Shown one piece after another: positions 1-64,000 of a stretch of 64,000 nt of DNA (the first letter of the stretch is position 1; each line of letters starts with the position of its first letter). This DNA comes from Candidatus Kapaibacterium sp. (GTDB taxonomy: Bacteria > Bacteroidota > Ignavibacteria > Kapaibacteriales > HRBIN21). The stretch is from positions 279,180-343,179 of the forward strand of contig JANXCT010000002.1 in assembly GCA_025059875.1 (NCBI GenBank), in the 5' to 3' direction. The notes under the pieces are model-generated. The model saw only the letters and a list, made by a program, of their open reading frames with translations, was not told the DNA's origin and made no database searches. A program made the position numbers and the translations under genes.

Positions 1-295
1 CCTCGTCCTTGTTCATCCCCTGGAGCTGACCGTAGTGGCGCTCGTTGAGCGCTTCCGAGCGCTCTATAGGGAGCTCTGGACGCCCGAGGACACTCCGCAC
101 AATCTCTGCCGTCCGCCACGCTCGGCGCAGCGCTGAAGTGAAGATGAGGTCAATCGGGTAGGGCCGCAGAAGCTCACCCGCCTGACGTGCTTCGGCCTCC
201 CCGCGAGGTGAGAGATCCACATCAATCCAGCCTGTGAAGCGATTCTGCCGGTTCCACTCCGACTCTCCGTGACGTAGCAGAATCAGCAACGGCAT
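1..295 (-). CDS. gpmA: 2,3-bisphosphoglycerate-dependent phosphoglycerate mutase (3' end beyond window)
   Basis: This gene encodes a cofactor-dependent phosphoglycerate mutase of glycolysis, which interconverts 3- and 2-phosphoglycerate through a phosphohistidine. Only the first 98 residues lie in the window; the gene runs off the left edge. The phosphohistidine motif RHGESEWN is at residues 8-15 (His9 catalytic), followed by FTGWIDVDLSPRG and the TSALRRAWRTAE segment. NERHYGQLQGMNK near residues 84-96 carries the catalytic Glu. The ERHYGQLQG segment separates it from the wider histidine-phosphatase family. The ATG at 293-295 is the natural start. It lies 36 bp downstream of the nucleotidyltransferase gene and is probably the last gene of the rpsF operon. 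Confidence 0.93.
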   Translation of the reverse strand, partial: MPLLILLRHGESEWNRQNRFTGWIDVDLSPRGEAEARQAGELLRPYPIDLIFTSALRRAWRTAEIVRSVLGRPELPIERSEALNERHYGQLQGMNKDE

Positions 296-331
296 CCGAC
301 GGACCGTTCGCGGTGGGACACCAACTCAACA

Positions 332-1096
332 TCAAGCAGCTGGCTGCTCCTGGTAGTGACTTTCCAGCAGCTCTTCCGCATACGCCAGCTCCGCAAGAGT
401 ATTGACGCCTTGGAATTCCTGCCACCGCGGAGCACACCATGCCCCAACAGGCTGCTTCTCGTCACGACACAGAGCCACGATGTCCGTGAGGTAGTACTCC
501 TGCTGGGCATTCTGCCGGCTCAGCCGAGGCAGCAGCCTGAAAAGCACAGGAGCCCGTGCGGCAATGATGCCAGTGTTGACTTCACAAATCTCCCGCTCCT
601 GCGGCGTTGCATCACGCTCCTCCACAATTCGCACAATCTTCCCCGTGACATCCCGAAGGATACGGCCGTAGCCTGTAGGCTGCGGGACCTGGGTTGTCAG
701 AACCGTCACAGCATTCCCCGCGCGCAGGTGGAAGTCCACAAACACGCGGAGTGTCTCGTACTGCACCAGCGGCACGTCACCGGGGAGGATCAAGACGGTG
801 CCAGTAAACCCCCCCAGAACGCTTCTCGTCTGGAGAACGGCATGGCCTGTCCCGAGCTGCTCAGACTGCCAGACAACCTCAGCTTGCGGACAGTGCTGCT
901 GGAGAAACGCTGCTACCTCTTCCCCTCGAAAACCGACAACGACGATGAGCCGCCGCGGCCGCAAGGGAAGCACTGCTGCGAGCACGTACGATAGCAGCGG
1001 CCGTCCTTTCAGCGGCAAGAGTACTTTCGGCAGACCCGCATCCCCAATCCGCTTCCCCTTTCCAGCTGCTAGAACCACTGCAGCGATTCCGCTCAT
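332..1096 (-). CDS. GlmU-type nucleotidyltransferase lacking the acetyltransferase domain
   Basis: This 254-residue protein matches the N-terminal pyrophosphorylase half of GlmU, which makes UDP-GlcNAc from UTP and GlcNAc-1-phosphate. Visible signatures are the nucleotide loop LAAGKGKRI (residues 9-17), LPKVLLPLKGRP, QLGTGHAV, the metal-binding GDVPL, GYGRI and CEVNTGI. Full-length GlmU is about 450 residues with a left-handed beta-helix acetyltransferase domain; here the protein ends just after the nucleotidyltransferase fold. The ATG overlaps the panD stop by 4 bp (ATGA), so translation is probably coupled. It may act with a separate acetyltransferase, or on another sugar phosphate. The fold is clear; the substrate is inferred. 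Confidence 0.85.
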   Translation of the reverse strand: MSGIAAVVLAAGKGKRIGDAGLPKVLLPLKGRPLLSYVLAAVLPLRPRRLIVVVGFRGEEVAAFLQQHCPQAEVVWQSEQLGTGHAVLQTRSVLGGFTGTVLILPGDVPLVQYETLRVFVDFHLRAGNAVTVLTTQVPQPTGYGRILRDVTGKIVRIVEERDATPQEREICEVNTGIIAARAPVLFRLLPRLSRQNAQQEYYLTDIVALCRDEKQPVGAWCAPRWQEFQGVNTLAELAYAEELLESHYQEQPAA

Positions 1097-1485
1097 CCCC
1101 GTGGGTCCGCTGCATGAGCAACTTCTAGGAGCGAGCGGCGGAGCATACGGTTATGTTCGTCCACAGTCACCACTACAGGGGCGTGTCCTGGCAGCTCAGC
1201 TTCCGTCAGCAAGGCATACGAGAGCACCACGAGTTCATCCCCCACGACCCCCTTCCGCGCTGCCGGCCCGTTGAGGCACACCATCCCACTCCCTCGCGGC
1301 TCCGGGATCACGTACGTCTCCAGCCGTTCGCCGTTGTTGACGTTGAGCACGGTCACCTGCTCGTACGGTACCAGAAGGGCTGCCTCCATGAGGTCGGCAT
1401 CTAACCCGAGGCTACCTTCGTAGAGCAGATTTGCCGCCGTCACCTTCAGCCGTTGGAGCTTCGACTTCAAGATGACCCGCACCAT
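1093..1485 (-). CDS. panD: aspartate 1-decarboxylase (pyruvoyl-dependent)
   Basis: PanD converts L-aspartate to beta-alanine for pantothenate and coenzyme A synthesis. It is made as a zymogen that cleaves itself at a Gly-Ser bond to create a pyruvoyl group. With the start at 1485 (130 residues) the bond in LLYEGSLGLD falls at Gly24-Ser25, the same positions as in E. coli, which supports this ATG over the upstream GTG at 1509. NGERLETYVI and LNGPAARKGVVGDELVVLSY are further family segments. A GGTGAG-like Shine-Dalgarno lies just upstream. It overlaps the downstream nucleotidyltransferase by 4 bp and follows the epimerase gene after 77 bp. Confidence 0.95.
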   Translation of the reverse strand: MVRVILKSKLQRLKVTAANLLYEGSLGLDADLMEAALLVPYEQVTVLNVNNGERLETYVIPEPRGSGMVCLNGPAARKGVVGDELVVLSYALLTEAELPGHAPVVVTVDEHNRMLRRSLLEVAHAADPRG

Positions 1486-1562
1486 ATCTCTCACCACCAA
1501 GGGCCGCACTGTGTGCGTTGTGACGAAGGACAGAGGGCTTTTGTCTCTGCTGCGCTGTTAGC

Positions 1563-2504
1563 CTACAGCTCGCTATTCCCATCCAGCTCAGCCTTTAGGG
1601 CTGCTTCTAGCGTCGGGAAGCGGAAAGTAAACCCCTCCGCTAGGGCTCTCTCGGGTACTACACGCTGGCTGAAGTTGAGAGCATCGGCCAACTCTCCATA
1701 CTGCAGTCGAAGTGCCCAAGTTGGGACTCTAAGCCAGCAGGGGCGCCGGAGCAAACGCCCCAAAGTCTGGCAGAACTCTTGGAAGCGCACCGGAGAAGGT
1801 GCCACGGCATTGTACACCCCTTGAACGGTTGGAGTCTGAAGTGCCCACAGTACGAACGATACGACGTCGCTCCAATGGATCCAGGACACCCACTGCTGCC
1901 CACTACCTATAGTGCCTCCCAGGAACGCCCGGAATGTCGGCAAGAGCCTAGGCAAGAACCCAGCCTGCCGGTCCAAGACGATTCCTAGTCGTGGGATGAT
2001 GACTCGGACTCGATCTGCTGCCCTCAGCGCAGCTTCTTCCCATTCTCGGCAGACCTGCGCCAGGAAATCTGTCCCTGGAGGTGCAGTTTCTCGGCACAGC
2101 TCGTCGCCCCGGTTGCCGTAGTAGCCCACAGCCGAGACCGAAAGGAACACCTGTACCGCGTGTGGCGCCTCGTGTAGTGCTTGCACCAGCTGCCGTGTCG
2201 TCCCAACCCGACTCTGTTGGATGATCTGGCGATACGCTCGAGTCCAGCGACGGACGATGGGAGCACCAGCCAAGTTGAGAACTCCCCAAACCCCCTCGAG
2301 GGCTGACGCAGGCAGTTCCTGCTGCGGATTCCACACGTAGTACTCCACGCCTCCCGGAAACAGCTCCTTAGCTCTCGACAGTGACCGCACGAGGAGTCGG
2401 ACTTGGTAGCCCTGCTGCGTCAAGGTAGGAACGATCCGGCGTCCCAACCCTCCTGTTCCGCCAACGAGGAGGAGGCGGAGCCCCGGTGTTGCCCCAGTCT
2501 GCAC
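1563..2504 (-). CDS. TIGR01777 family NAD(P)-dependent epimerase-like protein
   Basis: This 313-residue protein belongs to the atypical short-chain dehydrogenase group known as TIGR01777 (YfcH-like), whose substrates are unknown. The Rossmann glycine motif LLLVGGTGGLGRR lies near the N-terminus. LNLAGAPIVRRWT, SVSAVGYYGNRG and RLGIVLDRQAGFLP are characteristic of the group, and PSPVRFQEFCQTLG begins the C-terminal DUF1731-like part. The start is a GTG at 2502-2504, one base after the rplI stop, so it is probably translated by coupling. The family is well supported; the reaction is not known. Confidence 0.88.
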   Translation of the reverse strand: MQTGATPGLRLLLVGGTGGLGRRIVPTLTQQGYQVRLLVRSLSRAKELFPGGVEYYVWNPQQELPASALEGVWGVLNLAGAPIVRRWTRAYRQIIQQSRVGTTRQLVQALHEAPHAVQVFLSVSAVGYYGNRGDELCRETAPPGTDFLAQVCREWEEAALRAADRVRVIIPRLGIVLDRQAGFLPRLLPTFRAFLGGTIGSGQQWVSWIHWSDVVSFVLWALQTPTVQGVYNAVAPSPVRFQEFCQTLGRLLRRPCWLRVPTWALRLQYGELADALNFSQRVVPERALAEGFTFRFPTLEAALKAELDGNSEL

Positions 2505-2505
2505 C

Positions 2506-2955
2506 TTATTCTTCGGCGCTCGTCACCCACACCTGAACGACCCCTACTACCTCTGGATGGAGCCGGACCTTGACCTCAAAGGTGCCAAGAGATCGGATGG
2601 GCTCTTCGATGATGATCGCGCGCCGGTCGATTGTGAAGCCGTGGAGCTGGAGCCCTTCGGCAATCATCTGCGGAGTCACTGAACCGAACAGGCGTCCTTC
2701 CTCCCCGACCCGCATGGGGATAGTCACGACGATTTCCTTCAGGCGTTCGGCCAACCGCTGCGCGCTGAGGCGTTCGCGTTCGAGGCGCCTCAGGTACTGC
2801 TGCTTCTCCTGCTCCAATCGGCGCAGAGCTGCTTCTGATGCAAAGTAGGCAAGCCCTCGAGGGATGAGGTAGTTCCGGGCAAAGCCGTCGCTGACCTCCA
2901 CAGTCTCGCCCATCTTCCCTAGCTTCTCAACGTCCTGTCGCAGAATGACGCGCAT
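2506..2955 (-). CDS. rplI: 50S ribosomal protein L9
   Basis: L9 is a large-subunit protein near the base of the L1 stalk, with two globular domains joined by a long helix. The 149-residue product starts with the canonical N-terminal domain (MRVILRQDVEKLGKMG, then GFARNYLIPRGLA), followed by a charged helix rich in Arg, Glu and Gln (about residues 45-75) and the C-terminal RNA-binding domain with GEEGRLFGSVTPQMIAEGL. A strong GGGAG Shine-Dalgarno precedes the ATG. It follows rpsF after 20 bp; the usual rpsR gene is not between them. Confidence 0.97.
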   Translation of the reverse strand: MRVILRQDVEKLGKMGETVEVSDGFARNYLIPRGLAYFASEAALRRLEQEKQQYLRRLERERLSAQRLAERLKEIVVTIPMRVGEEGRLFGSVTPQMIAEGLQLHGFTIDRRAIIIEEPIRSLGTFEVKVRLHPEVVGVVQVWVTSAEE

Positions 2956-2975
2956 TGGACTCCCTCCCTATCGTG

Positions 2976-3422
2976 CTACACCTCCTCGGCTTCTTCGCCT
3001 TCCACTTCCTCGCCTTCTACCTCCGCAAATTCCTCTTTCTCAGCCGCCTCTACACGTGGTGTCTCTGGCACAAGCTGGCCACTCTGCGGCGGATGCTGGC
3101 GCCGGTACTGGAGGACCTCAGGGTCAATCTGAAGGGTGAGATGCCGCAGGAAGTTCTCCTCCAGCAGGAACAAGCGCTCCAGCAACGGCAGCGCTGTCGG
3201 ATGGGCCTCGTATGCGGCATAGACGTAGTAGCCGGTGTTGCGCTTCTTGATCGGGTACGCAAGGCGCCGCTTCCCGAGCTCGTAGAAGAGTTGGATCTCA
3301 CCACCGTGAGACTCGATGTACTCCTTGAAGCGGTCAATCGTAGCACGGATGTCAGCGTCTTCCAGGGCCGCGTTGATGATGGCCGTCGTCTCGTACAGTC
3401 GCCGGTGAGGTACTATAGTCAT
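2976..3422 (-). CDS. rpsF: 30S ribosomal protein S6
   Basis: S6 is a small-subunit platform protein that pairs with S18. The first ~105 residues match the family: RRLYETTAIINAALED, the GGEIQLFYELGKRRLAYPIKK segment and NTGYYVYAAYEA. A C-terminal extension ends in a run rich in Glu and Val (last ~20 residues), as seen in many S6 proteins. It heads the minus-strand operon that includes rplI, panD and gpmA. A TAATTTTG promoter box lies about 57 bases upstream of the ATG. No ssb or rpsR follows, unlike the common order. Confidence 0.97.
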   Translation of the reverse strand: MTIVPHRRLYETTAIINAALEDADIRATIDRFKEYIESHGGEIQLFYELGKRRLAYPIKKRNTGYYVYAAYEAHPTALPLLERLFLLEENFLRHLTLQIDPEVLQYRRQHPPQSGQLVPETPRVEAAEKEEFAEVEGEEVEGEEAEEV

Positions 3423-3456
3423 GCTCTTCTATGGCTGTGGGACAACCGCGCCACCC

Positions 3457-3486
3457 TTAGGCAGCACTAGAGACCTAACAAAATTA
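3457..3486 (-). promoter_or_regulatory. rpsF promoter box TAATTTTG with short leader inverted repeat
   Basis: On the minus strand TAATTTTG (3479-3486) fits the Bacteroidetes -7 consensus TAnnTTTG and is preceded by G. Just downstream, TTAGG and CCTAA (3474-3478 and 3457-3461) form a 5-bp inverted repeat near the expected transcript start. No TTG is seen about 19 bp upstream of the box. The box is convincing by pattern; the role of the repeat is unknown. Confidence 0.5.
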
Positions 3487-3633
3487 CACCATTCCAGCCA
3501 GGTCAGCTGCCTACCGCCTCAGGACTGCCGCCGCCTTCGTGGAGGCTCCTGTGAAGGGACTCTGATCTCCACTCCGCCCGCCTCCTCTGGCCCAATGTTG
3601 AGCCGGGGGCCGTGGAGTGGCTACTGAAGTCCG

Positions 3634-3641
3634 TATTTTTG
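3634..3641 (+). promoter_or_regulatory. rpsA promoter box TATTTTTG
   Basis: TATTTTTG, preceded by CCG and followed by C, fits TAnnTTTG and lies 45 bases before the ATG of ribosomal protein S1, giving an expected leader of about 40 nt. The box and the divergent rpsF box are about 150 bp apart, so the 264-bp intergenic region holds both promoters. Confidence 0.55.
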
Positions 3642-3686
3642 CGCCCTCCTCGTTGCTCGCGAGAACTGCTACAAGGTACCGCGTTC

Positions 3687-5606
3687 ATGGAACAGACTCC
3701 AGTCCCCACTGCTATGCCTGAAGACCCAACCAGTGCCCCAGAGGGTAGAGAAGAGCCTTCAACTACTGGCGTCCAACCTTCTGGTTTCACCGCTAAATCG
3801 GTCACCTCCGTGGTCCCTCTGCTCCCGAGCGAGAAGATAGCCGAAGTTGAACGGCTCGTCGTGGATCGCTCGATCCTCGAGGTCACAGTTACAGAGCGGA
3901 TCCGCGGGGGATTTCGGGTGCAGTACGACGACCTCACCGCTTTCCTTCCGACGGCACTAGCAACCTCACAGCGCCATCCTACGGAGAGCGAGCTTCGGGA
4001 GCTCGTAGGTCAGCGAGTGCACGTCGTGGCTCATGAACTTCGCCGACACGACAATGGCACCGCGACCTTCGTAGTAAGCCGGCGGCACTTTCTAGAGGAC
4101 CTGGCGCTGGCCCGGCTGAAAGTCGGTAGTATCGTCGAGGGTAAGGTCACACGCTTAGTCACCACAGGGGTCTTCGTAGAGGTGGGGGGCATAGAAGGCT
4201 TCATCCCTCTGGCAGAGTTAGAGCACGTCCCAGTCTCCACGCCGAGTAAGGTACTCTCTCTGGGCGAGCTGGTCCGGGCGCAGGTGATCGAGGTGGACGT
4301 GAACAAACGCCGAGTTCGGCTCAGCCGAAAGGCCCTCCTCCCCTCTCCATGGGAAGGGGTGGAGACACGATACCCTGTAGGAAGCCGAGTGCGTGGCATC
4401 GTGCGACGCGTGCTGCCAAGAGCAGCAGTGGTGCAAATAGAACCCGGCATTGACGGAATTGTGCCTGTGGAAGAGCTCTCGTGGACACACCGGGTTGCTC
4501 ATCCTGCCCATGCCCTCAGCGCCGGACAGGAGGTGGAACTCGTAGTTGTGGAGAGCTCTGCTGCCCAGAAGCGGCTTGTGCTCAGCCTTCGCCGAACTCA
4601 GCCGGATCCATGGGAAGGAGCAGTACAACGGTACTCGGTTGGCAGTCGGGTCCGCGCAACGGTACGCCGCTTATCGGCGACAGCAGCTTTCGTAGAGCTG
4701 GAAGATGGCCTGCCGGGGCTCATCCCTGCAGCCGAGCTCTCATGGAGCCGTCCTCATCCGTCTCCATCTAGCCTTTTCCACGTAGGCCAAGAAGTCGAGG
4801 CTGTGGTACTGCAAGTAGAACCGCAGCGGCGCTTGATTGTCCTCAGTTACCGCCAGGCCCAGCCCAGCCCGTGGGAGTCTGCAGAAGAGCGCTTTCCTGC
4901 TGGTAGCCGCATCTACGGAATTGTTCGCCGCGTTCTGCCGAAAGGTGCCATCATCGAGGTTGGTGAAGGCCTCGAGGGCTTCATCCCCTTGAGTGAGCTC
5001 TCCTGGCTACGGCGTCCGAACCATGCTGCCGAAGTGCTGCAGGCCGGGCAAGAGGTAGAGGGCTTGGTGCTCGAGGTCTCAGCAGCAGAGCAGCGGCTCG
5101 TCCTCAGCCTCCGCCAAGCTCAGCCAAATCCTTGGCCTGAGCTTGCCCAACGGTATGCCATCGGCACCGAATGTGAAGCAACCTTCGTACGGCAGGAACG
5201 GGCAGGGGCGCTAGTACGGCTCCCTGAAGGCGCGGACGCCTTCATGCCACGAAGTACCTTTGCCCACCTGTTGCGCAAGACGCGGGAGCCGTGGAAACCT
5301 GGGGATACGCTCCGGGTACGAATCGTAGAGTTGAACCCGGAGGAGCTCTCGCTCATCGTAGAGCCAATCCTTGCCAAGCCTGCCCCACTACCGGCCGCGC
5401 GCCAGCCGAGCGCTACAAGCCTCGGCCGACCAGTCCCTCCACGCCCCGCTGTGCAGCGACCCCCGAAACCGAAACCTACGGAAGCGCCTCCGCCACTTAC
5501 CACTCGCGAAGAACGGCGCACTGGGGTGACCTTAGCCGAACTCCTCTCCGAGGAAATCCGCCAGAAGCTGCTCCGAGGAGCCCAATCGGAGCAACAGCGG
5601 TCATAG
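3687..5606 (+). CDS. rpsA: 30S ribosomal protein S1 (six S1 domains)
   Basis: S1 binds mRNA at the small subunit and helps initiation. The 639-residue product has six S1-type repeats in tandem: a divergent first one, then five that open with VGS/AGS/IGT plus a basic strand (for example VGSIVEGKVTRL, VGSRVRGIVRRV, AGSRIYGIVRRV). Repeats 2-5 are separated by linkers of the form QAQPSPWE. A Pro-rich tail and a charged C-terminal helix follow. A GTG at 3612 would add 25 residues but precedes the predicted promoter box, so the ATG at 3687 is preferred. The six-domain layout is that of true S1 rather than shorter S1-like proteins. Unlike many bacteria it is not next to cmk or ispH. Confidence 0.9.
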   Translation: MEQTPVPTAMPEDPTSAPEGREEPSTTGVQPSGFTAKSVTSVVPLLPSEKIAEVERLVVDRSILEVTVTERIRGGFRVQYDDLTAFLPTALATSQRHPTESELRELVGQRVHVVAHELRRHDNGTATFVVSRRHFLEDLALARLKVGSIVEGKVTRLVTTGVFVEVGGIEGFIPLAELEHVPVSTPSKVLSLGELVRAQVIEVDVNKRRVRLSRKALLPSPWEGVETRYPVGSRVRGIVRRVLPRAAVVQIEPGIDGIVPVEELSWTHRVAHPAHALSAGQEVELVVVESSAAQKRLVLSLRRTQPDPWEGAVQRYSVGSRVRATVRRLSATAAFVELEDGLPGLIPAAELSWSRPHPSPSSLFHVGQEVEAVVLQVEPQRRLIVLSYRQAQPSPWESAEERFPAGSRIYGIVRRVLPKGAIIEVGEGLEGFIPLSELSWLRRPNHAAEVLQAGQEVEGLVLEVSAAEQRLVLSLRQAQPNPWPELAQRYAIGTECEATFVRQERAGALVRLPEGADAFMPRSTFAHLLRKTREPWKPGDTLRVRIVELNPEELSLIVEPILAKPAPLPAARQPSATSLGRPVPPRPAVQRPPKPKPTEAPPPLTTREERRTGVTLAELLSEEIRQKLLRGAQSEQQRS

Positions 5607-5673
5607 TCGGCTGGAAAGCCACATGGTCACTGCCGAGTTCCCAACTCTCGCCCCATGAGGTAAACGCCCGCTG

Positions 5674-7428
5674 ATGGCCACTCGCACAGTAGAGGACCTA
5701 CGACGCATACTGCAGCGCATCGACGGCCGCGGTTACAAAGCATACGACGAGCTAGAAGGCGAGTACCGCTTCCCGCAGTGGACGCTCTGGATTGACCACG
5801 TCCAGCCTGATCCTTTTGCTCCTCCATCGCGGATGCGACTACGCCTGCCGCAGTCTGTGGCGCGCTTTCCAGAAGAGCTCTTCGCCGACCGAGTCCGCCG
5901 CATTGCGTTGGAAGATTACTTAGCCCGCCGTGTCCGTAGCGCGATCGACAGCGTTGCCCAGAAGCACCGCGGCTCGGGCAAGAGTGGACTCATTAGCGTC
6001 GACGCTGGCAATCAGGAGGTCTTGGAGCGGACAGCAGTCCGAGTTACCGCAGAGTGGGTAGAGCTCCGCTTCCAGTTGGGACTACCCGCTGCCGGGCGGA
6101 CAGTGCTGGGACGCCAAGCTGAGGCCATGCTCCGCCAGGAGTTGCCCGAAATCGTACGTCGTAGCCTCCTCTGGGAGATGACTCCACAGGAGGAGTGCCG
6201 ACGCTTCGTGGAGTGCATAGAGAACCAAGAGTTCATCCGCCGGCAGCTACAGCACCGAGGCCTCGTCGCTTTTGTTGCTGACGGAGCAATTCTGCCACGC
6301 CGCAGTGGCATCAGCCAACTGCCTTTGCCCAACGCCATCCCTTTTCGCTCTCCAGCGAGCCTGCGTGTGAGCTTCACCCCACCCAATCCCGTCTGGCACA
6401 ATGGACAGCTCAGCGAGAGCATTACCGGTATGGGCATTCCAGAGGGCGTCACCCTCATCGTCGGCGGTGGATACCACGGGAAGTCCACACTCCTACGAGC
6501 GCTGGAACGTGGGGTCTACCCACACATTCCGGGTGACGGACGGGAGTACGTCGTCACTCGGGCCGATGCCGTCAAGATCAGAGCTGAGGACGGCCGTCGG
6601 ATCGAACAGGTCGACCTCAGCCCTTTCATCGGTACACTCCCCTACGGACAAAGTACCCACGCCTTCTGCACCGACAATGCCAGCGGTAGCACCAGTCAAG
6701 CTGCCAACATCGTAGAAGCACTGGAGGCCGGCTCCCGACTACTGCTGATCGACGAGGACACCTCCGCCACGAACTTCATGGTTCGCGACGCCCGGATGCA
6801 GGCGCTGGTAGCAAAAGACTATGAGCCAATCACGCCTTTTGTGGACCGCGTGCGCGAGCTCTTCGAGCGCTTCCGCATCAGCACTGTCTTAGTCATGGGC
6901 GGCAGTGGAGATTACCTGGACGTTGCCGACACCGTCATCATGATGCGCGAGTACTGCGCAGAAGACGTTACCGAGCAGGCACGGGCAGTCGCTGCCGCGT
7001 ACCCGACGGGACGCCGACGCGAGACTCCAGCCCCATTTGAGCGGCTCCGCGAACGGGCTCTCGTCCCCGAGAGCATAGACACTTCTCGAGGACGTCGTGA
7101 AGTTAGCATTGATGCCAAGTCTACCGATCTCCTCGTCATCGGCACTACCCCTGTGGAGCTGTGGGCAGTCGAGCAACTCGTGGACATCAGCCAGACACGG
7201 GCTATTGGATACGCCATCCACACAATCGCCGAGCGCTATGCCGATGGGCGTAAGCGACTCGCAGAGCTGCTGGACGCAGCGGAGCAGCTCATGGATACTG
7301 AAGCCCTCGAGGCACTCTCTCCCTTCGCCCGGGGTGGGCGCCACCCCGGAAACTTAGCTCGGCCTCGACGGTACGAGATTGCCGCTGCGCTCAACCGCCT
7401 CCGCACTGTCCGCATGCGGCAGGTGTAG
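5674..7428 (+). CDS. predicted ABC-class ATPase (PF09818 family)
   Basis: This 584-residue protein belongs to the conserved but poorly characterised 'ABC_ATPase' family (COG3044). The ATPase core has a Walker A GGGYHGKST (about residues 264-272), an ABC-signature-like ASGSTSQAANIVEAL and a Walker B LLLIDEDTSATNFMVRD (about 356). LVMGGSGDYLDVAD and IMMREY follow as in the family. It has no membrane segments. As recalled from the literature, the trypanosome RNA-editing factor MRB1590 is a relative with an RNA-binding pore, so an RNA role is plausible. It follows rpsA by 67 bp on the same strand, which fits that idea but does not prove it. Confidence 0.88.
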   Translation: MATRTVEDLRRILQRIDGRGYKAYDELEGEYRFPQWTLWIDHVQPDPFAPPSRMRLRLPQSVARFPEELFADRVRRIALEDYLARRVRSAIDSVAQKHRGSGKSGLISVDAGNQEVLERTAVRVTAEWVELRFQLGLPAAGRTVLGRQAEAMLRQELPEIVRRSLLWEMTPQEECRRFVECIENQEFIRRQLQHRGLVAFVADGAILPRRSGISQLPLPNAIPFRSPASLRVSFTPPNPVWHNGQLSESITGMGIPEGVTLIVGGGYHGKSTLLRALERGVYPHIPGDGREYVVTRADAVKIRAEDGRRIEQVDLSPFIGTLPYGQSTHAFCTDNASGSTSQAANIVEALEAGSRLLLIDEDTSATNFMVRDARMQALVAKDYEPITPFVDRVRELFERFRISTVLVMGGSGDYLDVADTVIMMREYCAEDVTEQARAVAAAYPTGRRRETPAPFERLRERALVPESIDTSRGRREVSIDAKSTDLLVIGTTPVELWAVEQLVDISQTRAIGYAIHTIAERYADGRKRLAELLDAAEQLMDTEALEALSPFARGGRHPGNLARPRRYEIAAALNRLRTVRMRQV

Positions 7429-7487
7429 CGGAAAAGGCAAGGACTCTGCGTCTGTAGCCCTCCGTACACCATCCGTCAGACCCCGGA

Positions 7488-9149
7488 ATGGCGCGCATCG
7501 GCTCTGAGATTCCCCACGATGCCACCTACGAGCGGAACTACGACTACAACCGCGAGCAGCTCCGCATCCTGCAGGCCCGTGCAGAACGCATCCGACAAGG
7601 GGGTGGGCCCGCAGCCCAGGAACGACTCCGAGCCCGCGGCAAGCTACCAGCACGCGAGCGAATTGCCCGACTGATCGATCCTGGTACGAGCTTTCTGGAA
7701 CTGGGGTTGTTTGCTGCCTACGGGATGTACAGCGAATACGGCGGCTGTCCTGCTGCCGGCGTCATCGTCGGCATTGGAATCATTGCCGGGCGTGAGTGTG
7801 TCATCGTTGCCAACGACGCCAGCGTGAAGGCTGGCGCATGGTTCCCGATGACAGCAAAGAAGAATCTTCGCGCGCAGGAGATCGCGCTGGACAACCGCGT
7901 GCCCATCATCTACTTGGTGGACTCCGCTGGGGTCTTCCTACCGCTGCAGGACGAGGTCTTCCCGGACAAGGAGCACTTCGGTCGGCAGTTCCGCAACAAT
8001 GCCATCCTCTCTTCGCTCGGCGTGCCGCAGATTGCCGCAATCATGGGCCCTTGCGTGGCCGGTGGAGCCTACTTGCCGATCATGAGCGACGAGGCTATCA
8101 TGGTGGAGGGCACTGGCAGCCTCTTCCTGGCTGGGCCAGCGCTAGTAGAGGCGGCCATTGGGGAGAAAGCAGACATCGAAGAGCTTGGCGGGGCTCGCAT
8201 GCATGCCAGCATCAGCGGCGTTGTCGATCATCGTGTCCGCAATGACGAGGAGGCCATCACGCTGATTCGGTCCCTCGTGGCGAAGATCTCCCCAGCGAAA
8301 GGGCGCAAGCCTATCTTTGACCGTACTGACCCCCGGCCGCCAGCATTCGACCCAGAGGAGATTTTGGGCATCCTCCCTGCTGACCGCACGAAGCCATACG
8401 ATACTTACCAGCTCCTGGCCCGCATCCTGGACGACTCGGAGCTGGACGAGTACAAGGCCGAGTACGGCAAGACCATCATCTGCGGCTATGGGCGCATCGA
8501 TGGCTGGGCCGTCGGGATTGTCGCCAACCAGCGGGCAATCGTCCGCTCCGGTCGAGGCGAGCTCCAAATTGGCGGTGTTATCTACTCCGATAGTGCCGAC
8601 AAGGCCGCACGCTTCATCATGAACTGCAACCAGCGCGGCATCCCGCTGGTCTTCTTCCAAGACGTCACGGGCTTCATGGTAGGAACACGCGCTGAGCAAG
8701 GGGGCATCATCAAGGACGGGGCAAAGATGGTCAACGCCGTAGCAAACAGCGTCGTTCCCAAGATCACCGTCATCGTCGGCAACAGCTTCGGTGCAGGAAA
8801 CTACGCCATGTGTGGTCGCGCCTACGACCCACGACTCATCGTAGCCTACCCCACTGCTCGCATCGGCGTCATGGGAGGGGCACAAGCTTCCCGGACTCTC
8901 CTAACCATCCGGCTAGAGAACCTCAAGCGCGAGGGCAAGACGCTTTCCGAAGAAGAGCAACAGGCCCTCCTGCGCGAGATTGAGCAGCGTTACGAGGAAC
9001 AGCTCTCCCCCTACTACGCCGCTGCCCGCCTGTGGGTAGACGAGCTCATCTCGCCGCTTCAGACCCGGGAATACATCTCCCGCATGCTGGCCTGCGCTGC
9101 CCACAACGACACCCTGCGTCCCTGGAGCGTAGGGGTGCTACAGACTTAG
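7488..9149 (+). CDS. acyl-CoA carboxylase, carboxyltransferase (beta) subunit, methylcrotonyl-type
   Basis: This 553-residue protein is the biotin-dependent carboxyltransferase subunit of an acyl-CoA carboxylase. It most resembles the methylcrotonyl-CoA carboxylase beta subunit of leucine breakdown. ANDASVKAGAWFPMTAKK, YLVDSAGVFLPLQDEVFPD and MGPCVAGGAYLPIMSDEAIM lie in the N-terminal crotonase-like domain. QDVTGFMVGTRAEQGG, NSFGAGNYAMCGRAYDPR and GVMGGAQASRTL lie in the C-terminal one. The biotin carboxylase/BCCP (alpha) subunit is not next to it. Its stop overlaps that of the convergent rlmD by the bases TTAG. Other specificities (geranyl-CoA, propionyl-CoA) cannot be excluded. Confidence 0.85.
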   Translation: MARIGSEIPHDATYERNYDYNREQLRILQARAERIRQGGGPAAQERLRARGKLPARERIARLIDPGTSFLELGLFAAYGMYSEYGGCPAAGVIVGIGIIAGRECVIVANDASVKAGAWFPMTAKKNLRAQEIALDNRVPIIYLVDSAGVFLPLQDEVFPDKEHFGRQFRNNAILSSLGVPQIAAIMGPCVAGGAYLPIMSDEAIMVEGTGSLFLAGPALVEAAIGEKADIEELGGARMHASISGVVDHRVRNDEEAITLIRSLVAKISPAKGRKPIFDRTDPRPPAFDPEEILGILPADRTKPYDTYQLLARILDDSELDEYKAEYGKTIICGYGRIDGWAVGIVANQRAIVRSGRGELQIGGVIYSDSADKAARFIMNCNQRGIPLVFFQDVTGFMVGTRAEQGGIIKDGAKMVNAVANSVVPKITVIVGNSFGAGNYAMCGRAYDPRLIVAYPTARIGVMGGAQASRTLLTIRLENLKREGKTLSEEEQQALLREIEQRYEEQLSPYYAAARLWVDELISPLQTREYISRMLACAAHNDTLRPWSVGVLQT

Positions 9150-10324
9150 CGGCGGCGTAGCAGCGCGATGCACTCTACATGCGGTGTCTGCGGGAAGAGG
9201 TCTACTGGCTGCAGACACTCCAGCCGGTAGACCTTCAGCAGTTGCCGCAAGTCGCGGGCTTGTGTAGCAGGATTGCAGCTCACGTAGACGAGTCGCTCTG
9301 CCGGGCGCTCGCAGAGGAACTGCAGCAGACGCCAGTGGATTCCAGCCCGCGGAGGATCTACCAGAATGAGGCTCGGTTGCGGGAGCGTCTCCAGGAGAGC
9401 CCACGCCGGTGCTCGGTGGAGGTCAGCCACCAGCCACGAGACATTCTCTATCCCGTTCAATGCCGCATTCGCCCGGGCATCTTCAATAGCAGCTTCCATG
9501 AGCTCCACGCCGTAGACGTGTCGAGCGTGCCGAGCAACGAACAGCGCGATGCTCCCCGTCCCACAGTAAAGGTCCCACGCAATGTCTTCAGAGGCTGGCT
9601 CCGCCAGCTCCACAATACGCCCGAAGAAGCGCTCCAACTGTGCCCAGTTCACCTGGAAGAAGGCGAACGGGGAGATGCGGAATCGGAGGTCACCGATGGG
9701 CTGCTCCAAAACACCATCGCCAGTAAGGATGCGGAGCTGGCCGTACGAGACGGGCGACCACGTGTCGTTGATCACATGGCCAACCGTGCGGACTGTCGGG
9801 AACGTCCTCGGTAGTTCCGTGGCGAGCTCCTCCAGAAAGGTGCACTCCTCCGGGCGGCTCGGGGTCGTTGTCACCAGCAGCACCATCCACTGCTCGGGTG
9901 GGGCAGCGTAGCGGATCACGATGTTGCGGAGGAAGCCTGTGTGACTCTGGTAGTCGTACGCCTGGAGCCGATAGGAACGTGCCCGCTCGCGCACGAACCC
10001 CAGGAGATGGTTCGCCAGCGGCTGCGGAAGCCAGCACTCTGTGATGTTCACTACTTCGTCGAAGCGGCCACGACGATGGAGCCCAGTACGGAGCCCACCC
10101 CCCGGGTCCGGGACGGCCGTGAACTCCATCTTGTTACGGTAGCCGAAAGGGACGGGCGAGCCGAGGATGGGCAGGATGAGCCCAGCCTCTACCCCCACTT
10201 CAGCAAAGAGGACGCGAAGTGCTTCCTCCTTCCGGCGGAGCTGCTCCGCATAAGGGATGTCTTGCCATCGGCAGCCCCCGCAATCACCGAAGTGGGGGCA
10301 GGTGCTCCCGTTGTACGTTAGCAT
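9146..10324 (-). CDS. rlmD: 23S rRNA (uracil-5-)-methyltransferase, RlmD/TrmA family
   Basis: This 392-residue enzyme methylates a uridine at C5 with S-adenosylmethionine. Near the N-terminus CPHFGDCGGC supplies three Cys (residues 9, 15, 18) and TECW a fourth, as in the [4Fe-4S] cluster of RlmD. The methyltransferase domain has DLYCGTGSIALFVA (SAM binding), VDPPRAG and the catalytic Cys segment YVSCNPATQARDL. The N-terminal TRAM domain of RlmD is missing, so RlmD-like or RlmC/RlmCD-like activity are both possible. Its Shine-Dalgarno lies inside a stem-loop directly upstream. Confidence 0.87.
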   Translation of the reverse strand: MLTYNGSTCPHFGDCGGCRWQDIPYAEQLRRKEEALRVLFAEVGVEAGLILPILGSPVPFGYRNKMEFTAVPDPGGGLRTGLHRRGRFDEVVNITECWLPQPLANHLLGFVRERARSYRLQAYDYQSHTGFLRNIVIRYAAPPEQWMVLLVTTTPSRPEECTFLEELATELPRTFPTVRTVGHVINDTWSPVSYGQLRILTGDGVLEQPIGDLRFRISPFAFFQVNWAQLERFFGRIVELAEPASEDIAWDLYCGTGSIALFVARHARHVYGVELMEAAIEDARANAALNGIENVSWLVADLHRAPAWALLETLPQPSLILVDPPRAGIHWRLLQFLCERPAERLVYVSCNPATQARDLRQLLKVYRLECLQPVDLFPQTPHVECIALLRRR

Positions 10325-10328
10325 CCGG

Positions 10329-10370
10329 CGTCCCTTTCCCTCAGCCGTGCTCTGTACGGGAATAGGGACG
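10329..10370 (-). promoter_or_regulatory. stem-loop covering the rlmD ribosome-binding site
   Basis: CGTCCCT (10329-10335) pairs with AGGGACG (10364-10370), and TTCCC pairs with GGGAA inside it with a single bulged base, giving a 12-bp imperfect stem with a loop of about 17 nt. On the minus strand the 3' arm ends 4 bases before the rlmD ATG and holds the GGGAAAGGGA Shine-Dalgarno. No T-run follows, so it does not look like an intrinsic terminator for the upstream lipoprotein gene. A role in lowering rlmD translation is inference. Confidence 0.4.
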
Positions 10371-10385
10371 TGAGAGGCTGGGCCT

Positions 10386-10952
10386 TCAGTCCGGCAGGAT
10401 GTGGACAGGGAAGGTCACATCCACGTCCGTCTCCCCGCTTGGCTGCGCCGTCTTTTGCCCTTCGTAGTGGAAGAGCCGAATCCGTAGGCTACCTCGGGCT
10501 TCGTGATGGCTGTGCAGCCGCACCCGAGCTTCCAATCCCAGCGGTAGCCCATTGGCATCCCTGTCTAACCGCTCAACCGTGAACAAGTCCTGCGGCTGGA
10601 CGTCGTAGAAAACCTGATGCGCCGTAGCCTCACGGCGAATCTCCTCCGTGATCGTATCCGGCGGGCTGACCGCCTCGTTGAGGAACTCCAGCCGCAAGCG
10701 CCACAGGGTGTCGTGCCCCCGGAAGTGGATGGTATCCACCTGCGGCGAATTCCCACCAGGGCCATCTACATCGCGGAAGGCGAACGTGTGGACGTTGGTT
10801 GAATCCGGCTCATTCCATACATGCACCAGCACCGTCGTGATGAGCTCCTGGGGATGGTCTTCATGAGGGTGTGCTGGGTCCTTCTCGCATCCGACCAGCA
10901 GGAGCACGGCAAAGGTTAGGACGAGACCACGCAGATACATCCGGCAACGCAT
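10386..10952 (-). CDS. TonB-receptor-associated lipoprotein ('type 1 periplasmic binding fold' type)
   Basis: This is a predicted lipoprotein of about 188 residues. A hydrophobic segment ends in the lipobox LVGC, so the mature protein is anchored by that Cys. A short His/Asp/Glu-rich linker (HPHEDHPQE) follows, and could touch metal. The rest (ITTVLVHVWN, FRDVDGPGGN, LEFLNEAVSPPDTITEEI, HQVFYDV, DANGLPLGL) matches a family common in Bacteroidetes next to TonB receptors, often labelled 'type 1 periplasmic binding fold'. ATGs at 10952 and 10940 are both possible; the ATG at 10994 would overlap the receptor gene. It lies downstream of the receptor in the same operon. Surface-ligand capture for that receptor is inference. 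Confidence 0.75.
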   Translation of the reverse strand: MRCRMYLRGLVLTFAVLLLVGCEKDPAHPHEDHPQELITTVLVHVWNEPDSTNVHTFAFRDVDGPGGNSPQVDTIHFRGHDTLWRLRLEFLNEAVSPPDTITEEIRREATAHQVFYDVQPQDLFTVERLDRDANGLPLGLEARVRLHSHHEARGSLRIRLFHYEGQKTAQPSGETDVDVTFPVHILPD

Positions 10953-10981
10953 TGGACTACACCCGAGCTTGTGGAACATGG

Positions 10982-13255
10982 CTACCATTCCCACCGCAAC
11001 CGCGCAATGAGATCACGTCCCGGCTCATCGGCAAAGTACCGAAGCCGGCTGTTGTAGTCGCGGTAAGCCCGATTGAAGAGGTTCCGCACCTCCACAGCAA
11101 TCCCGATGGAACCGTAGCCGAGCGGGAGCTCTGCCCCAAGGGCAGCATCCCATACAGTGTACCCGGCCGGCGGCGGAGCATAATCCAGAGGTGCCTGTGA
11201 CCTCTTGCCGACTGCCGTCATGGTAAGCTCTACATAGGGGAGCTGGAAGGGCCCAAAAGAGGGCAGGTGAGCATGCATCCGCAGCCGAAGTCGCGGCGGC
11301 GGGATGCCGTAAAGTGGCTGACGTTGACCGAGCTCACGCCCCCAGAGCATGGTAGCAGTGAGTTCCGCTCGGAGCCATTCAAGGAGCTCGCCCTCACTGC
11401 GGAGCTCCATCCCTGTAAGGAGAGCGGGTACCCCTTGGTACCGAAACACAGGGAATGCTCCCCGAATAGTCAGCACCGGCTGTCCCGTGGGTAGATGGGC
11501 AAGGAAGCGGGGGAAGTAGTGGGCAAAGGCGCTGGCCTCCAGGTGCCATGGCGCCGTGTGGTAGCTTGCCGAGAGCTCTGCTGTCCATACTCGCTCTGCG
11601 GCGAGGGTGGAGTCGCCCACTTCGAAGATGGCAGCACCGTGGTGGACACCGTTGGCGAAGAGCTCCACTGCTGTTGGTGCGCGCCAGCCAGAAGCGACGC
11701 TAGCTCGAAGCTCCCACGGCCGCTCCACGTACCCCACCAGGGCAGCCACAGCAGCGCTCACCCAACGCCTCTGACTGCGCGTCCATACCCCCGCTACTGA
11801 GCGCCAGACAGCCAACCCCAGCCAATCCCCTCGGAGTCCAACCGAGGCTTGCCACCGTTGCCAGAACCACTGCTGCCACAGTCCGCTCCCGAAGGCGTAG
11901 CTGCGGAAGTTCGGCACGAAGCGCTCCAACCCCTCGGAGACACTCCCCTGACGACGGGCGTCAGCAACGGCATGGAAGCGCCCGCCGAAGATGGGCTGTT
12001 CTACCTCTGCCCGAAGGCTCCAGCTCGTCAACGTCACATCGTACGCAGCCCGCCCACCGAGCACTGCCCGGAGGGAATCGCTCCAGAATCGGTGTGCGTC
12101 GTACTCTCGACGTCGATTCTGCTGCCAGCCTAAGATGAGGCTTGCTTGCCCCTCACCCAAGGCTCTCTGCAACTCCAACTCCGAGACGACGTGCCAGACA
12201 TCCTGATACGGCGGCCGAATCTCATAGCCTACGGGACGCTGGACCAGCGGACGTGGCGACCGAAGGGCACGTTCCAGATCGGTCAGATTGCCTAAGTGCA
12301 TCCCAGCAAAGACCCCCAGCCGCCCGCGGTAGAGCTGAAGCCGGCCCCGCAGCATCGTGTGACCGAAGAGGGACTGCAGGAGTGCCGTCCCCATGTACTG
12401 CTCGTAGGCCGTGTTGGCTAGCCCATACTGCGGAGTCATCACGTCTGCGGCCCGTCGAGCGCTCAGCAGCACCTGCCCTGCCCACGGGCCCTGTACTGCG
12501 TCCACACGCGCTGAGACTGCACCTTGGCGGTTGGCGGAGAAGCCCTCTAACCGTACCTGCCCGTGGATTCCAGGACGCGAACCCGGCAGCGCTGGTACCA
12601 ATCGCACTACTCCCGCCAACGCTTCTGTCCCATACCGCACAGCTGCTGTACCCCGCACGACTTCCACGGACTCCACCATCAGCGGATCCAGCTCTGGAGC
12701 ATGTTCCATCCCCCATGCCTGGCTGTAGAGTGGGAGCTTGTCATTGAGCACTAACAAGCGCTCCCCGGTCAGTCCCCGAAGGCTGGGCTTGGCAATCCCG
12801 GGCCCTGTCGTAATCACACCCATACCCGGAAGCTCTCGAAGTACCTCCCCCAGACTCTGGCCACGGTGGCGGTCTAGCTCGCGTGGCGTCAGCACCAGCA
12901 GCGGACTGGCACCCGCCTCCGGCAGCTCAGGACGTTGGGCCTCAACGGCAACACCCAGCAAAGGAACGACCCTCTGCGCCAGAACAACAGTCAGAACGGT
13001 ATCTCGATGCAGCGTGAATGGTATCTCCGCAGGCACGAAGCCCACCGCGTGGACACGGAGCCAGTACCTTCCCGCAGGCAGATTCGACACAACAGCTCGC
13101 CCTTGGGCATCCGCCACCGCAGCGTGGTGTAGGGGCTCTACGACCATCCTTGCCCCAGGTACGGGCACACCAGCACTGTCGCGGACGAGGACTTCAACGC
13201 GCTGGAGGGAGAGCGCGATGGCACTGCATGCCAGCCATAGAATCGGGATTCGCAT
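10982..13255 (-). CDS. TonB-dependent outer-membrane receptor with carboxypeptidase-like N-terminal domain
   Basis: This 757-residue protein is an outer-membrane TonB-dependent receptor. A signal peptide (MRIPILWLACSAIALS) is followed by a carboxypeptidase-regulatory-like Ig domain (about residues 18-95; GVPVPGARM, GRAVVSNLPAGRYWLRV). A plug domain comes next, with SLGEVLRELPGMGV, GIAKPSLRGLTGERLLVLND, QAWGMEHAPELDP and VRGTAAVRYGTEALAGVV. The rest is a beta-barrel ending in RDLIARLRWEW, a proper aromatic C-terminus. The plug resembles Bacteroidetes receptors annotated as ZnuD- or heme-type. It is flanked by a CxxC/RAPP membrane protein and a His-rich lipoprotein, which suggests a metal or metal cofactor as ligand; the ligand is not known. 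The ATG at 13255 is preferred over a GTG at 13282. Confidence 0.88.
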   Translation of the reverse strand: MRIPILWLACSAIALSLQRVEVLVRDSAGVPVPGARMVVEPLHHAAVADAQGRAVVSNLPAGRYWLRVHAVGFVPAEIPFTLHRDTVLTVVLAQRVVPLLGVAVEAQRPELPEAGASPLLVLTPRELDRHRGQSLGEVLRELPGMGVITTGPGIAKPSLRGLTGERLLVLNDKLPLYSQAWGMEHAPELDPLMVESVEVVRGTAAVRYGTEALAGVVRLVPALPGSRPGIHGQVRLEGFSANRQGAVSARVDAVQGPWAGQVLLSARRAADVMTPQYGLANTAYEQYMGTALLQSLFGHTMLRGRLQLYRGRLGVFAGMHLGNLTDLERALRSPRPLVQRPVGYEIRPPYQDVWHVVSELELQRALGEGQASLILGWQQNRRREYDAHRFWSDSLRAVLGGRAAYDVTLTSWSLRAEVEQPIFGGRFHAVADARRQGSVSEGLERFVPNFRSYAFGSGLWQQWFWQRWQASVGLRGDWLGLAVWRSVAGVWTRSQRRWVSAAVAALVGYVERPWELRASVASGWRAPTAVELFANGVHHGAAIFEVGDSTLAAERVWTAELSASYHTAPWHLEASAFAHYFPRFLAHLPTGQPVLTIRGAFPVFRYQGVPALLTGMELRSEGELLEWLRAELTATMLWGRELGQRQPLYGIPPPRLRLRMHAHLPSFGPFQLPYVELTMTAVGKRSQAPLDYAPPPAGYTVWDAALGAELPLGYGSIGIAVEVRNLFNRAYRDYNSRLRYFADEPGRDLIARLRWEW

Positions 13256-13296
13256 AGCTCTGCAACTAGACAGGCTCTGCACGACCGAATACGCTG

Positions 13297-13326
13297 TTGG
13301 CCACTGCTCACTTCAGTAGCGGCCAA
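13297..13326 (-). promoter_or_regulatory. stem-loop in the TonB receptor leader
   Basis: TTGGCC (13297-13302) pairs perfectly with GGCCAA (13321-13326). The inner bases extend the stem to 12 positions, with one wobble and one mismatch on the minus strand, around a 6-nt loop. It lies 42 bases upstream of the receptor ATG. No T-run follows on the receptor side. No known riboswitch consensus (cobalamin, TPP) could be completed around it. Confidence 0.4.
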
Positions 13327-13422
13327 GGCCACCCAGCACAATGAGGCAGTGGGGAGAGAGGGCGCAAGCAGTAGAGTTAGGACACGTAGAGGAAAGGCTG
13401 CCTAACGAGCTTGGAGTGCGCT

Positions 13423-13707
13423 TCAGCTCCGTGGTGGTGCTCGGCAGCAGAGGGGTGCGGTAGAGACGCAGTAAGGGGCCTGCCTCTGCTCCCAGACTTG
13501 CTCGACAGCCACTACATCTTGGGGGAATAGCCGCCCGGCCTCCGGCAGATCGGGTAGTACCAGTGGCGGTAGCCAGCAGAGCCAGCAGCTCTGCTGTACC
13601 TCCGGAGACTGCCCGTCCGCTGGAGAGTGGACGTGAGGACCCTGCAGGGCTACAGTCCCCAGCAGACATACCCCCACCGCCACTACTAAGGGTCCCCGAA
13701 ACCGCAT
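13423..13707 (-). CDS. small CxxC / C-terminal RAPP membrane or periplasmic protein
   Basis: This is a 94-residue protein with an N-terminal hydrophobic segment (about residues 6-20), then HVHS, a CWLC motif, and an end with paired Cys and the tail RAPPRS. Small proteins with a histidine-rich stretch, CxxC and a terminal RAPP/RGPP occur upstream of TonB receptors in Bacteroidetes and resemble DUF2946-type proteins. I recognise the pattern, not a named family. The ATG at 13705-13707 begins right at the hydrophobic segment. It is the first gene of the minus-strand unit leading to the receptor, 167 bp upstream of it. A role in metal sensing or binding is inference. A second overlapping frame (13313-13723) looks like a shadow. 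Confidence 0.55.
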   Translation of the reverse strand: MRFRGPLVVAVGVCLLGTVALQGPHVHSPADGQSPEVQQSCWLCWLPPLVLPDLPEAGRLFPQDVVAVEQVWEQRQAPYCVSTAPLCCRAPPRS

Positions 13708-13820
13708 CCATCCGCTTCGACAAGTCGTAGTGTGGGGACGAATCGCACTACTATTCCAGTGCACGGCGTTCCACGGGCAGCTCGTCCATACGCATGCACA
13801 GCTCAGCATCAGCGGTCCCC

Positions 13821-15083
13821 ATGGCGTCGGCTGCTATTGTAGGAATCGGCAACGAACTCCTGCTAGGGCAGGTAACGAACACGAACGCTGCATGGCTCGC
13901 TCAGCGGTGCTCAGAGCTTGGATTCCGAGTCCTCTACCAGAGCGTCGTCGGTGACTCTGTCCCGGAGATCGTCCAAGAGCTCCGAAGACTGTGGGAGCGT
14001 GTAGAACTCATCGTCACTACTGGCGGCTTGGGTCCCACCCACGATGACGTCACCGTCGAAGCGATCGCCCAATTCCTCGGCGAAGAGCTCCAGGAACACC
14101 CCACCGTTCGGGAGTGGCTAGCAGAGAAGGCCCACCAACGTGAGCAGCTGCTGCCGGAGCGAGTACTCCGGCAGGCGCTGTTGCCACCTTCGGCACTCCC
14201 TCTCCCAAACCCTGTCGGACAGGCTCCCGGGATCTGGAGTGAGCGAAACGGTAAAGCCCTGCTAGCTCTCCCAGGCGTGCCAGCAGAGATGCAGGCCATC
14301 GTGCAGACAGCAGCTATAGATCACCTACGTCGCCTACGCCAGCAGCTTGGCGGACCGACTTTCCGCTCCATTACCCTTGTCACTGCTGGAATTGCCGAAG
14401 CACGCTTAGCCGACTTCATCGGTCCGCCAGAGGAGCTTTTGCCCGAAGGAGTCACGCTGGCCTTCCTTCCCTCCTTCTGGGGCGTGCGTCTGCGGTTGGA
14501 TGTGTATGCTGATTCGCCTGAGATAGCTGAGCAGCGCTTGGAGCAAGCCCGCCGGTGCCTCCAAGAGCGCATTCAGCCTTATCTGCTCGGAGAGGGGGAT
14601 GTCCACTTGAGCCGTGTCGTCGGCGAAGAGCTTCGCCGACGGGGCGAGACATTGGCTGTTGCAGAATCATGCACTGGCGGACTCTTAGGAGCCGCCATCA
14701 CAGACATCCCTGGCAGTTCCGACTACTTCCTCGGCGGGCACATCGTCTACAGCAATGCAGCGAAGACCTCCTTCCTGCAAGTGCCACCGGAGCTACTGCA
14801 GAGTGTAGGGGCTGTTAGCCAAGAGGTAGCCGAGCTCTTAGCCGAGAACGTCCGCCGAGCCTTCGGGGCTACGTACGGCGTTGGTATCACCGGCATCGCA
14901 GGCCCTGGCGGCGGAACCCCTCAGAAACCGGTCGGCACCGTCTGGATTGGCCTGGCAACCCCAGAGCGCGTCTCTGCGCGCCGCTTCGTCTTCGGTACTG
15001 ATCGAGCAGCCAACCGTCAGCGCTCCGTAGCTGCAGCTCTGACTTGGCTCTACTGCCATCTGAAGGGCCTTCCGGAGGAGTGA
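13821..15083 (+). CDS. cinA: CinA family protein with nicotinamide-nucleotide amidohydrolase domain
   Basis: This 420-residue protein combines the MoCF-like COG1058 domain (N-terminal ~250 residues; SAAIVGIGNELLLGQVTNTN, TTGGLGPTHDDVTVEA) with a PncC-type domain. The latter deamidates NMN (AESCTGGLLGAAITDIPGSS, GITGIAGPGGGTPQKPVGTV). The N-terminal domain is associated with ADP-ribose pyrophosphatase activity in this family, so the protein fits pyridine-nucleotide recycling. The ATG at 13821 starts directly at the conserved strand. Its stop overlaps the tsaD ATG by one base (TGATG), so the two are probably coupled. Confidence 0.92.
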   Translation: MASAAIVGIGNELLLGQVTNTNAAWLAQRCSELGFRVLYQSVVGDSVPEIVQELRRLWERVELIVTTGGLGPTHDDVTVEAIAQFLGEELQEHPTVREWLAEKAHQREQLLPERVLRQALLPPSALPLPNPVGQAPGIWSERNGKALLALPGVPAEMQAIVQTAAIDHLRRLRQQLGGPTFRSITLVTAGIAEARLADFIGPPEELLPEGVTLAFLPSFWGVRLRLDVYADSPEIAEQRLEQARRCLQERIQPYLLGEGDVHLSRVVGEELRRRGETLAVAESCTGGLLGAAITDIPGSSDYFLGGHIVYSNAAKTSFLQVPPELLQSVGAVSQEVAELLAENVRRAFGATYGVGITGIAGPGGGTPQKPVGTVWIGLATPERVSARRFVFGTDRAANRQRSVAAALTWLYCHLKGLPEE

Positions 15084-16168
15084 TGGAACGGCTGCTAACT
15101 GTGCTGGCAATTGAAACGTCATGCGACGAGACCGCTGCAGCGCTCGTCCGTGGGCGAGCTGTGCTCAGCAACGTCCTCCACTCTCAAAGCGTCCACCGTC
15201 CATACGGAGGCGTGGTACCCGAGCTGGCCTCACGAGCCCATCTCCAGCTCATCGTTCCGGTTGTCCGCCAAGCATTGGCCGAGGCCGGCTGCAGCATGGA
15301 TGACGTAGACGCAATCGCTGTAACGGCACAACCCGGACTCATCGGTTCACTCCTCGTTGGAGTGAACTTCGCCAAGGGACTCGCCTTGCGCTACCGGCTT
15401 CCGGTGATACCGGTTAACCACCTTGAGGGACACATCTTCTCCGGCCTGCTGGAGGAGCCAGAGCTGGGCTTTCCGTTCTTAGCATTAGTCGTCAGCGGTG
15501 GACACACGGCCCTCTTCTGGGTAGAGTCCTTCGAGCAGGTGCGCCTCTTGGGCTCAACACGGGACGATGCCGCTGGCGAAGCCTTTGACAAAATCGCTTC
15601 CCTCTTAGGGCTTGGGTACCCCGGAGGACCCGCAATCGACCGATTGGCTGCTAAAGGCAATCCCACCGCTTTCGCCTTTCCCCGCGCACTCCTTCAGGAC
15701 TCTACATTCGACTTCAGCTTCAGCGGCCTCAAAACTGCCGTCCGTGGCCTACTCCAGAGGCACTTCCCACACGGGCCTCCAGAAGAGGTCCTACCGGACA
15801 TCTGCGCCTCTGTCCAAGCAGCGATTGTAGAGGTACTGGTCCACAAGACTATTCGGGCGGCGCGGCTCTACCGTGCACCGACTATCGTAGTTGCCGGCGG
15901 AGTCTCGGCCAACTCAGCCCTTCGGCGCCACATGCAGGAAGCCGCGGCACGTTTCGGGATCCGTGTCGTGCTGCCACGGATCAGCTACTGCTTGGACAAT
16001 GCTGCGATGATTGGAGTGGTCGCTCACGAGAAGCTACGAACGATTGGGGCTACGGCCTTTCACCGACTGACGTGGACAGCCTCTCCAACACCGCTACGAT
16101 CTGCAGTGGGTAGAGGCTCTCCCTCACGCCCTTCTGAGCTGCCGACAGTATCGGCTCTGCCGCATTAG
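15083..16168 (+). CDS. tsaD: tRNA N6-adenosine threonylcarbamoyltransferase
   Basis: TsaD transfers the threonylcarbamoyl group to A37 of tRNAs that read ANN codons, together with TsaB and TsaE. The 361-residue product has LAIETSCDETAAAL at the N-terminus and the metal-binding HLEGH within PVNHLEGHIFSG. LVVSGGHTALF, DDAAGEAFDKIASLLGLGYPGGPAID and VVAGGVSANSALR are further family segments. The C-terminal metal Asp lies in YCLDNAAMIG. The ATG at 15083 overlaps the cinA stop. Its own stop overlaps that of the convergent baeRF gene (TTAG). Confidence 0.96.
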   Translation: MERLLTVLAIETSCDETAAALVRGRAVLSNVLHSQSVHRPYGGVVPELASRAHLQLIVPVVRQALAEAGCSMDDVDAIAVTAQPGLIGSLLVGVNFAKGLALRYRLPVIPVNHLEGHIFSGLLEEPELGFPFLALVVSGGHTALFWVESFEQVRLLGSTRDDAAGEAFDKIASLLGLGYPGGPAIDRLAAKGNPTAFAFPRALLQDSTFDFSFSGLKTAVRGLLQRHFPHGPPEEVLPDICASVQAAIVEVLVHKTIRAARLYRAPTIVVAGGVSANSALRRHMQEAAARFGIRVVLPRISYCLDNAAMIGVVAHEKLRTIGATAFHRLTWTASPTPLRSAVGRGSPSRPSELPTVSALPH

Positions 16169-17325
16169 TACCGCAGGAGCGCTGCCATAGGAGCGCCTTC
16201 TGGCAGCTCTTCAGGAGTTGCGGCAAAGACTTGGCCCTGTGTGGCAACGGTATGAATCACGGCTTCGTTGAGCACGTGAACAGCCCCTGATGTCCTCAGT
16301 TCCGTCAGATGCAAAGCCTGTGCACTATGGTCCACGATCCCCCACAGCTCTACATCAGGTCGGAGGAAAAGCACCTCAACACGTCCATGGAGTGCTGCGA
16401 AGAAGACCGTCGTTAGCTCCTCAGCTGCTTTTGGGCTATTCCCCCGTAGATTCCAGAACCGCTCCAGCCATTGTCGTCGCCTCGCATCGCTCCAGCGCTG
16501 GACAATCTCGCGTGCTCGCGTGTGGAGCTCGCTCAAGCTGTAGTGCTCGGGATTCCCGTAGATTGCTTCCGGCAGTAGCACGGGGTAGTGGCTAATCTCC
16601 CTATACAGGACCACCTCGTACTCAACCCCCACAAGGATTAGCGGGAGACGGTGCTCATTCCCAAGCGGCGTCAGAGCACGATCCACCATGCGGTAGTACT
16701 CCGTGGTCAGCCGCTTGATGTCCTCCTTGCCGTATCCATGCCCATGCGTAACCATCACTGCTTGGCCACCTCCCAAGCGTAGCCCAGTACGATACTGCAC
16801 CACAGGCTCAGGCGTATCCACCTGCAGTGCCTTCCAGAGGTCCAGTGGCAGCCGCTCGCGCTCCGCTTCTGACAAGCCTGCCGGCCCACCAGCATACAGG
16901 CGGACACGGTACTTCTCCAGTGCTAGCACCAGGAATTGCCCATCCCCTACGAAAAGGGGTATCAGTGGCGACACAACGAAGTGAGAGCCAACGAAGACCT
17001 CCTCTCGAAAACGCAGCGGCAGCCTATAGGTCCGTACGAAATCCGCAGCGGCGAAGACCGCCAACCCATCGCTCTGGTAGAGCCAGTACACCTCCCGCTC
17101 CGCTAGCTCTTCCAGCGGACTCAAGATGTGGTGTACCTGCGACGGCGCAGCACCCCAGGCCATCAACTCCTCACGGGCGCGTCGCAAAGCATTCCGGAAC
17201 CGCACCGGGTTCTGATGCGCCTCCGAGGTCACCCGCTCCGTTGGGATGTACAGTGACAGACACGGTGGCTGCGGTTCCCCGGGGAGGACAAGCTCCGTCA
17301 GCTCGCGCGGTCCAAACAGGTCCAT
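16165..17325 (-). CDS. baeRF family (bacterial archaeo-eukaryotic release-factor-like) protein
   Basis: This 386-residue protein resembles the baeRF families, bacterial relatives of eRF1/Pelota proposed to act on stalled ribosomes. Typical signs are PCLSLYIPTE near the N-terminus, LPLRFREEVFVGSHFVVSPLI, a central GHGYG followed by an acidic/basic helix, and the characteristic C-terminal end ALLRY. A GGQ tripeptide is present at residues 186-188, just before HGHGYGKEDIKRL. A strong GAGGTGG Shine-Dalgarno 8 bases before the ATG at 17325 sets the start; an upstream start at 17379 would overlap lpxA. It is the last gene of the uppS-lpxA operon, 13 bp after lpxA. The molecular function is inferred from family only. 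Confidence 0.75.
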   Translation of the reverse strand: MDLFGPRELTELVLPGEPQPPCLSLYIPTERVTSEAHQNPVRFRNALRRAREELMAWGAAPSQVHHILSPLEELAEREVYWLYQSDGLAVFAAADFVRTYRLPLRFREEVFVGSHFVVSPLIPLFVGDGQFLVLALEKYRVRLYAGGPAGLSEAERERLPLDLWKALQVDTPEPVVQYRTGLRLGGGQAVMVTHGHGYGKEDIKRLTTEYYRMVDRALTPLGNEHRLPLILVGVEYEVVLYREISHYPVLLPEAIYGNPEHYSLSELHTRAREIVQRWSDARRRQWLERFWNLRGNSPKAAEELTTVFFAALHGRVEVLFLRPDVELWGIVDHSAQALHLTELRTSGAVHVLNEAVIHTVATQGQVFAATPEELPEGAPMAALLRY

Positions 17326-17338
17326 GGCAAACACCACC

Positions 17339-18115
17339 TCAGCGGTACACACCTCGTTGTGATGATCGGATGAAGTCAATGCACTCCTGCACTTCTGGCA
17401 GGACTGTGGGATGTTCGCTCAAGTAACGCGCAATCCCCTCGCTCATGTTGAGCCCGGAGAAGAAGACGATGCGGTAGAACTCCTCAAGCGCTCGGATCGT
17501 CTCTGCTGGAAATCCACGGCGCTGCAGTCCCACGCGGTTAACCCCCTCCACCCTAGGAGGCTCCCGCCCGATGAGGGCATACGGCGGGACGTCCTTGACA
17601 ATCTTCGCATCAGCCCCGACCATCGCGTGCTTGCCGATGGAGCAGAACTGGTGAACCTTGACCACCCCACCCAGCACGGCCCACTCCCCGATGGTGACAT
17701 GTCCGGCCAGTTGGGTGACGTTAGAGAGGATTGCGTGGTCTCCGATGACACAGTCGTGGGCGATGTGGGAGTAGGCCATGATAAGACAATTGCTGCCGAT
17801 GACTACTTTCCCCGTAGCACGGGTCCCACGATTGATCGTGACGAACTCGCGAATGGTCGTCCGATCACCGATGACCACAATGGTCTCCTCCCCCTGGTAC
17901 TTGAGGTCCTGCGGAGGATTACCGATGACAGCCCCCGCAAAGATTCGGCATTCGCGCCCAATGCGGCTACCATTGGCGATCACGACGTGAGAGCCGATCT
18001 CGCAGCCGGGGCCGATCTCTACGTCGTCTTCAATCACGGTGTAGGGACCGATAGAGACTCCATCAGCGATGCGGGCCCGGGGAGAGACAATGGCTGTGGG
18101 GTGGACCTTCACCAT
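17339..18115 (-). CDS. lpxA: acyl-ACP--UDP-N-acetylglucosamine O-acyltransferase
   Basis: LpxA performs the first step of lipid A synthesis, moving a hydroxyacyl chain from ACP to UDP-GlcNAc. The 258-residue product is a left-handed beta-helix of hexapeptide repeats (IGPYTVIEDDVEIGPGCEIGS and similar). It carries the catalytic His in MAYSHIAHDC and the family segment IGNPPQDLKYQGEET. The C-terminal helical part contains GVNRVGLQRRGF, which separates LpxA from other hexapeptide transferases. It starts 6 bp after lpxC/fabZ. Confidence 0.96.
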   Translation of the reverse strand: MVKVHPTAIVSPRARIADGVSIGPYTVIEDDVEIGPGCEIGSHVVIANGSRIGRECRIFAGAVIGNPPQDLKYQGEETIVVIGDRTTIREFVTINRGTRATGKVVIGSNCLIMAYSHIAHDCVIGDHAILSNVTQLAGHVTIGEWAVLGGVVKVHQFCSIGKHAMVGADAKIVKDVPPYALIGREPPRVEGVNRVGLQRRGFPAETIRALEEFYRIVFFSGLNMSEGIARYLSEHPTVLPEVQECIDFIRSSQRGVYR

Positions 18116-18121
18116 GGTCCC

Positions 18122-19522
18122 TCAACGCTCCACGATCGCCGCTTGGAGCTCCGCCTGTGCCGCCAACTGCCCATTGACAAACGCCTTTCCCTCCAGCAGC
18201 ACGGTTTTGAAGCGGCGATGGAGGAGGCGGACCTCCATGAAGAGCTGGTCCCCAGGAACTACCGGACGGCGGAAGCGTGCTTTGTCGATTCCCGTGAAGA
18301 AGACCAAGACCCGTTCAGGGTCCAATGCCAAATCCTTCAGCAACAACAGGCATCCTGTTTGCGCCATCGCCTCAACGATGAGCACGCCGGGCATCACCGG
18401 CCGCCCTGGGAAGTGTCCCTGGAAGAAGGGTTCGTTGAAGGTTACGTTCTTGTAGCCGAGGATGCGGTTGTTCTCTAGGTCGTACTCTACGATGCGGTCA
18501 ACCAGCAAGAACGGATACCGATGTGGCATGATGCGCAGGATTGCCTCTATGTCGAAGACAGCCCCCTCAGAAGGTCGCACCTGGTAGCGGCGCACCAACT
18601 GCTTCTGCTCATACAGCCGCCGGATACGGCGAGCGAACTCTACATTCGTGGTATGCCCTGGCCGGGCTGCTAAGATGTGGGCCCGCAGAGGCACTCCAAC
18701 CAACGCCAAGTCGCCCAAGAGATCCAGCAGCTTGTGGCGGGCTGGCTCATTCTTGTACCGCAACGGCGTATCGTTGAGGATACCGTTACTGCCGAGCCGC
18801 AGCTCGCCCTCTATCCCCAACCGCTGAGCCAATGCTCGGAGCTCCTCTGGACTTATGGCTCGATCTACAATGACGATAGCGTTGTCCAGACTACCTCCTC
18901 GGATGAGCCCCTGCTCTAGCAGGGACTCTACTTCCGACAGGAGGCAAAAAGTACGGGCAGGAGCAAACTCTGTGACGAACTCTTTCTCCAGGCTGAAGAG
19001 CCCTGTATGCTGGCTCCCTAGCGCTGGAGTGGGATAGTCTATCATCACCGTGATGCGGAAATCATCGTTTGGCAGCGCAACCATGTCTGTCCCGCGGGCC
19101 TCGTCTGTGTAGCGGATAGGGTGATCGACGATGAGGTAGTCACGCGGGACCCGCTGCTCCATAATTCCCGCCTTGAGGAGTGCTTCGACGAAGGGGAGCG
19201 AGCTCCCATCACCTACTGGAGGTTCGCTAGCGTCCAGCTCTATTCGGCAATTGTCAATCCGAAGGCCAGCCAGTGCTGCCAACACATGCTCAACCGTATG
19301 CACACGGACATCCCCACTCCCCAGCGTTGTCCAGCGCGTAGCATCCACGACGTAGTCCACTAGCGCCGGGATCTCTGGAGCATTTGGGACATCGGCGCGC
19401 ACGAAGCGGTAGCCGTAGTTCTCCTGTGCCGGATGGAAGGTAATCGTGCAGGGAGCTCCCGTATGCAGACCCACGCCAGAGACAGAAACAGGCTCGCGTA
19501 CGGTCCTCTGGTACTCTACCAT
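18122..19522 (-). CDS. lpxC/fabZ: bifunctional UDP-3-O-acyl-GlcNAc deacetylase / 3-hydroxyacyl-ACP dehydratase
   Basis: This 466-residue protein joins LpxC, the committed lipid A deacetylase, to FabZ, the dehydratase of fatty-acid elongation. The LpxC part (residues 1 to about 310) has SGVGLHTG, the zinc His in VHTVEHVLAAL, EPPVGDGSSLPFVEAL and the second zinc pair in ARHKLLDLLGDLAL. The FabZ part has IMPHRYPFLLVDRI with its catalytic His and PGVLIVEAMAQTG with its catalytic Glu. The fusion is typical of Bacteroidetes/Chlorobi relatives. It sits between lpxD and lpxA with gaps of 2 and 6 bp. Both active sites look intact. Confidence 0.96.
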   Translation of the reverse strand: MVEYQRTVREPVSVSGVGLHTGAPCTITFHPAQENYGYRFVRADVPNAPEIPALVDYVVDATRWTTLGSGDVRVHTVEHVLAALAGLRIDNCRIELDASEPPVGDGSSLPFVEALLKAGIMEQRVPRDYLIVDHPIRYTDEARGTDMVALPNDDFRITVMIDYPTPALGSQHTGLFSLEKEFVTEFAPARTFCLLSEVESLLEQGLIRGGSLDNAIVIVDRAISPEELRALAQRLGIEGELRLGSNGILNDTPLRYKNEPARHKLLDLLGDLALVGVPLRAHILAARPGHTTNVEFARRIRRLYEQKQLVRRYQVRPSEGAVFDIEAILRIMPHRYPFLLVDRIVEYDLENNRILGYKNVTFNEPFFQGHFPGRPVMPGVLIVEAMAQTGCLLLLKDLALDPERVLVFFTGIDKARFRRPVVPGDQLFMEVRLLHRRFKTVLLEGKAFVNGQLAAQAELQAAIVER

Positions 19523-19524
19523 GC

Positions 19525-20598
19525 CTACTTGCGCTGCTGGTTCAACGACTCGCAGAGCGCCATCAGCTCCTCCAAGCGCTGCCGTAAGTACTGCAGCTCC
19601 CGCAAGACCTCTGGCAGTTGCCGAAGGGCTGCTTGCTGTCGTAGGGCTGCGTAATGTTCCTGTGCCGGGCTACCGAAGTAACGCCCCGGCCTCGGCAAGG
19701 ACTTAGAGACTCCCGACTGCGCTTCAACGATAACATCGTCCCCAAGCTGCACATGCCCCACGATGCCTACCTGCCCACCAATTCGGTTACGCTTGCCCAG
19801 CCGAGTACTCCCAGAGATGCCGGCTTGCGCCGCGATTGCAGTATTCTCCCCAATCCTAACGTTGTGGGCAACATGCACGAGATTGTCAATCTTCGTGCCC
19901 CTCTCAATCCGCGTGCTACCAGCGAGGGAACGGTCAACGGCGGTATTCGCCCCGAGTTCAACGTCGTCCCCAAGGACCACGTTGCCGACGTGGGGAATCT
20001 TCTCCAAGCGTCCATCCTGGTTCTCCCAGAACCCGAAGCCATCGGCTCCTAAGACGACTCCGGCGTGGATGAGACAACGCTTGCCAATCCTCGTCCGCGG
20101 ATAGCACACAACCCCCGCATGGAGCACAGACTCTGCACCTACTACGACGTCGCCGTAGAGGACAACGAAAGGATGGAGAATGACCCGCTCCTCCACAACA
20201 CAGCCTGGTCCAACGACGCAGTAGGCCCCCAGAACAGCCGTCGGGGCAACCGTAGCCGTTGCATCTACCAAGGCTGTTGGATGCCGGAACCCCCAAGGCG
20301 GCTCCGGCTCTGGGTGTAGGAGTGTCATGAGGGTGACGAAGGCCCTATAGGGATTCTCCACCCGAATGAAAGCCTGCCCCGGGCGAGGCGTAGCTTTCAG
20401 TGCAGAAGGTACCAACACACAACTGGCCTGTGTTTCGGGGAGTAGCCGAGCGTAACGTGCATTCTGGACGAAGCTCAGTTCACCCGCACGGGCCTCCTCA
20501 ATCCGATTGAGGCCGTAGACCTGAACTTCTGCGTCACCTTCGACTGTCCCACCGAGATAGCGAGCAATCTCAGCCGCTGTATAGCCGCGCTGTGCCAT
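19525..20598 (-). CDS. lpxD: UDP-3-O-(3-hydroxyacyl)glucosamine N-acyltransferase
   Basis: LpxD adds the N-linked hydroxyacyl chain in lipid A synthesis, after LpxC. The 357-residue product has the N-terminal uridine-binding domain (YTAAEIARYLGGTVEGD, LNRIEEARAGELSFVQNARY) and then a hexapeptide beta-helix. That helix includes GADGFGFWEN and the catalytic His region HVAHNVRIGENTAIAAQAGISGST. A C-terminal helix of about 40 residues follows, which fits the trimer cap. It starts 5 bp after the first-encoded OmpH paralogue's partner and 2 bp before lpxC/fabZ. Confidence 0.96.
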   Translation of the reverse strand: MAQRGYTAAEIARYLGGTVEGDAEVQVYGLNRIEEARAGELSFVQNARYARLLPETQASCVLVPSALKATPRPGQAFIRVENPYRAFVTLMTLLHPEPEPPWGFRHPTALVDATATVAPTAVLGAYCVVGPGCVVEERVILHPFVVLYGDVVVGAESVLHAGVVCYPRTRIGKRCLIHAGVVLGADGFGFWENQDGRLEKIPHVGNVVLGDDVELGANTAVDRSLAGSTRIERGTKIDNLVHVAHNVRIGENTAIAAQAGISGSTRLGKRNRIGGQVGIVGHVQLGDDVIVEAQSGVSKSLPRPGRYFGSPAQEHYAALRQQAALRQLPEVLRELQYLRQRLEELMALCESLNQQRK

Positions 20599-20603
20599 TA
20601 CGC

Positions 20604-21335
20604 TTAGCGGGGTATCGGACGGTCCTGGTCAGGGGGTTCGGGGAGCTGGTCCCCAGGTTGCGGAGGGGCTTGCTCACTCGGCGCTGGGCGTCGTCTGGGA
20701 GCACGTCGTCGCTCCTCCTTGGACGCACTCCCCTCACGCTGTCGCTCCAACTGCTCAACATGCTGTTGTTGCTGCGCCTCCAAGTCCTTGGTATCGACCC
20801 CTAAGCGCTTGAGCACCTTCACGGTGAGATCAAACTTCGGGTGAGCGAAGACCAGCGGCTGCCGGCTCTTGTCCCATACGAAGTCGTACCCCTCCGCCAC
20901 CGCAACCTCTTGGACTGCAGCAAAGATTTTCGCCTCCACTGGCTGATAGATTGCAGCGGCAGCCGAGTCGTACCGGCCTCCAGGGGCAAAGCAACGGCGG
21001 AAGAACTCCTCCCGCTGTCGGCGGAGCCGCTCCAGTTCTGCCTCCTTCTGCCGGCGCTCCTCTTCCGTCCAAAGCAGACGATGCTTCCGAATCTCTTCCT
21101 CCAACTGGCCAATCTGGCGGGCCATCTCCTCTAACGTCCGCTGCCAGTCATCCGCCACAGACCGCAGTCGCTGCTCAGCCTGCTGTGCCTCGGGATAGCG
21201 CTTGCGAATTTCCTCCGAGTTAATGAAGCCAACTCGGGCTGTCCCTGGACCGGTCAGGAGTTGCTCAATCTGCTTCAACTGTGCCCAGAGCGGTGAACCG
21301 GCGCACAACAGCACCCACAACCACGCCTTCCACAT
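20604..21335 (-). CDS. OmpH/Skp family periplasmic chaperone (paralogue 1)
   Basis: This is a Skp-like chaperone of 243 residues for unfolded outer-membrane proteins. A hydrophobic signal peptide (WKAWLWVLLCAGSPLWA) precedes a family strand ARVGFINSEEIRKRYPEAQQAEQRL. Then comes a long charged coiled coil, and a second strand pair ending in GYDFVWDKSRQPLVFAHPKFDLT. The C-terminus is extended by about 45 residues rich in Arg, Pro and Gln. The ATG at 21335 shares its A with the stop of the preceding OmpH gene. It is one of two tandem paralogues between bamA and lpxD. Confidence 0.87.
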   Translation of the reverse strand: MWKAWLWVLLCAGSPLWAQLKQIEQLLTGPGTARVGFINSEEIRKRYPEAQQAEQRLRSVADDWQRTLEEMARQIGQLEEEIRKHRLLWTEEERRQKEAELERLRRQREEFFRRCFAPGGRYDSAAAAIYQPVEAKIFAAVQEVAVAEGYDFVWDKSRQPLVFAHPKFDLTVKVLKRLGVDTKDLEAQQQQHVEQLERQREGSASKEERRRAPRRRPAPSEQAPPQPGDQLPEPPDQDRPIPR

Positions 21336-21883
21336 CACTGCTGTCCCCGCTTCAGGCGGTCTAACACGCGATACGTCAGGTCTATGCGGTCTTCGGCGAA
21401 GAGGACCGTCGGGCTAGACCGGTCAATGATGAGCTGGAAGCCTTCCTCTCGTGCAACCTGGCGAATGGCTTCCTGGACACGCGTCCGCAGTGGCTGGAGG
21501 AGTTGTTCGCGCAACTGAGCCAGCTCCCCGGTGACACCGAACTTCTCCTCCTGGTACTGCAGATAGCGCTCTTGGAGCTGCCGGAGCTGTTCCTCTTCCT
21601 TCGACTTCGCCTCCGCTGTCAGAATGGCCTCACGCTTACGATACTCCTCCAGCCGACGCTCCAGCTCTGTACGTAGCTGCGTGAGTGTATCGCGGAAGCG
21701 CTGGCCAGTCTCCATCAGCTGGCGATCGATCTGCGCAGCCTCGGGTAGTTGGCGCACGATCGTCTCCAAATCCACAACCGCTACCCGTGGGCTCGCAGCC
21801 GACGATGACTGCGACGTCCGAGACTGCTGTGCAATAGCTGCCATCGTCACAAGACAACATCCCCCAATCACCCAGAACCACAT
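21335..21883 (-). CDS. OmpH/Skp family periplasmic chaperone (paralogue 2)
   Basis: This is the second Skp-like chaperone, 182 residues. A signal peptide (MWFWVIGGCCLVTMAAIA) precedes VAVVDLETIVRQLPEAAQID, a charged coiled coil and the closing strands EGFQLIIDRSSPTVLFAEDRIDLTYRVL. A strong AGGAGG Shine-Dalgarno a few bases before the ATG at 21883 fixes the start; the upstream in-frame start at 21931 would lie inside bamA. It directly follows bamA (17 bp), which fits the delivery of clients to the BAM machine. Confidence 0.89.
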   Translation of the reverse strand: MWFWVIGGCCLVTMAAIAQQSRTSQSSSAASPRVAVVDLETIVRQLPEAAQIDRQLMETGQRFRDTLTQLRTELERRLEEYRKREAILTAEAKSKEEEQLRQLQERYLQYQEEKFGVTGELAQLREQLLQPLRTRVQEAIRQVAREEGFQLIIDRSSPTVLFAEDRIDLTYRVLDRLKRGQQ

Positions 21884-21900
21884 GCGCTCCTCCTGTCGTG

Positions 21901-24246
21901 TTACCGACCCAACTGGAAGTGGAAGTTCCAACCAGCTCGCTGCTGCCCCGGACGTGCCGGGTCGAACCCATAGCCGTAGTCAAACCCGAGCAGCCCCAGC
22001 GGTAGGAGTAGAATCCGGACCCCAACACCTGCGGAACGCTTCAAGGCAAACGGGTCCGCCCTACGGAGGCTATCCCAGACATTACCGGCTTCAGCGAAGA
22101 CCAGGAAGTAGATAGGCATTGGGTTGAGTGTCGCCGCAAAGCGTAACTCTGCCGTGTGACGGGCCATGACGGTACCACCGCCTACTGGCCCAATGCTCTG
22201 GTCTGGATACCCACGTAGCGGGGTAACGTTGAACCCCCCAAGTCCGCTCCCTCCCATGCGATAGAACTCCACAGCCGGGATGGTGGTATCCGACCACAGC
22301 CCCTTGAGGTAGCCCATCTCAGTAGCCAGGTACAGCACCAGGCGCTCCGCAAGCATCGGTCCCCAGAGAGGCGCCACGAACTCCGCAGAGAAGCCAAGCT
22401 TCAAGTAATCCGTCGTCCCGATGCCGACAGCTCCCATCGCCCATTTCGTGGTCAGGCTGACACGCGAGCCGCTGGAGGGGAAGATAAGGCTATTGAAGCT
22501 GAGCCGCGTCAAGGTCTGACGAAGGGCAATCTCCGTCGTTGTGCCTGGGCGATACAATCCCTGACTCCCCGACTGGCGATTCCGTTGGACGACGAGCTGC
22601 CAATCCCCACGGAAGTAGTCGTCGGGAAACCGGAAGCGGCGCCCGACATTGAGCGCTATACCGGTCTGCCGCAGGTTGTAGTCCAGCCGGTACCAGGTGT
22701 CGTAGCCGTTGAAGCCGACCGTCGTCGGTTCGTCGAAGAGCCAGGGCTCTGTAAAGCCGAGCGTGAACTGCTGCTGATACCCCACGGCAGCCGCTTCCCA
22801 ATTGAAGGTCAGGACCTGTCCCGCCCCACCTCGCAGCGGCTCTGTGACGGAGAAGTTGTTGAACGCCACTCCGATCGAGCCCGTTACCCCAATGCCCTGG
22901 GCGATACCGAGAGAAGCATTGAGCACATCCGTAGAGCGCTCCTCTACGCGGTACAGCAGGTCCACCTCAGAGTCGCTCACCAATCGAACATCCGGACGCA
23001 GCGCTTCCGGGTTGAAGTAGTTCAGCACTCCCAATGCCCGGATACTCCGGATAATCGCAGAGCGGCTGAAGTAGTCTCCGGGGAAGGTGTAGAGCTCGCG
23101 TCGGATGACCTTGTCCTTCGTCTTCGTGTTGCCAACGATATCTACCCTGCGGATTCGGTAACGCTGTCGCTCGTAGATACGCACAACAAGGTCCACAGAA
23201 TCCGGAGCTACGCGCCGTTCTTCTTTCTGCACCTCCACGCTCAGGTACCCGTTGTCCAGGTACAGAGAAGCCACATCGGTCTGGTCCTCGTTCCCTCGCA
23301 AGTTCTTCTCCACCCGCTCAGCATCGTAAAGCTCCCCCGGCCGGATACCCAAACGCTGCTGGAGCTGCTCAGTTGGGAAGACCGTATTGCCCACGATAAC
23401 GACGTTCCGGAGATGGTAGCGGCGCCCTTCCGACACCCACACCGTGATAGTCGTAGCTCCTGTCGCGGTGTCAGTAGCAACGCTATCGCGGAGGAGCTCA
23501 GCGTCCAGAAAACCATGCCGACGGTATAGCTGCAACAGCCGCTGCTTGTCCTCCTGGTACTTCTTCGGGTCAAACCGATCGGAGCGCCAGAACTGCCACC
23601 ACTTCTTCGGCCTCGTCTCCTCAAAGGCTCCCAAGAGCTCGTCCGCAGAGAGCGCTTGGTTCCCCCCAAACCGAACAGCAGCGACGTATGGGGTCGGCCC
23701 CTCTGTAATCCGGATACGGAGCCGAGCATAGCCAGCAGTATCGGTTGGCTCGCGGAGCAGCTCTACCACCCGCAGGGTGACGTTCTCCTTGGCGTAGAGC
23801 TGCTCTATGGCCGCCCGGATTTGGCGAAGCGCTTCCAGCGAGAGAATATCCCCTGGCGTACGGCCGAGGGCCTCTCGAATCCGTTGCTCGGAGACCCGCC
23901 GTTCGCCTTCGATCACGATCTGACTGAGTCGCGGAAACTCCTCCACCCGGATGAGGAGTGCAACGCCTGCAGGTGTCACCCGCTCCACCAGGACCTCAGC
24001 ATGGGAAAACTGCCCCCGTTGCATTAGGTTGCGCAGTGCCCGCTGAATCTTCTCTCCACCAGGCTGGAGCTCGTCCCCAGGTTGCAGCCCTGAGAGAAGG
24101 ACGACTGTCTGCGGGTCCGCAAAGCGGGTTCCCTCCACGCGAACGGAGAGGATCCGGACAGTCGAACCGGCTGTCTGAGCTATGCTCGGGGTTGGGTTCT
24201 CTACGAGGCTAAGCCCGCACAGCCACACGATCGCGCTCCAACGCAT
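21901..24246 (-). CDS. bamA: outer-membrane protein assembly factor BamA
   Basis: BamA is the central beta-barrel insertase for outer-membrane proteins. The 781-residue product has a signal peptide (MRWSAIVWLCGLSLV), then five POTRA domains. Repeats include VRILSVRVEGTRFADPQTV, FPRLSQIVIEGERRV, TPYVAAVRFGGNQALSAD, YHLRNVVIVGNTVFPTE and YRIRRVDIVGNTKTKDKVI. A 16-strand barrel follows, with GSGLGGFNVTPLRGYPDQS near the conserved (V/I)RG(Y/F) segment. The last residue is Arg after FHFQLG rather than the usual aromatic. The ATG at 24246 is preferred over 24285. It overlaps uppS by 38 bp. Confidence 0.95.
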   Translation of the reverse strand: MRWSAIVWLCGLSLVENPTPSIAQTAGSTVRILSVRVEGTRFADPQTVVLLSGLQPGDELQPGGEKIQRALRNLMQRGQFSHAEVLVERVTPAGVALLIRVEEFPRLSQIVIEGERRVSEQRIREALGRTPGDILSLEALRQIRAAIEQLYAKENVTLRVVELLREPTDTAGYARLRIRITEGPTPYVAAVRFGGNQALSADELLGAFEETRPKKWWQFWRSDRFDPKKYQEDKQRLLQLYRRHGFLDAELLRDSVATDTATGATTITVWVSEGRRYHLRNVVIVGNTVFPTEQLQQRLGIRPGELYDAERVEKNLRGNEDQTDVASLYLDNGYLSVEVQKEERRVAPDSVDLVVRIYERQRYRIRRVDIVGNTKTKDKVIRRELYTFPGDYFSRSAIIRSIRALGVLNYFNPEALRPDVRLVSDSEVDLLYRVEERSTDVLNASLGIAQGIGVTGSIGVAFNNFSVTEPLRGGAGQVLTFNWEAAAVGYQQQFTLGFTEPWLFDEPTTVGFNGYDTWYRLDYNLRQTGIALNVGRRFRFPDDYFRGDWQLVVQRNRQSGSQGLYRPGTTTEIALRQTLTRLSFNSLIFPSSGSRVSLTTKWAMGAVGIGTTDYLKLGFSAEFVAPLWGPMLAERLVLYLATEMGYLKGLWSDTTIPAVEFYRMGGSGLGGFNVTPLRGYPDQSIGPVGGGTVMARHTAELRFAATLNPMPIYFLVFAEAGNVWDSLRRADPFALKRSAGVGVRILLLPLGLLGFDYGYGFDPARPGQQRAGWNFHFQLGR

Positions 24247-25078
24247 GCAGGAGCCTCTCCAGCTCAGCCCAGACATCTTCAGCAAGGCAATGCTGCGGTA
24301 TTTGGCTTGACGTCATGCCGAAACGACGCTCCCTCCGGGTATAGTCCAGCAGAGCCCGATAGAAGTCGCAGCGCCGGAACTCGGGCCAGTAGAGGTTGCT
24401 GACGTAAATCTCCGCATACGCACTCTCCCACAGGAGGAAGTTGCTCAGGCGCATCTCGCCGCTCGTCCTGATGACCAGGTCAGGGTCCGGAAGGTCGCGT
24501 GTGAGCAAGTAGGACGCAAACAGCTCCTCCGTAATGTCCTCTGGAGAGAGCTTCCCCCGGCGGGCGTCGATGGCAATCATCTGGACCGCACGGACGATAT
24601 CCCATCGACCACTGTAGCTGAGGGCTAAGGTGAGCGTCAGACCGGTGTTCTGCGCCGTTGCCTCCATAACGCGGAAGAGCACCTTTTGGACTCGGCGCGG
24701 GAGGGCGTTGAGCTTTCCGATAGCACGGAGCCGGATGTTCCAACGCTGCAGCTCCGAAGCTTCCCGTCCCAGGTAGTAGTGCAGGAGCTGCATCAGCGTT
24801 TGAATCTCCGACCGAGGCCGCCGCCAGTTCTCCATCGAGAAGGCGTAGAGCGTCAGATACGGGATCTGGAGCTGCACGGCAACCTGCACAACCTCGCGCA
24901 CGCTCTGAATGCCCTGGCGATGCCCCTCTACGCGCGGCAGTCCACGCTCTTGGGCCCACCGTCCGTTGCCGTCCATGATGATGGCAACATGGTGTGGTAG
25001 CCGCCCAGAACTGCGTAGCAGCTCCTGAAGGCGTTGCTCCACTTCTGATTGTGGTTGCTCAGTCCCCCATCCTTCCAT
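24209..25078 (-). CDS. uppS: isoprenyl (undecaprenyl diphosphate) synthase
   Basis: UppS condenses isopentenyl diphosphate onto farnesyl diphosphate to make the C55 carrier for peptidoglycan and O-antigen. The 289-residue product has the catalytic Asp in HVAIIMDGNGRWA, then GHRQGIQSVREVV, LYAFSMENWRRP and the diphosphate-binding Arg in LVIRTSGEMRLSNFLLWESAYAE. An N-terminal stretch of about 25 residues precedes the core. It heads the long envelope operon; a TAAGTTTG promoter box lies about 46 bases upstream. bamA starts inside its 3' end. Confidence 0.95.
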   Translation of the reverse strand: MEGWGTEQPQSEVEQRLQELLRSSGRLPHHVAIIMDGNGRWAQERGLPRVEGHRQGIQSVREVVQVAVQLQIPYLTLYAFSMENWRRPRSEIQTLMQLLHYYLGREASELQRWNIRLRAIGKLNALPRRVQKVLFRVMEATAQNTGLTLTLALSYSGRWDIVRAVQMIAIDARRGKLSPEDITEELFASYLLTRDLPDPDLVIRTSGEMRLSNFLLWESAYAEIYVSNLYWPEFRRCDFYRALLDYTRRERRFGMTSSQIPQHCLAEDVWAELERLLHALERDRVAVRA

Positions 25079-25123
25079 ACGACAAGCCTACCGCTAAAGC
25101 TACTCCAGCTTCCCACCAGAACA

Positions 25124-25131
25124 CAAACTTA
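25124..25131 (-). promoter_or_regulatory. uppS operon promoter box TAAGTTTG
   Basis: On the minus strand TAAGTTTG, preceded by GGCTTTGCCG, fits TAnnTTTG. It lies 46 bases before the uppS ATG and would drive the eight-gene envelope operon. The same GGCTTTGCC stands next to the clpS box. No -33 TTG is evident. Confidence 0.55.
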
Positions 25132-25167
25132 CGGCAAAGCCCTTCGGCGCTCCACGCGTAGGGGGTG

Positions 25168-25175
25168 TAACTTTG
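25168..25175 (+). promoter_or_regulatory. promoter box TAACTTTG for the family 2 glycosyltransferase
   Basis: TAACTTTG, preceded by GTG and followed by CAC, fits TAnnTTTG and lies 25 bases before the ATG at 25200. It is divergent from the uppS box; the two share a 121-bp intergenic region. Confidence 0.5.
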
Positions 25176-25199
25176 CACTTAGCTGGACTGTCCTCGGGA

Positions 25200-26099
25200 A
25201 TGGAGAAGGCTACGCCCTTCATCAGCGGCTTCTCGTTTGTGCGGAACGCCTTTCGGTACGGCTACCCAGTGCTGGAGTCCCTCCGCTCGTTACTGCCGAT
25301 CTGCGACGAAGTTGTAGTCGCCGTTGGAGACTCAGACGACGGTACTCTGGAAGCCATCCGCGGCCTTGGTGATCCCAAGCTCCACATCATCGAGACGACG
25401 TGGTACCCTACGGAGCCAGGTTGGCGTATCCTGGCTGAGCAGACGCAGATTGCCCTCAATGCTTGCCGTGGCACGTGGTGCATCTACCTACAGGCCGACG
25501 AAGTGCTCCACGAGCAGGATTACCCGCTCATTTGGCAGAGCCTCGAACAGGCAGTCGCTGACGAACGCGTAGAGGCCTTTGTCTTGCGCTACTACCACTT
25601 CTACGGCAGCTACGACTACATCGGCACCGGTCGCCAGTGGTACCGACGGGAAATCCGGATCGTACGGAACAGCGGTAACGTCATCTCCTGGGGTGATGCC
25701 CAGGGCTTTCGGAAACGCCTCCCCGACGGCAGAACGCAGCTCCTGCGGGCCCGAGAGCTACCTGTGTACGTCTACCACTACGGTTGGGTACGGCCACCGA
25801 AGGTGATGCTCCAGAAGCTGCGCTCCTTCCATCAGCTCTGGCATGACGAGGAGTGGATCCAGCAGCATCTCCCTCACGGAGAGGCATTCGACTACCGCTC
25901 TGCTTACCGAGTCCAACGCTTTACAGGAACCCATCCGGCGGTGATGCACGAGCGGATCGAGCGAGACCGGGAGTGGACGCAATTCTTCGACCCTCGCCGG
26001 CTGGCAAAGGCTCCGCTTCGAGTCCGGCTCAGTGACTGGCTTGAGGCGCTGACGGGATGGCGGATTGGGGAGTACCGGAACTTCCGCCTCCTCCGTTAG
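25200..26099 (+). CDS. family 2-like glycosyltransferase
   Basis: This 299-residue protein has the GT-A fold of family 2 glycosyltransferases. FVRNAFRYGYPVLESLRSLLPICDEVVVAVGDSDDGT matches the nucleotide-binding N-terminal half of the family. GTWCIYLQADEVLHE carries the acidic metal-binding residues, and Arg/Trp/Tyr-rich segments follow. No membrane helix is seen, so it is probably cytoplasmic or peripheral. The ATG at 25200 is chosen because an upstream start would overlap the promoter box. It is a single-gene unit, and its 3' end overlaps convergent ispH by 71 bp. Donor and acceptor are unknown; surface polysaccharide is likely from the neighbourhood. Confidence 0.82.
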   Translation: MEKATPFISGFSFVRNAFRYGYPVLESLRSLLPICDEVVVAVGDSDDGTLEAIRGLGDPKLHIIETTWYPTEPGWRILAEQTQIALNACRGTWCIYLQADEVLHEQDYPLIWQSLEQAVADERVEAFVLRYYHFYGSYDYIGTGRQWYRREIRIVRNSGNVISWGDAQGFRKRLPDGRTQLLRARELPVYVYHYGWVRPPKVMLQKLRSFHQLWHDEEWIQQHLPHGEAFDYRSAYRVQRFTGTHPAVMHERIERDREWTQFFDPRRLAKAPLRVRLSDWLEALTGWRIGEYRNFRLLR

Positions 26100-26985
26100 C
26101 AGCAAACCGCCGCCGGATATAGGCAGCTACCGCCTGCATGTACCACTGCGGAGTACTTGTCGCACCCGTAATTCCTACCACATTCACCCCTTGGAACCAC
26201 TCGGGTTGCAGCTCGTCGGTGGACTCAATGAAGTACGTCCGCGGATTGGCCGAGCGGCAGACTTCGTAGAGCACTCGTCCGTTGGAGGAGTTGCGTCCAG
26301 CGACGAAGATGACCACATCGCAGGAAGCAGCAAAGGCACGCAAGTGCTGTTCACGTCCAGAGACTTGCCCGCAGATGGTATGCTTGACGTGGAACTCCCC
26401 GCTGACCTCCTCTGGATCCTCGACGATAAGCTCTTGGATGCGCTGCCGAAGCGCATCGGCCAGCTCCCGAAAGGCCCTCTTGTCCATCGTGGTCTGGGAG
26501 AAGAGCACTGTCGGGCGGCGAAAGTCTACGCGCTCTAGGGCTTCTTCCACACTCCGCACGATGATGCAGTCATCCTCACATACCCCGCGAACACCCAACA
26601 TCTCTGGGTGCTCGGCCTTACCGAAGATGACGATCTGGTAGCCCTGGAGATGGAATTTGCGGACTCGCTCCTGCAGTTTGGCCACAATCGGGCATGTTGC
26701 GTCAATCAGCTCCACCCCAAGCTCCCACGCCCGGCGGTATACGCTCGGCGGCTCCCCGTGGGCACGGATGAGCACGCGAGCACCCTCCTCTGCGGCATCG
26801 GGGAGGCGGTCATGGGTAATCGTTCGCAAGCCTAGTCGCTCCAGACGCTCCACCTCTCGGGGATTGTGGATGACCTCCCCCAAGACGTAGACAGGCTGGC
26901 CCTCTCGGAGCGCCTCCTCTGCAATCTGGATTGTTCGAACCACGCCCCAGCAGAAGCCGGCATGGGGATCTATGCGGACTTCCAT
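26029..26985 (-). CDS. ispH: 4-hydroxy-3-methylbut-2-enyl diphosphate reductase
   Basis: IspH makes isopentenyl and dimethylallyl diphosphate in the last step of the MEP pathway, feeding UppS. The 318-residue product carries the three cluster cysteines in AGFCWGV (residue 12), IDATCPIV and HTICGQVSGRE. FGKAEHPEMLGV, SQTTMD and the SxN motif in GRNSSNGRVL are also conserved. A Pro/Ser-rich tail of about 20 residues follows the family end. An AGGG Shine-Dalgarno precedes the ATG at 26985. It is the last gene of the mfd-ychF-HAD-cmk-ispH unit; the cmk-ispH order is common, but rpsA, which often follows, is elsewhere. Confidence 0.96.
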   Translation of the reverse strand: MEVRIDPHAGFCWGVVRTIQIAEEALREGQPVYVLGEVIHNPREVERLERLGLRTITHDRLPDAAEEGARVLIRAHGEPPSVYRRAWELGVELIDATCPIVAKLQERVRKFHLQGYQIVIFGKAEHPEMLGVRGVCEDDCIIVRSVEEALERVDFRRPTVLFSQTTMDKRAFRELADALRQRIQELIVEDPEEVSGEFHVKHTICGQVSGREQHLRAFAASCDVVIFVAGRNSSNGRVLYEVCRSANPRTYFIESTDELQPEWFQGVNVVGITGATSTPQWYMQAVAAYIRRRFAANGGGGSSGTPQSAIPSAPQASH

Positions 26986-27026
26986 CGCGAACCCTGACAA
27001 GTCAAGACGGAAGCAGGGACGCTTCC

Positions 27027-27716
27027 TCAGTCAGCCTTATTGCACAGCTTCTGGCGGACCAGCTCCAAGACCCGCTCGGTCTGCTCCTCAATCGTCAACT
27101 CGCTCGTGTCGATGACGACGGCATCGGCGGCCTGCATCAAGGGACTATCCTGCCGCTGGGAGTCCAGCGCATCGCGGCGAGCCAACTCTTCAGCAACCTC
27201 GCTCTCTGTTGCTGCAATCCCCTGTGCCTGAAGCTCTTGGAGACGGCGGCGCGCCCGGACGTCCAGAGAAGCCGTCAGGTATACCTTGACGTCCGCATTC
27301 GGGAAGACCACAGTCCCAATATCGCGCCCGTCCATGACCACCCCTCCGCCCTCCCCCAATCGGCGCTGGAGCCCTACGAGGAAGCGCCGAACGGATGGGA
27401 AAGAGCTCACAAGACTCACCCAGCGCGTGACTTCTGGCAAGCGGAGCTGCTCTGTGACATCCTCCCCGTTGAGCAAGGTACGCTGCCCTCGCTCCGATGG
27501 GCGAAGCTCAATCTGCACTCGAGGGAGCAGGCTTTGGAGCGATTCTTCCGTCAAGGGGATTCCAGACCGTAGAGCGGCGAGGGTGACCGCACGGTACATT
27601 GCGCCGGTATCGATGTAACTGTACCCCAGGAGCTCCGCCACTCGGCGGGCAGTGGTGCTCTTGCCTGCCCCCGCAGGTCCGTCAATTGCGATGATCAACT
27701 TGCGCGCACAACTCAT
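27027..27716 (-). CDS. cmk: cytidylate kinase
   Basis: Cmk phosphorylates CMP and dCMP. The 229-residue product has the P-loop IDGPAGAGKSTTARRVAE, followed by YSYIDTGAMYRAVTLAAL. Then come VMDGRDIGTVVFPNADVKVYLTAS (the catalytic Asp/Arg region), RARRRLQELQAQG and RRDALDSQRQDSPL. The ATG at 27716 is preferred over a GTG at 27725. It overlaps the 3' end of the HAD phosphatase gene by 35 bp and is 41 bp from ispH. Confidence 0.95.
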   Translation of the reverse strand: MSCARKLIIAIDGPAGAGKSTTARRVAELLGYSYIDTGAMYRAVTLAALRSGIPLTEESLQSLLPRVQIELRPSERGQRTLLNGEDVTEQLRLPEVTRWVSLVSSFPSVRRFLVGLQRRLGEGGGVVMDGRDIGTVVFPNADVKVYLTASLDVRARRRLQELQAQGIAATESEVAEELARRDALDSQRQDSPLMQAADAVVIDTSELTIEEQTERVLELVRQKLCNKAD

Positions 27717-28392
27717 GGAGGGCACTCCAAAAGGCTTCTACGGAAAGCTCCGGCAGGACGACCCGTGCACCCGCTGCCTGGAGGCATGCCGCGCTAGTCG
27801 AACCCGTTGCAACGGCGATACAGGGGATCCCCCAAGCCCGGGCACACGCAACATCCCGCACAGAGTCGCCCACGACAATAGTCCTGGAAGGCTCGATCGG
27901 TAACCCCATCATCCGAGCCCGCTGCCAAGCAATCGGTACCAACAGAGTCCGCTCCCAGTGATCCGACCCAAAGGCTCCGACGAGAAAGTATCGGCTCAGC
28001 CCAACGGTACGAAGCTTCCAGAGAGCAACCGAGCGGAGATTGCCTGTAAGAAGCCCCGAAGCTATCCCAGGAAGGGCTTCCAAGCTTGCTAGCACTTCCT
28101 CCGCGCCAGGTAAGGGCCGGATATCCCGTGGATGTACATAGCGCCGATAGGCTTGCTCATAGACCCGCACGAATGCTGTCATTGAGCGTTGCACTGCATG
28201 CTCTTCCGCCCCAAATTGACGGGCAACTTCGGCAAAGATGAGCGTATCGGTTTTGCCGGCAAGGTCGCCCAAGAGCTCTATCGGCACCGCATGCTTCAGT
28301 GTCACCTGTAAGGCCTCCTGCAGTGCCCTACGGACAGGCTCTCCTCGCGCCCGCAGTAAAGTCCCGTCAATGTCGAAGAGCACAAGCCACAT
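27682..28392 (-). CDS. HAD family phosphatase (phosphoglycolate phosphatase-like)
   Basis: This 236-residue protein has the HAD catalytic motif LFDIDGTLL at residues 5-13. A helical cap (residues ~18-85) follows, then LLTGNL (motif II), a Lys in the cap boundary and VVGDSVRDVACARAWG (motif IV). This is the layout of Gph/PGP-type phosphatases; the substrate is not determined by the sequence. It lies between ychF (9 bp) and cmk, which it overlaps. Confidence 0.87.
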   Translation of the reverse strand: MWLVLFDIDGTLLRARGEPVRRALQEALQVTLKHAVPIELLGDLAGKTDTLIFAEVARQFGAEEHAVQRSMTAFVRVYEQAYRRYVHPRDIRPLPGAEEVLASLEALPGIASGLLTGNLRSVALWKLRTVGLSRYFLVGAFGSDHWERTLLVPIAWQRARMMGLPIEPSRTIVVGDSVRDVACARAWGIPCIAVATGSTSAACLQAAGARVVLPELSVEAFWSALHELCAQVDHRN

Positions 28393-28401
28393 CGGGCACT
28401 C

Positions 28402-29496
28402 CTACAAAGCCGACCGGAAGCACAAGATATCGCCATCGTTGACCTGATAGCTCCGCCCCTCACGCCGGTAGCGCCCTGTTCGGCGCACGGCTTCCTCGGA
28501 ACCATAGCAGCGGAGGTCATCCACCGTCATCACCTCCACCGCTATGAACCCACGTTCGAAGTCCGTATGGACGTGCCCAGCCGCTTCCGGTGCCGTCGTA
28601 CCGGCAGGAACCAACCACGCACGCACCTCCCTTCCCCCAACGACGGTAAAGAAGGTGACCAACCCCAACAGCCGCATGCTCTCGCGCAGCAGCTGAACGA
28701 CCCCTAACTCCTCCTGACCCAGAGCCTGCAGGAACTCTGCCCGCTCCTCCTCTGGCAGGCTCAGCAACTCTGCCTCCCAGGCAACGGCAACCGGCACTAC
28801 TGGAGCGCGGCGACTTTGGGCTACTTGCCGCAGCTCCTCCACCCACTGTGGCGCTTGAGGGGAGTCATCCACGTTGGCAACGTACAGCATGGGCTTGTCT
28901 GTCAGCAACCGCCAGCTGCGGAACAAGGGATGACTGCCCTCAGGCTTCGGGAACTCCCTCACCGCACGTCCCGCAGCTACATGCTGTCGCAGTGCTTCCA
29001 CAAGCTCCGCCTCCCGCCGCTCATGCTCGTCGGGGGTCCCCCGCAGCCTCTTCTGGAGCGCCTGCCAGCGCCGCTCCAGAGTTTCCGCATCTTTCAGGAG
29101 CAGCTCGACCTCCACGATCTCCACATCCCGCCGCGGATTGACCTCTCCGTAGATGTGCGCCACCTGGGGGCTGTCGAAGCACCGCACGACATGCCATAGC
29201 AGGTCCACGTCGCGGATATGTGCCAGGAACTGGTTCCCCAGCCCTTCGCCCTCAGCAGCGCCACGAACCAACCCAGCGATATCCACAACTTGCAGCGTCG
29301 CCGGCGTGACCACCTCCGGATGGTAGAGCGATGCCAGGAACTGCAACCGCTCATCAGGGATGGGAACGACACCGACATGGGGCTCAATCGTACAGAACGG
29401 GTAGTTAGCGACGGCAGCGCTGCCGCCTGTCACCAGGTTGAAGAGCAGCGACTTGCCAACGTTCGGGAGTCCGACAATTCCGCAGCTCCAGCTCAC
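28402..29496 (-). CDS. ychF: redox-regulated ATPase YchF (Obg family)
   Basis: YchF is a conserved P-loop protein of the Obg family that hydrolyses ATP and binds ribosomes. The 364-residue product has Walker [13 protein letters not shown], the switch region [14 protein letters not shown], the G3 motif [21 protein letters not shown] and NVDD in place of the usual NKxD. The TGS domain at the C-terminus ends in [15 protein letters not shown]. The GTG start at 29496 overlaps the mfd stop by 4 bp (GTGA), so translation is probably coupled. Confidence 0.96.
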
Positions 29497-32400
29497 GGGA
29501 CCTCCTCCTCGACTTCGCTCTCCAACTCCAACGGAGCCTCAACCTCTACGCCGTGGAGGGCACAGGCAAGCTCCTCCCAGATCAGCCGGGCCAGTCGGAA
29601 CGTGTCTGCCTGGCCTGCCAATGGAAACTCCACCCACACCCGTTGCCGCTCTTGGACGAATTGTGCCCCACTCCACCGGTGGACAAGCTCGACGAAGACC
29701 GGGAAAGCATACCGGTAGAAGAGCTCGCGTCCTCGTGCTGGAAGTTCCAAGGAGAGCACGGCAGGACGGACTCGCACACGAGTACAGCCCGTGTGGAGCA
29801 AGTACACGCGCAACCGTACGGCATCGACGAGAGCCTGTGCTGGTGGCGGGAGCTCTCCGAAGCGGTCTCGAAGCTCGGCCACGACTTCGTCTACGGCAGC
29901 TTCGTGCTCCGCCTTGTAGAGCCGCTTGTAGAAGTAGAAACGCTCACCCTCGCTAGGCACGTAGTCATCAGGCAGCAGTGCCTCGCCAGGAATGTCCAAG
30001 ACAAGCCCAGGGTTTCTCAGGGCCTTCAAGACGGGGATGCGCCGCTGTCCTAGCTCAGGGAACTCTTCTGCTTTGAGCTCCTCTATGGCCCGCTCCAGTA
30101 CTTGCTGGTAGAGCTCAAAGCCCATCTGCGCCAAGAAGCCGCTCTGCTCAGGGCCGAAGAGGTTCCCGGCGCCACGGATCTCCAGGTCGCGCAGCGCTAG
30201 GCGAAATCCGCTGCCGAGCTCGGTAAACTCCTCCAGCGCCTGGAGCCGCCGCAGTGCTGCAGAGGTAAGCTGCTCCACTGGTGGCACGATGAGGTAGCAG
30301 TACGCCTGCACATTGCTACGCCCCACACGCCCACGGAGCTGGTAGAGCTCCGCTAGCCCAAAGTCCTCTGCGTGGTGGATGAAGATGGTGTTCGCACGTG
30401 GGAAATCGAGGCCAGCCTCCACGATCTTCGTGCACACGAGGACGTCCAAGCGCCCACGCAAGAAATCCTCCATGACTTCCTCCAGCTCCCGGGCCCGCAT
30501 GCGGCCATGAGCAACCCCAAACCGAGCCCGTGGGACCAAGCGCTGGAGACGCTCCTTGAGCTGCTCAATCCCCTGGATGTGGTTGGTCACGAAGAAGACC
30601 TGGCCCTCGCGCTCCAATTCGGCTTCGATGGCATAACGGATGAGCTCGTCGTCCCACTGGACGACGTATGTGCGTACTGGTAGCCGGTTCTGTGGCGGGG
30701 TCTCGATGAGGCTGATGTCACGGACGCCAATCAGCGCCATATGGAGCGTCCGCGGAATTGGGGTTGCTGTCAGCACCAATGTGTCGACGTTGACCCGCAA
30801 ACGCCGCAGACGCTCCTTTGCCATGACACCGAAGCGGTGCTCTTCATCCACGATGAGGAGCCCCAGGTCATGGAATCGGACGTCTGGGCTCAGGAGCCGA
30901 TGTGTGCCGATGACGATGTCAATGCGTCCACTGGCTAGCTGGCGCAAGATCTCTCGCTGCTCTTGCCGCGTCCGGAAGCGCGAGAGGACTGCGATGACTA
31001 CCGGATACGGACGCAGGCGTTCGGAGAAGGTCAGGAAATGCTGTTCCGCTAGGACCGTCGTAGGCACTAACACAGCTACTTGTTTCCCTGCCTGCACCGC
31101 TTTGAAGGCCGCTCTGATGGCGACCTCCGTCTTCCCGAAGCCGACATCACCGCAGATGAGCCGGTCCATCGGGATTGGAGCCTCCATGTCCGCCTTCACC
31201 TCAGCGGTAGCACGCGCCTGGTCAGGGGTGTCCTCGTAAGGGAAGGCGGCTTCCATCTCCTTCTGCCAGAGCGTATCGGCAGGGAAGGCGAAGCCGCTTG
31301 AAAGCTTCCGGCGGGCGTAGAGCCGAACCAGCTCGCGGGCAATCTCTTTGAGCCGGCGCTTGGCCCGCTGCTTGACAGTCTGCCACTCATGGCTACCTAA
31401 GCGATGGAGCTTCGGCTTGATCCCTTCACCGGCCTCGTAGCGCTGCAGCTTGTGGATGTACTCCAGCGGCACGTAGAGCACATCCCCCTCGGCGTAGAGC
31501 AGTCGAATGCACTCCTGCCGTCTGTCGCCAATCGTGAGCACTTGGAAGCCATCGAAGATGCCGATACCGTGGTCCACGTGCACTACGTAGTCCCCGACCT
31601 TAAGCTGCTGGAGCTCACGAAGGGTCATTGCACCAGCACTCCGCCGCCGATACGCCGTTCGCCTCGGCAGGCGCCCGAAGACCTCGTGTTCAGTCCACAC
31701 GGCTACCCGCTCAGCATGCCAGAGGAAGCCATGTGCAGGTATTCCCTCCACCCACCGAACCTGCTGGGCAAGACCATAGCCATCCTCGACGGCATCCCCA
31801 TCGCCGAGCCCTCCATCCCGAAGAGCCGCCGCCACAAGCTGCTGGAAGCGACGTAGCGAAGCACCCTCCGGAGCGCAGAGGAAGAGCTCGTAACCCTGTT
31901 CAGCCAGCTCTCGAAGCTCTTGAGCTAGTCGTTCTACTGAGCGCCCAACTGAGGGCTGTCCAACTGCCCCAAGCTGCACTTGTGCTTCCTCCAGCGGATT
32001 GAGCACGATCTGTCGCCAGGTCTCCGGTAGCTTGAGCTCTTCTCCGCAATGCCGGAAGAAGGACTGGCGAACTAGCTCAGGACGGTCCACCACTCCCAAA
32101 GCCTCCGACGGCAGGTAGTCCCAAAGCCGTGCAGGTGTGTGGTCCCAGAGGAGGGTGCCGAGCACCCCTACAGCCTCAAACCGACCTGTACTCCGCTGCG
32201 TTTCGGGATCGAAGCAGCGTATGGACTCCACCGTATCTCCCCAGAACTCCACTCGGATCGGCTCCTCGAAGCCGAGAGGGAAGAAGTCCACAATCCCCCC
32301 ACGCCGAGCCACATCTCCCACGGTTGTTACCGCGTCCACCCGCTGGAACCCATGGTGGAGGAGGCGCTGGATGAGCCCTTCCGGACTCTGCTCCTGCCCA

Positions 32401-32837
32401 ACATAGAGCTGAAAGCGCTGGGCTGCCAAATCCTCAGGTCGCGGCAACGGTACGCTCAGCAGCTCTGGGGTGCAGGCCACAATTAGATTGTGGCAGGCAA
32501 GGAGTTCGAGCGCTACCTCCACTGCTCGGAGCTGGCTGACATCCAGTTGGCGCACGCGCTCCCAGAGCCGCCTGGGCTGACGTGTCCACAGACTCACCGA
32601 CGCTTTAGGACACCACTGCACTAAGTCTTGCGCCCACCGCTCTCCGTCCTCTTGGGTTGGGGTCAGGAGTAGCACTGGATGCTGGTAGTGCTGCCAGAGG
32701 AGCGCAACCAGCAAAGACGCAAGCGATCCCGCAGCTCCCCCAATGGTAAGGCTTCCCGCCTCCATGTGGGCCTCTATCCGCTTCCAGAGCCGCTCCGCAA
32801 GCCGCTCAGCGAGTTGCACCACCGTAACGGTGTTCAT
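29493..32837 (-). CDS. mfd: transcription-repair coupling factor
   Basis: Mfd displaces RNA polymerase stalled at DNA damage and recruits UvrA. The 1,114-residue product has an N-terminal UvrB-like region (GGAAGSLASLLVALL, DVARRGGIVDFFPLGFEEPIRVEFWGD). The polymerase-interacting domain follows (LKVGDYVVHVDHGIGIFDGF). The RecG-like translocase has Walker A GDVGFGKTEVAIRAAF (about residue 565), DEEHRFGV and TATPIPRTLHMAL, and the TRG segment QLRGRVGRS. The C-terminal D7 domain includes LDIPGEALLPDDYV. ATGs at 32837 and 32870 are both possible; neither has a clear Shine-Dalgarno. It heads the unit mfd-ychF-HAD-cmk-ispH. Confidence 0.95.
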   Translation of the reverse strand: MNTVTVVQLAERLAERLWKRIEAHMEAGSLTIGGAAGSLASLLVALLWQHYQHPVLLLTPTQEDGERWAQDLVQWCPKASVSLWTRQPRRLWERVRQLDVSQLRAVEVALELLACHNLIVACTPELLSVPLPRPEDLAAQRFQLYVGQEQSPEGLIQRLLHHGFQRVDAVTTVGDVARRGGIVDFFPLGFEEPIRVEFWGDTVESIRCFDPETQRSTGRFEAVGVLGTLLWDHTPARLWDYLPSEALGVVDRPELVRQSFFRHCGEELKLPETWRQIVLNPLEEAQVQLGAVGQPSVGRSVERLAQELRELAEQGYELFLCAPEGASLRRFQQLVAAALRDGGLGDGDAVEDGYGLAQQVRWVEGIPAHGFLWHAERVAVWTEHEVFGRLPRRTAYRRRSAGAMTLRELQQLKVGDYVVHVDHGIGIFDGFQVLTIGDRRQECIRLLYAEGDVLYVPLEYIHKLQRYEAGEGIKPKLHRLGSHEWQTVKQRAKRRLKEIARELVRLYARRKLSSGFAFPADTLWQKEMEAAFPYEDTPDQARATAEVKADMEAPIPMDRLICGDVGFGKTEVAIRAAFKAVQAGKQVAVLVPTTVLAEQHFLTFSERLRPYPVVIAVLSRFRTRQEQREILRQLASGRIDIVIGTHRLLSPDVRFHDLGLLIVDEEHRFGVMAKERLRRLRVNVDTLVLTATPIPRTLHMALIGVRDISLIETPPQNRLPVRTYVVQWDDELIRYAIEAELEREGQVFFVTNHIQGIEQLKERLQRLVPRARFGVAHGRMRARELEEVMEDFLRGRLDVLVCTKIVEAGLDFPRANTIFIHHAEDFGLAELYQLRGRVGRSNVQAYCYLIVPPVEQLTSAALRRLQALEEFTELGSGFRLALRDLEIRGAGNLFGPEQSGFLAQMGFELYQQVLERAIEELKAEEFPELGQRRIPVLKALRNPGLVLDIPGEALLPDDYVPSEGERFYFYKRLYKAEHEAAVDEVVAELRDRFGELPPPAQALVDAVRLRVYLLHTGCTRVRVRPAVLSLELPARGRELFYRYAFPVFVELVHRWSGAQFVQERQRVWVEFPLAGQADTFRLARLIWEELACALHGVEVEAPLELESEVEEEVP

Positions 32838-32954
32838 GGCAGAACAGCTTATACCGCAGGGCTGGGCCATAAGACGAAGATTCTGTCCCCCGTTGCACCG
32901 GTGAAGCTACACTGGATAGCCCGACGCGACGTCGAACGCCAAAAAGCAGGTCCA

Positions 32955-33512
32955 ATGCCTTCAGGTGCTGTCTTCCTAGACCGCGACGGCATCATCAACT
33001 GGCGCATCGTCGGAGACTACGTCCGCTCGCCAGAAGAGTTTCACTTCCTGCCGGACATCTTCCCCTTCCTGCTCGGCATCCGGCACCTTGGACTGCTAGC
33101 AATCGTCGTCACAAACCAACAGGGTGTTGCCAAGGGCTTGATGAGCCTTGAGCAGCTCCAGCAGGTCCACGATCACATGCAACAGCAACTTATTCGCCGC
33201 ATCGGCTCTGGCGTGGACGACATCCTCGTCTGCACTGACCCTGCAGAGAGCAACAGTTGGTACCGTAAGCCCCAGCCAGGGATGCTGGTGGAGGCGCTTC
33301 GGCGCTGGCAACTCCCTCCGGCAGCTTGCTGGATGGTCGGCGACTCAGCTACCGACATCTTAGCTGGCCGCAGAGCGGGGGTACGCACCATCTTCGTCGG
33401 ACATTTCCCGCTGCCTGAAGCAGACTTCTGCGTGCTCAACCTCAAGGAAGCCCTGGAGATCATCGCTACACACCAAACGGCTGCCGACGTACGTCAACGA
33501 TTACAGCATTAG
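32955..33512 (+). CDS. GmhB-like HAD-IIIA phosphatase
   Basis: This 185-residue protein resembles D-glycero-manno-heptose-1,7-bisphosphate 7-phosphatase (LPS core heptose) and histidinol-phosphatase. It has the HAD motif AVFLDRDGIIN at residues 4-14, VVTNQQGVAKG, RKPQPGML and WMVGDSATDILAGRRAGV. The zinc loop of classical GmhB (Cys-x-His ... Cys-x-Cys) is reduced to a single Cys in VCTDPAESNSWY, so substrate choice is uncertain. The ATG at 32955 has an AGCAGG Shine-Dalgarno; longer in-frame extensions run over mfd. It starts a three-gene plus-strand unit. Confidence 0.82.
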   Translation: MPSGAVFLDRDGIINWRIVGDYVRSPEEFHFLPDIFPFLLGIRHLGLLAIVVTNQQGVAKGLMSLEQLQQVHDHMQQQLIRRIGSGVDDILVCTDPAESNSWYRKPQPGMLVEALRRWQLPPAACWMVGDSATDILAGRRAGVRTIFVGHFPLPEADFCVLNLKEALEIIATHQTAADVRQRLQH

Positions 33513-33528
33513 CCTCCTAACCACCGAC

Positions 33529-35163
33529 GTGTCCTCCCGCCGCGACTTCCTGCACCTCTTCCTCCGCTTAGGGCTGCTGGCGCTGCCTCTAACTACAGGA
33601 TGTCGCACAAACTCACGGTGCTTAGCAATGGACGGCGACGATGACAATTTACTACGCCTACGGCTGTGGTACCAGCGGTGGCAACCAGCACACCAGCTCT
33701 TCTGGCGCAAGCAGTCTGTAGCTGCTCCCTCTCGTACCTATCGCTGCGACGTACTCGTCGTCGGGGCCGGTCCTGCAGGACTGACCGCTGCTTGGCTGCT
33801 CCAGCGCTTGGGCTACGATGTCCGCGTCGTAGAACACGAACCTACTGTCGGAGGTGCTGCGCGGACGGAAGCCTGGAAAGATGCTCTCATCCCCTGTGGA
33901 GCACTCTACTTCGCCGAACTCTCCTCAGTCCTCCGCGAAGTACTCCAAGCGACGGACCTTCAACCCGTGCCAATTGCTGACGACGCCCTCTGGCTGGAGG
34001 GGAGGGCGTACCGAACATTCTGGCGGGACGACGTCCTCTCCGAGCTCCCCATACCTCGGGCAGAACGACACGCCTTCCGCCGCTTCCGAACCGAACTCCA
34101 GGAACTTCCGATTCCTCCTTATCCGCTGCCGAATCCACTCCCGCCCCGATGGCAGGCCACTGCAGCGCAGCCAGCAGAGCAGTTCGTCAGTGCCTACGGC
34201 TCCCCAACCCTCACGAAGCTCCTCAACGCGTATGCCCGCTCTGCCATGGGGGCGTCGCTGGTGGAGGTCAGCACGTACTGCCTTCGGGACTTCTACAGCG
34301 GAGAGCTCGGCCGAGAGTTCGGCTACCCGCGCTACTCCTTCTTGGGCGGGCTGGCAGCACTATGCCAGCGCATGGCCCAGCAGATTGGAGCAGAACGCAT
34401 TTGGCGCCAGTGCACTGCCGTCCATTGCGAACACCTCTCTTCTGGACGAGTCCGTACACTCTGCGTAGCCGAGGATGGCCCTGCCTTCGCCGTTGAGGCT
34501 GCTGCCGTCGTCGCTGCTACGCCGAAGTTCGTTGCCAAACACTACTTGCCAGAGCTCCCGCCAGCCCAACAGCAGGCAATGCTCCGGCTCCGTTACGCCC
34601 CCTACCTAACCGTCCACCTCCAGACTCCATTCCGGCTAGTCCCAGAGCAGACCTTCAGCCTCTGGGTTCCAGAGGCTCAGCACTTCACCGATGTTGTGGA
34701 CGTCACGCCGCTCCAGCCGCAACCTGTGGAGGGTTTCATCTCCTGCATCTACGCGCCGCTGCCGATGGGCCAACGCTCGGCGCTGCTGGACGAGCAGCAG
34801 CTGCGGCAGACCGTAGAGGGTATCGTCCGGGAAGCGCTCCAGCTGCTTGCTCCAGGGCATGCTTCGGCGGTGCGGGAGGCTGCATGCTTCGTCTGGGGCC
34901 ATGCACTGGTAGTGCCGACCCCACCGGCCCTCCTCGGAGCTGCTCAGCAGGCATCGCAGCCCGTAGGGCGGATTGTCTTCGCCAATACTGACAACGATGC
35001 CTCCCCAGCCTTAGAGAACGCCATGGAGCACGCCCTCCGTGCCGCAGAAGCAGTGCACCAGCTCCTCCATCCGCACCCCTTCCGCTCGGTAATCCGCCAG
35101 CCTAACGCGTCGTATCTTTTCGCCAACGGTCACCATGCGCATCCGGTACAGCCAGTGGACTGA
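33529..35163 (+). CDS. Tat-exported FAD-dependent amine-oxidase-like oxidoreductase
   Basis: This 544-residue protein has a twin-arginine signal (MSSRRDFLHLFLRLGLLALP) with a Cys after TTG that could be a lipoprotein site. A dinucleotide-binding fold VLVVGAGPAGLTAAWLLQRLGYDVRVVEHEP begins near residue 75; GGAARTEAW is the GG-doublet of the amine oxidase/protoporphyrinogen oxidase group. Near the C-terminus IVFANTDNDASPALENAMEHALRAAEA resembles the FAD-binding closing motif. The start is a GTG, supported because the Tat motif begins at once. It overlaps the downstream VWA gene by 29 bp. Substrate unknown. Confidence 0.78.
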   Translation: MSSRRDFLHLFLRLGLLALPLTTGCRTNSRCLAMDGDDDNLLRLRLWYQRWQPAHQLFWRKQSVAAPSRTYRCDVLVVGAGPAGLTAAWLLQRLGYDVRVVEHEPTVGGAARTEAWKDALIPCGALYFAELSSVLREVLQATDLQPVPIADDALWLEGRAYRTFWRDDVLSELPIPRAERHAFRRFRTELQELPIPPYPLPNPLPPRWQATAAQPAEQFVSAYGSPTLTKLLNAYARSAMGASLVEVSTYCLRDFYSGELGREFGYPRYSFLGGLAALCQRMAQQIGAERIWRQCTAVHCEHLSSGRVRTLCVAEDGPAFAVEAAAVVAATPKFVAKHYLPELPPAQQQAMLRLRYAPYLTVHLQTPFRLVPEQTFSLWVPEAQHFTDVVDVTPLQPQPVEGFISCIYAPLPMGQRSALLDEQQLRQTVEGIVREALQLLAPGHASAVREAACFVWGHALVVPTPPALLGAAQQASQPVGRIVFANTDNDASPALENAMEHALRAAEAVHQLLHPHPFRSVIRQPNASYLFANGHHAHPVQPVD

Positions 35164-36235
35164 ACAGTCGGAGACAGCTGAACAGCAGCTCCAGCGTCTC
35201 CTGCGAACCTTCAATCTCCTCCTCCTGCAGACCAGCGGCGACGTTGAGGAGGCCTTGGAGATCCTCCGGGAGCTCCAGCAGCACTACGGGGAGCTGCGGA
35301 GCATGACGATGGACGAGTTCATCCAGTTCCTGAGGTCCCAGGGCTACATCGAGGAGGCCAAGAGCGGCAAGCTCATCCCCACCGCCAAAGCACTCCAGCA
35401 GCTTCGCCGCGAAGCACTACAGGAGATCTTCCGGAACCTGCGGAAGTCGGACTTCGGTTTCCACGAGACCGTCCACAGCGGGGAGGGGATTGAACAACTG
35501 CCAGAGACCCGTCCTTACACCTTCGGCGACCAGCCGAGCAACATCGATGCAACCGAGACCCTGACAAATGCGCTGCTACGCAGCTCAGACTTGGCTAGCT
35601 TCCAACTCCAGCAGGAGGACATCCGTGTCCACGAGACTGAGCACCTCACTTCGTGCGCGACCGTTTTGCTCATCGACGTCTCGCACTCGATGATCCTCTA
35701 CGGAGAGGACCGCATCACGCCCGCCAAGCAAGTCGCACTAGCGCTGGCCGAACTCATCCGCACGCGGTATCCCAAGGACACGTTAGAGGTCGTCATCTTC
35801 GGCGATGAAGCTCGCCGCATCAGCGTAGCCGACATCCCGTTCATCACCGTCGGCCCGTTCCACACGAACACCCGTGATGGTCTACGCCTAGCGCGCTCAC
35901 TCCTATCCCGATGCCGTGATGCCAACAAGCAGATCTTCATGCTCACCGACGGCAAGCCTTCGGCAATCTTCGACGAGAACGGCCGCCTCTACAAGAACGC
36001 CTTCGGACTGGACCCACGGATCGTCAACAAGACGCTGGAAGAAGCCGTGGCCTGCCGCCGCCACGGGATTGTGATCTCCACCTTCATGCTGGCACGCGAC
36101 CCGTACTTGGTCAACTTCGTCGAGGAGCTGACCCGCGCAAACCGAGGGCGTGCTTTCTACTGCGGTCTGCGCCGCCTCGGCGAAACGGTCCTCGTGGACT
36201 ACATCCTCAACCGGCGAAAGACCTTCCGGATGTAA
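35135..36235 (+). CDS. VWA domain protein
   Basis: This 366-residue cytoplasmic-looking protein has an all-helical N-terminal half (about residues 1-165) and a von Willebrand A domain (about 170-345). The MIDAS metal site is present: LLIDVSHSM (DxSxS), the Thr in FHTNTRDGLRLA and MLTDGKPS. It resembles the VWA proteins that accompany MoxR or chelatase-type AAA ATPases, but no such ATPase is adjacent. It starts within the 3' end of the FAD oxidoreductase gene and ends 29 bp inside convergent recQ. Function unknown; the coupling to the oxidoreductase is what the sequence shows. Confidence 0.82.
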   Translation: MRIRYSQWTEQSETAEQQLQRLLRTFNLLLLQTSGDVEEALEILRELQQHYGELRSMTMDEFIQFLRSQGYIEEAKSGKLIPTAKALQQLRREALQEIFRNLRKSDFGFHETVHSGEGIEQLPETRPYTFGDQPSNIDATETLTNALLRSSDLASFQLQQEDIRVHETEHLTSCATVLLIDVSHSMILYGEDRITPAKQVALALAELIRTRYPKDTLEVVIFGDEARRISVADIPFITVGPFHTNTRDGLRLARSLLSRCRDANKQIFMLTDGKPSAIFDENGRLYKNAFGLDPRIVNKTLEEAVACRRHGIVISTFMLARDPYLVNFVEELTRANRGRAFYCGLRRLGETVLVDYILNRRKTFRM

Positions 36236-38321
36236 GCAGCTCCCGTCGCGCGAAAGCTACAGCAACCCGCAAGAGCGCATAATCCTGCACTCCCCCAAGG
36301 GCCGCAGCAATATCCCGAAGAGGGGCGGCCCCAAGACGCGCCACAGCATGCTGGACAGCCCTATAGAAGCGCTCATCTGGCACGAGCTGCTCGCGAGGTA
36401 GCTCTACACCCCGCTCTATCACCTCTTGGAGCAACCGAGCAACCCTCCCCGGGGCTAAGCCCATACGATGGCAAAGCGCAGGTATGTCCGCCCCTCCGCG
36501 CACTTCTGCAATGACTGCCTGATGCTGTGCTGATAGCTCTGAGGGCTGCTCGACACGCCGACACACTCCCGTCTTCACCCCACGGCGGAGCACGGCTATG
36601 AGCTTGGACCGCCCCGGGGGCCGCTGCTGACAACTACTGCAGCGACCACACGGTTCGGTGAGACTAGTATCGCGGAAGTAGTGCAGCAGGAAGAGGCGCT
36701 TGCACGCTGGCGTCGTTGCGTACTCCAGGACCTCGTAGAACTTCCTCCACGCTCGCTGCCGACGTTCCTTGAGGTACTCGGGCGATACCGGCGGTAGCTC
36801 GGGAAGGGGCTGTAGTAACTGCATCCCCGTCCCCATGGTTGCTGCTTCGTAGTGGATCAGACGGGCGTAGTGGAGGGCCCGCAGCCCCCGCTCCAACTCT
36901 TCCATCGTCATCCCGTTTCGATAGAGTAGCTCCGACACCGACAGCGTCACAGGGCGATGGTAGGCCTCTGCTCCCGCACTCCGCAGCAGCACCTCCAAGA
37001 CACGCCGCCGCTCTGGTACTGTACTCCGCTCCCAGTACTCCCGAAGCTCTTCCGGCGACGCTTGAAAGCGAACCGTTAGCTCACCTTCTGGCACGGCGGA
37101 GGAGAGAACCCCACTACGCTCCAACAGCCGAACTACGGCCTCTACTGTGGATTCAGGCAGCCGAAGCATATTCGCCACTTCCACTGGGGTCATCGCCACT
37201 ACTGTCCTCCCTGCCGCCAGCGATATCAGTGCTCGGTAGACCCGGACGACCGTCTCCCACTCAGGATGGGCCGCTGCCAATAGCTGATGCTGGACCGCGC
37301 AGTCGTGAGGATCGTAGAGGAGGAAGCACTCCGCAGGTTCACCATCCCGTCCCGCACGCCCAGCCTCCTGGTAGTAAGCCTCCAGGGTCAGTGGTGGGTC
37401 GTAGTGGATGACCGCTCGGATGTCCGGCTTGTCAATCCCCAACCCGAAAGCTGAGGTTGCCACAAGCAGCGGAAGGTTCCCAGCCAAGAACTCCCGCTGG
37501 ATGCGCTGCCGTACGTCCGGGTCCAACCCCGCATGGTACGCCGCTGCCCGGAGCCCTTGAGCTTGCAAGTGGTGGCAGAGCTGCTCAACGCGCCGCCGCG
37601 AAGCAGCATAGATGAGCACGGACCGATCGCGGCGATCAGCACAGAACTGAACGAGTCGTTTCCGCTTGTCCTCGCATTCCTCCACCCACCACACAAGGTT
37701 CGGTCGGTCAAACCCGCCGATAAAGCGCCGAGGGGACCGCAATTGGAGCAGTTCCTCAATGTCCCGCAGCACTTCCGGAGTCGCAGTGGCCGTCAGCGCC
37801 AGCACGGGCGGCGACCCCAACTGGCGTAGCGCCGGAGCAATCTCGAGGTATGCCGGCCGGAAATCGTGCCCCCACTCCGAAATGCAATGCGCCTCGTCCA
37901 CAGCAACGAACGACAGCTGGCAGTGCTGTAACCGAGATATGAAGCTCTTCTGCTGGAGCCGCTCTGGGGCAACATACAGTAGCCGATAGGCGCCACTTGC
38001 GGCCCCCTCAAGCCGGTGCCAGACGTACCCTTCCTGGAGTCCGCTGTGGAGGCACGTTGCCGGGATGTTGCGACGCTGGAGTGCCTGCACCTGATCCTCC
38101 ATGAGTGCGATGAGAGGCGAAATCACCAGCACCATTCCCGGCAGAACGAGCGCCGGCAGCTGGTAGCAGAGTGACTTCCCGGCACCCGTCGGCATGACAA
38201 CCAAGGTATCATGCCCTGCAAGAACCGAGCGGATGATCTCCAGCTGCCCCGGACGGAAGTCTGAAAACCCGAAGACCGTCTGCAGAACACGCTGCAGCTC
38301 TGCCTCCGAGTACGACTGCAT
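36207..38321 (-). CDS. recQ: ATP-dependent DNA helicase RecQ
   Basis: RecQ is a 3'-5' helicase of recombination repair. The 704-residue product has FGFSDFRPGQLEIIRSVLAGHD at the N-terminus and Walker A MPTGAGKSLCYQLPAL. The DEAH box VAVDEAHCISEWGHDFRP and motif VI QEAGRAGRDGEPAECFLLYDP follow. The RecQ-C region has zinc Cys in CKRLFLLHYF and CGRCSSC, then a winged helix. The C-terminal ~100 residues do not look like a typical HRDC. The ATG at 38321 is preferred; the longer 38456 start would overlap the divergent rfbA and its promoter. Confidence 0.93.
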   Translation of the reverse strand: MQSYSEAELQRVLQTVFGFSDFRPGQLEIIRSVLAGHDTLVVMPTGAGKSLCYQLPALVLPGMVLVISPLIALMEDQVQALQRRNIPATCLHSGLQEGYVWHRLEGAASGAYRLLYVAPERLQQKSFISRLQHCQLSFVAVDEAHCISEWGHDFRPAYLEIAPALRQLGSPPVLALTATATPEVLRDIEELLQLRSPRRFIGGFDRPNLVWWVEECEDKRKRLVQFCADRRDRSVLIYAASRRRVEQLCHHLQAQGLRAAAYHAGLDPDVRQRIQREFLAGNLPLLVATSAFGLGIDKPDIRAVIHYDPPLTLEAYYQEAGRAGRDGEPAECFLLYDPHDCAVQHQLLAAAHPEWETVVRVYRALISLAAGRTVVAMTPVEVANMLRLPESTVEAVVRLLERSGVLSSAVPEGELTVRFQASPEELREYWERSTVPERRRVLEVLLRSAGAEAYHRPVTLSVSELLYRNGMTMEELERGLRALHYARLIHYEAATMGTGMQLLQPLPELPPVSPEYLKERRQRAWRKFYEVLEYATTPACKRLFLLHYFRDTSLTEPCGRCSSCQQRPPGRSKLIAVLRRGVKTGVCRRVEQPSELSAQHQAVIAEVRGGADIPALCHRMGLAPGRVARLLQEVIERGVELPREQLVPDERFYRAVQHAVARLGAAPLRDIAAALGGVQDYALLRVAVAFARRELLTSGRSFAG

Positions 38322-38401
38322 CGGCTGCTCGCCTATGGTGTCCCGCTGCGGCTGCGGAGACGTGCCGTAGCCAGCAACGAGTGTGCTCCTGGCGGGGAGC
38401 G

Positions 38402-38409
38402 TATCTTTG
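38402..38409 (+). promoter_or_regulatory. rfbA promoter box TATCTTTG
   Basis: TATCTTTG, preceded by GCG and followed by CGCG, fits TAnnTTTG and lies 31 bases before the rfbA ATG. The region between recQ and rfbA is 118 bp. Confidence 0.55.
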
Positions 38410-38439
38410 CGCGTCCCACTCGCGGGCCCGCTGTAGGCA

Positions 38440-39330
38440 ATGACGAAGGGAATCATCCTGGCTGGCGGCAGCGGAACACGACTCTACCCGATGACAGCCG
38501 TGTTCAGCAAGCATCTGCTGCCCATCTACGACAAGCCGATGATCTACTACCCGCTGTCAACGCTGATGCTCGTGGGGATTCGGCAGATTCTGCTCATCTC
38601 CACCCCACGCGACATCTCCTACTTCCAGCAGTTGCTCGGCGACGGCTCCCAGTGGGGGATTGAGCTCGTCTACGCTGTCCAACCCGAACCACGCGGGATC
38701 CCGGAAGCCTTCCTCTATGGCCGCCATTTCATCGGCTCCGACCAAGTCTGCCTCATCCTCGGCGACAATCTCTTCTACGGCAAGCTGGACTTCCTTCGCG
38801 AGGCCCTGCGGACGAACGCTGGAGGAACTATCTTCGGCTACCCCGTCCACGACCCCCAGCGGTACGGTGTCGTAGAGCTTGCGCCCGACGGGAGCATCCT
38901 GAGCATCGAAGAGAAGCCAGCCCGCCCGCGCTCGCCGTACGCTATCCCCGGCCTCTACATCTACACGGCTGATGTCGTTGACATCGCAGCTACCCTCCGG
39001 CCCAGTGCTCGTGGAGAGCTGGAGATTGTAGATGTCCACCGTGCTTACTGGGCACAGGGACGACTGCAGGTCCGCCTGCTCGGACGCGGCATTGCATGGT
39101 TGGATACCGGGACTCCGGAGGCCCTCGTGGAGGCCAGCATCTTCATCCATGCCATCGAGAAGCGGCAAGGCACGAAGATTGCCTGCCCAGAGGAAATCGC
39201 GCTCCACCAGGGGTACATCACGCTAGAGCAGTTCTACCGGGCAACGGCAGACCTTCCGCCTAGTCCGTACCGGGAGTACTGCCTACGAGTGGCTGCTGAG
39301 TATGAGCAGCAGGCCTCAGCCTGCTCCTGA
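38440..39330 (+). CDS. rfbA: glucose-1-phosphate thymidylyltransferase
   Basis: RfbA makes dTDP-glucose from dTTP and glucose-1-phosphate, the first step to dTDP-rhamnose for surface polysaccharides. The 296-residue product has the nucleotide loop GIILAGGSGTRLYPMT and SKHLLPIYDKPMIYYPLSTLM. AVQPEPRGIPEAF, ILGDNLFYG, the sugar-binding IEEKP and GIAWLDTGTPEAL follow. Length and motifs fit the short RfbA/RmlA type. rfbB, rfbC and rfbD are not adjacent. Its stop lies 3 bp before the end of the convergent RRM gene. Confidence 0.95.
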   Translation: MTKGIILAGGSGTRLYPMTAVFSKHLLPIYDKPMIYYPLSTLMLVGIRQILLISTPRDISYFQQLLGDGSQWGIELVYAVQPEPRGIPEAFLYGRHFIGSDQVCLILGDNLFYGKLDFLREALRTNAGGTIFGYPVHDPQRYGVVELAPDGSILSIEEKPARPRSPYAIPGLYIYTADVVDIAATLRPSARGELEIVDVHRAYWAQGRLQVRLLGRGIAWLDTGTPEALVEASIFIHAIEKRQGTKIACPEEIALHQGYITLEQFYRATADLPPSPYREYCLRVAAEYEQQASACS

Positions 39331-39333
39331 AGG

Positions 39334-39630
39334 CTACCAGCGGCGCCCACTACGGGAGGCCATCCTACACCCGCTCTGCGGCGACTCAGAGCGCGGACGC
39401 GCTAGATTGACCACCAACGTGCGCCCTTCGAGTTCGCTCCCGTTGAGCGCCTCAATCGCTCGCCGAGCCTCTTGCTCATTTGGCATCTCTCCAAAGCCAA
39501 AACCTCGCGAGCGCCCCGTGAAGCGATCGATGACGACGGTCGCTCGCTCAACGGTGCCGTACTCCTCAAACCATGAGCGCAACTGCTCTTCCCTTACCGA
39601 GTACGGCTGGTTCCCGATGTAAATGTTCAT
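39334..39630 (-). CDS. RRM-domain RNA-binding protein
   Basis: This 98-residue protein is a single RNA-recognition motif with a short Arg/Ser-rich tail. MNIYIGNQPYSV holds RNP2 (IYIGNQ) and SRGFGFGEMP holds RNP1; EEYGTVERATVVIDRFTGR and ALNGSELEGRTLVVNLARP complete the fold. Such bacterial RRM proteins (Rbp-type) are often cold- or stress-regulated. An AAGGAAGG Shine-Dalgarno precedes the ATG at 39630. A TATATTTG box 104 bases upstream implies a leader of roughly 97 nt that begins with a stem-loop. Confidence 0.92.
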   Translation of the reverse strand: MNIYIGNQPYSVREEQLRSWFEEYGTVERATVVIDRFTGRSRGFGFGEMPNEQEARRAIEALNGSELEGRTLVVNLARPRSESPQSGCRMASRSGRRW

Positions 39631-39698
39631 CGCTGACCCTTCCTTGCAGAGCCTCGTTCCCTGCCCTCGCACACACCATTCTGGCGACGACAGACCTC

Positions 39699-39741
39699 TG
39701 CTGCCGGCTCTGCCGTTTTGCAGCAAGGCACCGCAAATATA
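39699..39741 (-). promoter_or_regulatory. RRM gene promoter box TATATTTG and 5' stem-loop
   Basis: On the minus strand TATATTTG (39734-39741), preceded by CCG, fits TAnnTTTG. Right after the expected start, TGCTGC pairs with GCAGCA (39720-39725 and 39699-39704) around a 15-nt loop that itself contains CGGC and GCCG. This puts a hairpin at the very 5' end of the leader. Its role is unknown. Confidence 0.45.
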
Positions 39742-39838
39742 CGGCGTTGGCCAGAGACGAGTGCGCAGAGTACCCCGAACGGGATACAGCAGCCGCCTCG
39801 GATTCGTCTACTGTCGCTGCGGTGCTATTCTACCGGCA

Positions 39839-42352
39839 ATGCCACGGTACGTCAACATCGCCCTCCCTTTGGCAGCGGACAAGCTCTTCAGCTACCACAT
39901 CCCCACCGAGTTCTCTGGGGAAGTGGTCGGCGTGCGGGCACTGGTACCTTTCCGTCAGCGCGAGCTCACTGGGGTCATCGTAGAGGAGCTGAGCGCGCCA
40001 CCACAGACTCCTACGAAGCCGGTCTTAGAGCTGCTGGATGATGCTCCTATCTTCTCTGCCTCCCTTCTACGTTTCACACGATGGGTAGCCGACTACTACC
40101 TCTGCTCCTGGGGCGAGGTCCTCAAGGCAGCGCTCCCACCAGGCATGACTCCACAGCGGGAGCTGCAAGTACGACTCCTCCGAACGCCAACAGAGGAGGA
40201 ACTCTCCCAGTTGGAACGCCGTGCCCCAAAGCGAGCAGCTCTGCTACGCCTCCTCCAGCAGCACGCAACCCCAGTCCGCGTCGGTTACCTTGCCCGTCAG
40301 CTACGGCACCCTCACCTCTCCGAGCAACTCCATGCTCTAGAGCAGCACGGCTACATCGCCCTGGAAGGACAGCCTCTACAGACCCGCCGACCGCGTCGGA
40401 CCCGCGCTGTAGCAGTGCTCCCAGAGCTCATCTCCGATCCAGAGCGCTTCCGCACAACCATGGAAGAGCTCACTCAGTCCTCCCCTGCACAGGCACGGCT
40501 GCTGAGCGTGCTCTACACCTATCAACTCCGAAACTCTACCCCCATGCCCCTGAAGGAAGCGCTGCGCCAGAGTCGAGCCTCCACGACGACCCTCCGCCAC
40601 CTACTCCGTCGAGGGCTCGTCTCAGACACAACCCTGGAAGATCTGCTGCCAGCGCCGCCGGAAGCCGAGAGTCCCTTAGCAGAACGGAACGAGCTCCTCT
40701 TGCCCTTAACGCCAGAGCAGGAGTACGCCGTCCGCCGTGTCTGCGAGGCCTTAGAAGCTGGTGGGCCGAAGGTCTTCCTCTTGCGTGGTGTCACTGGCAG
40801 TGGCAAGACACTAGTCTACCTGCATGCGATCCGCAAGGCGCTGGAACTGGGGAAGGACGTGCTCTTCTTGGTGCCCGAGATTGCGCTCACCCCACAGCTT
40901 ATCGACCGCATTCAGAGGGCTTTTCCCGAACGGGTGGCAGTGTTACACAGCCGCATGAATCCGACAGAACGCTTCCAGACGTGGCGTGCCATCCGGACGG
41001 GACACGCACGGGTCGTCCTCGGTGCCCGCTCAGCCATTTTCGCTCCACTGCCTCGGCTAGGACTCCTCATCGTTGACGAAGAGCACGAACCCTCTTACAA
41101 GCAGGAGGAACCCGCCCCGCGGTACCACGCACGTGACTGTGCGGTGATGCGGGCCCATATGGAAGGAGCAGTAGCAATCCTGGGTTCTGCAACCCCTTCG
41201 CTGGAGAGCTTCTACAACGCTCAAATCGGGAAATACCACCTGCTGGAGCTCCGGCACCGGGCTGACGGAGCCCAACTCCCCTACATCCGCATTATCGATC
41301 TCCGCCAGGCCCGCCGAGAACACCGCATGCGCGGAGTCTTCACAGAAGAACTCCTCGACGCCATTCACCACCGGCTAACTGAAGGGCAAGGGATCATCCT
41401 CTTCCACAACCGCCGCGGTTTCGCCCGCTGGCTACAGTGTCCAGAGTGCGGTCATATCCCAACGTGCGCCTATTGCAGCGTCTCGCTTACCTACCACAAA
41501 ATCCCCAAGCTGCTGCGATGCCACTACTGTGGTTACTCCACCCCCGTGCCTGAGGAATGTCCCCGCTGTGGTCACGTAGAGCTAGAGGACATCGGCACCG
41601 GCACCCAGCGGGTGGAGGAAGAGCTGGAAGCTTCCCTGCGTGCTCTCTACCCCCAAGCCCTCATTGCACGCATGGACTCCGACACCACTACCCGCAAAGG
41701 AGCTCACCGACGCCTCCTACAGCGCTTCGCCCGCGGAGAGCTCCACATCCTCGTCGGGACACAAATGGTCGCTAAGGGGCTGGATTTCCCCCACGTGACA
41801 TTGGTAGGCGTCATCAACGCTGACGTCCTTCTCTTCCTGCCCGACTTCCGCGCCACCGAACGTGCTTTCCAGCTCCTAGTCCAGGTTGCCGGACGTGCCG
41901 GACGCCGCAGTGACGCTCCCGGCGAGGTGCTCATCCAGACAGCTCATCCAGACCACCCCGTCGTCGTTGCGGTACAGACAGGCAACGAGGACCTCTTCTA
42001 CCACGACGAACTCCAACACCGCAAGGCTGCTCTTTACCCACCCTTCACGCGCTTCGTTGTGGTGGAGCTTTCCGGCGTGGACGAAGAGAAGGTCCATCAC
42101 CACGCCCATCTCTTCGCCAAGTGCATCCCCTCCCATCCAGGCGTCCTAAAGCTTGGCCCTGCGATTCCGACAATCGTGCGCGTCCGTCAGCGCTATCGCC
42201 GCCTAGTCATCCTCAAGGGCCTCAAGCAGGCAGATCCTGCGGCACAGCACCTGCGATCGGTGCTACGAACAGCCCTGGCACGCTACCAGCGCCAGTATGC
42301 TACCTCCAGCGTCCGCCTCACCGTTGACGTGGATGCCTATGGGATGCTGTAG
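39839..42352 (+). CDS. priA: primosomal protein N' (replication restart helicase)
   Basis: PriA recognises stalled forks and reloads the replisome. The 837-residue product has the N-terminal 3'-DNA-binding domain (YVNIALPLAADKLFSYHIP, GVRALVPFRQRELTGV). Walker A GVTGSGKTLVYLHAI, DEEHEPSYKQEE and a zinc-binding insert with eight Cys (CPECGHIPTCAYC, then CHYCGYSTP and CPRCGH) follow. Motifs V-VI read GTQMVAKGLDFPHVTLV and QVAGRAGR. The ATG at 39839 begins at the conserved strand; longer in-frame extensions cross the RRM gene. It precedes pcrA by 62 bp. Confidence 0.96.
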   Translation: MPRYVNIALPLAADKLFSYHIPTEFSGEVVGVRALVPFRQRELTGVIVEELSAPPQTPTKPVLELLDDAPIFSASLLRFTRWVADYYLCSWGEVLKAALPPGMTPQRELQVRLLRTPTEEELSQLERRAPKRAALLRLLQQHATPVRVGYLARQLRHPHLSEQLHALEQHGYIALEGQPLQTRRPRRTRAVAVLPELISDPERFRTTMEELTQSSPAQARLLSVLYTYQLRNSTPMPLKEALRQSRASTTTLRHLLRRGLVSDTTLEDLLPAPPEAESPLAERNELLLPLTPEQEYAVRRVCEALEAGGPKVFLLRGVTGSGKTLVYLHAIRKALELGKDVLFLVPEIALTPQLIDRIQRAFPERVAVLHSRMNPTERFQTWRAIRTGHARVVLGARSAIFAPLPRLGLLIVDEEHEPSYKQEEPAPRYHARDCAVMRAHMEGAVAILGSATPSLESFYNAQIGKYHLLELRHRADGAQLPYIRIIDLRQARREHRMRGVFTEELLDAIHHRLTEGQGIILFHNRRGFARWLQCPECGHIPTCAYCSVSLTYHKIPKLLRCHYCGYSTPVPEECPRCGHVELEDIGTGTQRVEEELEASLRALYPQALIARMDSDTTTRKGAHRRLLQRFARGELHILVGTQMVAKGLDFPHVTLVGVINADVLLFLPDFRATERAFQLLVQVAGRAGRRSDAPGEVLIQTAHPDHPVVVAVQTGNEDLFYHDELQHRKAALYPPFTRFVVVELSGVDEEKVHHHAHLFAKCIPSHPGVLKLGPAIPTIVRVRQRYRRLVILKGLKQADPAAQHLRSVLRTALARYQRQYATSSVRLTVDVDAYGML

Positions 42353-42382
42353 GTGGCCACGGCACGGACTTAGAGAACAGCG

Positions 42383-42390
42383 TAAGTTTG
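42383..42390 (+). promoter_or_regulatory. pcrA promoter box TAAGTTTG
   Basis: TAAGTTTG, preceded by GCG and followed by CGCGG, fits TAnnTTTG and lies 25 bases before the ATG at 42415. It gives pcrA and possibly the downstream ompA-like and PBP1A genes their own promoter just after priA. Confidence 0.55.
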
Positions 42391-42414
42391 CGCGGTCCCG
42401 CTGTGCTTGGTTCG

Positions 42415-44580
42415 ATGGCACTTGAAGAGCTGCTGGAAGGCCTCAACCCGGCTCAGCGAGCTGCCGTCACCCACGGCGAAGGTCCACTCCTCATCGTAGC
42501 TGGCGCAGGTAGTGGCAAGACCCGTGTGCTGACCACGCGGATCGCTTACCTGCTCCACTGCGGGGTTACGCCGGAATCCATCCTGGCCTTGACCTTCACG
42601 AACAAGGCAGCCGACGAGATGCGCCAGCGGATCACCCAGTTGGTAAGCTCAGCTAGTGCCCGTCGGCTGTGGATGGGGACCTTCCACAGCATGTTCGCCC
42701 GCATCCTCCGTGCCGAGGCGTCACTGCTAGGGTATACGCCTGACTTCACCATCTACGACACCGAGGACACCACCGGGCTTCTCCGCCTCATCCTCCGGCA
42801 GATGGGCATTGGCAACCACGTGGTAGAGCCTGCAACTGTCCGCCATGCTATCTCTCGGCTGAAGAACCAAATGGTCTCATGGCAGGAGGCTGCAGCAGCC
42901 GCCACAACGCCACGCGACCGCCTGGTAGCGCAAGTCTACCAGGAGTACGAGCAGCAGCTACGCTCCAACAACGCAATGGACTTCGACGATCTTCTGCTCA
43001 ACACCATCCGCCTCTTCCGAAACTTCCCCGAAGTCCTGTGGCGTTACCAGGAGCGCTTCCGGTACATCCTCGTGGACGAGTACCAGGACACCAACCGGGC
43101 ACAGTACGTAGCCCTTCGGCTCCTGGCGGAGCGCTATCGCAACATCTGCGTCGTCGGCGACGATGCGCAGAGCATCTACCGTTGGCGAGGAGCCGACATT
43201 CGCAATATCCTGGATTTCCAGCGGGACTACCCCGACTCGACACTCATCCGCTTGGAGCAGAACTACCGCTCCACGAAACGCATCTTAGCCCTGGCTGAGT
43301 CCCTCATCCAGCACAACCGCCACCAGATCCCCAAGCGGCTCTGGACAGCCAATCCAGAAGGGGAGCCAGCAGTACTCCTCGTGTGCGCTGATGAGCGGGA
43401 CGAAGCTCGACAGGTCGTCGAACACATCTTAGCAGAGCATCGTCGTGGCTACCGCTACGGCGATATCGCCGTACTCTACCGCACGAACGCTCAATCCCAG
43501 GCCCTAGAGGAGGCTTGTCGCCACTTCGGCGTCCCCTACGTCTTGGTTGGCAGCCTCTCCTTCTACCAGCGCAAAGAGATCAAGGATGCACTGGCCTATC
43601 TGCGCCTCCTGGTCAACCCCGCTGACACAGTCAGTTGGCTTCGGATCATCAACGTCCCACCCCGAGGGATTGGCGCAGCAACGTTGGAACACCTGCGAGC
43701 CACTGCCGACTCTTGGAACTGTAGCTTCTGGGAGGCCCTCCAGCGGAGTGCGGAAATCCCACAGCTTCGCCGCTCTGCCTGTGAGACGCTTCAGCATTTG
43801 ATCTCCACCATAGAGCAGTTCCGCGCTGCGCTTGACCACCAGCCACTCGACACCGTTGTGCTAGAGTACTTGGAAGCCGTCGGCCTACTAGGGTACTATC
43901 GTAGCAGCGACGAGGAGGAGCGCTACGCCAACCTAGAACGCTTCATTGCTACAGTGGCGGAGTACGTAGAACAGGCCACATCCACACCGACCCTCCGGGA
44001 GTACCTACAACACATCGCGCTGCTGAGCGAGGTAGACCAGACCCAGCAGGATGCAGATGCTGTCACCCTCATGACCCTCCACGCAGCCAAAGGGCTGGAG
44101 TTTCCTATCGTGTTCATTGTGGGCTTGGAGGACGGTCTATTGCCGATCGCACGCTCTGCCTCCATTGCGGAAGAGCTGGAGGAAGAGCGCCGCCTCCTTT
44201 ACGTTGGTATCACTCGGGCACAGGAGCGACTCTACCTCAGTTACGCTCAGTACCGGCGCCGCTGGGGCGAAGTCCTTCCCAGTCGTCCCTCACCCTTCCT
44301 GTCCGAACTCCACCACGACCACATTGTCACCACTGCCAGCCCCCAGCTGACTACCGTAAGCCCCCGCACGACGCTCAGCTACCATTCCTTCTGTGAAACG
44401 CACGAGAACGGCCTCGTAGGGCTTCGCCCTGGAGCACGCGTCCATCACCCTACTTTTGGTATCGGCACTGTAGAGTCCCTCGAAGGCGATGGGGACGATA
44501 GGCGTGCATTGGTCCGATTCGCTACAAATGGACGGAAACTGCTACTACTGCGCTATGCACGTCTACGAGTGCTGGACTGA
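42415..44580 (+). CDS. pcrA: UvrD/PcrA-type ATP-dependent DNA helicase
   Basis: This 721-residue superfamily 1 helicase has LNPAQRAAVTHGEGPLLI, Walker A AGAGSGKT, LTFTNKAADEM and VDEYQDTNRAQY. GDDAQSIYRWRGAD, QNYRST and VTLMTLHAAKGLEFPIVF complete the motor. The C-terminus ends in a Tudor-like segment (GARVHHPTFGIGTV), as in PcrA and UvrD where it contacts RNA polymerase. The ATG at 42415 is preferred because the 42388 start falls in the promoter box. Roles in nucleotide excision repair and conflict resolution follow from the family. Confidence 0.94.
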   Translation: MALEELLEGLNPAQRAAVTHGEGPLLIVAGAGSGKTRVLTTRIAYLLHCGVTPESILALTFTNKAADEMRQRITQLVSSASARRLWMGTFHSMFARILRAEASLLGYTPDFTIYDTEDTTGLLRLILRQMGIGNHVVEPATVRHAISRLKNQMVSWQEAAAAATTPRDRLVAQVYQEYEQQLRSNNAMDFDDLLLNTIRLFRNFPEVLWRYQERFRYILVDEYQDTNRAQYVALRLLAERYRNICVVGDDAQSIYRWRGADIRNILDFQRDYPDSTLIRLEQNYRSTKRILALAESLIQHNRHQIPKRLWTANPEGEPAVLLVCADERDEARQVVEHILAEHRRGYRYGDIAVLYRTNAQSQALEEACRHFGVPYVLVGSLSFYQRKEIKDALAYLRLLVNPADTVSWLRIINVPPRGIGAATLEHLRATADSWNCSFWEALQRSAEIPQLRRSACETLQHLISTIEQFRAALDHQPLDTVVLEYLEAVGLLGYYRSSDEEERYANLERFIATVAEYVEQATSTPTLREYLQHIALLSEVDQTQQDADAVTLMTLHAAKGLEFPIVFIVGLEDGLLPIARSASIAEELEEERRLLYVGITRAQERLYLSYAQYRRRWGEVLPSRPSPFLSELHHDHIVTTASPQLTTVSPRTTLSYHSFCETHENGLVGLRPGARVHHPTFGIGTVESLEGDGDDRRALVRFATNGRKLLLLRYARLRVLD

Positions 44581-44632
44581 ACGGCGCCCTGCCGTGTACC
44601 TCGAGTACTCCCACAGCAAAACGAGCCGGCAG

Positions 44633-46378
44633 ATGCGCCATGCACAGCGGATGCTAGCCAACCCTGAAGTAGCTCGTAGGCTCCTGCCCTGGAAGCTAGT
44701 GGTGGTTGTCTTCGGAATCCTTGCGCTGCTGCTAACTGGCTGCCGACCCCCACTGCCGAGCGCCCGGGTTGCGTGCCCGGAACCAGAGCCCCCACGCTGT
44801 AGTGCTCGCCCATGGGACGGACATCCGAAGGATACGACGCTACGCACCGACCGTCCATACTGGAGCATCTCCGCAGTGCAAGGTCTCTCCGAACCTCAGC
44901 GCGACGAGCTCGCTCTCCGAAGCTTCCCAGATGGCACTGCATGGGTAACGCTGTCAACAAAGCGACGCCAATGGGTTATGACTGCGCGGCTGCCCCAGCT
45001 TGCCCGAGCCCAGCTCGAAGCAGAATGGCAGGCCGAATTCACGGCTTATGGTATGCCTACCGGCACTCCGAAATACCTCATTGTTGCCGCCCGACCGAAT
45101 CCCCCCGACTCCGCCGACATTCGACTCTTTGCGGGCTCACTCCGAGGCTCCAGGCTCGTCGTAGATTCTGCTCTCCGCTGGCCTCCTTCCGGCATCACTT
45201 GGGAGTCACAGCCAGCACTCTCTCCCAACGGGAAGGTCCTCTTCTTCGCTGCCGACTATCCTGAGGGCTACGGCGGAACGGACCTCTACTTCGCCATCAA
45301 GGCTCCTGACGGCTCCTGGCAGGGGCCGTACAGCTGCGGTCCCTACGTCAACTCTGCCTGCAATGAGCTTACTCCTTCCGTGAGTGCGGATGGGCGTTGG
45401 CTACTCTTCGCCTCCAACGGACACTCCAGCGTTGGGGGCTATGACATCTTCGCTGCCTCAATTTCCCCGGAATTCTGGAGATGGGTAGAGCGCGGCATGC
45501 CGACGCTTCCCTCCGATACTCGGCTGCTCCAACCGTGGTTTAGCGAGGCGCTCAACCTTGGGACACCCGTGAACTCCCCCGCAGACGAGCTCTCCCCAGT
45601 AGCTCCTGGCACCCCGGATTCGCTCCTCTACTGGAGCTCAAACCGAGCGGGCAGCTTCGACGTGTACGTCCTGCAGCGCCACGAACCGCTCGCAACGCCG
45701 CTCTCCCCAGCCGAAGTACGGAAAGTAGAGTTGCGAGGGCAAGTGCGGGAGCGGGAGACCCAGCGTCCTATCGCTAGAGCAGAGGTCCGGGCTTATCGGG
45801 TCGGCGAGTCCGAGCCCATCGCTCAGACAACCACCGACACCACAGGCCTCTACCGGCTGCAGGTTCCAGCCCAAACAGAGATAGAGCTCGTAGCCCAAGC
45901 AGGAGAAGTCTTCTTCGAAGCCCGCCGTATCGCAACCGGTACTCGTGACACAGTGTTGCCCCCGCTGGAACCACCGGTTCGCCTCTTCCTGCGCCTCAAC
46001 TTCCCCTTCGACCGCTACGATGCCCCATACCCGTTCGTGTTGGATAGCCTGGGCAACGAGACCAGCATGACATGGCAGCGTGCCATAGACCTACTGGCCG
46101 AGCACCTGCTACAGTACCGCCACCAGATCCGCTACATCCTGCTGGTAGGGCACACCGACGACATCGGCTCAGCCGAATACAACCGATGGCTGGGACAGCG
46201 GCGCGTGGAATTCGTCGTCCGTGAGCTCTTGCGCCGCGGAGTCCCCAAGGAGCTCCTCCAATGGGAATCAGCTGGACAGAGCCAACTGCTCCCCCGCCTT
46301 CCCAATGAAGCAGTAGAGCTATGGCGGAAGCGCTGCCGGCGTGTTGAGCTGACCAAAGTCCTGCAGAACCCCAGATGA
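44633..46378 (+). CDS. OmpA-family lipoprotein with PD40 propeller (PorE-like)
   Basis: This predicted lipoprotein of about 581 residues has a hydrophobic stretch ending in the lipobox LTGC (Cys ~37). PD40/WD40-like blades follow (PALSPNGKVLFFAADYPEG, TPSVSADGRWLLFASNG, LLYWSSNRAGSFDVYVLQ). A carboxypeptidase-regulatory-like domain comes next (LRGQVRERETQRPIARAEV), and an OmpA C-terminal peptidoglycan-binding domain (ILLVGHTDDIGSAEYNRWLGQRR). Lipoprotein + propeller + CRD + OmpA is the order in PorE of the type IX secretion system, though the TPR part is absent here. ATGs at 44633 and 44651 are both possible. The stop overlaps the PBP1A start by 4 bp. Confidence 0.8.
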   Translation: MRHAQRMLANPEVARRLLPWKLVVVVFGILALLLTGCRPPLPSARVACPEPEPPRCSARPWDGHPKDTTLRTDRPYWSISAVQGLSEPQRDELALRSFPDGTAWVTLSTKRRQWVMTARLPQLARAQLEAEWQAEFTAYGMPTGTPKYLIVAARPNPPDSADIRLFAGSLRGSRLVVDSALRWPPSGITWESQPALSPNGKVLFFAADYPEGYGGTDLYFAIKAPDGSWQGPYSCGPYVNSACNELTPSVSADGRWLLFASNGHSSVGGYDIFAASISPEFWRWVERGMPTLPSDTRLLQPWFSEALNLGTPVNSPADELSPVAPGTPDSLLYWSSNRAGSFDVYVLQRHEPLATPLSPAEVRKVELRGQVRERETQRPIARAEVRAYRVGESEPIAQTTTDTTGLYRLQVPAQTEIELVAQAGEVFFEARRIATGTRDTVLPPLEPPVRLFLRLNFPFDRYDAPYPFVLDSLGNETSMTWQRAIDLLAEHLLQYRHQIRYILLVGHTDDIGSAEYNRWLGQRRVEFVVRELLRRGVPKELLQWESAGQSQLLPRLPNEAVELWRKRCRRVELTKVLQNPR

Positions 46379-48507
46379 TAACCGCACGACGTCGGCGGTA
46401 CTTCTGGCTCCTTCTGCTTAGTTTGGGGCTGTGGGTAGCAGGCTGCGCTTACGTTACCATCCGTGTCGTCAGTGAGCTGCCATCACTCGAGCAGCTAGAG
46501 AACCCACCACAAGAGCTAGCCAGCCGCGTACTGAGCGCTGACGGCGAGGTCATTGGGCAATTCTTCGTTAAGCAGCGCGCCTACCTCCCCTTCGACAGCA
46601 TCCCACCAGCATTCCTGCAGGGACTTATCGCCACCGAAGACCGAGCCTTCTATCGCCACTGGGGAATCCATCTGGCCCGCATCGTCAAGGCGTTCATCAA
46701 AAACCTCCTCGCTGGGGACTTGACACGTGAGGGAGCTTCCACGCTGACGCAGCAACTTGCACGCAACCTCTACTTTGGGCACGAAGTGAGCCTCTGGCGT
46801 AAGCTGCGGGAGACAATCACCGCCATCCAGCTTGAGCACACCTACAGCAAGCAGGAAATCCTGGAGATGTACACGAACACGGTCTACTTCGGGCGCGGCG
46901 CCTACGGCTTGACAGTTGCTTCACAAGTCTACTTCGACAAGCCCCCTTCCAAGCTGAGCCTGCCGGAGATTGCTTACCTAGTCGCCGTCTTGAAAGCCCC
47001 AGAGCTCTACGACGCTCACGAGTACCCGGAGCGGGCCCTCCAGCGCCGCAACCTCGTACTGCGCCTGATGTGGGAGAACGGATTCATCAGCGAATCGCAA
47101 GCCCGACAAGCGATGAGTGAACCACTGCGCGTTGTGGCAACACCGAGTCACCGAACGCAGCACGGGATCGCTCCTCACTTCCTGGAGCTGCTGCGGCAGA
47201 CCATCAGCCAAGACGTTCGGCTGCAGGGATACGACCTCTACCGCGATGGACTCACGATCTACACTACCCTGAACGCCCGCATCCAGCGCTATGCCCTGGC
47301 TGCTGTACGCGAACACCTAGCCGAGTACCAGCCCCTCTTCGACCGGCTATGGAAATGGCCCCCTGGGCTGCTAGCGAAGCTCGTCGACCAGGCCATCCGG
47401 CACGACCCGCGATACCTCTCGGCTCGCCCCGAAGAGCGCGATGCTGTTGCTCGTCGCCTACGTAGCGACCGTCGGTTGATCGACTCCGTCCGCTACGCTG
47501 CTACGCGGATCCAAGTCGGAGTTGTGGTGCTCGACATAGCAACGGGTGATATCCTGGCCCTCATTGGTGCTGCCCCAGAGGTTCCAGGTGCCCCATATGC
47601 AGCCCGCTCCTTCCTGAACCATGTTGCTCAAATCCGACGGCAACCTGGTTCGGCTTTCAAGCCTTTTGTCTACGCGGCTGCGCTCCAGCGCGGGCTTTCG
47701 CCTAACTTCCAAATCCCCAGCGGACCATTTCGACTCGTACTGGCCGACGGCACCGTTTGGGCGCCGCAAGGCTCAGGTGAACACTTAGGTCCGACGGTCA
47801 CATTGCACACAGCGCTGAAGTACTCCATCAACACTGTCGCTGCACGGCTCATCACAGAGCACACAACTCCCAGTGAAGTCGCAGCCCTAGCCCGCCGCCT
47901 GGGGATAGAGACTCCTCTACGCCCCGTGCCAGCGCTGGCCCTCGGCGCTTCGGAGGTCACCCCTCTAGAGCTTACGAATGCATACGCCACAATCGCTCGA
48001 CAAGGCATTCGGATTCAGCCCCGCTTCCTGCTCCGCGTTGAAGACCGCTACGGCAACGTCCTACTGGACGAGACCACACACCGCTCCGTCTCTGACGCCC
48101 TCCCTGCGGCTATTGCCCAGCAGCTCATCACGATGCTCACCGAAGTTGTCAACGGTGGGACTGGCAGCAGCATCCGGCGGTGGTACACTGGAGCTGCGGC
48201 TGGCAAGACGGGAACCACAAACGACTTCGCCGACGCCTGGTTCGTCGGCTTCACTCCTGACGTCGCTGCAGGTGTCTGGGTTGGATTCGACGACCGGCGG
48301 ATTACATTCACTGGCTGGTACGGTCAGGGCGGGCGTGCTGCCGCCCCAATCTGGGGGCGCCTGATGCAGAAGCTCTACGCTGACACCTCACTGCCTTACC
48401 GCCCCCGCAACTTCGAGCTTCCCAACGTCACCCCACCATCTTACGACACACTGACCCCCGACCTCCTCCTCAATCCCCCACCTGACTTTCTTCCGCCTCC
48501 ACAGTAG
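46375..48507 (+). CDS. mrcA: penicillin-binding protein 1A (bifunctional transglycosylase/transpeptidase)
   Basis: This class A PBP of 710 residues polymerises and cross-links peptidoglycan. After one membrane segment (about residues 9-28) the GT51 domain has the catalytic Glu in ATEDRAFYRHWGIHL, then EGASTLTQQLARNLYFG and TNTVYFGRGAYGL. The transpeptidase has SxxK in QPGSAFKPFVYAAAL, SxN in KYSINT and KTG in AAGKTGTTNDFADAWFVGF. The C-terminal end is Pro-rich. It starts in a 4-bp overlap (ATGA) with the OmpA lipoprotein, which binds the same polymer. Confidence 0.95.
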   Translation: MITARRRRYFWLLLLSLGLWVAGCAYVTIRVVSELPSLEQLENPPQELASRVLSADGEVIGQFFVKQRAYLPFDSIPPAFLQGLIATEDRAFYRHWGIHLARIVKAFIKNLLAGDLTREGASTLTQQLARNLYFGHEVSLWRKLRETITAIQLEHTYSKQEILEMYTNTVYFGRGAYGLTVASQVYFDKPPSKLSLPEIAYLVAVLKAPELYDAHEYPERALQRRNLVLRLMWENGFISESQARQAMSEPLRVVATPSHRTQHGIAPHFLELLRQTISQDVRLQGYDLYRDGLTIYTTLNARIQRYALAAVREHLAEYQPLFDRLWKWPPGLLAKLVDQAIRHDPRYLSARPEERDAVARRLRSDRRLIDSVRYAATRIQVGVVVLDIATGDILALIGAAPEVPGAPYAARSFLNHVAQIRRQPGSAFKPFVYAAALQRGLSPNFQIPSGPFRLVLADGTVWAPQGSGEHLGPTVTLHTALKYSINTVAARLITEHTTPSEVAALARRLGIETPLRPVPALALGASEVTPLELTNAYATIARQGIRIQPRFLLRVEDRYGNVLLDETTHRSVSDALPAAIAQQLITMLTEVVNGGTGSSIRRWYTGAAAGKTGTTNDFADAWFVGFTPDVAAGVWVGFDDRRITFTGWYGQGGRAAAPIWGRLMQKLYADTSLPYRPRNFELPNVTPPSYDTLTPDLLLNPPPDFLPPPQ

Positions 48508-48508
48508 A

Positions 48509-48793
48509 CTAGCACTCAATCTGGGTGTGTAGCCCAATCTCCTCCAGCACGGAACTGACGCGCAGGCACTGTGGCAGCTCTCCCTCGTAAACTGCAGCCT
48601 TGCCCCGCGTATGTACCTCCCACGTCAAGGCTTCAGCCCGCTGTCGGCTGCAACCAGTAGCCTTGATGAGCTGGAGGATAACCTCCTCGAACGTGTGCCA
48701 GTCATCGTTGAACAGTATGACCTTCGCTGGCAGGTCAGTCCCCGTTGCTCCATACTCCAGAACCTCTTCTCCTGGGCGAGTCTTCACTTCCAT
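48509..48793 (-). CDS. clpS: ATP-dependent Clp protease adaptor ClpS
   Basis: ClpS delivers N-degron substrates to ClpAP. The 94-residue product has the family core [20 protein letters not shown], which carries the N-end-rule pocket residues after NDD, then [24 protein letters not shown]. The ATG at 48793 is chosen because upstream extension passes through the promoter box. No clpA lies beside it. A TAAATTTG box is 40 bases upstream. Confidence 0.88.
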
Positions 48794-48832
48794 CGCCTCC
48801 CAATGCTGCCTGAGGAACGCACCGCCGTCGTG

Positions 48833-48858
48833 CAAATTTAGGCAAAGCCGTATTTTCG
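48833..48858. promoter_or_regulatory. back-to-back promoter boxes for clpS and the CADD-like gene
   Basis: On the minus strand TAAATTTG (48833-48840) fits TAnnTTTG for clpS. On the plus strand TATTTTCG (48851-48858), one base off the pattern, lies 45 bases before the CADD-like ATG. Only 10 bp separate the boxes, so each promoter's upstream region overlaps the other, and both probably cannot be occupied at once. Confidence 0.45.
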
Positions 48859-48903
48859 CGGCGCCAAAAGCCGACTTAGCTAGTCTCCTTTCGGAGTCTC
48901 CAG

Positions 48904-49605
48904 ATGCAGTCGATGCAGATGTCTGGATTCCTAGAGCGCCTGGATGCTGTGATTGCTGAACGGCATATGCTCCATCATCCTTTCTACCAGCTCTGGAACG
49001 AAGGGGCACTGACACTCCCAATGCTGCAGCAGTACGCCAAAGAGTACTACCTCCACGTCCACACATTCCCAACCTACGTCAGTGCAACGCACGCCCGCTG
49101 CCACGAACTCTCCATCCGGCAGATGCTGCTGGAGAACCTCATAGAGGAAGAGCACGGCCCAGACAACCACCCCGAGCTCTGGCTCCGGTTTGCGGAGGCC
49201 CTGGGGGTATCACGTGAGGAGATCTTCCGCCATACCTACTTACCACAGACCCGCCTAGCAGTTGAGCTGCTCCGGGAGTTAGCCTTTCGTCCACACCCCG
49301 CTGAAGGACTGGCCGCTCTCTACGCCTACGAATCCCAGGTCCCAGAGGTCGCAGCCGTCAAGCTGGAGGGTCTGCGCCGGTACTACGGCATCACTAGCGA
49401 ACGAGGTCTAGCCTTCTTCACCGTACACCTCCATGCTGACGAGGTTCACCGGACCGTCGTACGGGAAGCGCTGGCCTATCTATGCACTACCACCGAGGCC
49501 CAGGAACGAGCGATAGATGCAGCTCGTGAAGCTGCTGACGCTCTGAACTTACTGTTGGACGGAGTGTACCAGACCTACTGCCTCCACCCGCCGGTTACCT
49601 CGTAG
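48904..49605 (+). CDS. CADD-like self-sacrificing para-aminobenzoate synthase (heme-oxygenase-like di-metal oxidase)
   Basis: This 233-residue protein matches the CADD family (TIGR04305, Chlamydia CT610 type) along its length. CADD makes the pABA ring of folate from one of its own Tyr side chains, with an internal Lys giving the amino group. The proposed donor Tyr aligns with HHPFYQLW. The metal ligands are present: Glu in LIEEEHG, Glu in [11 protein letters not shown], and HxxxDxxH in HLHADEVH. The Lys is kept in [21 protein letters not shown] and [15 protein letters not shown] also match. TenA/PqqC relatives are the alternative, but the match to CADD is closer. It is followed by the D-lactate dehydrogenase-like gene after 3 bp. 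Confidence 0.85.
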
Positions 49606-49608
49606 GTA

Positions 49609-52380
49609 ATGTCCTCTCTTGCGCCGGAAGCAGAACGCGCGCTCCGTTCTTGCGTCGCCCCCAGCTCCGTCCGCACAGACCTGCTCACACGAACAGCATT
49701 CGCACCGGACGCCAGCCTGTACTGGTACTTACCGCAGGCCGTCGTCTTTCCGCGGACGATAGCCGAAATCCAGCAGCTCTTCGCCTGGAGTCGGACGTAC
49801 AGAGTACCGTTGACCTTCCGAGCTGCTGGCACCAGCCTTTCGGGACAGGCAGTCACAGATGGGGTCCTCGTAGAGGTCCGCCGCCACTGGCAACGGTGGC
49901 AGATTCTGGATGGCGGACAGCGAATCTGGTCTCAGCCCGGTGTCTGCGCTGGGCTCATCAACGAGCACCTACGCCCATACTGGCGGCGCTTAGGACCAGA
50001 TCCTGCTTCCATCGCTATCTGCACTGTGGGAGGCATCGTTGCCAACAACGCTAGCGGGATGTGCTGTGGAACCCGCGACACGGCATATCGCACTCTCGAC
50101 TCCCTCGTTGTCGTCCTCCCGAACGGACTGGTGCTCGATACAGCCCTCCCAGACGCCGACAATCTCCTGCGAGACAGAGCCCCCGAAATTGCTGAGGGAC
50201 TCCTCCAACTACGCCAGCATGTCCTCTCCACACCGGGGCTGCGCCGGCGGATTGAGCAGAAGTACCAGCTCAAGAACACAGTCGGCTACAGCCTCAACGC
50301 CTTCGTAGACTTCGACTCGCCAGCCGCAATCCTAGCCCACCTCCTCGTAGGCTCGGAGGGGACACTGGGATTCATTGCAGAAGTGGTCTTGCGAACTGTG
50401 CCCGACCCACCACTACGCTTGACGGGCTTTGCCGTCTTCGATTCGCCGGAGGCAGCCTGTAGCACAGTGCCAGCACTGCGCGACCTCGGGGCTGACGCTG
50501 TTGAGCTCTTGGACAGTGCATCGTTACGCTCTATCAACGGCCGGCCGGCTATCCCAGAAGGGCTCGCCACATTCCCGCCAACGGCTGCCGCACTCCTCTT
50601 CGAGTACCAACGCTTCGCCTGGAGCGAACTCCAAGAATGCCAATACGAGACTGAACGCCTCTTCACCGCCACGCCGCTGGTACACCCACTGGTCTTGACA
50701 ACCGACGAACAGCAGCGGGCTCACCTCTGGGAAGCCCGCCGGAGTCTCTATCCCTTAGTTGCAGCCCGACGTCCAGCCGGGACGACCCCGATTAGCGAGG
50801 ACATTGCCGTGCCGCTGGAAGCCCTTCCGGAGACCGTCCGGCACCTCCAGCAGCTCTTTGTGCGCTACGGCTACCCCGACGCTGTCATCTTCGGACACGC
50901 CAAGGACGGCAACCTTCACTTTGTCTTGCCCCAACCACTCCAAACCCCTGCCGACGTAGAACGCTATGCCCAGTTGATGGACGACGTCATAGCGCTCGTC
51001 CTCCGGTTCGGCGGTTCGCTGAAAGCCGAGCATGGAACTGGCCGTAACATGGCCCCGTTCGTCCGCGCCGAGTGGGGCGACGAGGCCTACGAACTCATGT
51101 GGCATATCAAGCGCCTCTTCGATCCCGACGGACTCCTCAACCCAGACGTCATCCTGAGCCGGCGCGAGCAGCTCCACGTGAAGAACCTGAAGCAGTTGCC
51201 GCGGCTGGACTCCGATGCCGACCGCTGCATGGAGTGTGGTTTCTGCGAAAGCGTCTGCCCCTCCCGCACGACGACCCTCACCCCACGACAGCGCATTGCC
51301 CTGCTCCGCTACCTCCCCCGACCGCACGAACCCACATGGTGGTACGAGGTTGTGGAGACCTGCGCTACCGATGGGCTCTGCCAACTCCGCTGCCCTGTCG
51401 GGATCGACGCTGGAGCGCTCGTCCGCAAGCTCCGCGAGCAGTCTCGCCTGGCCCTTGTACGTTCCAGTGTCCAGCTTGCGGCCCAAAACTTCTCGGCAGT
51501 AGAAGCAACGATGCGCCTTGCCCTGCAGGCTGGACACACGACAGCGCGCCTCATAGGAGTCCGCCGCTTACAGAAGTTGACGGAGCGCTTCAATCGCTGG
51601 AGTCATGGAGCCCTTCCCCGATGGGACCTTAGTCTCCGCTCCCCACTTCCCCGATGGAAAGCTACCCCACCTCCACCAGGCTCAACATTGTTCTTCTTGA
51701 GCTGTTCTGCGCGCTGGACTGGTACCCCAGACCTCCTTGCCTTTCCAGAGCTTGCTCAACGCTGTGGGGAGCCACTGATGCTCTTCCCCGACAACCACCG
51801 CTTCTGCTGTGGGCTACTATTCGCCTCAAAGGGATTCCCCGAAGCTGCGGCGGCTGCCCTCGAAGGTCTCGGCAACGCCCTCTACCGTTACCGCGCTCGC
51901 CTGTTGGTCGTTGAAGGCAGCTCTTGTGCCCATTGGCTCCGCAGCCACGCTGACCGCCTTCCAACCCCCGTCGTGGACAGTGCCGAGTTCAGCTCTACGC
52001 TTCTCCCACGGCTCCCCCTTAGGCGCCGTAAGCAGGCCATCTTCCTCCACATCCCGTGCTCTGCCCGTCGGATGGGGATAGAGCCGGCCCTCCTTCAACT
52101 GGCCCAATCGTGTGCGGAGACCGTCCTCACGAACCCAACGCCCGAGTGTTGTGCAGCCGCTGGTGACCTATGGTTGCGTCATCCCGAAGTGGCCCGAGAT
52201 GCCGGGCAGCGAATCCTCTCTATCCTGGAGGGCTTTCCCGTCCAGCCAGAATCGGGGCACAGCACCAACCCACCCTGCGAAATGCTCCTCCAGGCTCTCA
52301 GCGGCTTCCCCTGGTCTTCACTCACGAGCCTGCTGATATGGGCTGCATCTCCTGTGGCAGCACAAACCCTCGTGGAATGA
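49609..52380 (+). CDS. FAD-binding and [Fe-S]-binding oxidase, D-lactate dehydrogenase (Dld-II)-like
   Basis: This 923-residue fusion has an N-terminal FAD PCMH domain (PRTIAEIQQLFAW, TFRAAGTSLSGQAV, CTVGGIVANNASGMCCG, GSEGTLGFIAEVVL). An FAD-oxidase C-terminal domain follows, with GHAKDGNLHFV and EHGTGRNMAPF. Then come two 4Fe-4S clusters (CMECGFCESVCPSRT and CATDGLCQLRCPVG) and a C-terminal CCG-type domain (FCCGLLF, PECCAAAG). The order and length fit the respiratory D-lactate dehydrogenase Dld-II and YdiJ-like proteins; D-2-hydroxyglutarate is another possible substrate. It begins 3 bp after the CADD-like gene and overlaps the convergent GT9 gene by 59 bp. Confidence 0.83.
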   Translation: MSSLAPEAERALRSCVAPSSVRTDLLTRTAFAPDASLYWYLPQAVVFPRTIAEIQQLFAWSRTYRVPLTFRAAGTSLSGQAVTDGVLVEVRRHWQRWQILDGGQRIWSQPGVCAGLINEHLRPYWRRLGPDPASIAICTVGGIVANNASGMCCGTRDTAYRTLDSLVVVLPNGLVLDTALPDADNLLRDRAPEIAEGLLQLRQHVLSTPGLRRRIEQKYQLKNTVGYSLNAFVDFDSPAAILAHLLVGSEGTLGFIAEVVLRTVPDPPLRLTGFAVFDSPEAACSTVPALRDLGADAVELLDSASLRSINGRPAIPEGLATFPPTAAALLFEYQRFAWSELQECQYETERLFTATPLVHPLVLTTDEQQRAHLWEARRSLYPLVAARRPAGTTPISEDIAVPLEALPETVRHLQQLFVRYGYPDAVIFGHAKDGNLHFVLPQPLQTPADVERYAQLMDDVIALVLRFGGSLKAEHGTGRNMAPFVRAEWGDEAYELMWHIKRLFDPDGLLNPDVILSRREQLHVKNLKQLPRLDSDADRCMECGFCESVCPSRTTTLTPRQRIALLRYLPRPHEPTWWYEVVETCATDGLCQLRCPVGIDAGALVRKLREQSRLALVRSSVQLAAQNFSAVEATMRLALQAGHTTARLIGVRRLQKLTERFNRWSHGALPRWDLSLRSPLPRWKATPPPPGSTLFFLSCSARWTGTPDLLAFPELAQRCGEPLMLFPDNHRFCCGLLFASKGFPEAAAAALEGLGNALYRYRARLLVVEGSSCAHWLRSHADRLPTPVVDSAEFSSTLLPRLPLRRRKQAIFLHIPCSARRMGIEPALLQLAQSCAETVLTNPTPECCAAAGDLWLRHPEVARDAGQRILSILEGFPVQPESGHSTNPPCEMLLQALSGFPWSSLTSLLIWAASPVAAQTLVE

Positions 52381-53689
52381 CCTCCTGCAGTAGCAGTTCC
52401 ACCGCCTCCACCACTGCACCAGGCGGAGCGAATGTGATGCCCTCCATTGTTGCGCTCACCACCGCTACGAAGGGGGCCTTAAACGGATGCCATCCAACAA
52501 TCTTGAAGAGCTCCCCGTACAGTCCAACTATAGGCTTTCCGAGAGCTGAGGCTATGTGGACAGGTCCCGTGTCTGGCGACAGCACCCAAGCAGCCCCGGC
52601 AGTTAGAGCGATGAATTCCGAGAGACTGCCGGTGAACATTCGGCAGCGAGGATGCTGGACCTGGCGTACTAGCTCTCCTGCCATCGCTCGGTCGCGCGGT
52701 GCCGCCGTGACGAACAGCACTACATCTGGGAAGCGCTGAAGGAGTTCACGACACACTATCAACGCATGGTGCACTAACCACATGCGCTCCTTGCTGTGGG
52801 CGGAGAGATTCAACACCACATACGGGTTTCCTGGCAATGCCTGCCACTCCAGGGGACGTGAACCTCGCGCCCAGACGACTGGAGCCGCAGGCGGAGTGAT
52901 ACCAATCCCCTGCCGTTGAAGGACCTCCCATACGCGCTGGCAGGCATCCGCAGAGACGGGGACATACAAGCCCGTGAAGGGCTTAACAGCCACGCATGGC
53001 GAGATAGAACGCTGCCCCATCAGCAGCAATGCCTGGGCCCAGTGCTGCTTCCATGGATGATACTCAATCTGGCGGTGGAACACAAGTCCGTAAAGCCTAG
53101 CTCGCTCCCAGTGGAGCGGGACTACGTACTCTGCTGTTGGAGCGATTGCCCGTGCAAGGAACGCTGCCCTGCTCATGTGGGTAAAGACTAACCCAAACAC
53201 CACGTCGTGGTCGCGACGCAGGCGCCATATCGCCTTAATCCATGATGGATGCACCGTGTGTGTCGGATGGATCGGCAGATGCTCATCTACATGCGGGTCT
53301 TGAGCGATGAGTGCATCGTTGCGAGTAGAACTGAGCACTGTCAACCGTGCTTGTGGCAAGCCCTGACGCAACCAGCGGAGGAGCGGCGTCGTTACCACGT
53401 AATCCCCGATAGCATCGTAGCGGAACACAACCACCGAGCGAATCTGATCACCCGGTATTGGCTTCTCCGGATCCCACCGCGGGCTGCTCCGCAAGAGGCG
53501 AAAGAAGAGGCTTTTGTGCAGAGGATGCCGCTGGCCGGGAGTTTGCTGCCAATCAAATGGAGGCTGAAAGTCGGACAACAGTAGAGGATGTGCCCACGGT
53601 AAGAGCACTACAGGGCGCCCTCTTCGGAGCGCTTCGCTCAGTTGACGACTCGCCGACTCAACCTCTCCAACGACCTCCCACGCCTTCAT
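52322..53689 (-). CDS. family 9 glycosyltransferase (heptosyltransferase-like)
   Basis: This 455-residue protein has the GT-B fold of LPS heptosyltransferases. IRSVVVFRYDAIGDYVVTTPLLRWLR starts the fold at about residue 84 and ARLTVLSSTRN follows. In the donor half, YVVLNLSAHSKERMW, LSPDTGPVHIASALGKPIVGLYG and WHPF are typical. The N-terminal ~80 residues are an extension without a recognised domain. The ATG at 53689 overlaps the symporter stop by 4 bp and has a GGAG Shine-Dalgarno. The donor sugar is not determined. Confidence 0.85.
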   Translation of the reverse strand: MKAWEVVGEVESASRQLSEALRRGRPVVLLPWAHPLLLSDFQPPFDWQQTPGQRHPLHKSLFFRLLRSSPRWDPEKPIPGDQIRSVVVFRYDAIGDYVVTTPLLRWLRQGLPQARLTVLSSTRNDALIAQDPHVDEHLPIHPTHTVHPSWIKAIWRLRRDHDVVFGLVFTHMSRAAFLARAIAPTAEYVVPLHWERARLYGLVFHRQIEYHPWKQHWAQALLLMGQRSISPCVAVKPFTGLYVPVSADACQRVWEVLQRQGIGITPPAAPVVWARGSRPLEWQALPGNPYVVLNLSAHSKERMWLVHHALIVCRELLQRFPDVVLFVTAAPRDRAMAGELVRQVQHPRCRMFTGSLSEFIALTAGAAWVLSPDTGPVHIASALGKPIVGLYGELFKIVGWHPFKAPFVAVVSATMEGITFAPPGAVVEAVELLLQEVIPRGFVLPQEMQPISAGS

Positions 53690-55128
53690 GCCGTCTGCTC
53701 CACACGCCGACGCTCTATCGCTATGCCAACGAACAGCACTGCCGCCGCTACCCCTACTACCGGCATAACCGGCAGGAAGCCACCGAACCACTCCGGCTGT
53801 ACCAGCCCTGTGTAGAATCCCGCTAAAAGCCCCTCGCCAGCGAGCACTGCAGCGATGCAGCTCCGCGGGTACGGCCGCCGCGCGTACAGCGAGCAGACCA
53901 CTACTGGAAAGAGCGCCGCAAAGCCTGAGAATGCATGCGTCGCAATTGCAAAGAGAGTAGCCGGTGGAGCCCATGCAATCGCCAATCCAGCAACGGCGAG
54001 GACGACCACCAAGATGCGCCCCACCCAGGCCTGTTCTCTCAAGCTCGCCTGAGGACGCAGCACCGCGTAGATGTCACGCGTCAACAGCGAGCTTAGGACC
54101 AGTAGTTGCGAATCCATCGTAGACATGAAGGCTGCCAGTGCACCAACCCCCACCAACGCAGCGAACCACTCTGGTGCAATCTTCCCGAGCAGCATTGGCA
54201 GCACCTGGTCGCTCTCCCGCTCCCCCAGCGGAGGCAGCTCCAGATGCCCCCACAGCCCAATGAGTACCGGTGCCAGGAAGAGGAACGCCGTCACAACGGG
54301 ATATAGCACCGCCGTCAGCCGCAATCCTTCCAAGTTCCGAGCAGCCAGGAAGCGCACGAACATCTGCGGGAACATCGGTACGCTAAGGAGCCACAAGAGC
54401 GAGTAGCTGATCCACACCGGCAGCGTGAAGAATCCTCCAGCCCCTTGGGCGCCAAAGAAGGACGGATTCCTGCTCAGCAGCAACGCGTTCGCCTGCTCAA
54501 TCCCTCCCCAGCGAGCGGCTACGAACCAAAGCGCCGCAAAACTGACCCCTATCATGAGCAGCCCTTGTAGCACGTCAGTCCAAGCGACGCTCCGCATCCC
54601 CCCGAGGAACACGTACCCCACAACGAGGGCGCTCAGCAACACCGCTCCTGCGTAGTACGGCACCGCGTTATCCGTCAACTGCGACAGCAAGTATCCCGCC
54701 CCGATGGGCTGGATAGCAATGTACGGCACGGTGAAGAGGAGCCAGACAACAGCACACAGCACACGCAGCGCCGTGCTCTGCATGCGAATCCCCACGAGCT
54801 CAGCCGGCGTCACTGCCCCCAGCTCCCGCCCCAGACGCCAGGCAGGGTACCCCACGAAGAGAAAGGTGCTCCCCACCAGGGCTGTCCCCAAAGCCATCAT
54901 TGCGTAGTAGGACAGCCCGATCCGATACCCTGCCCCGGCGAAGCCAAGGAAGAAGAAGGCGCTGAAATTCGTTGCCACCATTGTGAAGAAGAGCACCAAC
55001 GGCGACAGGCGTCGCCCCGCCAAGAAGTACTCCTCCACTCCACTCCGCTGACGAGCCGCTGCCCAGAGCCCAATGACGAGGTTCAGCACCAGGTACCCGA
55101 GGACGACGAGGACAGCTTCAAGCGCCAT
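53686..55128 (-). CDS. sodium/solute symporter (SSS family)
   Basis: This 480-residue integral membrane protein has about 13 hydrophobic helices. The SSF signatures are present: EEYFLAGRRLSPLVLFFTM near the N-terminus, VGYVFLGGMRSVAWTDVLQGLLMI, and GALAAFMSTMDSQLLVLSSLLTRDIY with the sodium-site residues. The transported solute is unknown. It starts 11 bp inside the small membrane gene upstream and overlaps the GT9 gene, so the three form a unit. Confidence 0.9.
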   Translation of the reverse strand: MALEAVLVVLGYLVLNLVIGLWAAARQRSGVEEYFLAGRRLSPLVLFFTMVATNFSAFFFLGFAGAGYRIGLSYYAMMALGTALVGSTFLFVGYPAWRLGRELGAVTPAELVGIRMQSTALRVLCAVVWLLFTVPYIAIQPIGAGYLLSQLTDNAVPYYAGAVLLSALVVGYVFLGGMRSVAWTDVLQGLLMIGVSFAALWFVAARWGGIEQANALLLSRNPSFFGAQGAGGFFTLPVWISYSLLWLLSVPMFPQMFVRFLAARNLEGLRLTAVLYPVVTAFLFLAPVLIGLWGHLELPPLGERESDQVLPMLLGKIAPEWFAALVGVGALAAFMSTMDSQLLVLSSLLTRDIYAVLRPQASLREQAWVGRILVVVLAVAGLAIAWAPPATLFAIATHAFSGFAALFPVVVCSLYARRPYPRSCIAAVLAGEGLLAGFYTGLVQPEWFGGFLPVMPVVGVAAAVLFVGIAIERRRVEQTA

Positions 55129-55318
55129 GCGACTCCCGTACCGCCTCCACTATCCTCCGCCCAATCCAACTCAGCAGCGCGGAGAGTATCAACTGCCAAA
55201 CGATTGCCCCCCAAATCCAGGGCGGCAGTCCAAGCAACAGCGGTGTCTGCATACCCCAGAGCCACAGGGCAATGCTCCCAATCCACCACACTCCCACCAA
55301 GGCCACAGCAAGCCCCAT
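55118..55318 (-). CDS. small two-helix membrane protein paired with the symporter
   Basis: This 66-residue protein has two hydrophobic helices (about residues 2-22 and 32-50) joined by a short loop (GLPPWIWG), with a charged tail. It resembles the small YhdT/DUF997- or DUF3311-type proteins that precede sodium/solute symporters. The ATG at 55318 is used; a TTG six bases upstream is also possible. It overlaps the symporter by 11 bp, which supports its being real. A subunit role is inference. Confidence 0.62.
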   Translation of the reverse strand: MGLAVALVGVWWIGSIALWLWGMQTPLLLGLPPWIWGAIVWQLILSALLSWIGRRIVEAVRESHGA

Positions 55319-55365
55319 CGCCAAGCGCGAAGTGTCGGGGTGCGAAAATAGATAAGGCCTACCGC

Positions 55366-58300
55366 TTACCGCCCTCCAGAGATACCAAGCCGGATGTCAA
55401 CTCCCATCTGGAACGTGCTGTAGCCAGGCTGCGCTGCCCCTTCGTTGAAGACACCGTCATAGCGCATGAAGAGCGTTGCCGTCAGGCGCTGGCTGATCGT
55501 GTAGCGAGCTCGCGGCTCCACGGAAATCTGCGTGCTTCCATCCACTCGCAGACCTTGATCTCCGCCGGAGCGGAAGACGTCGTGGGAGGAGGTGAGGTTG
55601 CGGCGAATCGAGGCCAAGAGGCTGAACTCCACATCGTTCTTGAGCTCCGTTCCGATCAGAGGCAATACCAAGCCCCGCCGTGTGTGGTTGACTTGGAGCG
55701 AGAACTCGTGTGAGACCTGGCGCTGGAGCGATCGAGCTGCCGCACCTAACTGGTAGCCATAGCGCAGGTTGTAGCGCAGAATTGCCGTCGCCGGCCCGCC
55801 GAAGGCTTTCTCGTTGAAGTTGACGTTCACCCCCAAGAAGGGCTGGAAGTTCGCCTCTATGGACTGTGCGTCTATCGTTCGGCCTCGGTCCGTCAGACGA
55901 GTGTTCTCCCGATAGGTTGCCGCATACGAATGGTCCAGCGACACACGCTGCGCCCCAATGCTGCGGAATATGCCCCACTTCTCCAGTCCGTCCCAGCGGA
56001 GGATCCAATTGACCCGTGGCATGATGAGTGCCAGCGCTCCAGGATACCATCTGAAGCTCTCTAGCCCTTCCCGGAAGGACTCTGCCAGGGCTTGCTGGAG
56101 GCGAGTGTTCCGTTCTACCGTGTCCGCCACAGCGGCCACAATTGCCTGTCGGCGCTGCTCGTAGAGCTGTAGCACCCGCTCGTGGGAGTTGCGGAAGAGC
56201 GCTAGGACCAAGAACGGGGGCAGGAAGAGTGCCGTCCGGCTGTACGAATTCGTCACCACGACGGCCGTTGGGGTCGGTACGCCGTTGGCGTCGGTCTGGA
56301 GCGTCCAATTCCGGTTGTACGCGAATTCGCTCTTCCACGAGAGCGTCAGCGTTGCCCCTTCCCAGAGCGGACGCGAAGTCCGAATGTCGAGTACGCTGCG
56401 CTGTGCGAAGTTCTCTTGGAGTACGGCCTGAGGCGGACGGGGACCGAGCGTCGTTGCAAAGCCAAAGAATGGGAAGCGTTCGCTCCGGACAATCCGAATG
56501 CTGCCGTGCGGACTAGCCAGCAACCCCAACTGGTACCCCATCGACGGCCCATAGAGCGGGCGCTCCGGACGGAAGAGGAGCGTCCGCAGCCAGAAGTTCG
56601 TCAGTCCTGTGCCGCCGAGTACGCCCGGGTTGAGCGAAGAGTTGTCCTGCTGGAAGTTGATCTGCACGTTGTCGTAGTCTAGGAGGGCGCTGCGCAGGAT
56701 GCGGAGCGCTCGTTGCACAACTGTCGGTGTATCGCCAGTGGGGACTTTACCGAACCACGACTCAGCCATCTGCTTGACTCGGAGGGCCGTATTCCAGCGG
56801 AAGGAGCTCTGCCATTGTGCCTGCTTGACAATATCGCGGATTGCAGGGTCAGGCTGCCGTGGATCGGTCCAGGAGTACGTTACAGTGTAGGACCCGCTCA
56901 TATCGAGGAAGCGCTGCAGTCGTAGGAGCTCCGCCAGCCGCGGTCGGAAGTTGACCGTAACATTCTGCCGGAGGGAAGTCTCCTCGCCGAGATACAACGG
57001 CCTTCCGTTCCGGAAGAGCATCTGCCGGAAGATTTCCCGACCTGTACGCTGCCGCCCAGTGACGGGGTCCACTTCCAACGGGACGAGAGTGCTGTTGGTC
57101 GTCAACGAGTAGTCCACCGTTGGGTTGAGGAGACCTCCCTCGCTGAGACGCCAAGAAGACTGGAACTGCTGCTGCGCTGTAAACTCCCGCACAACGGGGC
57201 TTGGGAAGGGAACATCCCGGAGCTGTTCGGTCTGGCGCCCTCGCGTCATTGTCAGCCCAAACCCGATATTGGTTGGCCAAGGACTCAGACGCCAGCCTGC
57301 GAACTCGCTCACCAACGGAATCTTCGTGCCCCAGCCAAGGGGCTGTAGCGTCAGCAGCGGCTGCATCTGCAGAGCATACTGCACAGTCAAGTTCCAGCGC
57401 CAGCGGAAGCGCTCCGCCACCTGCGGGGAACGCTCGAACTCCTGGGCGTAGGAGTAGCCAACAGTGAAGCGATTGAAGATGTCCCGGATCCACCACAGCG
57501 AGCTAGGAATACCCAGACGGAGTCCAGTGATGGCCCAGCTATCCTGAACGCGCAGCGTCTGACTCCTCCGACGCAGCTCTTCGGCCGCTGCAGCAGCCGC
57601 TTGTGGCGTTGCTCCTTGCCGCAGGCGCTGCTGCCGAACAATCTCGGCCGCCTCCTCGACCGGGACATCGTTCTGCGGGAAGAGGGCCGGCTTCTCCAAC
57701 TGCTCCGAGTGGGTGTACGTGAACGGAATCCGCAACTCTCGCCACTCCTTTGGGAACAGCTTCTCCAAGGCCAGTGTTACACTGCCGTTCCAGGAGCTGC
57801 GGAGGATACGGTCTCCGAAGCGCTCCTCCAGCCGATGGAAGCCCGGTTGCATCCGCAATGCGTTGAAGTTGAGCGTGCCCAGATCGGCAAGCTGGAGGTC
57901 AACGGCTGTTACCCCTGCCCAGTCCGGACGAGCGTCGGGTTCCGTGAGGCGCAGCTCATCGATCCAAACCGTCGTCGTGAGGAGGTTTGGAAAGCGCTCG
58001 GCCGGGTTTGCAATCCCAACCCCCATGAAGGCCACCTGCGTAAGACTCGGATTCCCGCGGATGCGGACTCGCCCAAGCTCATCTCCAGGGAGTCGTGCCT
58101 CCACAATCCCCACCTGGAAGAGCGAATCCCGCAACGACTTCAAAGCTGCCAACTGCCGGAGGTCTATCTGCACATCCTGCCACCCTTGGAGCAGCGGACG
58201 TCGGTACTCGTAGTAGTTCGAGGAGTCCACTCCGAAGCGCACGAACACTTCTCCTACTGGCACCTCCCCTTGCGCAATCCGGAAGGGCATGCCGCCATCG

Positions 58301-61300
58301 CCGTGGACGAAGAACTTCAGCTTGCGGTAGTAGAGCATGTCCAAGCGTTGCGGGAAGAGGCGAACCGCCATGCGCTCGTCGCCGTACCGCAGGTTACGCA
58401 CCCGCAAGACCAACGACTGCTCATTGAGCCGGATATCCCTCGTCGGATCGGGATTGCTCAACTGCCGTGGAGGCACGACACCAGGCGGCATCGTGTAGTA
58501 GTCCGGCGGACCACTGTTCTCCTCCCGATTGACGAAAGCTACCTCCAGCACAGAATCAGCATCCGTTGCCGCAGCCTGGAATGGATGCCGGCGCTGCCAC
58601 AGTGCCCCCACGAGCCGCCAATCCGCAATCCGTATCTTCAGCGCTCCGCCCTTTACCCAGAGCCGGACGTACTGGATGTTGGAGTAGAGCGGATTGCCTA
58701 CCACCCGATCCGGACGCCGCAACGGGATGCGGTAGAGATACCACCCGTTACTTCCGCCACCGACAATCTGCGGGTTGGTCGCCGGGTTGGGGTCCAAGCG
58801 GATTTCGTAGCTGAAGTAGCTGTTCTCAAGCGTCAGTGTCTGCCCGTTGTTGGGGTTCAGGACCTCGGTATCGGGAAACTGCCCCAGCTCCGACCGGGAG
58901 TTGCCCTCGAAGTTGTTGTAGCGCTCAAAGTCAGCCTCCGTCAGCAAGCCAGGGTCCTTGGTGTAGTCGAAAACAAAGTTGTCGCGTGCTGGGTCCTCCT
59001 CCAGCGACAACGGCTCGGGCAGAGAAGAGCGCTCTGCCTGGTCAGAAAGTCCGTCAACACCAACGTCTTCGCCAGCGTCCAGAATACCATTTGGCAGTGG
59101 GGCGGCCGACGTAATGCCGTCTTCGGTGTCCAACTTCCCATTGGGAATAACGTCCTCGCTGATCTGCCCCAGGTCAATGAAGAGCCGAGCTCCCGGCTCG
59201 GCGTACTCGATCCGCATCATAAGCTCCAGGTACTCGAAGTTCTCTGCATCGAAGTTGAGCGGGTACGAAGACAGCAATCGCGTCATCCCTGCCCAGATGC
59301 GGCGCCGGTTCTCTGGGCGTTGAGCAAATGCATTAGCAGGATCAAACCGTGGGTTGCGGCTATCCAAGAACTCCGGATTTGGGTTGTAGATGCCTCGCTC
59401 ATCGGGCCGGAAGACGATGTAGAGTGAGCGGAGGTTGCTCTGGCCTGGGATGACATCCCGATTCGGGTAGACCTCTCGGATTGGGGTCTCCGGGAGGAAG
59501 AACTGGTACCAGAAGAGCTTCCCGCGGAAGAGAGCAGCCGTCTTTGGATCGGGGGCAATGTCAGGGTCTACCGGTGGAGCAGAATGACGCCAGTATCCAG
59601 GCAGCATTCCCAGCGGAAAGCGGCGATCGGCACCTTCGAAGTCATCGATGTAGACCACAGGGGCATTATGGTCAGAAGCCACCTCTGAGCGACGGGTGTT
59701 GGGCGTTGGAAACATCTGCGCTACCTCAGCGCGAACATTGAGGCGGGACTTCTCCTTCGTGTCCACGAGCGGTAGGGCATTGAGGAGGTCCGTCACCCAG
59801 GGGGTCTCCCATTGGAGTGCTACATCGGTCCCGAGCATCCAGTTTGCCACTGGCTCATCCCCAAGCCGGACACGGTCAATGAGTGCCGCCTGGTGGTAGA
59901 ACATCGTCGTAAAGCCCCAATTCACCGTTAGGTTCCGCCGCTTCGCTACCAGAAGGTCTCCGCGCAGTCCCAGAAGGGTCCGCGCCCCTAGGATTGCGAA
60001 TTCTCGCGGCTCATACTCCACCTCAACGTTAGCGTTCGGCAGCAGTGCTCGGGGATTCCGCAGAATGACCTCCCCGGTGTAGTACTGCACGGTGTAGTCA
60101 TCCCCTTCCTTGAGAGGGACACCGTCCAGGTAGACCCGAACGCTCCCTGGTTCCAAGTTGAAGACATTCAGCGAAATGCGGGCGCCTGCCGAACCGGTCA
60201 CCTCACCGGCGATGATGAAGCGATCGCGTTCCGTCTGCAGTCGCGCTGCCTCAATCGTCGTGTCGTAGACAGCCCCATAGACATAGCGCTCCGCTAGCGA
60301 AGCCACTCCCCGAGCCGCGAAGTAGGCCCGTAACCCTTCGCGAAAAGGCTCCAGTGACGGGAAGATCAGCTCCCCTGTCTGCGGGTTGAAGAACGGCGAC
60401 TGCGGTCCAGTATCGAACACCCCATCAGGAGTGGGATCTCCCGTCGCATTGTTGATGCGGTCCACGCCGAGAATTGTCACCAGCTTGTCTGGGACCCCTT
60501 CGATAACCTCGGTGGAGTCGTTGCTCTGGCGCACATACCAGATGCGGACGCTGATGTCCTGAACGTTCCGCGTGCCGATGGAGTAGATGTTGCGGAGCTG
60601 CCGCGCCCACAGGCTCCGAAAGCCGGGTTGGAGGTTGGGCCGGGTGATGAGCTTCAGCACGAGGGTGTCGCGCTCCCCAGCCGTGTTAGCAAACGTACCG
60701 TAGACGAGGTCATCGTTAGCCCCCTCTGTAGGCCCTTCAATCCGATACGCCACCGCATACGTCCGGTCCTGCCGTAGATTGAGGATTGTCAGGACCCCAA
60801 GGTGCGGGTTGAAGCGGTACTGCGATGTATCCAGGCGTACGAATCGCCCGCGCTCGACCTCGCCAGCCACAATCTGGGCGGTTTTGAGATTCTCAGGATA
60901 CCGCTGCCCAACCCCAACGGGCGGGAGATCGGCGAAAGCGATGGCCTCCGCTGCCTGTGTGACGCGCAGATCCGTCGTGCTCTCCCACACTTCAATCTCC
61001 TTCACCCGCAGCGGCGCTGCTGAGGCAGGGACAACTGGGGTTGCATAGCGGAAGTACTCCTGGTAGAGGCTACGGTATGCCGTATCCAGCAGGAAATGGT
61101 TACGGGCATAGTCGTAGGCCCGGAGAGCAAACCGCTGGCGGAGTGCTCCGCCCTGGATGCGCGTCGTGCGGCGCTCGGCCCGCTTCTGCGACGCAACAGT
61201 CTTCAGGAACAGTGGACCAAACTGGAAATCCGCGCGAATCCCAAAAAGGGCCTGTGCCCCGCTGATGAGCGTCGATGGCGTTGGGAAGCTAACGTTCCCA

Positions 61301-62028
61301 ACCTCTAGCTTGCGGACGACATCGTCGTCGTAGCCTTCGTAGCCGATGCGGAACTTGTTGTCAAACTCAAACATCCGCTGAGAACCCCAGTCTACCCCCA
61401 GGCGCACCTTATCGCCGATACGGCCAGAGACGTTGACATTGATGGACTGGGAGAAGATTGGGCTGGATTGTACCTGTCCCACAGCAGACGCGGTCCCTAA
61501 GCGCTGCCAGTCCCAGCGCCATCCCGCCCGCACATTGACTTCTCCTGCAGCGGAGATGCTGATCTCCGGCCGGCCGAATATCGTCAGCAATGGGCTGGGG
61601 GGCAGCGGGATGGTGATAGTGGCAATCTGTCCCAAGAGCTGGTTCCGCTCCTGCGGAGAGTAGGCGAGGCGGATATCGTACTGTTGCCACAACGAATCCC
61701 ACAGCCGGTCACGCCAGAGCCGTTGGCGCCACTGCAAGTACTCCTCAAAGTCCCACCGTACTGGGGGCAGGAGTTCTATGCCATCGTACACCAACCGCCG
61801 CCGCCAGTTCCAAAGAGAAGTGTCTAGCTCGTAGCGCTCCTGCCAGAGTGGCCGTGCCCCTGGCCCGATTCCCTCTACTCCTGGGCGGTACTCCCACACT
61901 GACTGCCGTGGCAAGAAAGGATAAGAATCCTCCTGGGCCTGAAGCGACGTGCTTCCTACTATGACTGCAAGGAATCCCAGCGCGCCGAAGTAGAGGTGGC
62001 GCCCCAGCCAACCGTTGTCAGGCCGCAT
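55366..62028 (-). CDS. sprA: SprA-type cell-surface / type IX secretion translocon protein
   Basis: SprA forms the very large outer-membrane beta-barrel of the T9SS, through which folded proteins leave the cell. The 2,220-residue product has a signal region (residues ~10-35, ending LQAQ), and an N-terminal part with GRPEISISAAGEVNVRAGWR and VRLGVDWGSQRMFEFDNKF. The SprA landmark VVYIDDFEGADRRFPLGMLPG lies near the middle, and long strand-rich barrel segments end in FQMGVDIRLGISGGR. The length fits the family (about 2,300-2,500). The ATG at 62028 with a GGTGGG upstream is preferred over a GTG at 62046. Its presence implies an active T9SS. Confidence 0.92.
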   Translation of the reverse strand: MRPDNGWLGRHLYFGALGFLAVIVGSTSLQAQEDSYPFLPRQSVWEYRPGVEGIGPGARPLWQERYELDTSLWNWRRRLVYDGIELLPPVRWDFEEYLQWRQRLWRDRLWDSLWQQYDIRLAYSPQERNQLLGQIATITIPLPPSPLLTIFGRPEISISAAGEVNVRAGWRWDWQRLGTASAVGQVQSSPIFSQSINVNVSGRIGDKVRLGVDWGSQRMFEFDNKFRIGYEGYDDDVVRKLEVGNVSFPTPSTLISGAQALFGIRADFQFGPLFLKTVASQKRAERRTTRIQGGALRQRFALRAYDYARNHFLLDTAYRSLYQEYFRYATPVVPASAAPLRVKEIEVWESTTDLRVTQAAEAIAFADLPPVGVGQRYPENLKTAQIVAGEVERGRFVRLDTSQYRFNPHLGVLTILNLRQDRTYAVAYRIEGPTEGANDDLVYGTFANTAGERDTLVLKLITRPNLQPGFRSLWARQLRNIYSIGTRNVQDISVRIWYVRQSNDSTEVIEGVPDKLVTILGVDRINNATGDPTPDGVFDTGPQSPFFNPQTGELIFPSLEPFREGLRAYFAARGVASLAERYVYGAVYDTTIEAARLQTERDRFIIAGEVTGSAGARISLNVFNLEPGSVRVYLDGVPLKEGDDYTVQYYTGEVILRNPRALLPNANVEVEYEPREFAILGARTLLGLRGDLLVAKRRNLTVNWGFTTMFYHQAALIDRVRLGDEPVANWMLGTDVALQWETPWVTDLLNALPLVDTKEKSRLNVRAEVAQMFPTPNTRRSEVASDHNAPVVYIDDFEGADRRFPLGMLPGYWRHSAPPVDPDIAPDPKTAALFRGKLFWYQFFLPETPIREVYPNRDVIPGQSNLRSLYIVFRPDERGIYNPNPEFLDSRNPRFDPANAFAQRPENRRRIWAGMTRLLSSYPLNFDAENFEYLELMMRIEYAEPGARLFIDLGQISEDVIPNGKLDTEDGITSAAPLPNGILDAGEDVGVDGLSDQAERSSLPEPLSLEEDPARDNFVFDYTKDPGLLTEADFERYNNFEGNSRSELGQFPDTEVLNPNNGQTLTLENSYFSYEIRLDPNPATNPQIVGGGSNGWYLYRIPLRRPDRVVGNPLYSNIQYVRLWVKGGALKIRIADWRLVGALWQRRHPFQAAATDADSVLEVAFVNREENSGPPDYYTMPPGVVPPRQLSNPDPTRDIRLNEQSLVLRVRNLRYGDERMAVRLFPQRLDMLYYRKLKFFVHGDGGMPFRIAQGEVPVGEVFVRFGVDSSNYYEYRRPLLQGWQDVQIDLRQLAALKSLRDSLFQVGIVEARLPGDELGRVRIRGNPSLTQVAFMGVGIANPAERFPNLLTTTVWIDELRLTEPDARPDWAGVTAVDLQLADLGTLNFNALRMQPGFHRLEERFGDRILRSSWNGSVTLALEKLFPKEWRELRIPFTYTHSEQLEKPALFPQNDVPVEEAAEIVRQQRLRQGATPQAAAAAAEELRRRSQTLRVQDSWAITGLRLGIPSSLWWIRDIFNRFTVGYSYAQEFERSPQVAERFRWRWNLTVQYALQMQPLLTLQPLGWGTKIPLVSEFAGWRLSPWPTNIGFGLTMTRGRQTEQLRDVPFPSPVVREFTAQQQFQSSWRLSEGGLLNPTVDYSLTTNSTLVPLEVDPVTGRQRTGREIFRQMLFRNGRPLYLGEETSLRQNVTVNFRPRLAELLRLQRFLDMSGSYTVTYSWTDPRQPDPAIRDIVKQAQWQSSFRWNTALRVKQMAESWFGKVPTGDTPTVVQRALRILRSALLDYDNVQINFQQDNSSLNPGVLGGTGLTNFWLRTLLFRPERPLYGPSMGYQLGLLASPHGSIRIVRSERFPFFGFATTLGPRPPQAVLQENFAQRSVLDIRTSRPLWEGATLTLSWKSEFAYNRNWTLQTDANGVPTPTAVVVTNSYSRTALFLPPFLVLALFRNSHERVLQLYEQRRQAIVAAVADTVERNTRLQQALAESFREGLESFRWYPGALALIMPRVNWILRWDGLEKWGIFRSIGAQRVSLDHSYAATYRENTRLTDRGRTIDAQSIEANFQPFLGVNVNFNEKAFGGPATAILRYNLRYGYQLGAAARSLQRQVSHEFSLQVNHTRRGLVLPLIGTELKNDVEFSLLASIRRNLTSSHDVFRSGGDQGLRVDGSTQISVEPRARYTISQRLTATLFMRYDGVFNEGAAQPGYSTFQMGVDIRLGISGGR

Positions 62029-62146
62029 GAGTTCCCACCACTCCACGTCCTATCGCCGCACAACCAGCTCAATACCATACCCTACGCCGGTAGCTCTGGG
62101 GCAGCTTGCTCCCTCCACAGTGGCTGAGACCCTCTCACGAACGCTG

Positions 62147-62154
62147 CAAAAATA
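62147..62154 (-). promoter_or_regulatory. sprA promoter box TATTTTTG
   Basis: On the minus strand TATTTTTG, preceded by GCG and followed by CAGCG, fits TAnnTTTG and lies about 118 bases before the sprA ATG. The box sits in the 154 bp between the CDF transporter and sprA. I see no recognisable riboswitch in the leader. Confidence 0.5.
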
Positions 62155-62182
62155 CGCTGCCAGCGGCAGCATCGGCTATCCA

Positions 62183-63121
62183 TCACCTCTGCCGCAAAGT
62201 AGGCTCTATAGGCTCGTCGTGCACCGGCGGATGGTCCTCTCCCTCCAAGTGCGAAACGATGTCGGCTCGGACAGGCAAGGCCTGGGCAATCCGCCGTTCC
62301 GCAGCAGTCGCCAAGGCATGGGCCTGCTCTATCGGGGTGCCGTTAGCAAACTGCAAGTGGAAGTCGATGTGCACCTGTGGGCCTGCTTGCCGAAGACGGA
62401 AGCGGTGGTAGCTTAGGCCATGCTCAGAACAGAATGCCTCCAGCGCCTGTAATGCTTGCTGCTCCAGCTCTGGGTTTGTTCGATCCATAAGGCCATGGAT
62501 AGCCTGCCGTACCTGCAACACTCCTTCGCGAATGATGTTAGCCCCAATGAGGAGGGCTATGATCGGATCCAGCACCTGCAACCCCGTCACGTGAACCACC
62601 AATAGCCCCGCAACTGCGCCTCCACTGGTCCAGGCGTCGGTCAAGACATGCTTGCCGTTTGCCGTCAAAATTGGGGAATGCGAGTGCTTCCCCTCACGTA
62701 CAAGCACCGTTCCCAGAATGCCGTTGACGAGGACCGTGAACAACGTCAGCCCCAAGCCGTACTCCAGACGCTCCAGCGAGACACCCGTAAGGAGCTTCTC
62801 CACCGCAGAGCCAACGATGAAGAGTGCCGCAAGGATGATCAGTCCCCCCTCCATACCAGCGGAGAAGTACGACACCTTGAAGTGTCCGTAGGGATGCTCC
62901 CGGTCTGGTGGCCGGAAACTGACCCTTAGGGTGTGCCACGCCAGAGCTACAGCAACTATGTGGACGATAGACTCCAGAGCGTCAGAGAAGATCGCTACGG
63001 AGCCCGTCAACACGTATGCGGTCCACTTCACAAGGAGCAGCAGGATACCGACCCCCAAGGAGGCGTTCATCAAGGCTCGGTGTCGGCGTGCAAGGGGAGA
63101 AACCGAGCCTGAGGCCTGCAT
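62183..63121 (-). CDS. cation diffusion facilitator (CDF) metal transporter
   Basis: This 312-residue protein is a proton-coupled divalent metal exporter of the CDF family. Six helices lie in residues ~15-220. Metal residues are visible in AIFSDALESIVHIVAV (helix 2) and HVLTDAWTSGGAV (helix 5, HxxxD, as in zinc or iron exporters). HPYGHFKVSYFSAGMEG is the conserved cytoplasmic loop. The C-terminal ferredoxin-like domain includes HIDFHLQFANG and is rich in His. Metal choice between Zn, Fe and others cannot be settled. It lies 15 bp after rho. Confidence 0.9.
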   Translation of the reverse strand: MQASGSVSPLARRHRALMNASLGVGILLLLVKWTAYVLTGSVAIFSDALESIVHIVAVALAWHTLRVSFRPPDREHPYGHFKVSYFSAGMEGGLIILAALFIVGSAVEKLLTGVSLERLEYGLGLTLFTVLVNGILGTVLVREGKHSHSPILTANGKHVLTDAWTSGGAVAGLLVVHVTGLQVLDPIIALLIGANIIREGVLQVRQAIHGLMDRTNPELEQQALQALEAFCSEHGLSYHRFRLRQAGPQVHIDFHLQFANGTPIEQAHALATAAERRIAQALPVRADIVSHLEGEDHPPVHDEPIEPTLRQR

Positions 63122-63136
63122 CGTCCCTCGGGAGCG

Positions 63137-64000
63137 TTATTGCGTCGTCAGCGTGTTGAGCGTCGCCAGGAATTCGCGGTTGTTGCGCGTCCGCCGCATG
63201 TGTTCCAGCAGCAACTCCATCGCCTCCACAGGGGGAAGCTCGCTCAGGACTTTGCGGAGGACCCAGACTCTGTTAAGCTCCTCCGGGGTCAGCAGCAGCT
63301 CCTCCCGGCGGGTCCCCGAGCGATTGATGTCAATTGCTGGGAAGATACGCCGCTCCGCTAGCTTGCGGTCTAACACTAGCTCCATGTTCCCCGTCCCCTT
63401 GAACTCCTCGAAAATGACCTCGTCCATCCGGCTCCCCGTCTCGATCAGTGCTGTAGCAATCACGGTCAGCGAGCCTCCCTCCTCAACCTTGCGAGCAGCA
63501 CCAAAGAAGCGCTTCGGACGATGCAGAGCATTCGCATCCACTCCCCCAGAGAGGATCTTGCCCGAATGGGGGATAACAGTGTTATTCGCCCGCGCTAGCC
63601 TGGTGATGGAGTCTAAGAGGATGACGACATCATGCTTACACTCCACCAGGCGCTTCGCCTTCTCCAGCACGATATCCGCCACCTGTACATGCCGCTCTGG
63701 AGGCTCGTCAAACGTGGAAGAGATGACCTCTGCACCCCGGACCGAACGCTGCATATCGGTGACCTCTTCCGGACGCTCGTCAATCAGGAGGATGATGAGT
63801 TTTACCTCGGGGTGATTGCGGCTGATGGCGTTAGCTATCTGCTGTAGCAGAATTGTCTTCCCGGACTTCGGCGGCGCTACAATCAATCCACGTTGTCCCT
63901 TCCCTATCGGACACAGCAAGTCTATGATGCGAGTTGAGTACTCGTTCGGAACTGTCTCAAGCCGAAAGCGTTCGGTCGGATACACTGGTGTAAGGTTCTC
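63137..64000 (-). CDS. rho: transcription termination factor Rho (5' part beyond window)
   Basis: Rho is a hexameric RNA translocase that ends transcription. The window holds the C-terminal motor part (288 codons); the frame runs off the right edge through [14 protein letters not shown]. Visible elements are Walker [36 protein letters not shown], the Q-loop [10 protein letters not shown], the R-loop [11 protein letters not shown] and the closing helix. Nothing looks unusual. Rho may matter here because the convergent gene pairs leave no space for intrinsic terminators. Confidence 0.96.

Follow-up and report, generated by a model that had tools for sequence, protein, structure and literature searches.

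A predicted metal-sensing leader peptide ahead of a ZnuD-like TonB receptor and a lipoprotein in Candidatus Kapaibacterium

Why should a TonB-dependent receptor gene be preceded by a small ORF whose product carries histidines, a CxxC motif and a C-terminal RAPP, and be followed by a lipoprotein gene? Here we report a comparative analysis of such a locus in the window, the whole 64,000-nucleotide stretch of Candidatus Kapaibacterium sp. DNA under study, and of related loci in other genomes. We consider it rather likely that the three genes serve to take up a metal ion, with zinc the most probable one, under the control of a leader peptide of their own.

A three-gene cassette in Bacteroidota

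The cassette comprises the following elements:

13423..13707, minus strand: uORF of 94 aa, encoding a predicted exported, metal-sensing ribosome-arrest peptide similar to CruR/DUF2946
13256..13422, minus strand: intergenic region between the uORF and the receptor gene, 167 nt, with no unusual RNA hairpin
10982..13255, minus strand: TonB-dependent receptor, ZnuD-like, with an N-terminal CarboxypepD_reg domain, from profile and Pfam matches
10386..10952, minus strand: lipoprotein of 188 aa, predicted to be all-beta, with an acidic/His N-terminal linker

The presence of three ORFs on one strand was confirmed, together with the HVH, CWLC and RAPP motifs first described. The receptor ORF starts at 13255 or 13282 (757-766 aa, minus strand), and the start consistent with its relatives is the ATG at 13255, which sets the gap at 167 nt. 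The order uORF-receptor-lipoprotein defines a cassette that is spread over Bacteroidota; it is the same in relatives, where the gaps are often shorter (many of 35-60 nt), and in one locus (L132) the lipoprotein and receptor genes are swapped with the uORF still first. Loci were picked on the receptor alone; of the 74 with enough contig, 66 have the lipoprotein gene after or beside the receptor gene. The majority of the related cassettes lack a recognizable uORF, and no Rfam family was matched in 11 uORF-less loci. The preliminary description had proposed that the three genes belong together in metal uptake with the small protein as a sensor, and had named a small ORF without homologues and a receptor and lipoprotein that do not co-occur as evidence to the contrary; homologues and co-occurrence were both found, and they support the proposal.

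The uORF product as a putative arrest peptide

The uORF peptide has a signal-like hydrophobic helix, which is followed by H-x-H, CxxC and a C-terminal RAPP:

13627..13635, minus strand: H-V-H, residues 25-27, an HxH/HH element present before the CxxC in 42 of 45 relatives
13576..13587, minus strand: CWLC, residues 41-44, a CxxC predicted to bind metal
13432..13443, minus strand: RAPP, residues 89-92, a predicted arrest motif 44 residues past the CxxC and 2 residues before the stop
13340..13470, minus strand: C>G bubble, a candidate Rho loading region, with C minus G peaking at 28% near 13380 (+43, just past the uORF stop)

In all 45 non-redundant uORF relatives the CxxC is separated from the RxPP by 41-45 residues, in most of them by 43, and the remaining sequence is barely alignable. 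A motif search of 800-nt tiles (CxxC, 25-70 aa, RxPP or RxPG, up to 14 aa, stop) matched 29 sense tiles upstream of homologous receptors, no antisense tiles, and 5 of 1,882 control tiles; all of the upstream matches have the 41-45 spacing, and the recurrence of the motif upstream of the receptors is far from chance. No uORFs lacking RAPP were seen ahead of the cassettes of Dyadobacter, Emticicia and Larkinella, only KGPP and RGPP variants in two loci (L092 and L118). Within the genus, the codon test of the uORF gave pN/pS of 0.50-0.84 at near-saturated synonymous sites, which fits weak purifying selection, though not decisively.

The small protein, initially called uncharacterised, can be assigned as a relative of the CruR/DUF2946 arrest-peptide uORFs (PMC9426467, PMC12992588), because the equivalent ORFs in three sister cassettes (L054, L055 and L057) pass the Pfam cut-off for DUF2946. 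A profile of the uORFs also matched Proteobacterial DUF2946 proteins with E-values of 2e-7 to 2e-5 in a searched set of six sequences. The window uORF itself has zero matches in Pfam and NCBIfam, including at the gathering score of DUF2946 (PF11162), and its link to this family runs via the sister sequences. A weak DUF2946-like match elsewhere in the same genome (L083) contains no CxxC-RxPP ORF.

The closest precedent is the CruR-BfrG(CrtA)-BP2921 operon of Bordetella pertussis, in which a metal-responsive DUF2946 uORF likewise comes first and the TonB receptor gene bfrG second (PMC9426467), and for which RAPP arrest was demonstrated in vitro (PMC12992588). CruR is also the one case in which metal on the CxxC has been shown to lift a RAPP-dependent arrest (PMC9426467, PMC12992588). 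The CxxC-RAPP spacing is 45 in CruR and 44 in the window uORF, with RAPP near the C-terminus in both; the cruR-bfrG gap is 162 nt compared with 167 nt in the window (PMC9426467), and both loci show a C>G bubble. The cassette differs in its HxH element and Met-poor linker, its ZnuD-like CarboxypepD receptor, its zinc-type neighbours and its Bacteroidota host, and it has the lipoprotein where the cruR operon encodes a PepSY protein. A C-terminal RAPP or RGPP, an N-terminal export signal and a position upstream of the regulated gene are also shared with the ApdA/ApdP arrest peptides and the TonB-related uORF class (PMC10951233, PMC12992588); ApdA and ApdP sense Sec/YidC activity, whereas the window uORF would sense metal.

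The uORF peptide would most likely act while still on the ribosome, through RAPP arrest and metal-triggered release. Of the two roles proposed earlier, that of a sensor is supported, whereas the arrest motif at the C-terminus and its constant distance from the CxxC make a metal carrier unlikely. A periplasmic carrier working as a finished protein would account for the signal-like helix and the metal ligands; however, it is not evident why a free carrier should keep a C-terminal RxPP at a fixed distance in 45 divergent relatives, and the gene for CruR has no effect in trans (PMC9426467), which makes this reading very improbable.

From CruR and ZnuD we infer the following sequence of arrest, metal release and Rho termination, with zinc as the metal. 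The 94-aa uORF would be translated first, and its last residues, RAPP, would stall the ribosome as the CxxC, 44 residues earlier, just clears the exit tunnel. As long as metal is absent, the arrested ribosome would shield the downstream C-rich RNA so that Rho cannot load, and the receptor and lipoprotein genes would be transcribed and translated. Metal bound to the emerging site, of which the HxH may form part together with the CxxC, would relieve the arrest; the ribosome would depart, and Rho would then terminate transcription in the 167-nt gap and switch off uptake. Rho is encoded in the genome, and in 19 of 30 loci the C>G bubble at the uORF stop is larger than that of almost every receptor-gene segment of the same length. 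The window value is reached by 13% of such segments, and the bubbles of the four nearest relatives are weaker than that of the window.

Control by an arrest peptide could instead work as it does in CutF-CutO or SecM, with an RNA hairpin that hides the start of the receptor gene. CutF of the Rhodobacter capsulatus CutF-CutO-CutG system and its related networks also combine an exported small protein, a metal motif and a C-terminal Pro motif with control of a downstream gene (PMC9973294), and CutF-like proteins are common in Bacteroidota, often upstream of TonB-type genes (PMC9973294). The short gaps of 35-60 nt in many relatives fit this scheme. CutF, however, has CxxxC, an mRNA stem-loop and expression turned on by copper; in the window no CutF-type stem-loop over the downstream ribosome-binding site was found, since the gap RNA folds no better than its shuffles (z = 0.10), and the gap is long and carries the C>G bubble. 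We therefore regard a hairpin as a somewhat unlikely substitute for Rho.

Receptor, lipoprotein and the probable cargo

Domains of the receptor above Pfam cut-offs are CarboxypepD_reg, as expected from the carboxypeptidase-like domain first noted, Plug and the TonB barrel. Its profile is closest among solved relatives to ZnuD (2e-39), followed by the heme receptor PhuR (3e-23) and OprC (2e-20). Zinc is bound in ZnuD by D99, H100, E340 and H499 (PMC4557270), and three of these four ligands (D99, H100 and H499) are conserved in kind. The receptor sites concerned, with a barrel motif of interest, are:

12701..12706, minus strand: plug E184-H185, aligned to ZnuD D99-H100; in 30 homologues the H is invariant and the acid always E or D (E in the window receptor)
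11639..11644, minus strand: H538-H539, with H538 aligned to ZnuD H499 and kept in 30 of 30
12092..12106, minus strand: barrel motif E384-x-D386-x-H388, with E and D invariant and H in 28 of 30; a possible counterpart of ZnuD E340

The E340 region of ZnuD falls outside the profile match, and the invariant E384 and D386 are the candidates for its role. Apart from the plug D/E-H and barrel H ligands shared with ZnuD (PDB 4RDR), the window receptor has an N-terminal CarboxypepD domain, a partner lipoprotein and an HHG motif. It is not a ZnuD orthologue, because it scores 49.8 bits in the NCBIfam family of ZnuD (NF038289, cut-off 950). Metal would be taken in via the ZnuD-like His/acid site.

Of the metal or metal cofactor proposed as cargo, an ion, most likely zinc, is more probable than a cofactor such as heme. 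Import of heme or a metallophore, with the two invariant histidines as heme ligands, would agree with the NCBIfam search of the single receptor, where the top score, 81.6 bits, belongs to a heme/hemoglobin family, although the cut-off of that family is much higher, at 316.85. Yet the full profile prefers ZnuD over PhuR by about 50 bits, invariant acids adjoin the histidines, the sensor peptide carries CxxC/HxH, and ZnuD itself was earlier misread as a heme receptor (PMC4557270); this reading is quite improbable.

Zinc, not copper, is the probable cargo, because ZnuD is the best solved relative, the positions of its ligands H100 and H499 never vary and that of D99 always holds an acid, and because the cassettes have Zur-like, ZigA-like and MerC neighbours and the peptides lack a Met-rich linker. 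Of 80 cassettes, 15 have a neighbouring Fur-family gene that is nearest, among solved proteins, to the zinc regulator FurB, and further cassettes are adjoined by ZigA-like zinc GTPases or by MerC. The ZigA-like neighbours belong to one family and the Zur-like ones are mostly from Dyadobacter, and so represent few independent events. The Met content before the CxxC is 0.7 per 40 aa in cassette uORFs versus 4-13 in copper-linked DUF2946 uORFs.

The same mechanism might nevertheless serve copper, as in cruR-bfrG, with the receptor importing copper, perhaps as chelated Cu(II), for heme-copper oxidases. Copper-sensing CruR is the nearest characterized uORF (PMC9426467), CxxC binds Cu(I), the genome has three COX1-type genes, and the CrtA/BfrG receptors likewise lack conserved Cys/Met and depend on His (PMC12914433). 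Against this, the receptor is closest to ZnuD and not OprC, the neighbours of related cassettes are of zinc type, with no PepSY, Sco or PCuAC-type cluster recognized by eye among the recurrent ones, and the uORF linker is Met-poor, so that copper appears unlikely. The OprC-type CxxxM-HxM copper site is absent, the sole Cys of the window receptor being residue 10 in the signal peptide, and no Cys or Met occurs among the conserved ligand columns of the receptor alignment.

A uORF and an adjacent Zur-like gene rarely occur together (1 of 15 loci), and the single Fur-family protein found in the genome looks like Fur, not Zur. The suggested Zur-type operator was looked for upstream of the cassettes using one consensus, ATGTTATNNNATAACAT, and none was clearly above shuffles. 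Cargo and repression logic would resemble those of Zur-regulated zinc uptake, with control exerted by a nascent peptide instead.

The lipobox Cys of the lipoprotein is residue 22, followed by EKDPAHPHEDHPQE, and its invariant residues are the lipid Cys22, H112, D130, D132, H162, K167 and D176. The His-rich N-terminus pointed out earlier is common in relatives, although not universal. The type 1 periplasmic binding fold named earlier does not match the predicted structure: the AF2 model (pLDDT 87) is essentially all-beta, not alpha/beta. Its fold search against PDB gave no match at E <= 0.001, only weak Ig-like ones at E > 0.001; the best E-value of the profile against PDB sequences was 0.014, and Pfam and NCBIfam provided no direct assignment. 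For a genome scan, the lipoprotein alignment was too diverse to serve as a query. The lipoprotein may collect metal or hand it on at the outer membrane.

Implications for metal regulation

As a tentative reading, with chances slightly short of even, we propose a zinc-sensing arrest peptide whose Cys2His2-like site is read on ribosome exit, which controls a ZnuD-like receptor and a new lipoprotein family and replaces Zur across part of Bacteroidota. The literature tests of metal-controlled arrest peptides that we found concern copper only, and a zinc-responsive one would be new. If this uORF class reads zinc, nascent-chain sensing would be a general mode of control for metal uptake, and the varied ligand sets on one conserved ruler (41-45 residues from CxxC to RxPP) would provide a natural experiment on how metal specificity is encoded. 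The ruler is also an easy genomic signature for finding further cases, and the receptor-lipoprotein pair found throughout Bacteroidota gains a testable function.

Organization and distribution of the cassette

The window carries three minus-strand genes that the preliminary description had proposed to form a metal-uptake cassette, with the small protein as sensor or metal carrier. Reading of the ORFs found them as described:

13707-13423, minus strand, upstream ORF (uORF) of 94 aa, with HVH at residues 25-27, CWLC (CxxC) at 41-44 and RAPP at 89-92 (RxPP being the predicted arrest motif)
13255-10982, minus strand, TonB receptor
10952-10386, minus strand, lipoprotein of 188 aa

The receptor start that best matches its relatives is the ATG at 13255, which leaves a 167-nt gap after the uORF; 29 nt separate the receptor stop from the lipoprotein start. 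The genome (1.97 Mb) has 'Bacterium HR21' and one Candidatus Kapabacteria MAG among its same-genus relatives. A divergent gene at the head of the cassette and a same-strand gene downstream are, as we take them from sequence reading, of the cinA and RNA methyltransferase types, respectively. An overlapping 136-aa ORF in the receptor's frame (13313-13723, minus strand) spans the uORF and the gap and stops about 60 nt short of the receptor start; it is probably due to chance, and if used could carry ribosomes over the C-rich gap.

Of 61 genomes in the order, 36 contain the lipoprotein. In most of the 34 loci inspected it adjoins the receptor, and the upstream short ORF read in these loci encodes a hydrophobic helix, H-x-H, CxxC and a RAPP, RGPP or RSPP tail. 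A genome-wide receptor-profile scan yielded 80 loci, including Kapabacteria, Cytophagales, Chitinophagaceae, Saprospiraceae, Ignavibacteria, Rhodothermia, Calditrichia and Latescibacterota. The proposed neighborhood recurs among them, with lipoprotein and receptor together in 66 of the 74 loci having enough contig and a recognizable uORF in about 33 of the 80. In L132, a Latescibacterota locus, the lipoprotein precedes the receptor and the uORF is again the first gene. In all 45 non-redundant uORFs, CxxC and RxPP lie 41-45 residues apart (43 in 23 of them), and 42 have HxH or HH ahead of CxxC. A CxxC-RxPP motif search matched 29 sense tiles upstream of receptors, 5 of 1,882 control tiles and no antisense upstream tile.

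The predicted leader peptide and proposed transcription termination

The Bordetella pertussis uORF CruR, of the DUF2946 type, senses copper through its CxxC and tolerates only small changes in its 45-residue spacing; its RAPP is required for expression and works as an arrest motif, and arrest relief leads to Rho termination within the 162-nt gap ahead of a TonB receptor (PMC9426467). Arrest was later demonstrated in vitro, and RAPP/RGPP uORFs ahead of TonB receptors have been reported across Gram-negative bacteria (PMC12992588). CutF-like proteins were previously reported as common in Bacteroidota (PMC9973294). The Pfam DUF2946 model did not match the window uORF; its cut-off was passed by the uORFs of three sister cassettes (L054, L055 and L057), and a profile of all 45 uORFs matches Proteobacterial DUF2946 proteins. 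On these sequence grounds, the window uORF is classed as CruR-like by architecture and linked homology, not by direct Pfam match.

Sense-strand C-minus-G in the window peaks at 28%, centered 43 nt past the uORF stop. The window's gap RNA folds no better than shuffled sequences and the genome has a Rho gene, which, with the C>G bubble, favors the Rho-dependent CruR model over the hairpin-dependent CutF model for the window locus. Under the CruR model, metal would relieve RAPP arrest and Rho would terminate before the receptor, these steps being transferred from CruR. In 19 of 30 loci such a bubble is stronger than almost every receptor segment of the same length, but it is weak in the four nearest relatives. 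Some relatives have gaps of just 35-60 nt; there, Rho may be replaced by a hairpin or by simple coupling.

Evidence on the probable metal cargo

A profile of 30 receptors, compared with solved structures, best matched the zinc receptor ZnuD (138 bits), followed by the heme receptor PhuR (85) and the copper receptor OprC (74-76). The zinc ligands of ZnuD are D99, H100, E340 and H499 (PMC4557270); counted along the printed alignment, H100 and H499 correspond to the invariant H185 and H538 of the window receptor, and D99 to E184, a position always E or D. No conserved Cys or Met ligand was found in the 30 receptors, unlike OprC, which has such ligands; however, CrtA-type copper receptors likewise lack them, which counts against zinc. 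DUF2946 uORFs of enterobacterial plasmids, located before copper receptors and PepSY-type genes, have 4-13 Met among the 40 residues that precede CxxC, whereas cassette uORFs average 0.7 Met, with as many His.

In five genomes of family f7, genes whose best match, below the model cut-off, is the zinc chaperone ZigA lie downstream of the lipoprotein, and three of these genomes have the whole cassette. A subset of the ZigA-type GTPase family is linked to zinc homeostasis (PMC2770081). Fur-family genes adjoin 15 of 80 cassettes, the closest solved relative of the two proteins tested being the zinc regulator FurB, and MerC genes adjoin four. Just one locus has both a uORF and an adjacent Fur-family gene (Fisher p 0.007, the Dyadobacter loci not being independent). 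Cassettes of Dyadobacter and relatives that lack the uORF adjoin an opposite-strand Zur-like Fur-family gene (L101, L106, L111-L114, L116, L130, L141, L146, L156 and L160); those tested contained no Rfam element, and the single consensus applied revealed no Zur box. The search for a Zur-type operator upstream of cassettes, an idea from the preliminary description, likewise found none with this consensus, which counts against zinc.

The window's genome (G000) has three COX1-type genes, which counts against zinc; the third (G000:C11:11183-12487) has an in-frame TAG and is possibly a pseudogene or a sequence error. It also has one ZnuA-type ABC system, and the single Fur-family protein found is, by eye, Fur-like rather than Zur-like; its gene (G000:C2:462266-462619) lies about 0.9 kb from another, divergent TonB receptor (463506-464843). 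Given the ZnuD-like ligands, zinc-type neighbors and Met-poor uORFs, zinc is the best-supported cargo, and we consider it reasonably likely.

The lipoprotein and variant operons

The 33 lipoprotein homologues share the lipid Cys, H112, D130, D132, H162, K167 and D176, and a His/Asp-rich linker often follows the Cys. The AF2 model is confident and all-beta, with no close solved structural relative found, a result at odds with the 'type 1 periplasmic binding fold' annotation cited for this type of lipoprotein. Its co-occurrence and composition suggest that it may gather metal for the receptor.

An H-rich CxxC..RGPP uORF of the same class also leads other operons in the order (L077, L078, L079 and L080). 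In L079 (1805-2203, plus strand) it is followed by a 185-aa HTHEHEE lipoprotein and a TonB receptor; in L077 and L078 it heads a lipoprotein of about 300 aa, e.g. CSEDHTHAPGEHFEAEG, with a relative in L080. One regulator type is common to different lipoprotein families. Between receptor and lipoprotein, two genomes encode an exported protein of 163-173 aa (L048, 2317-2835, minus strand; L051, 5758-6246, plus strand) with no Pfam match, and L053 of family f7 (3682-5964, plus strand) encodes a DUF5916/CBM9-domain protein with His in its N-terminus; similar proteins occur in L063 and L082.

What is shown here is comparative, and the regulatory steps are extrapolated from CruR. Overall, the ZnuD-like receptor and the new lipoprotein are probably under the control of a CruR-like arrest peptide encoded at the head of their operon.
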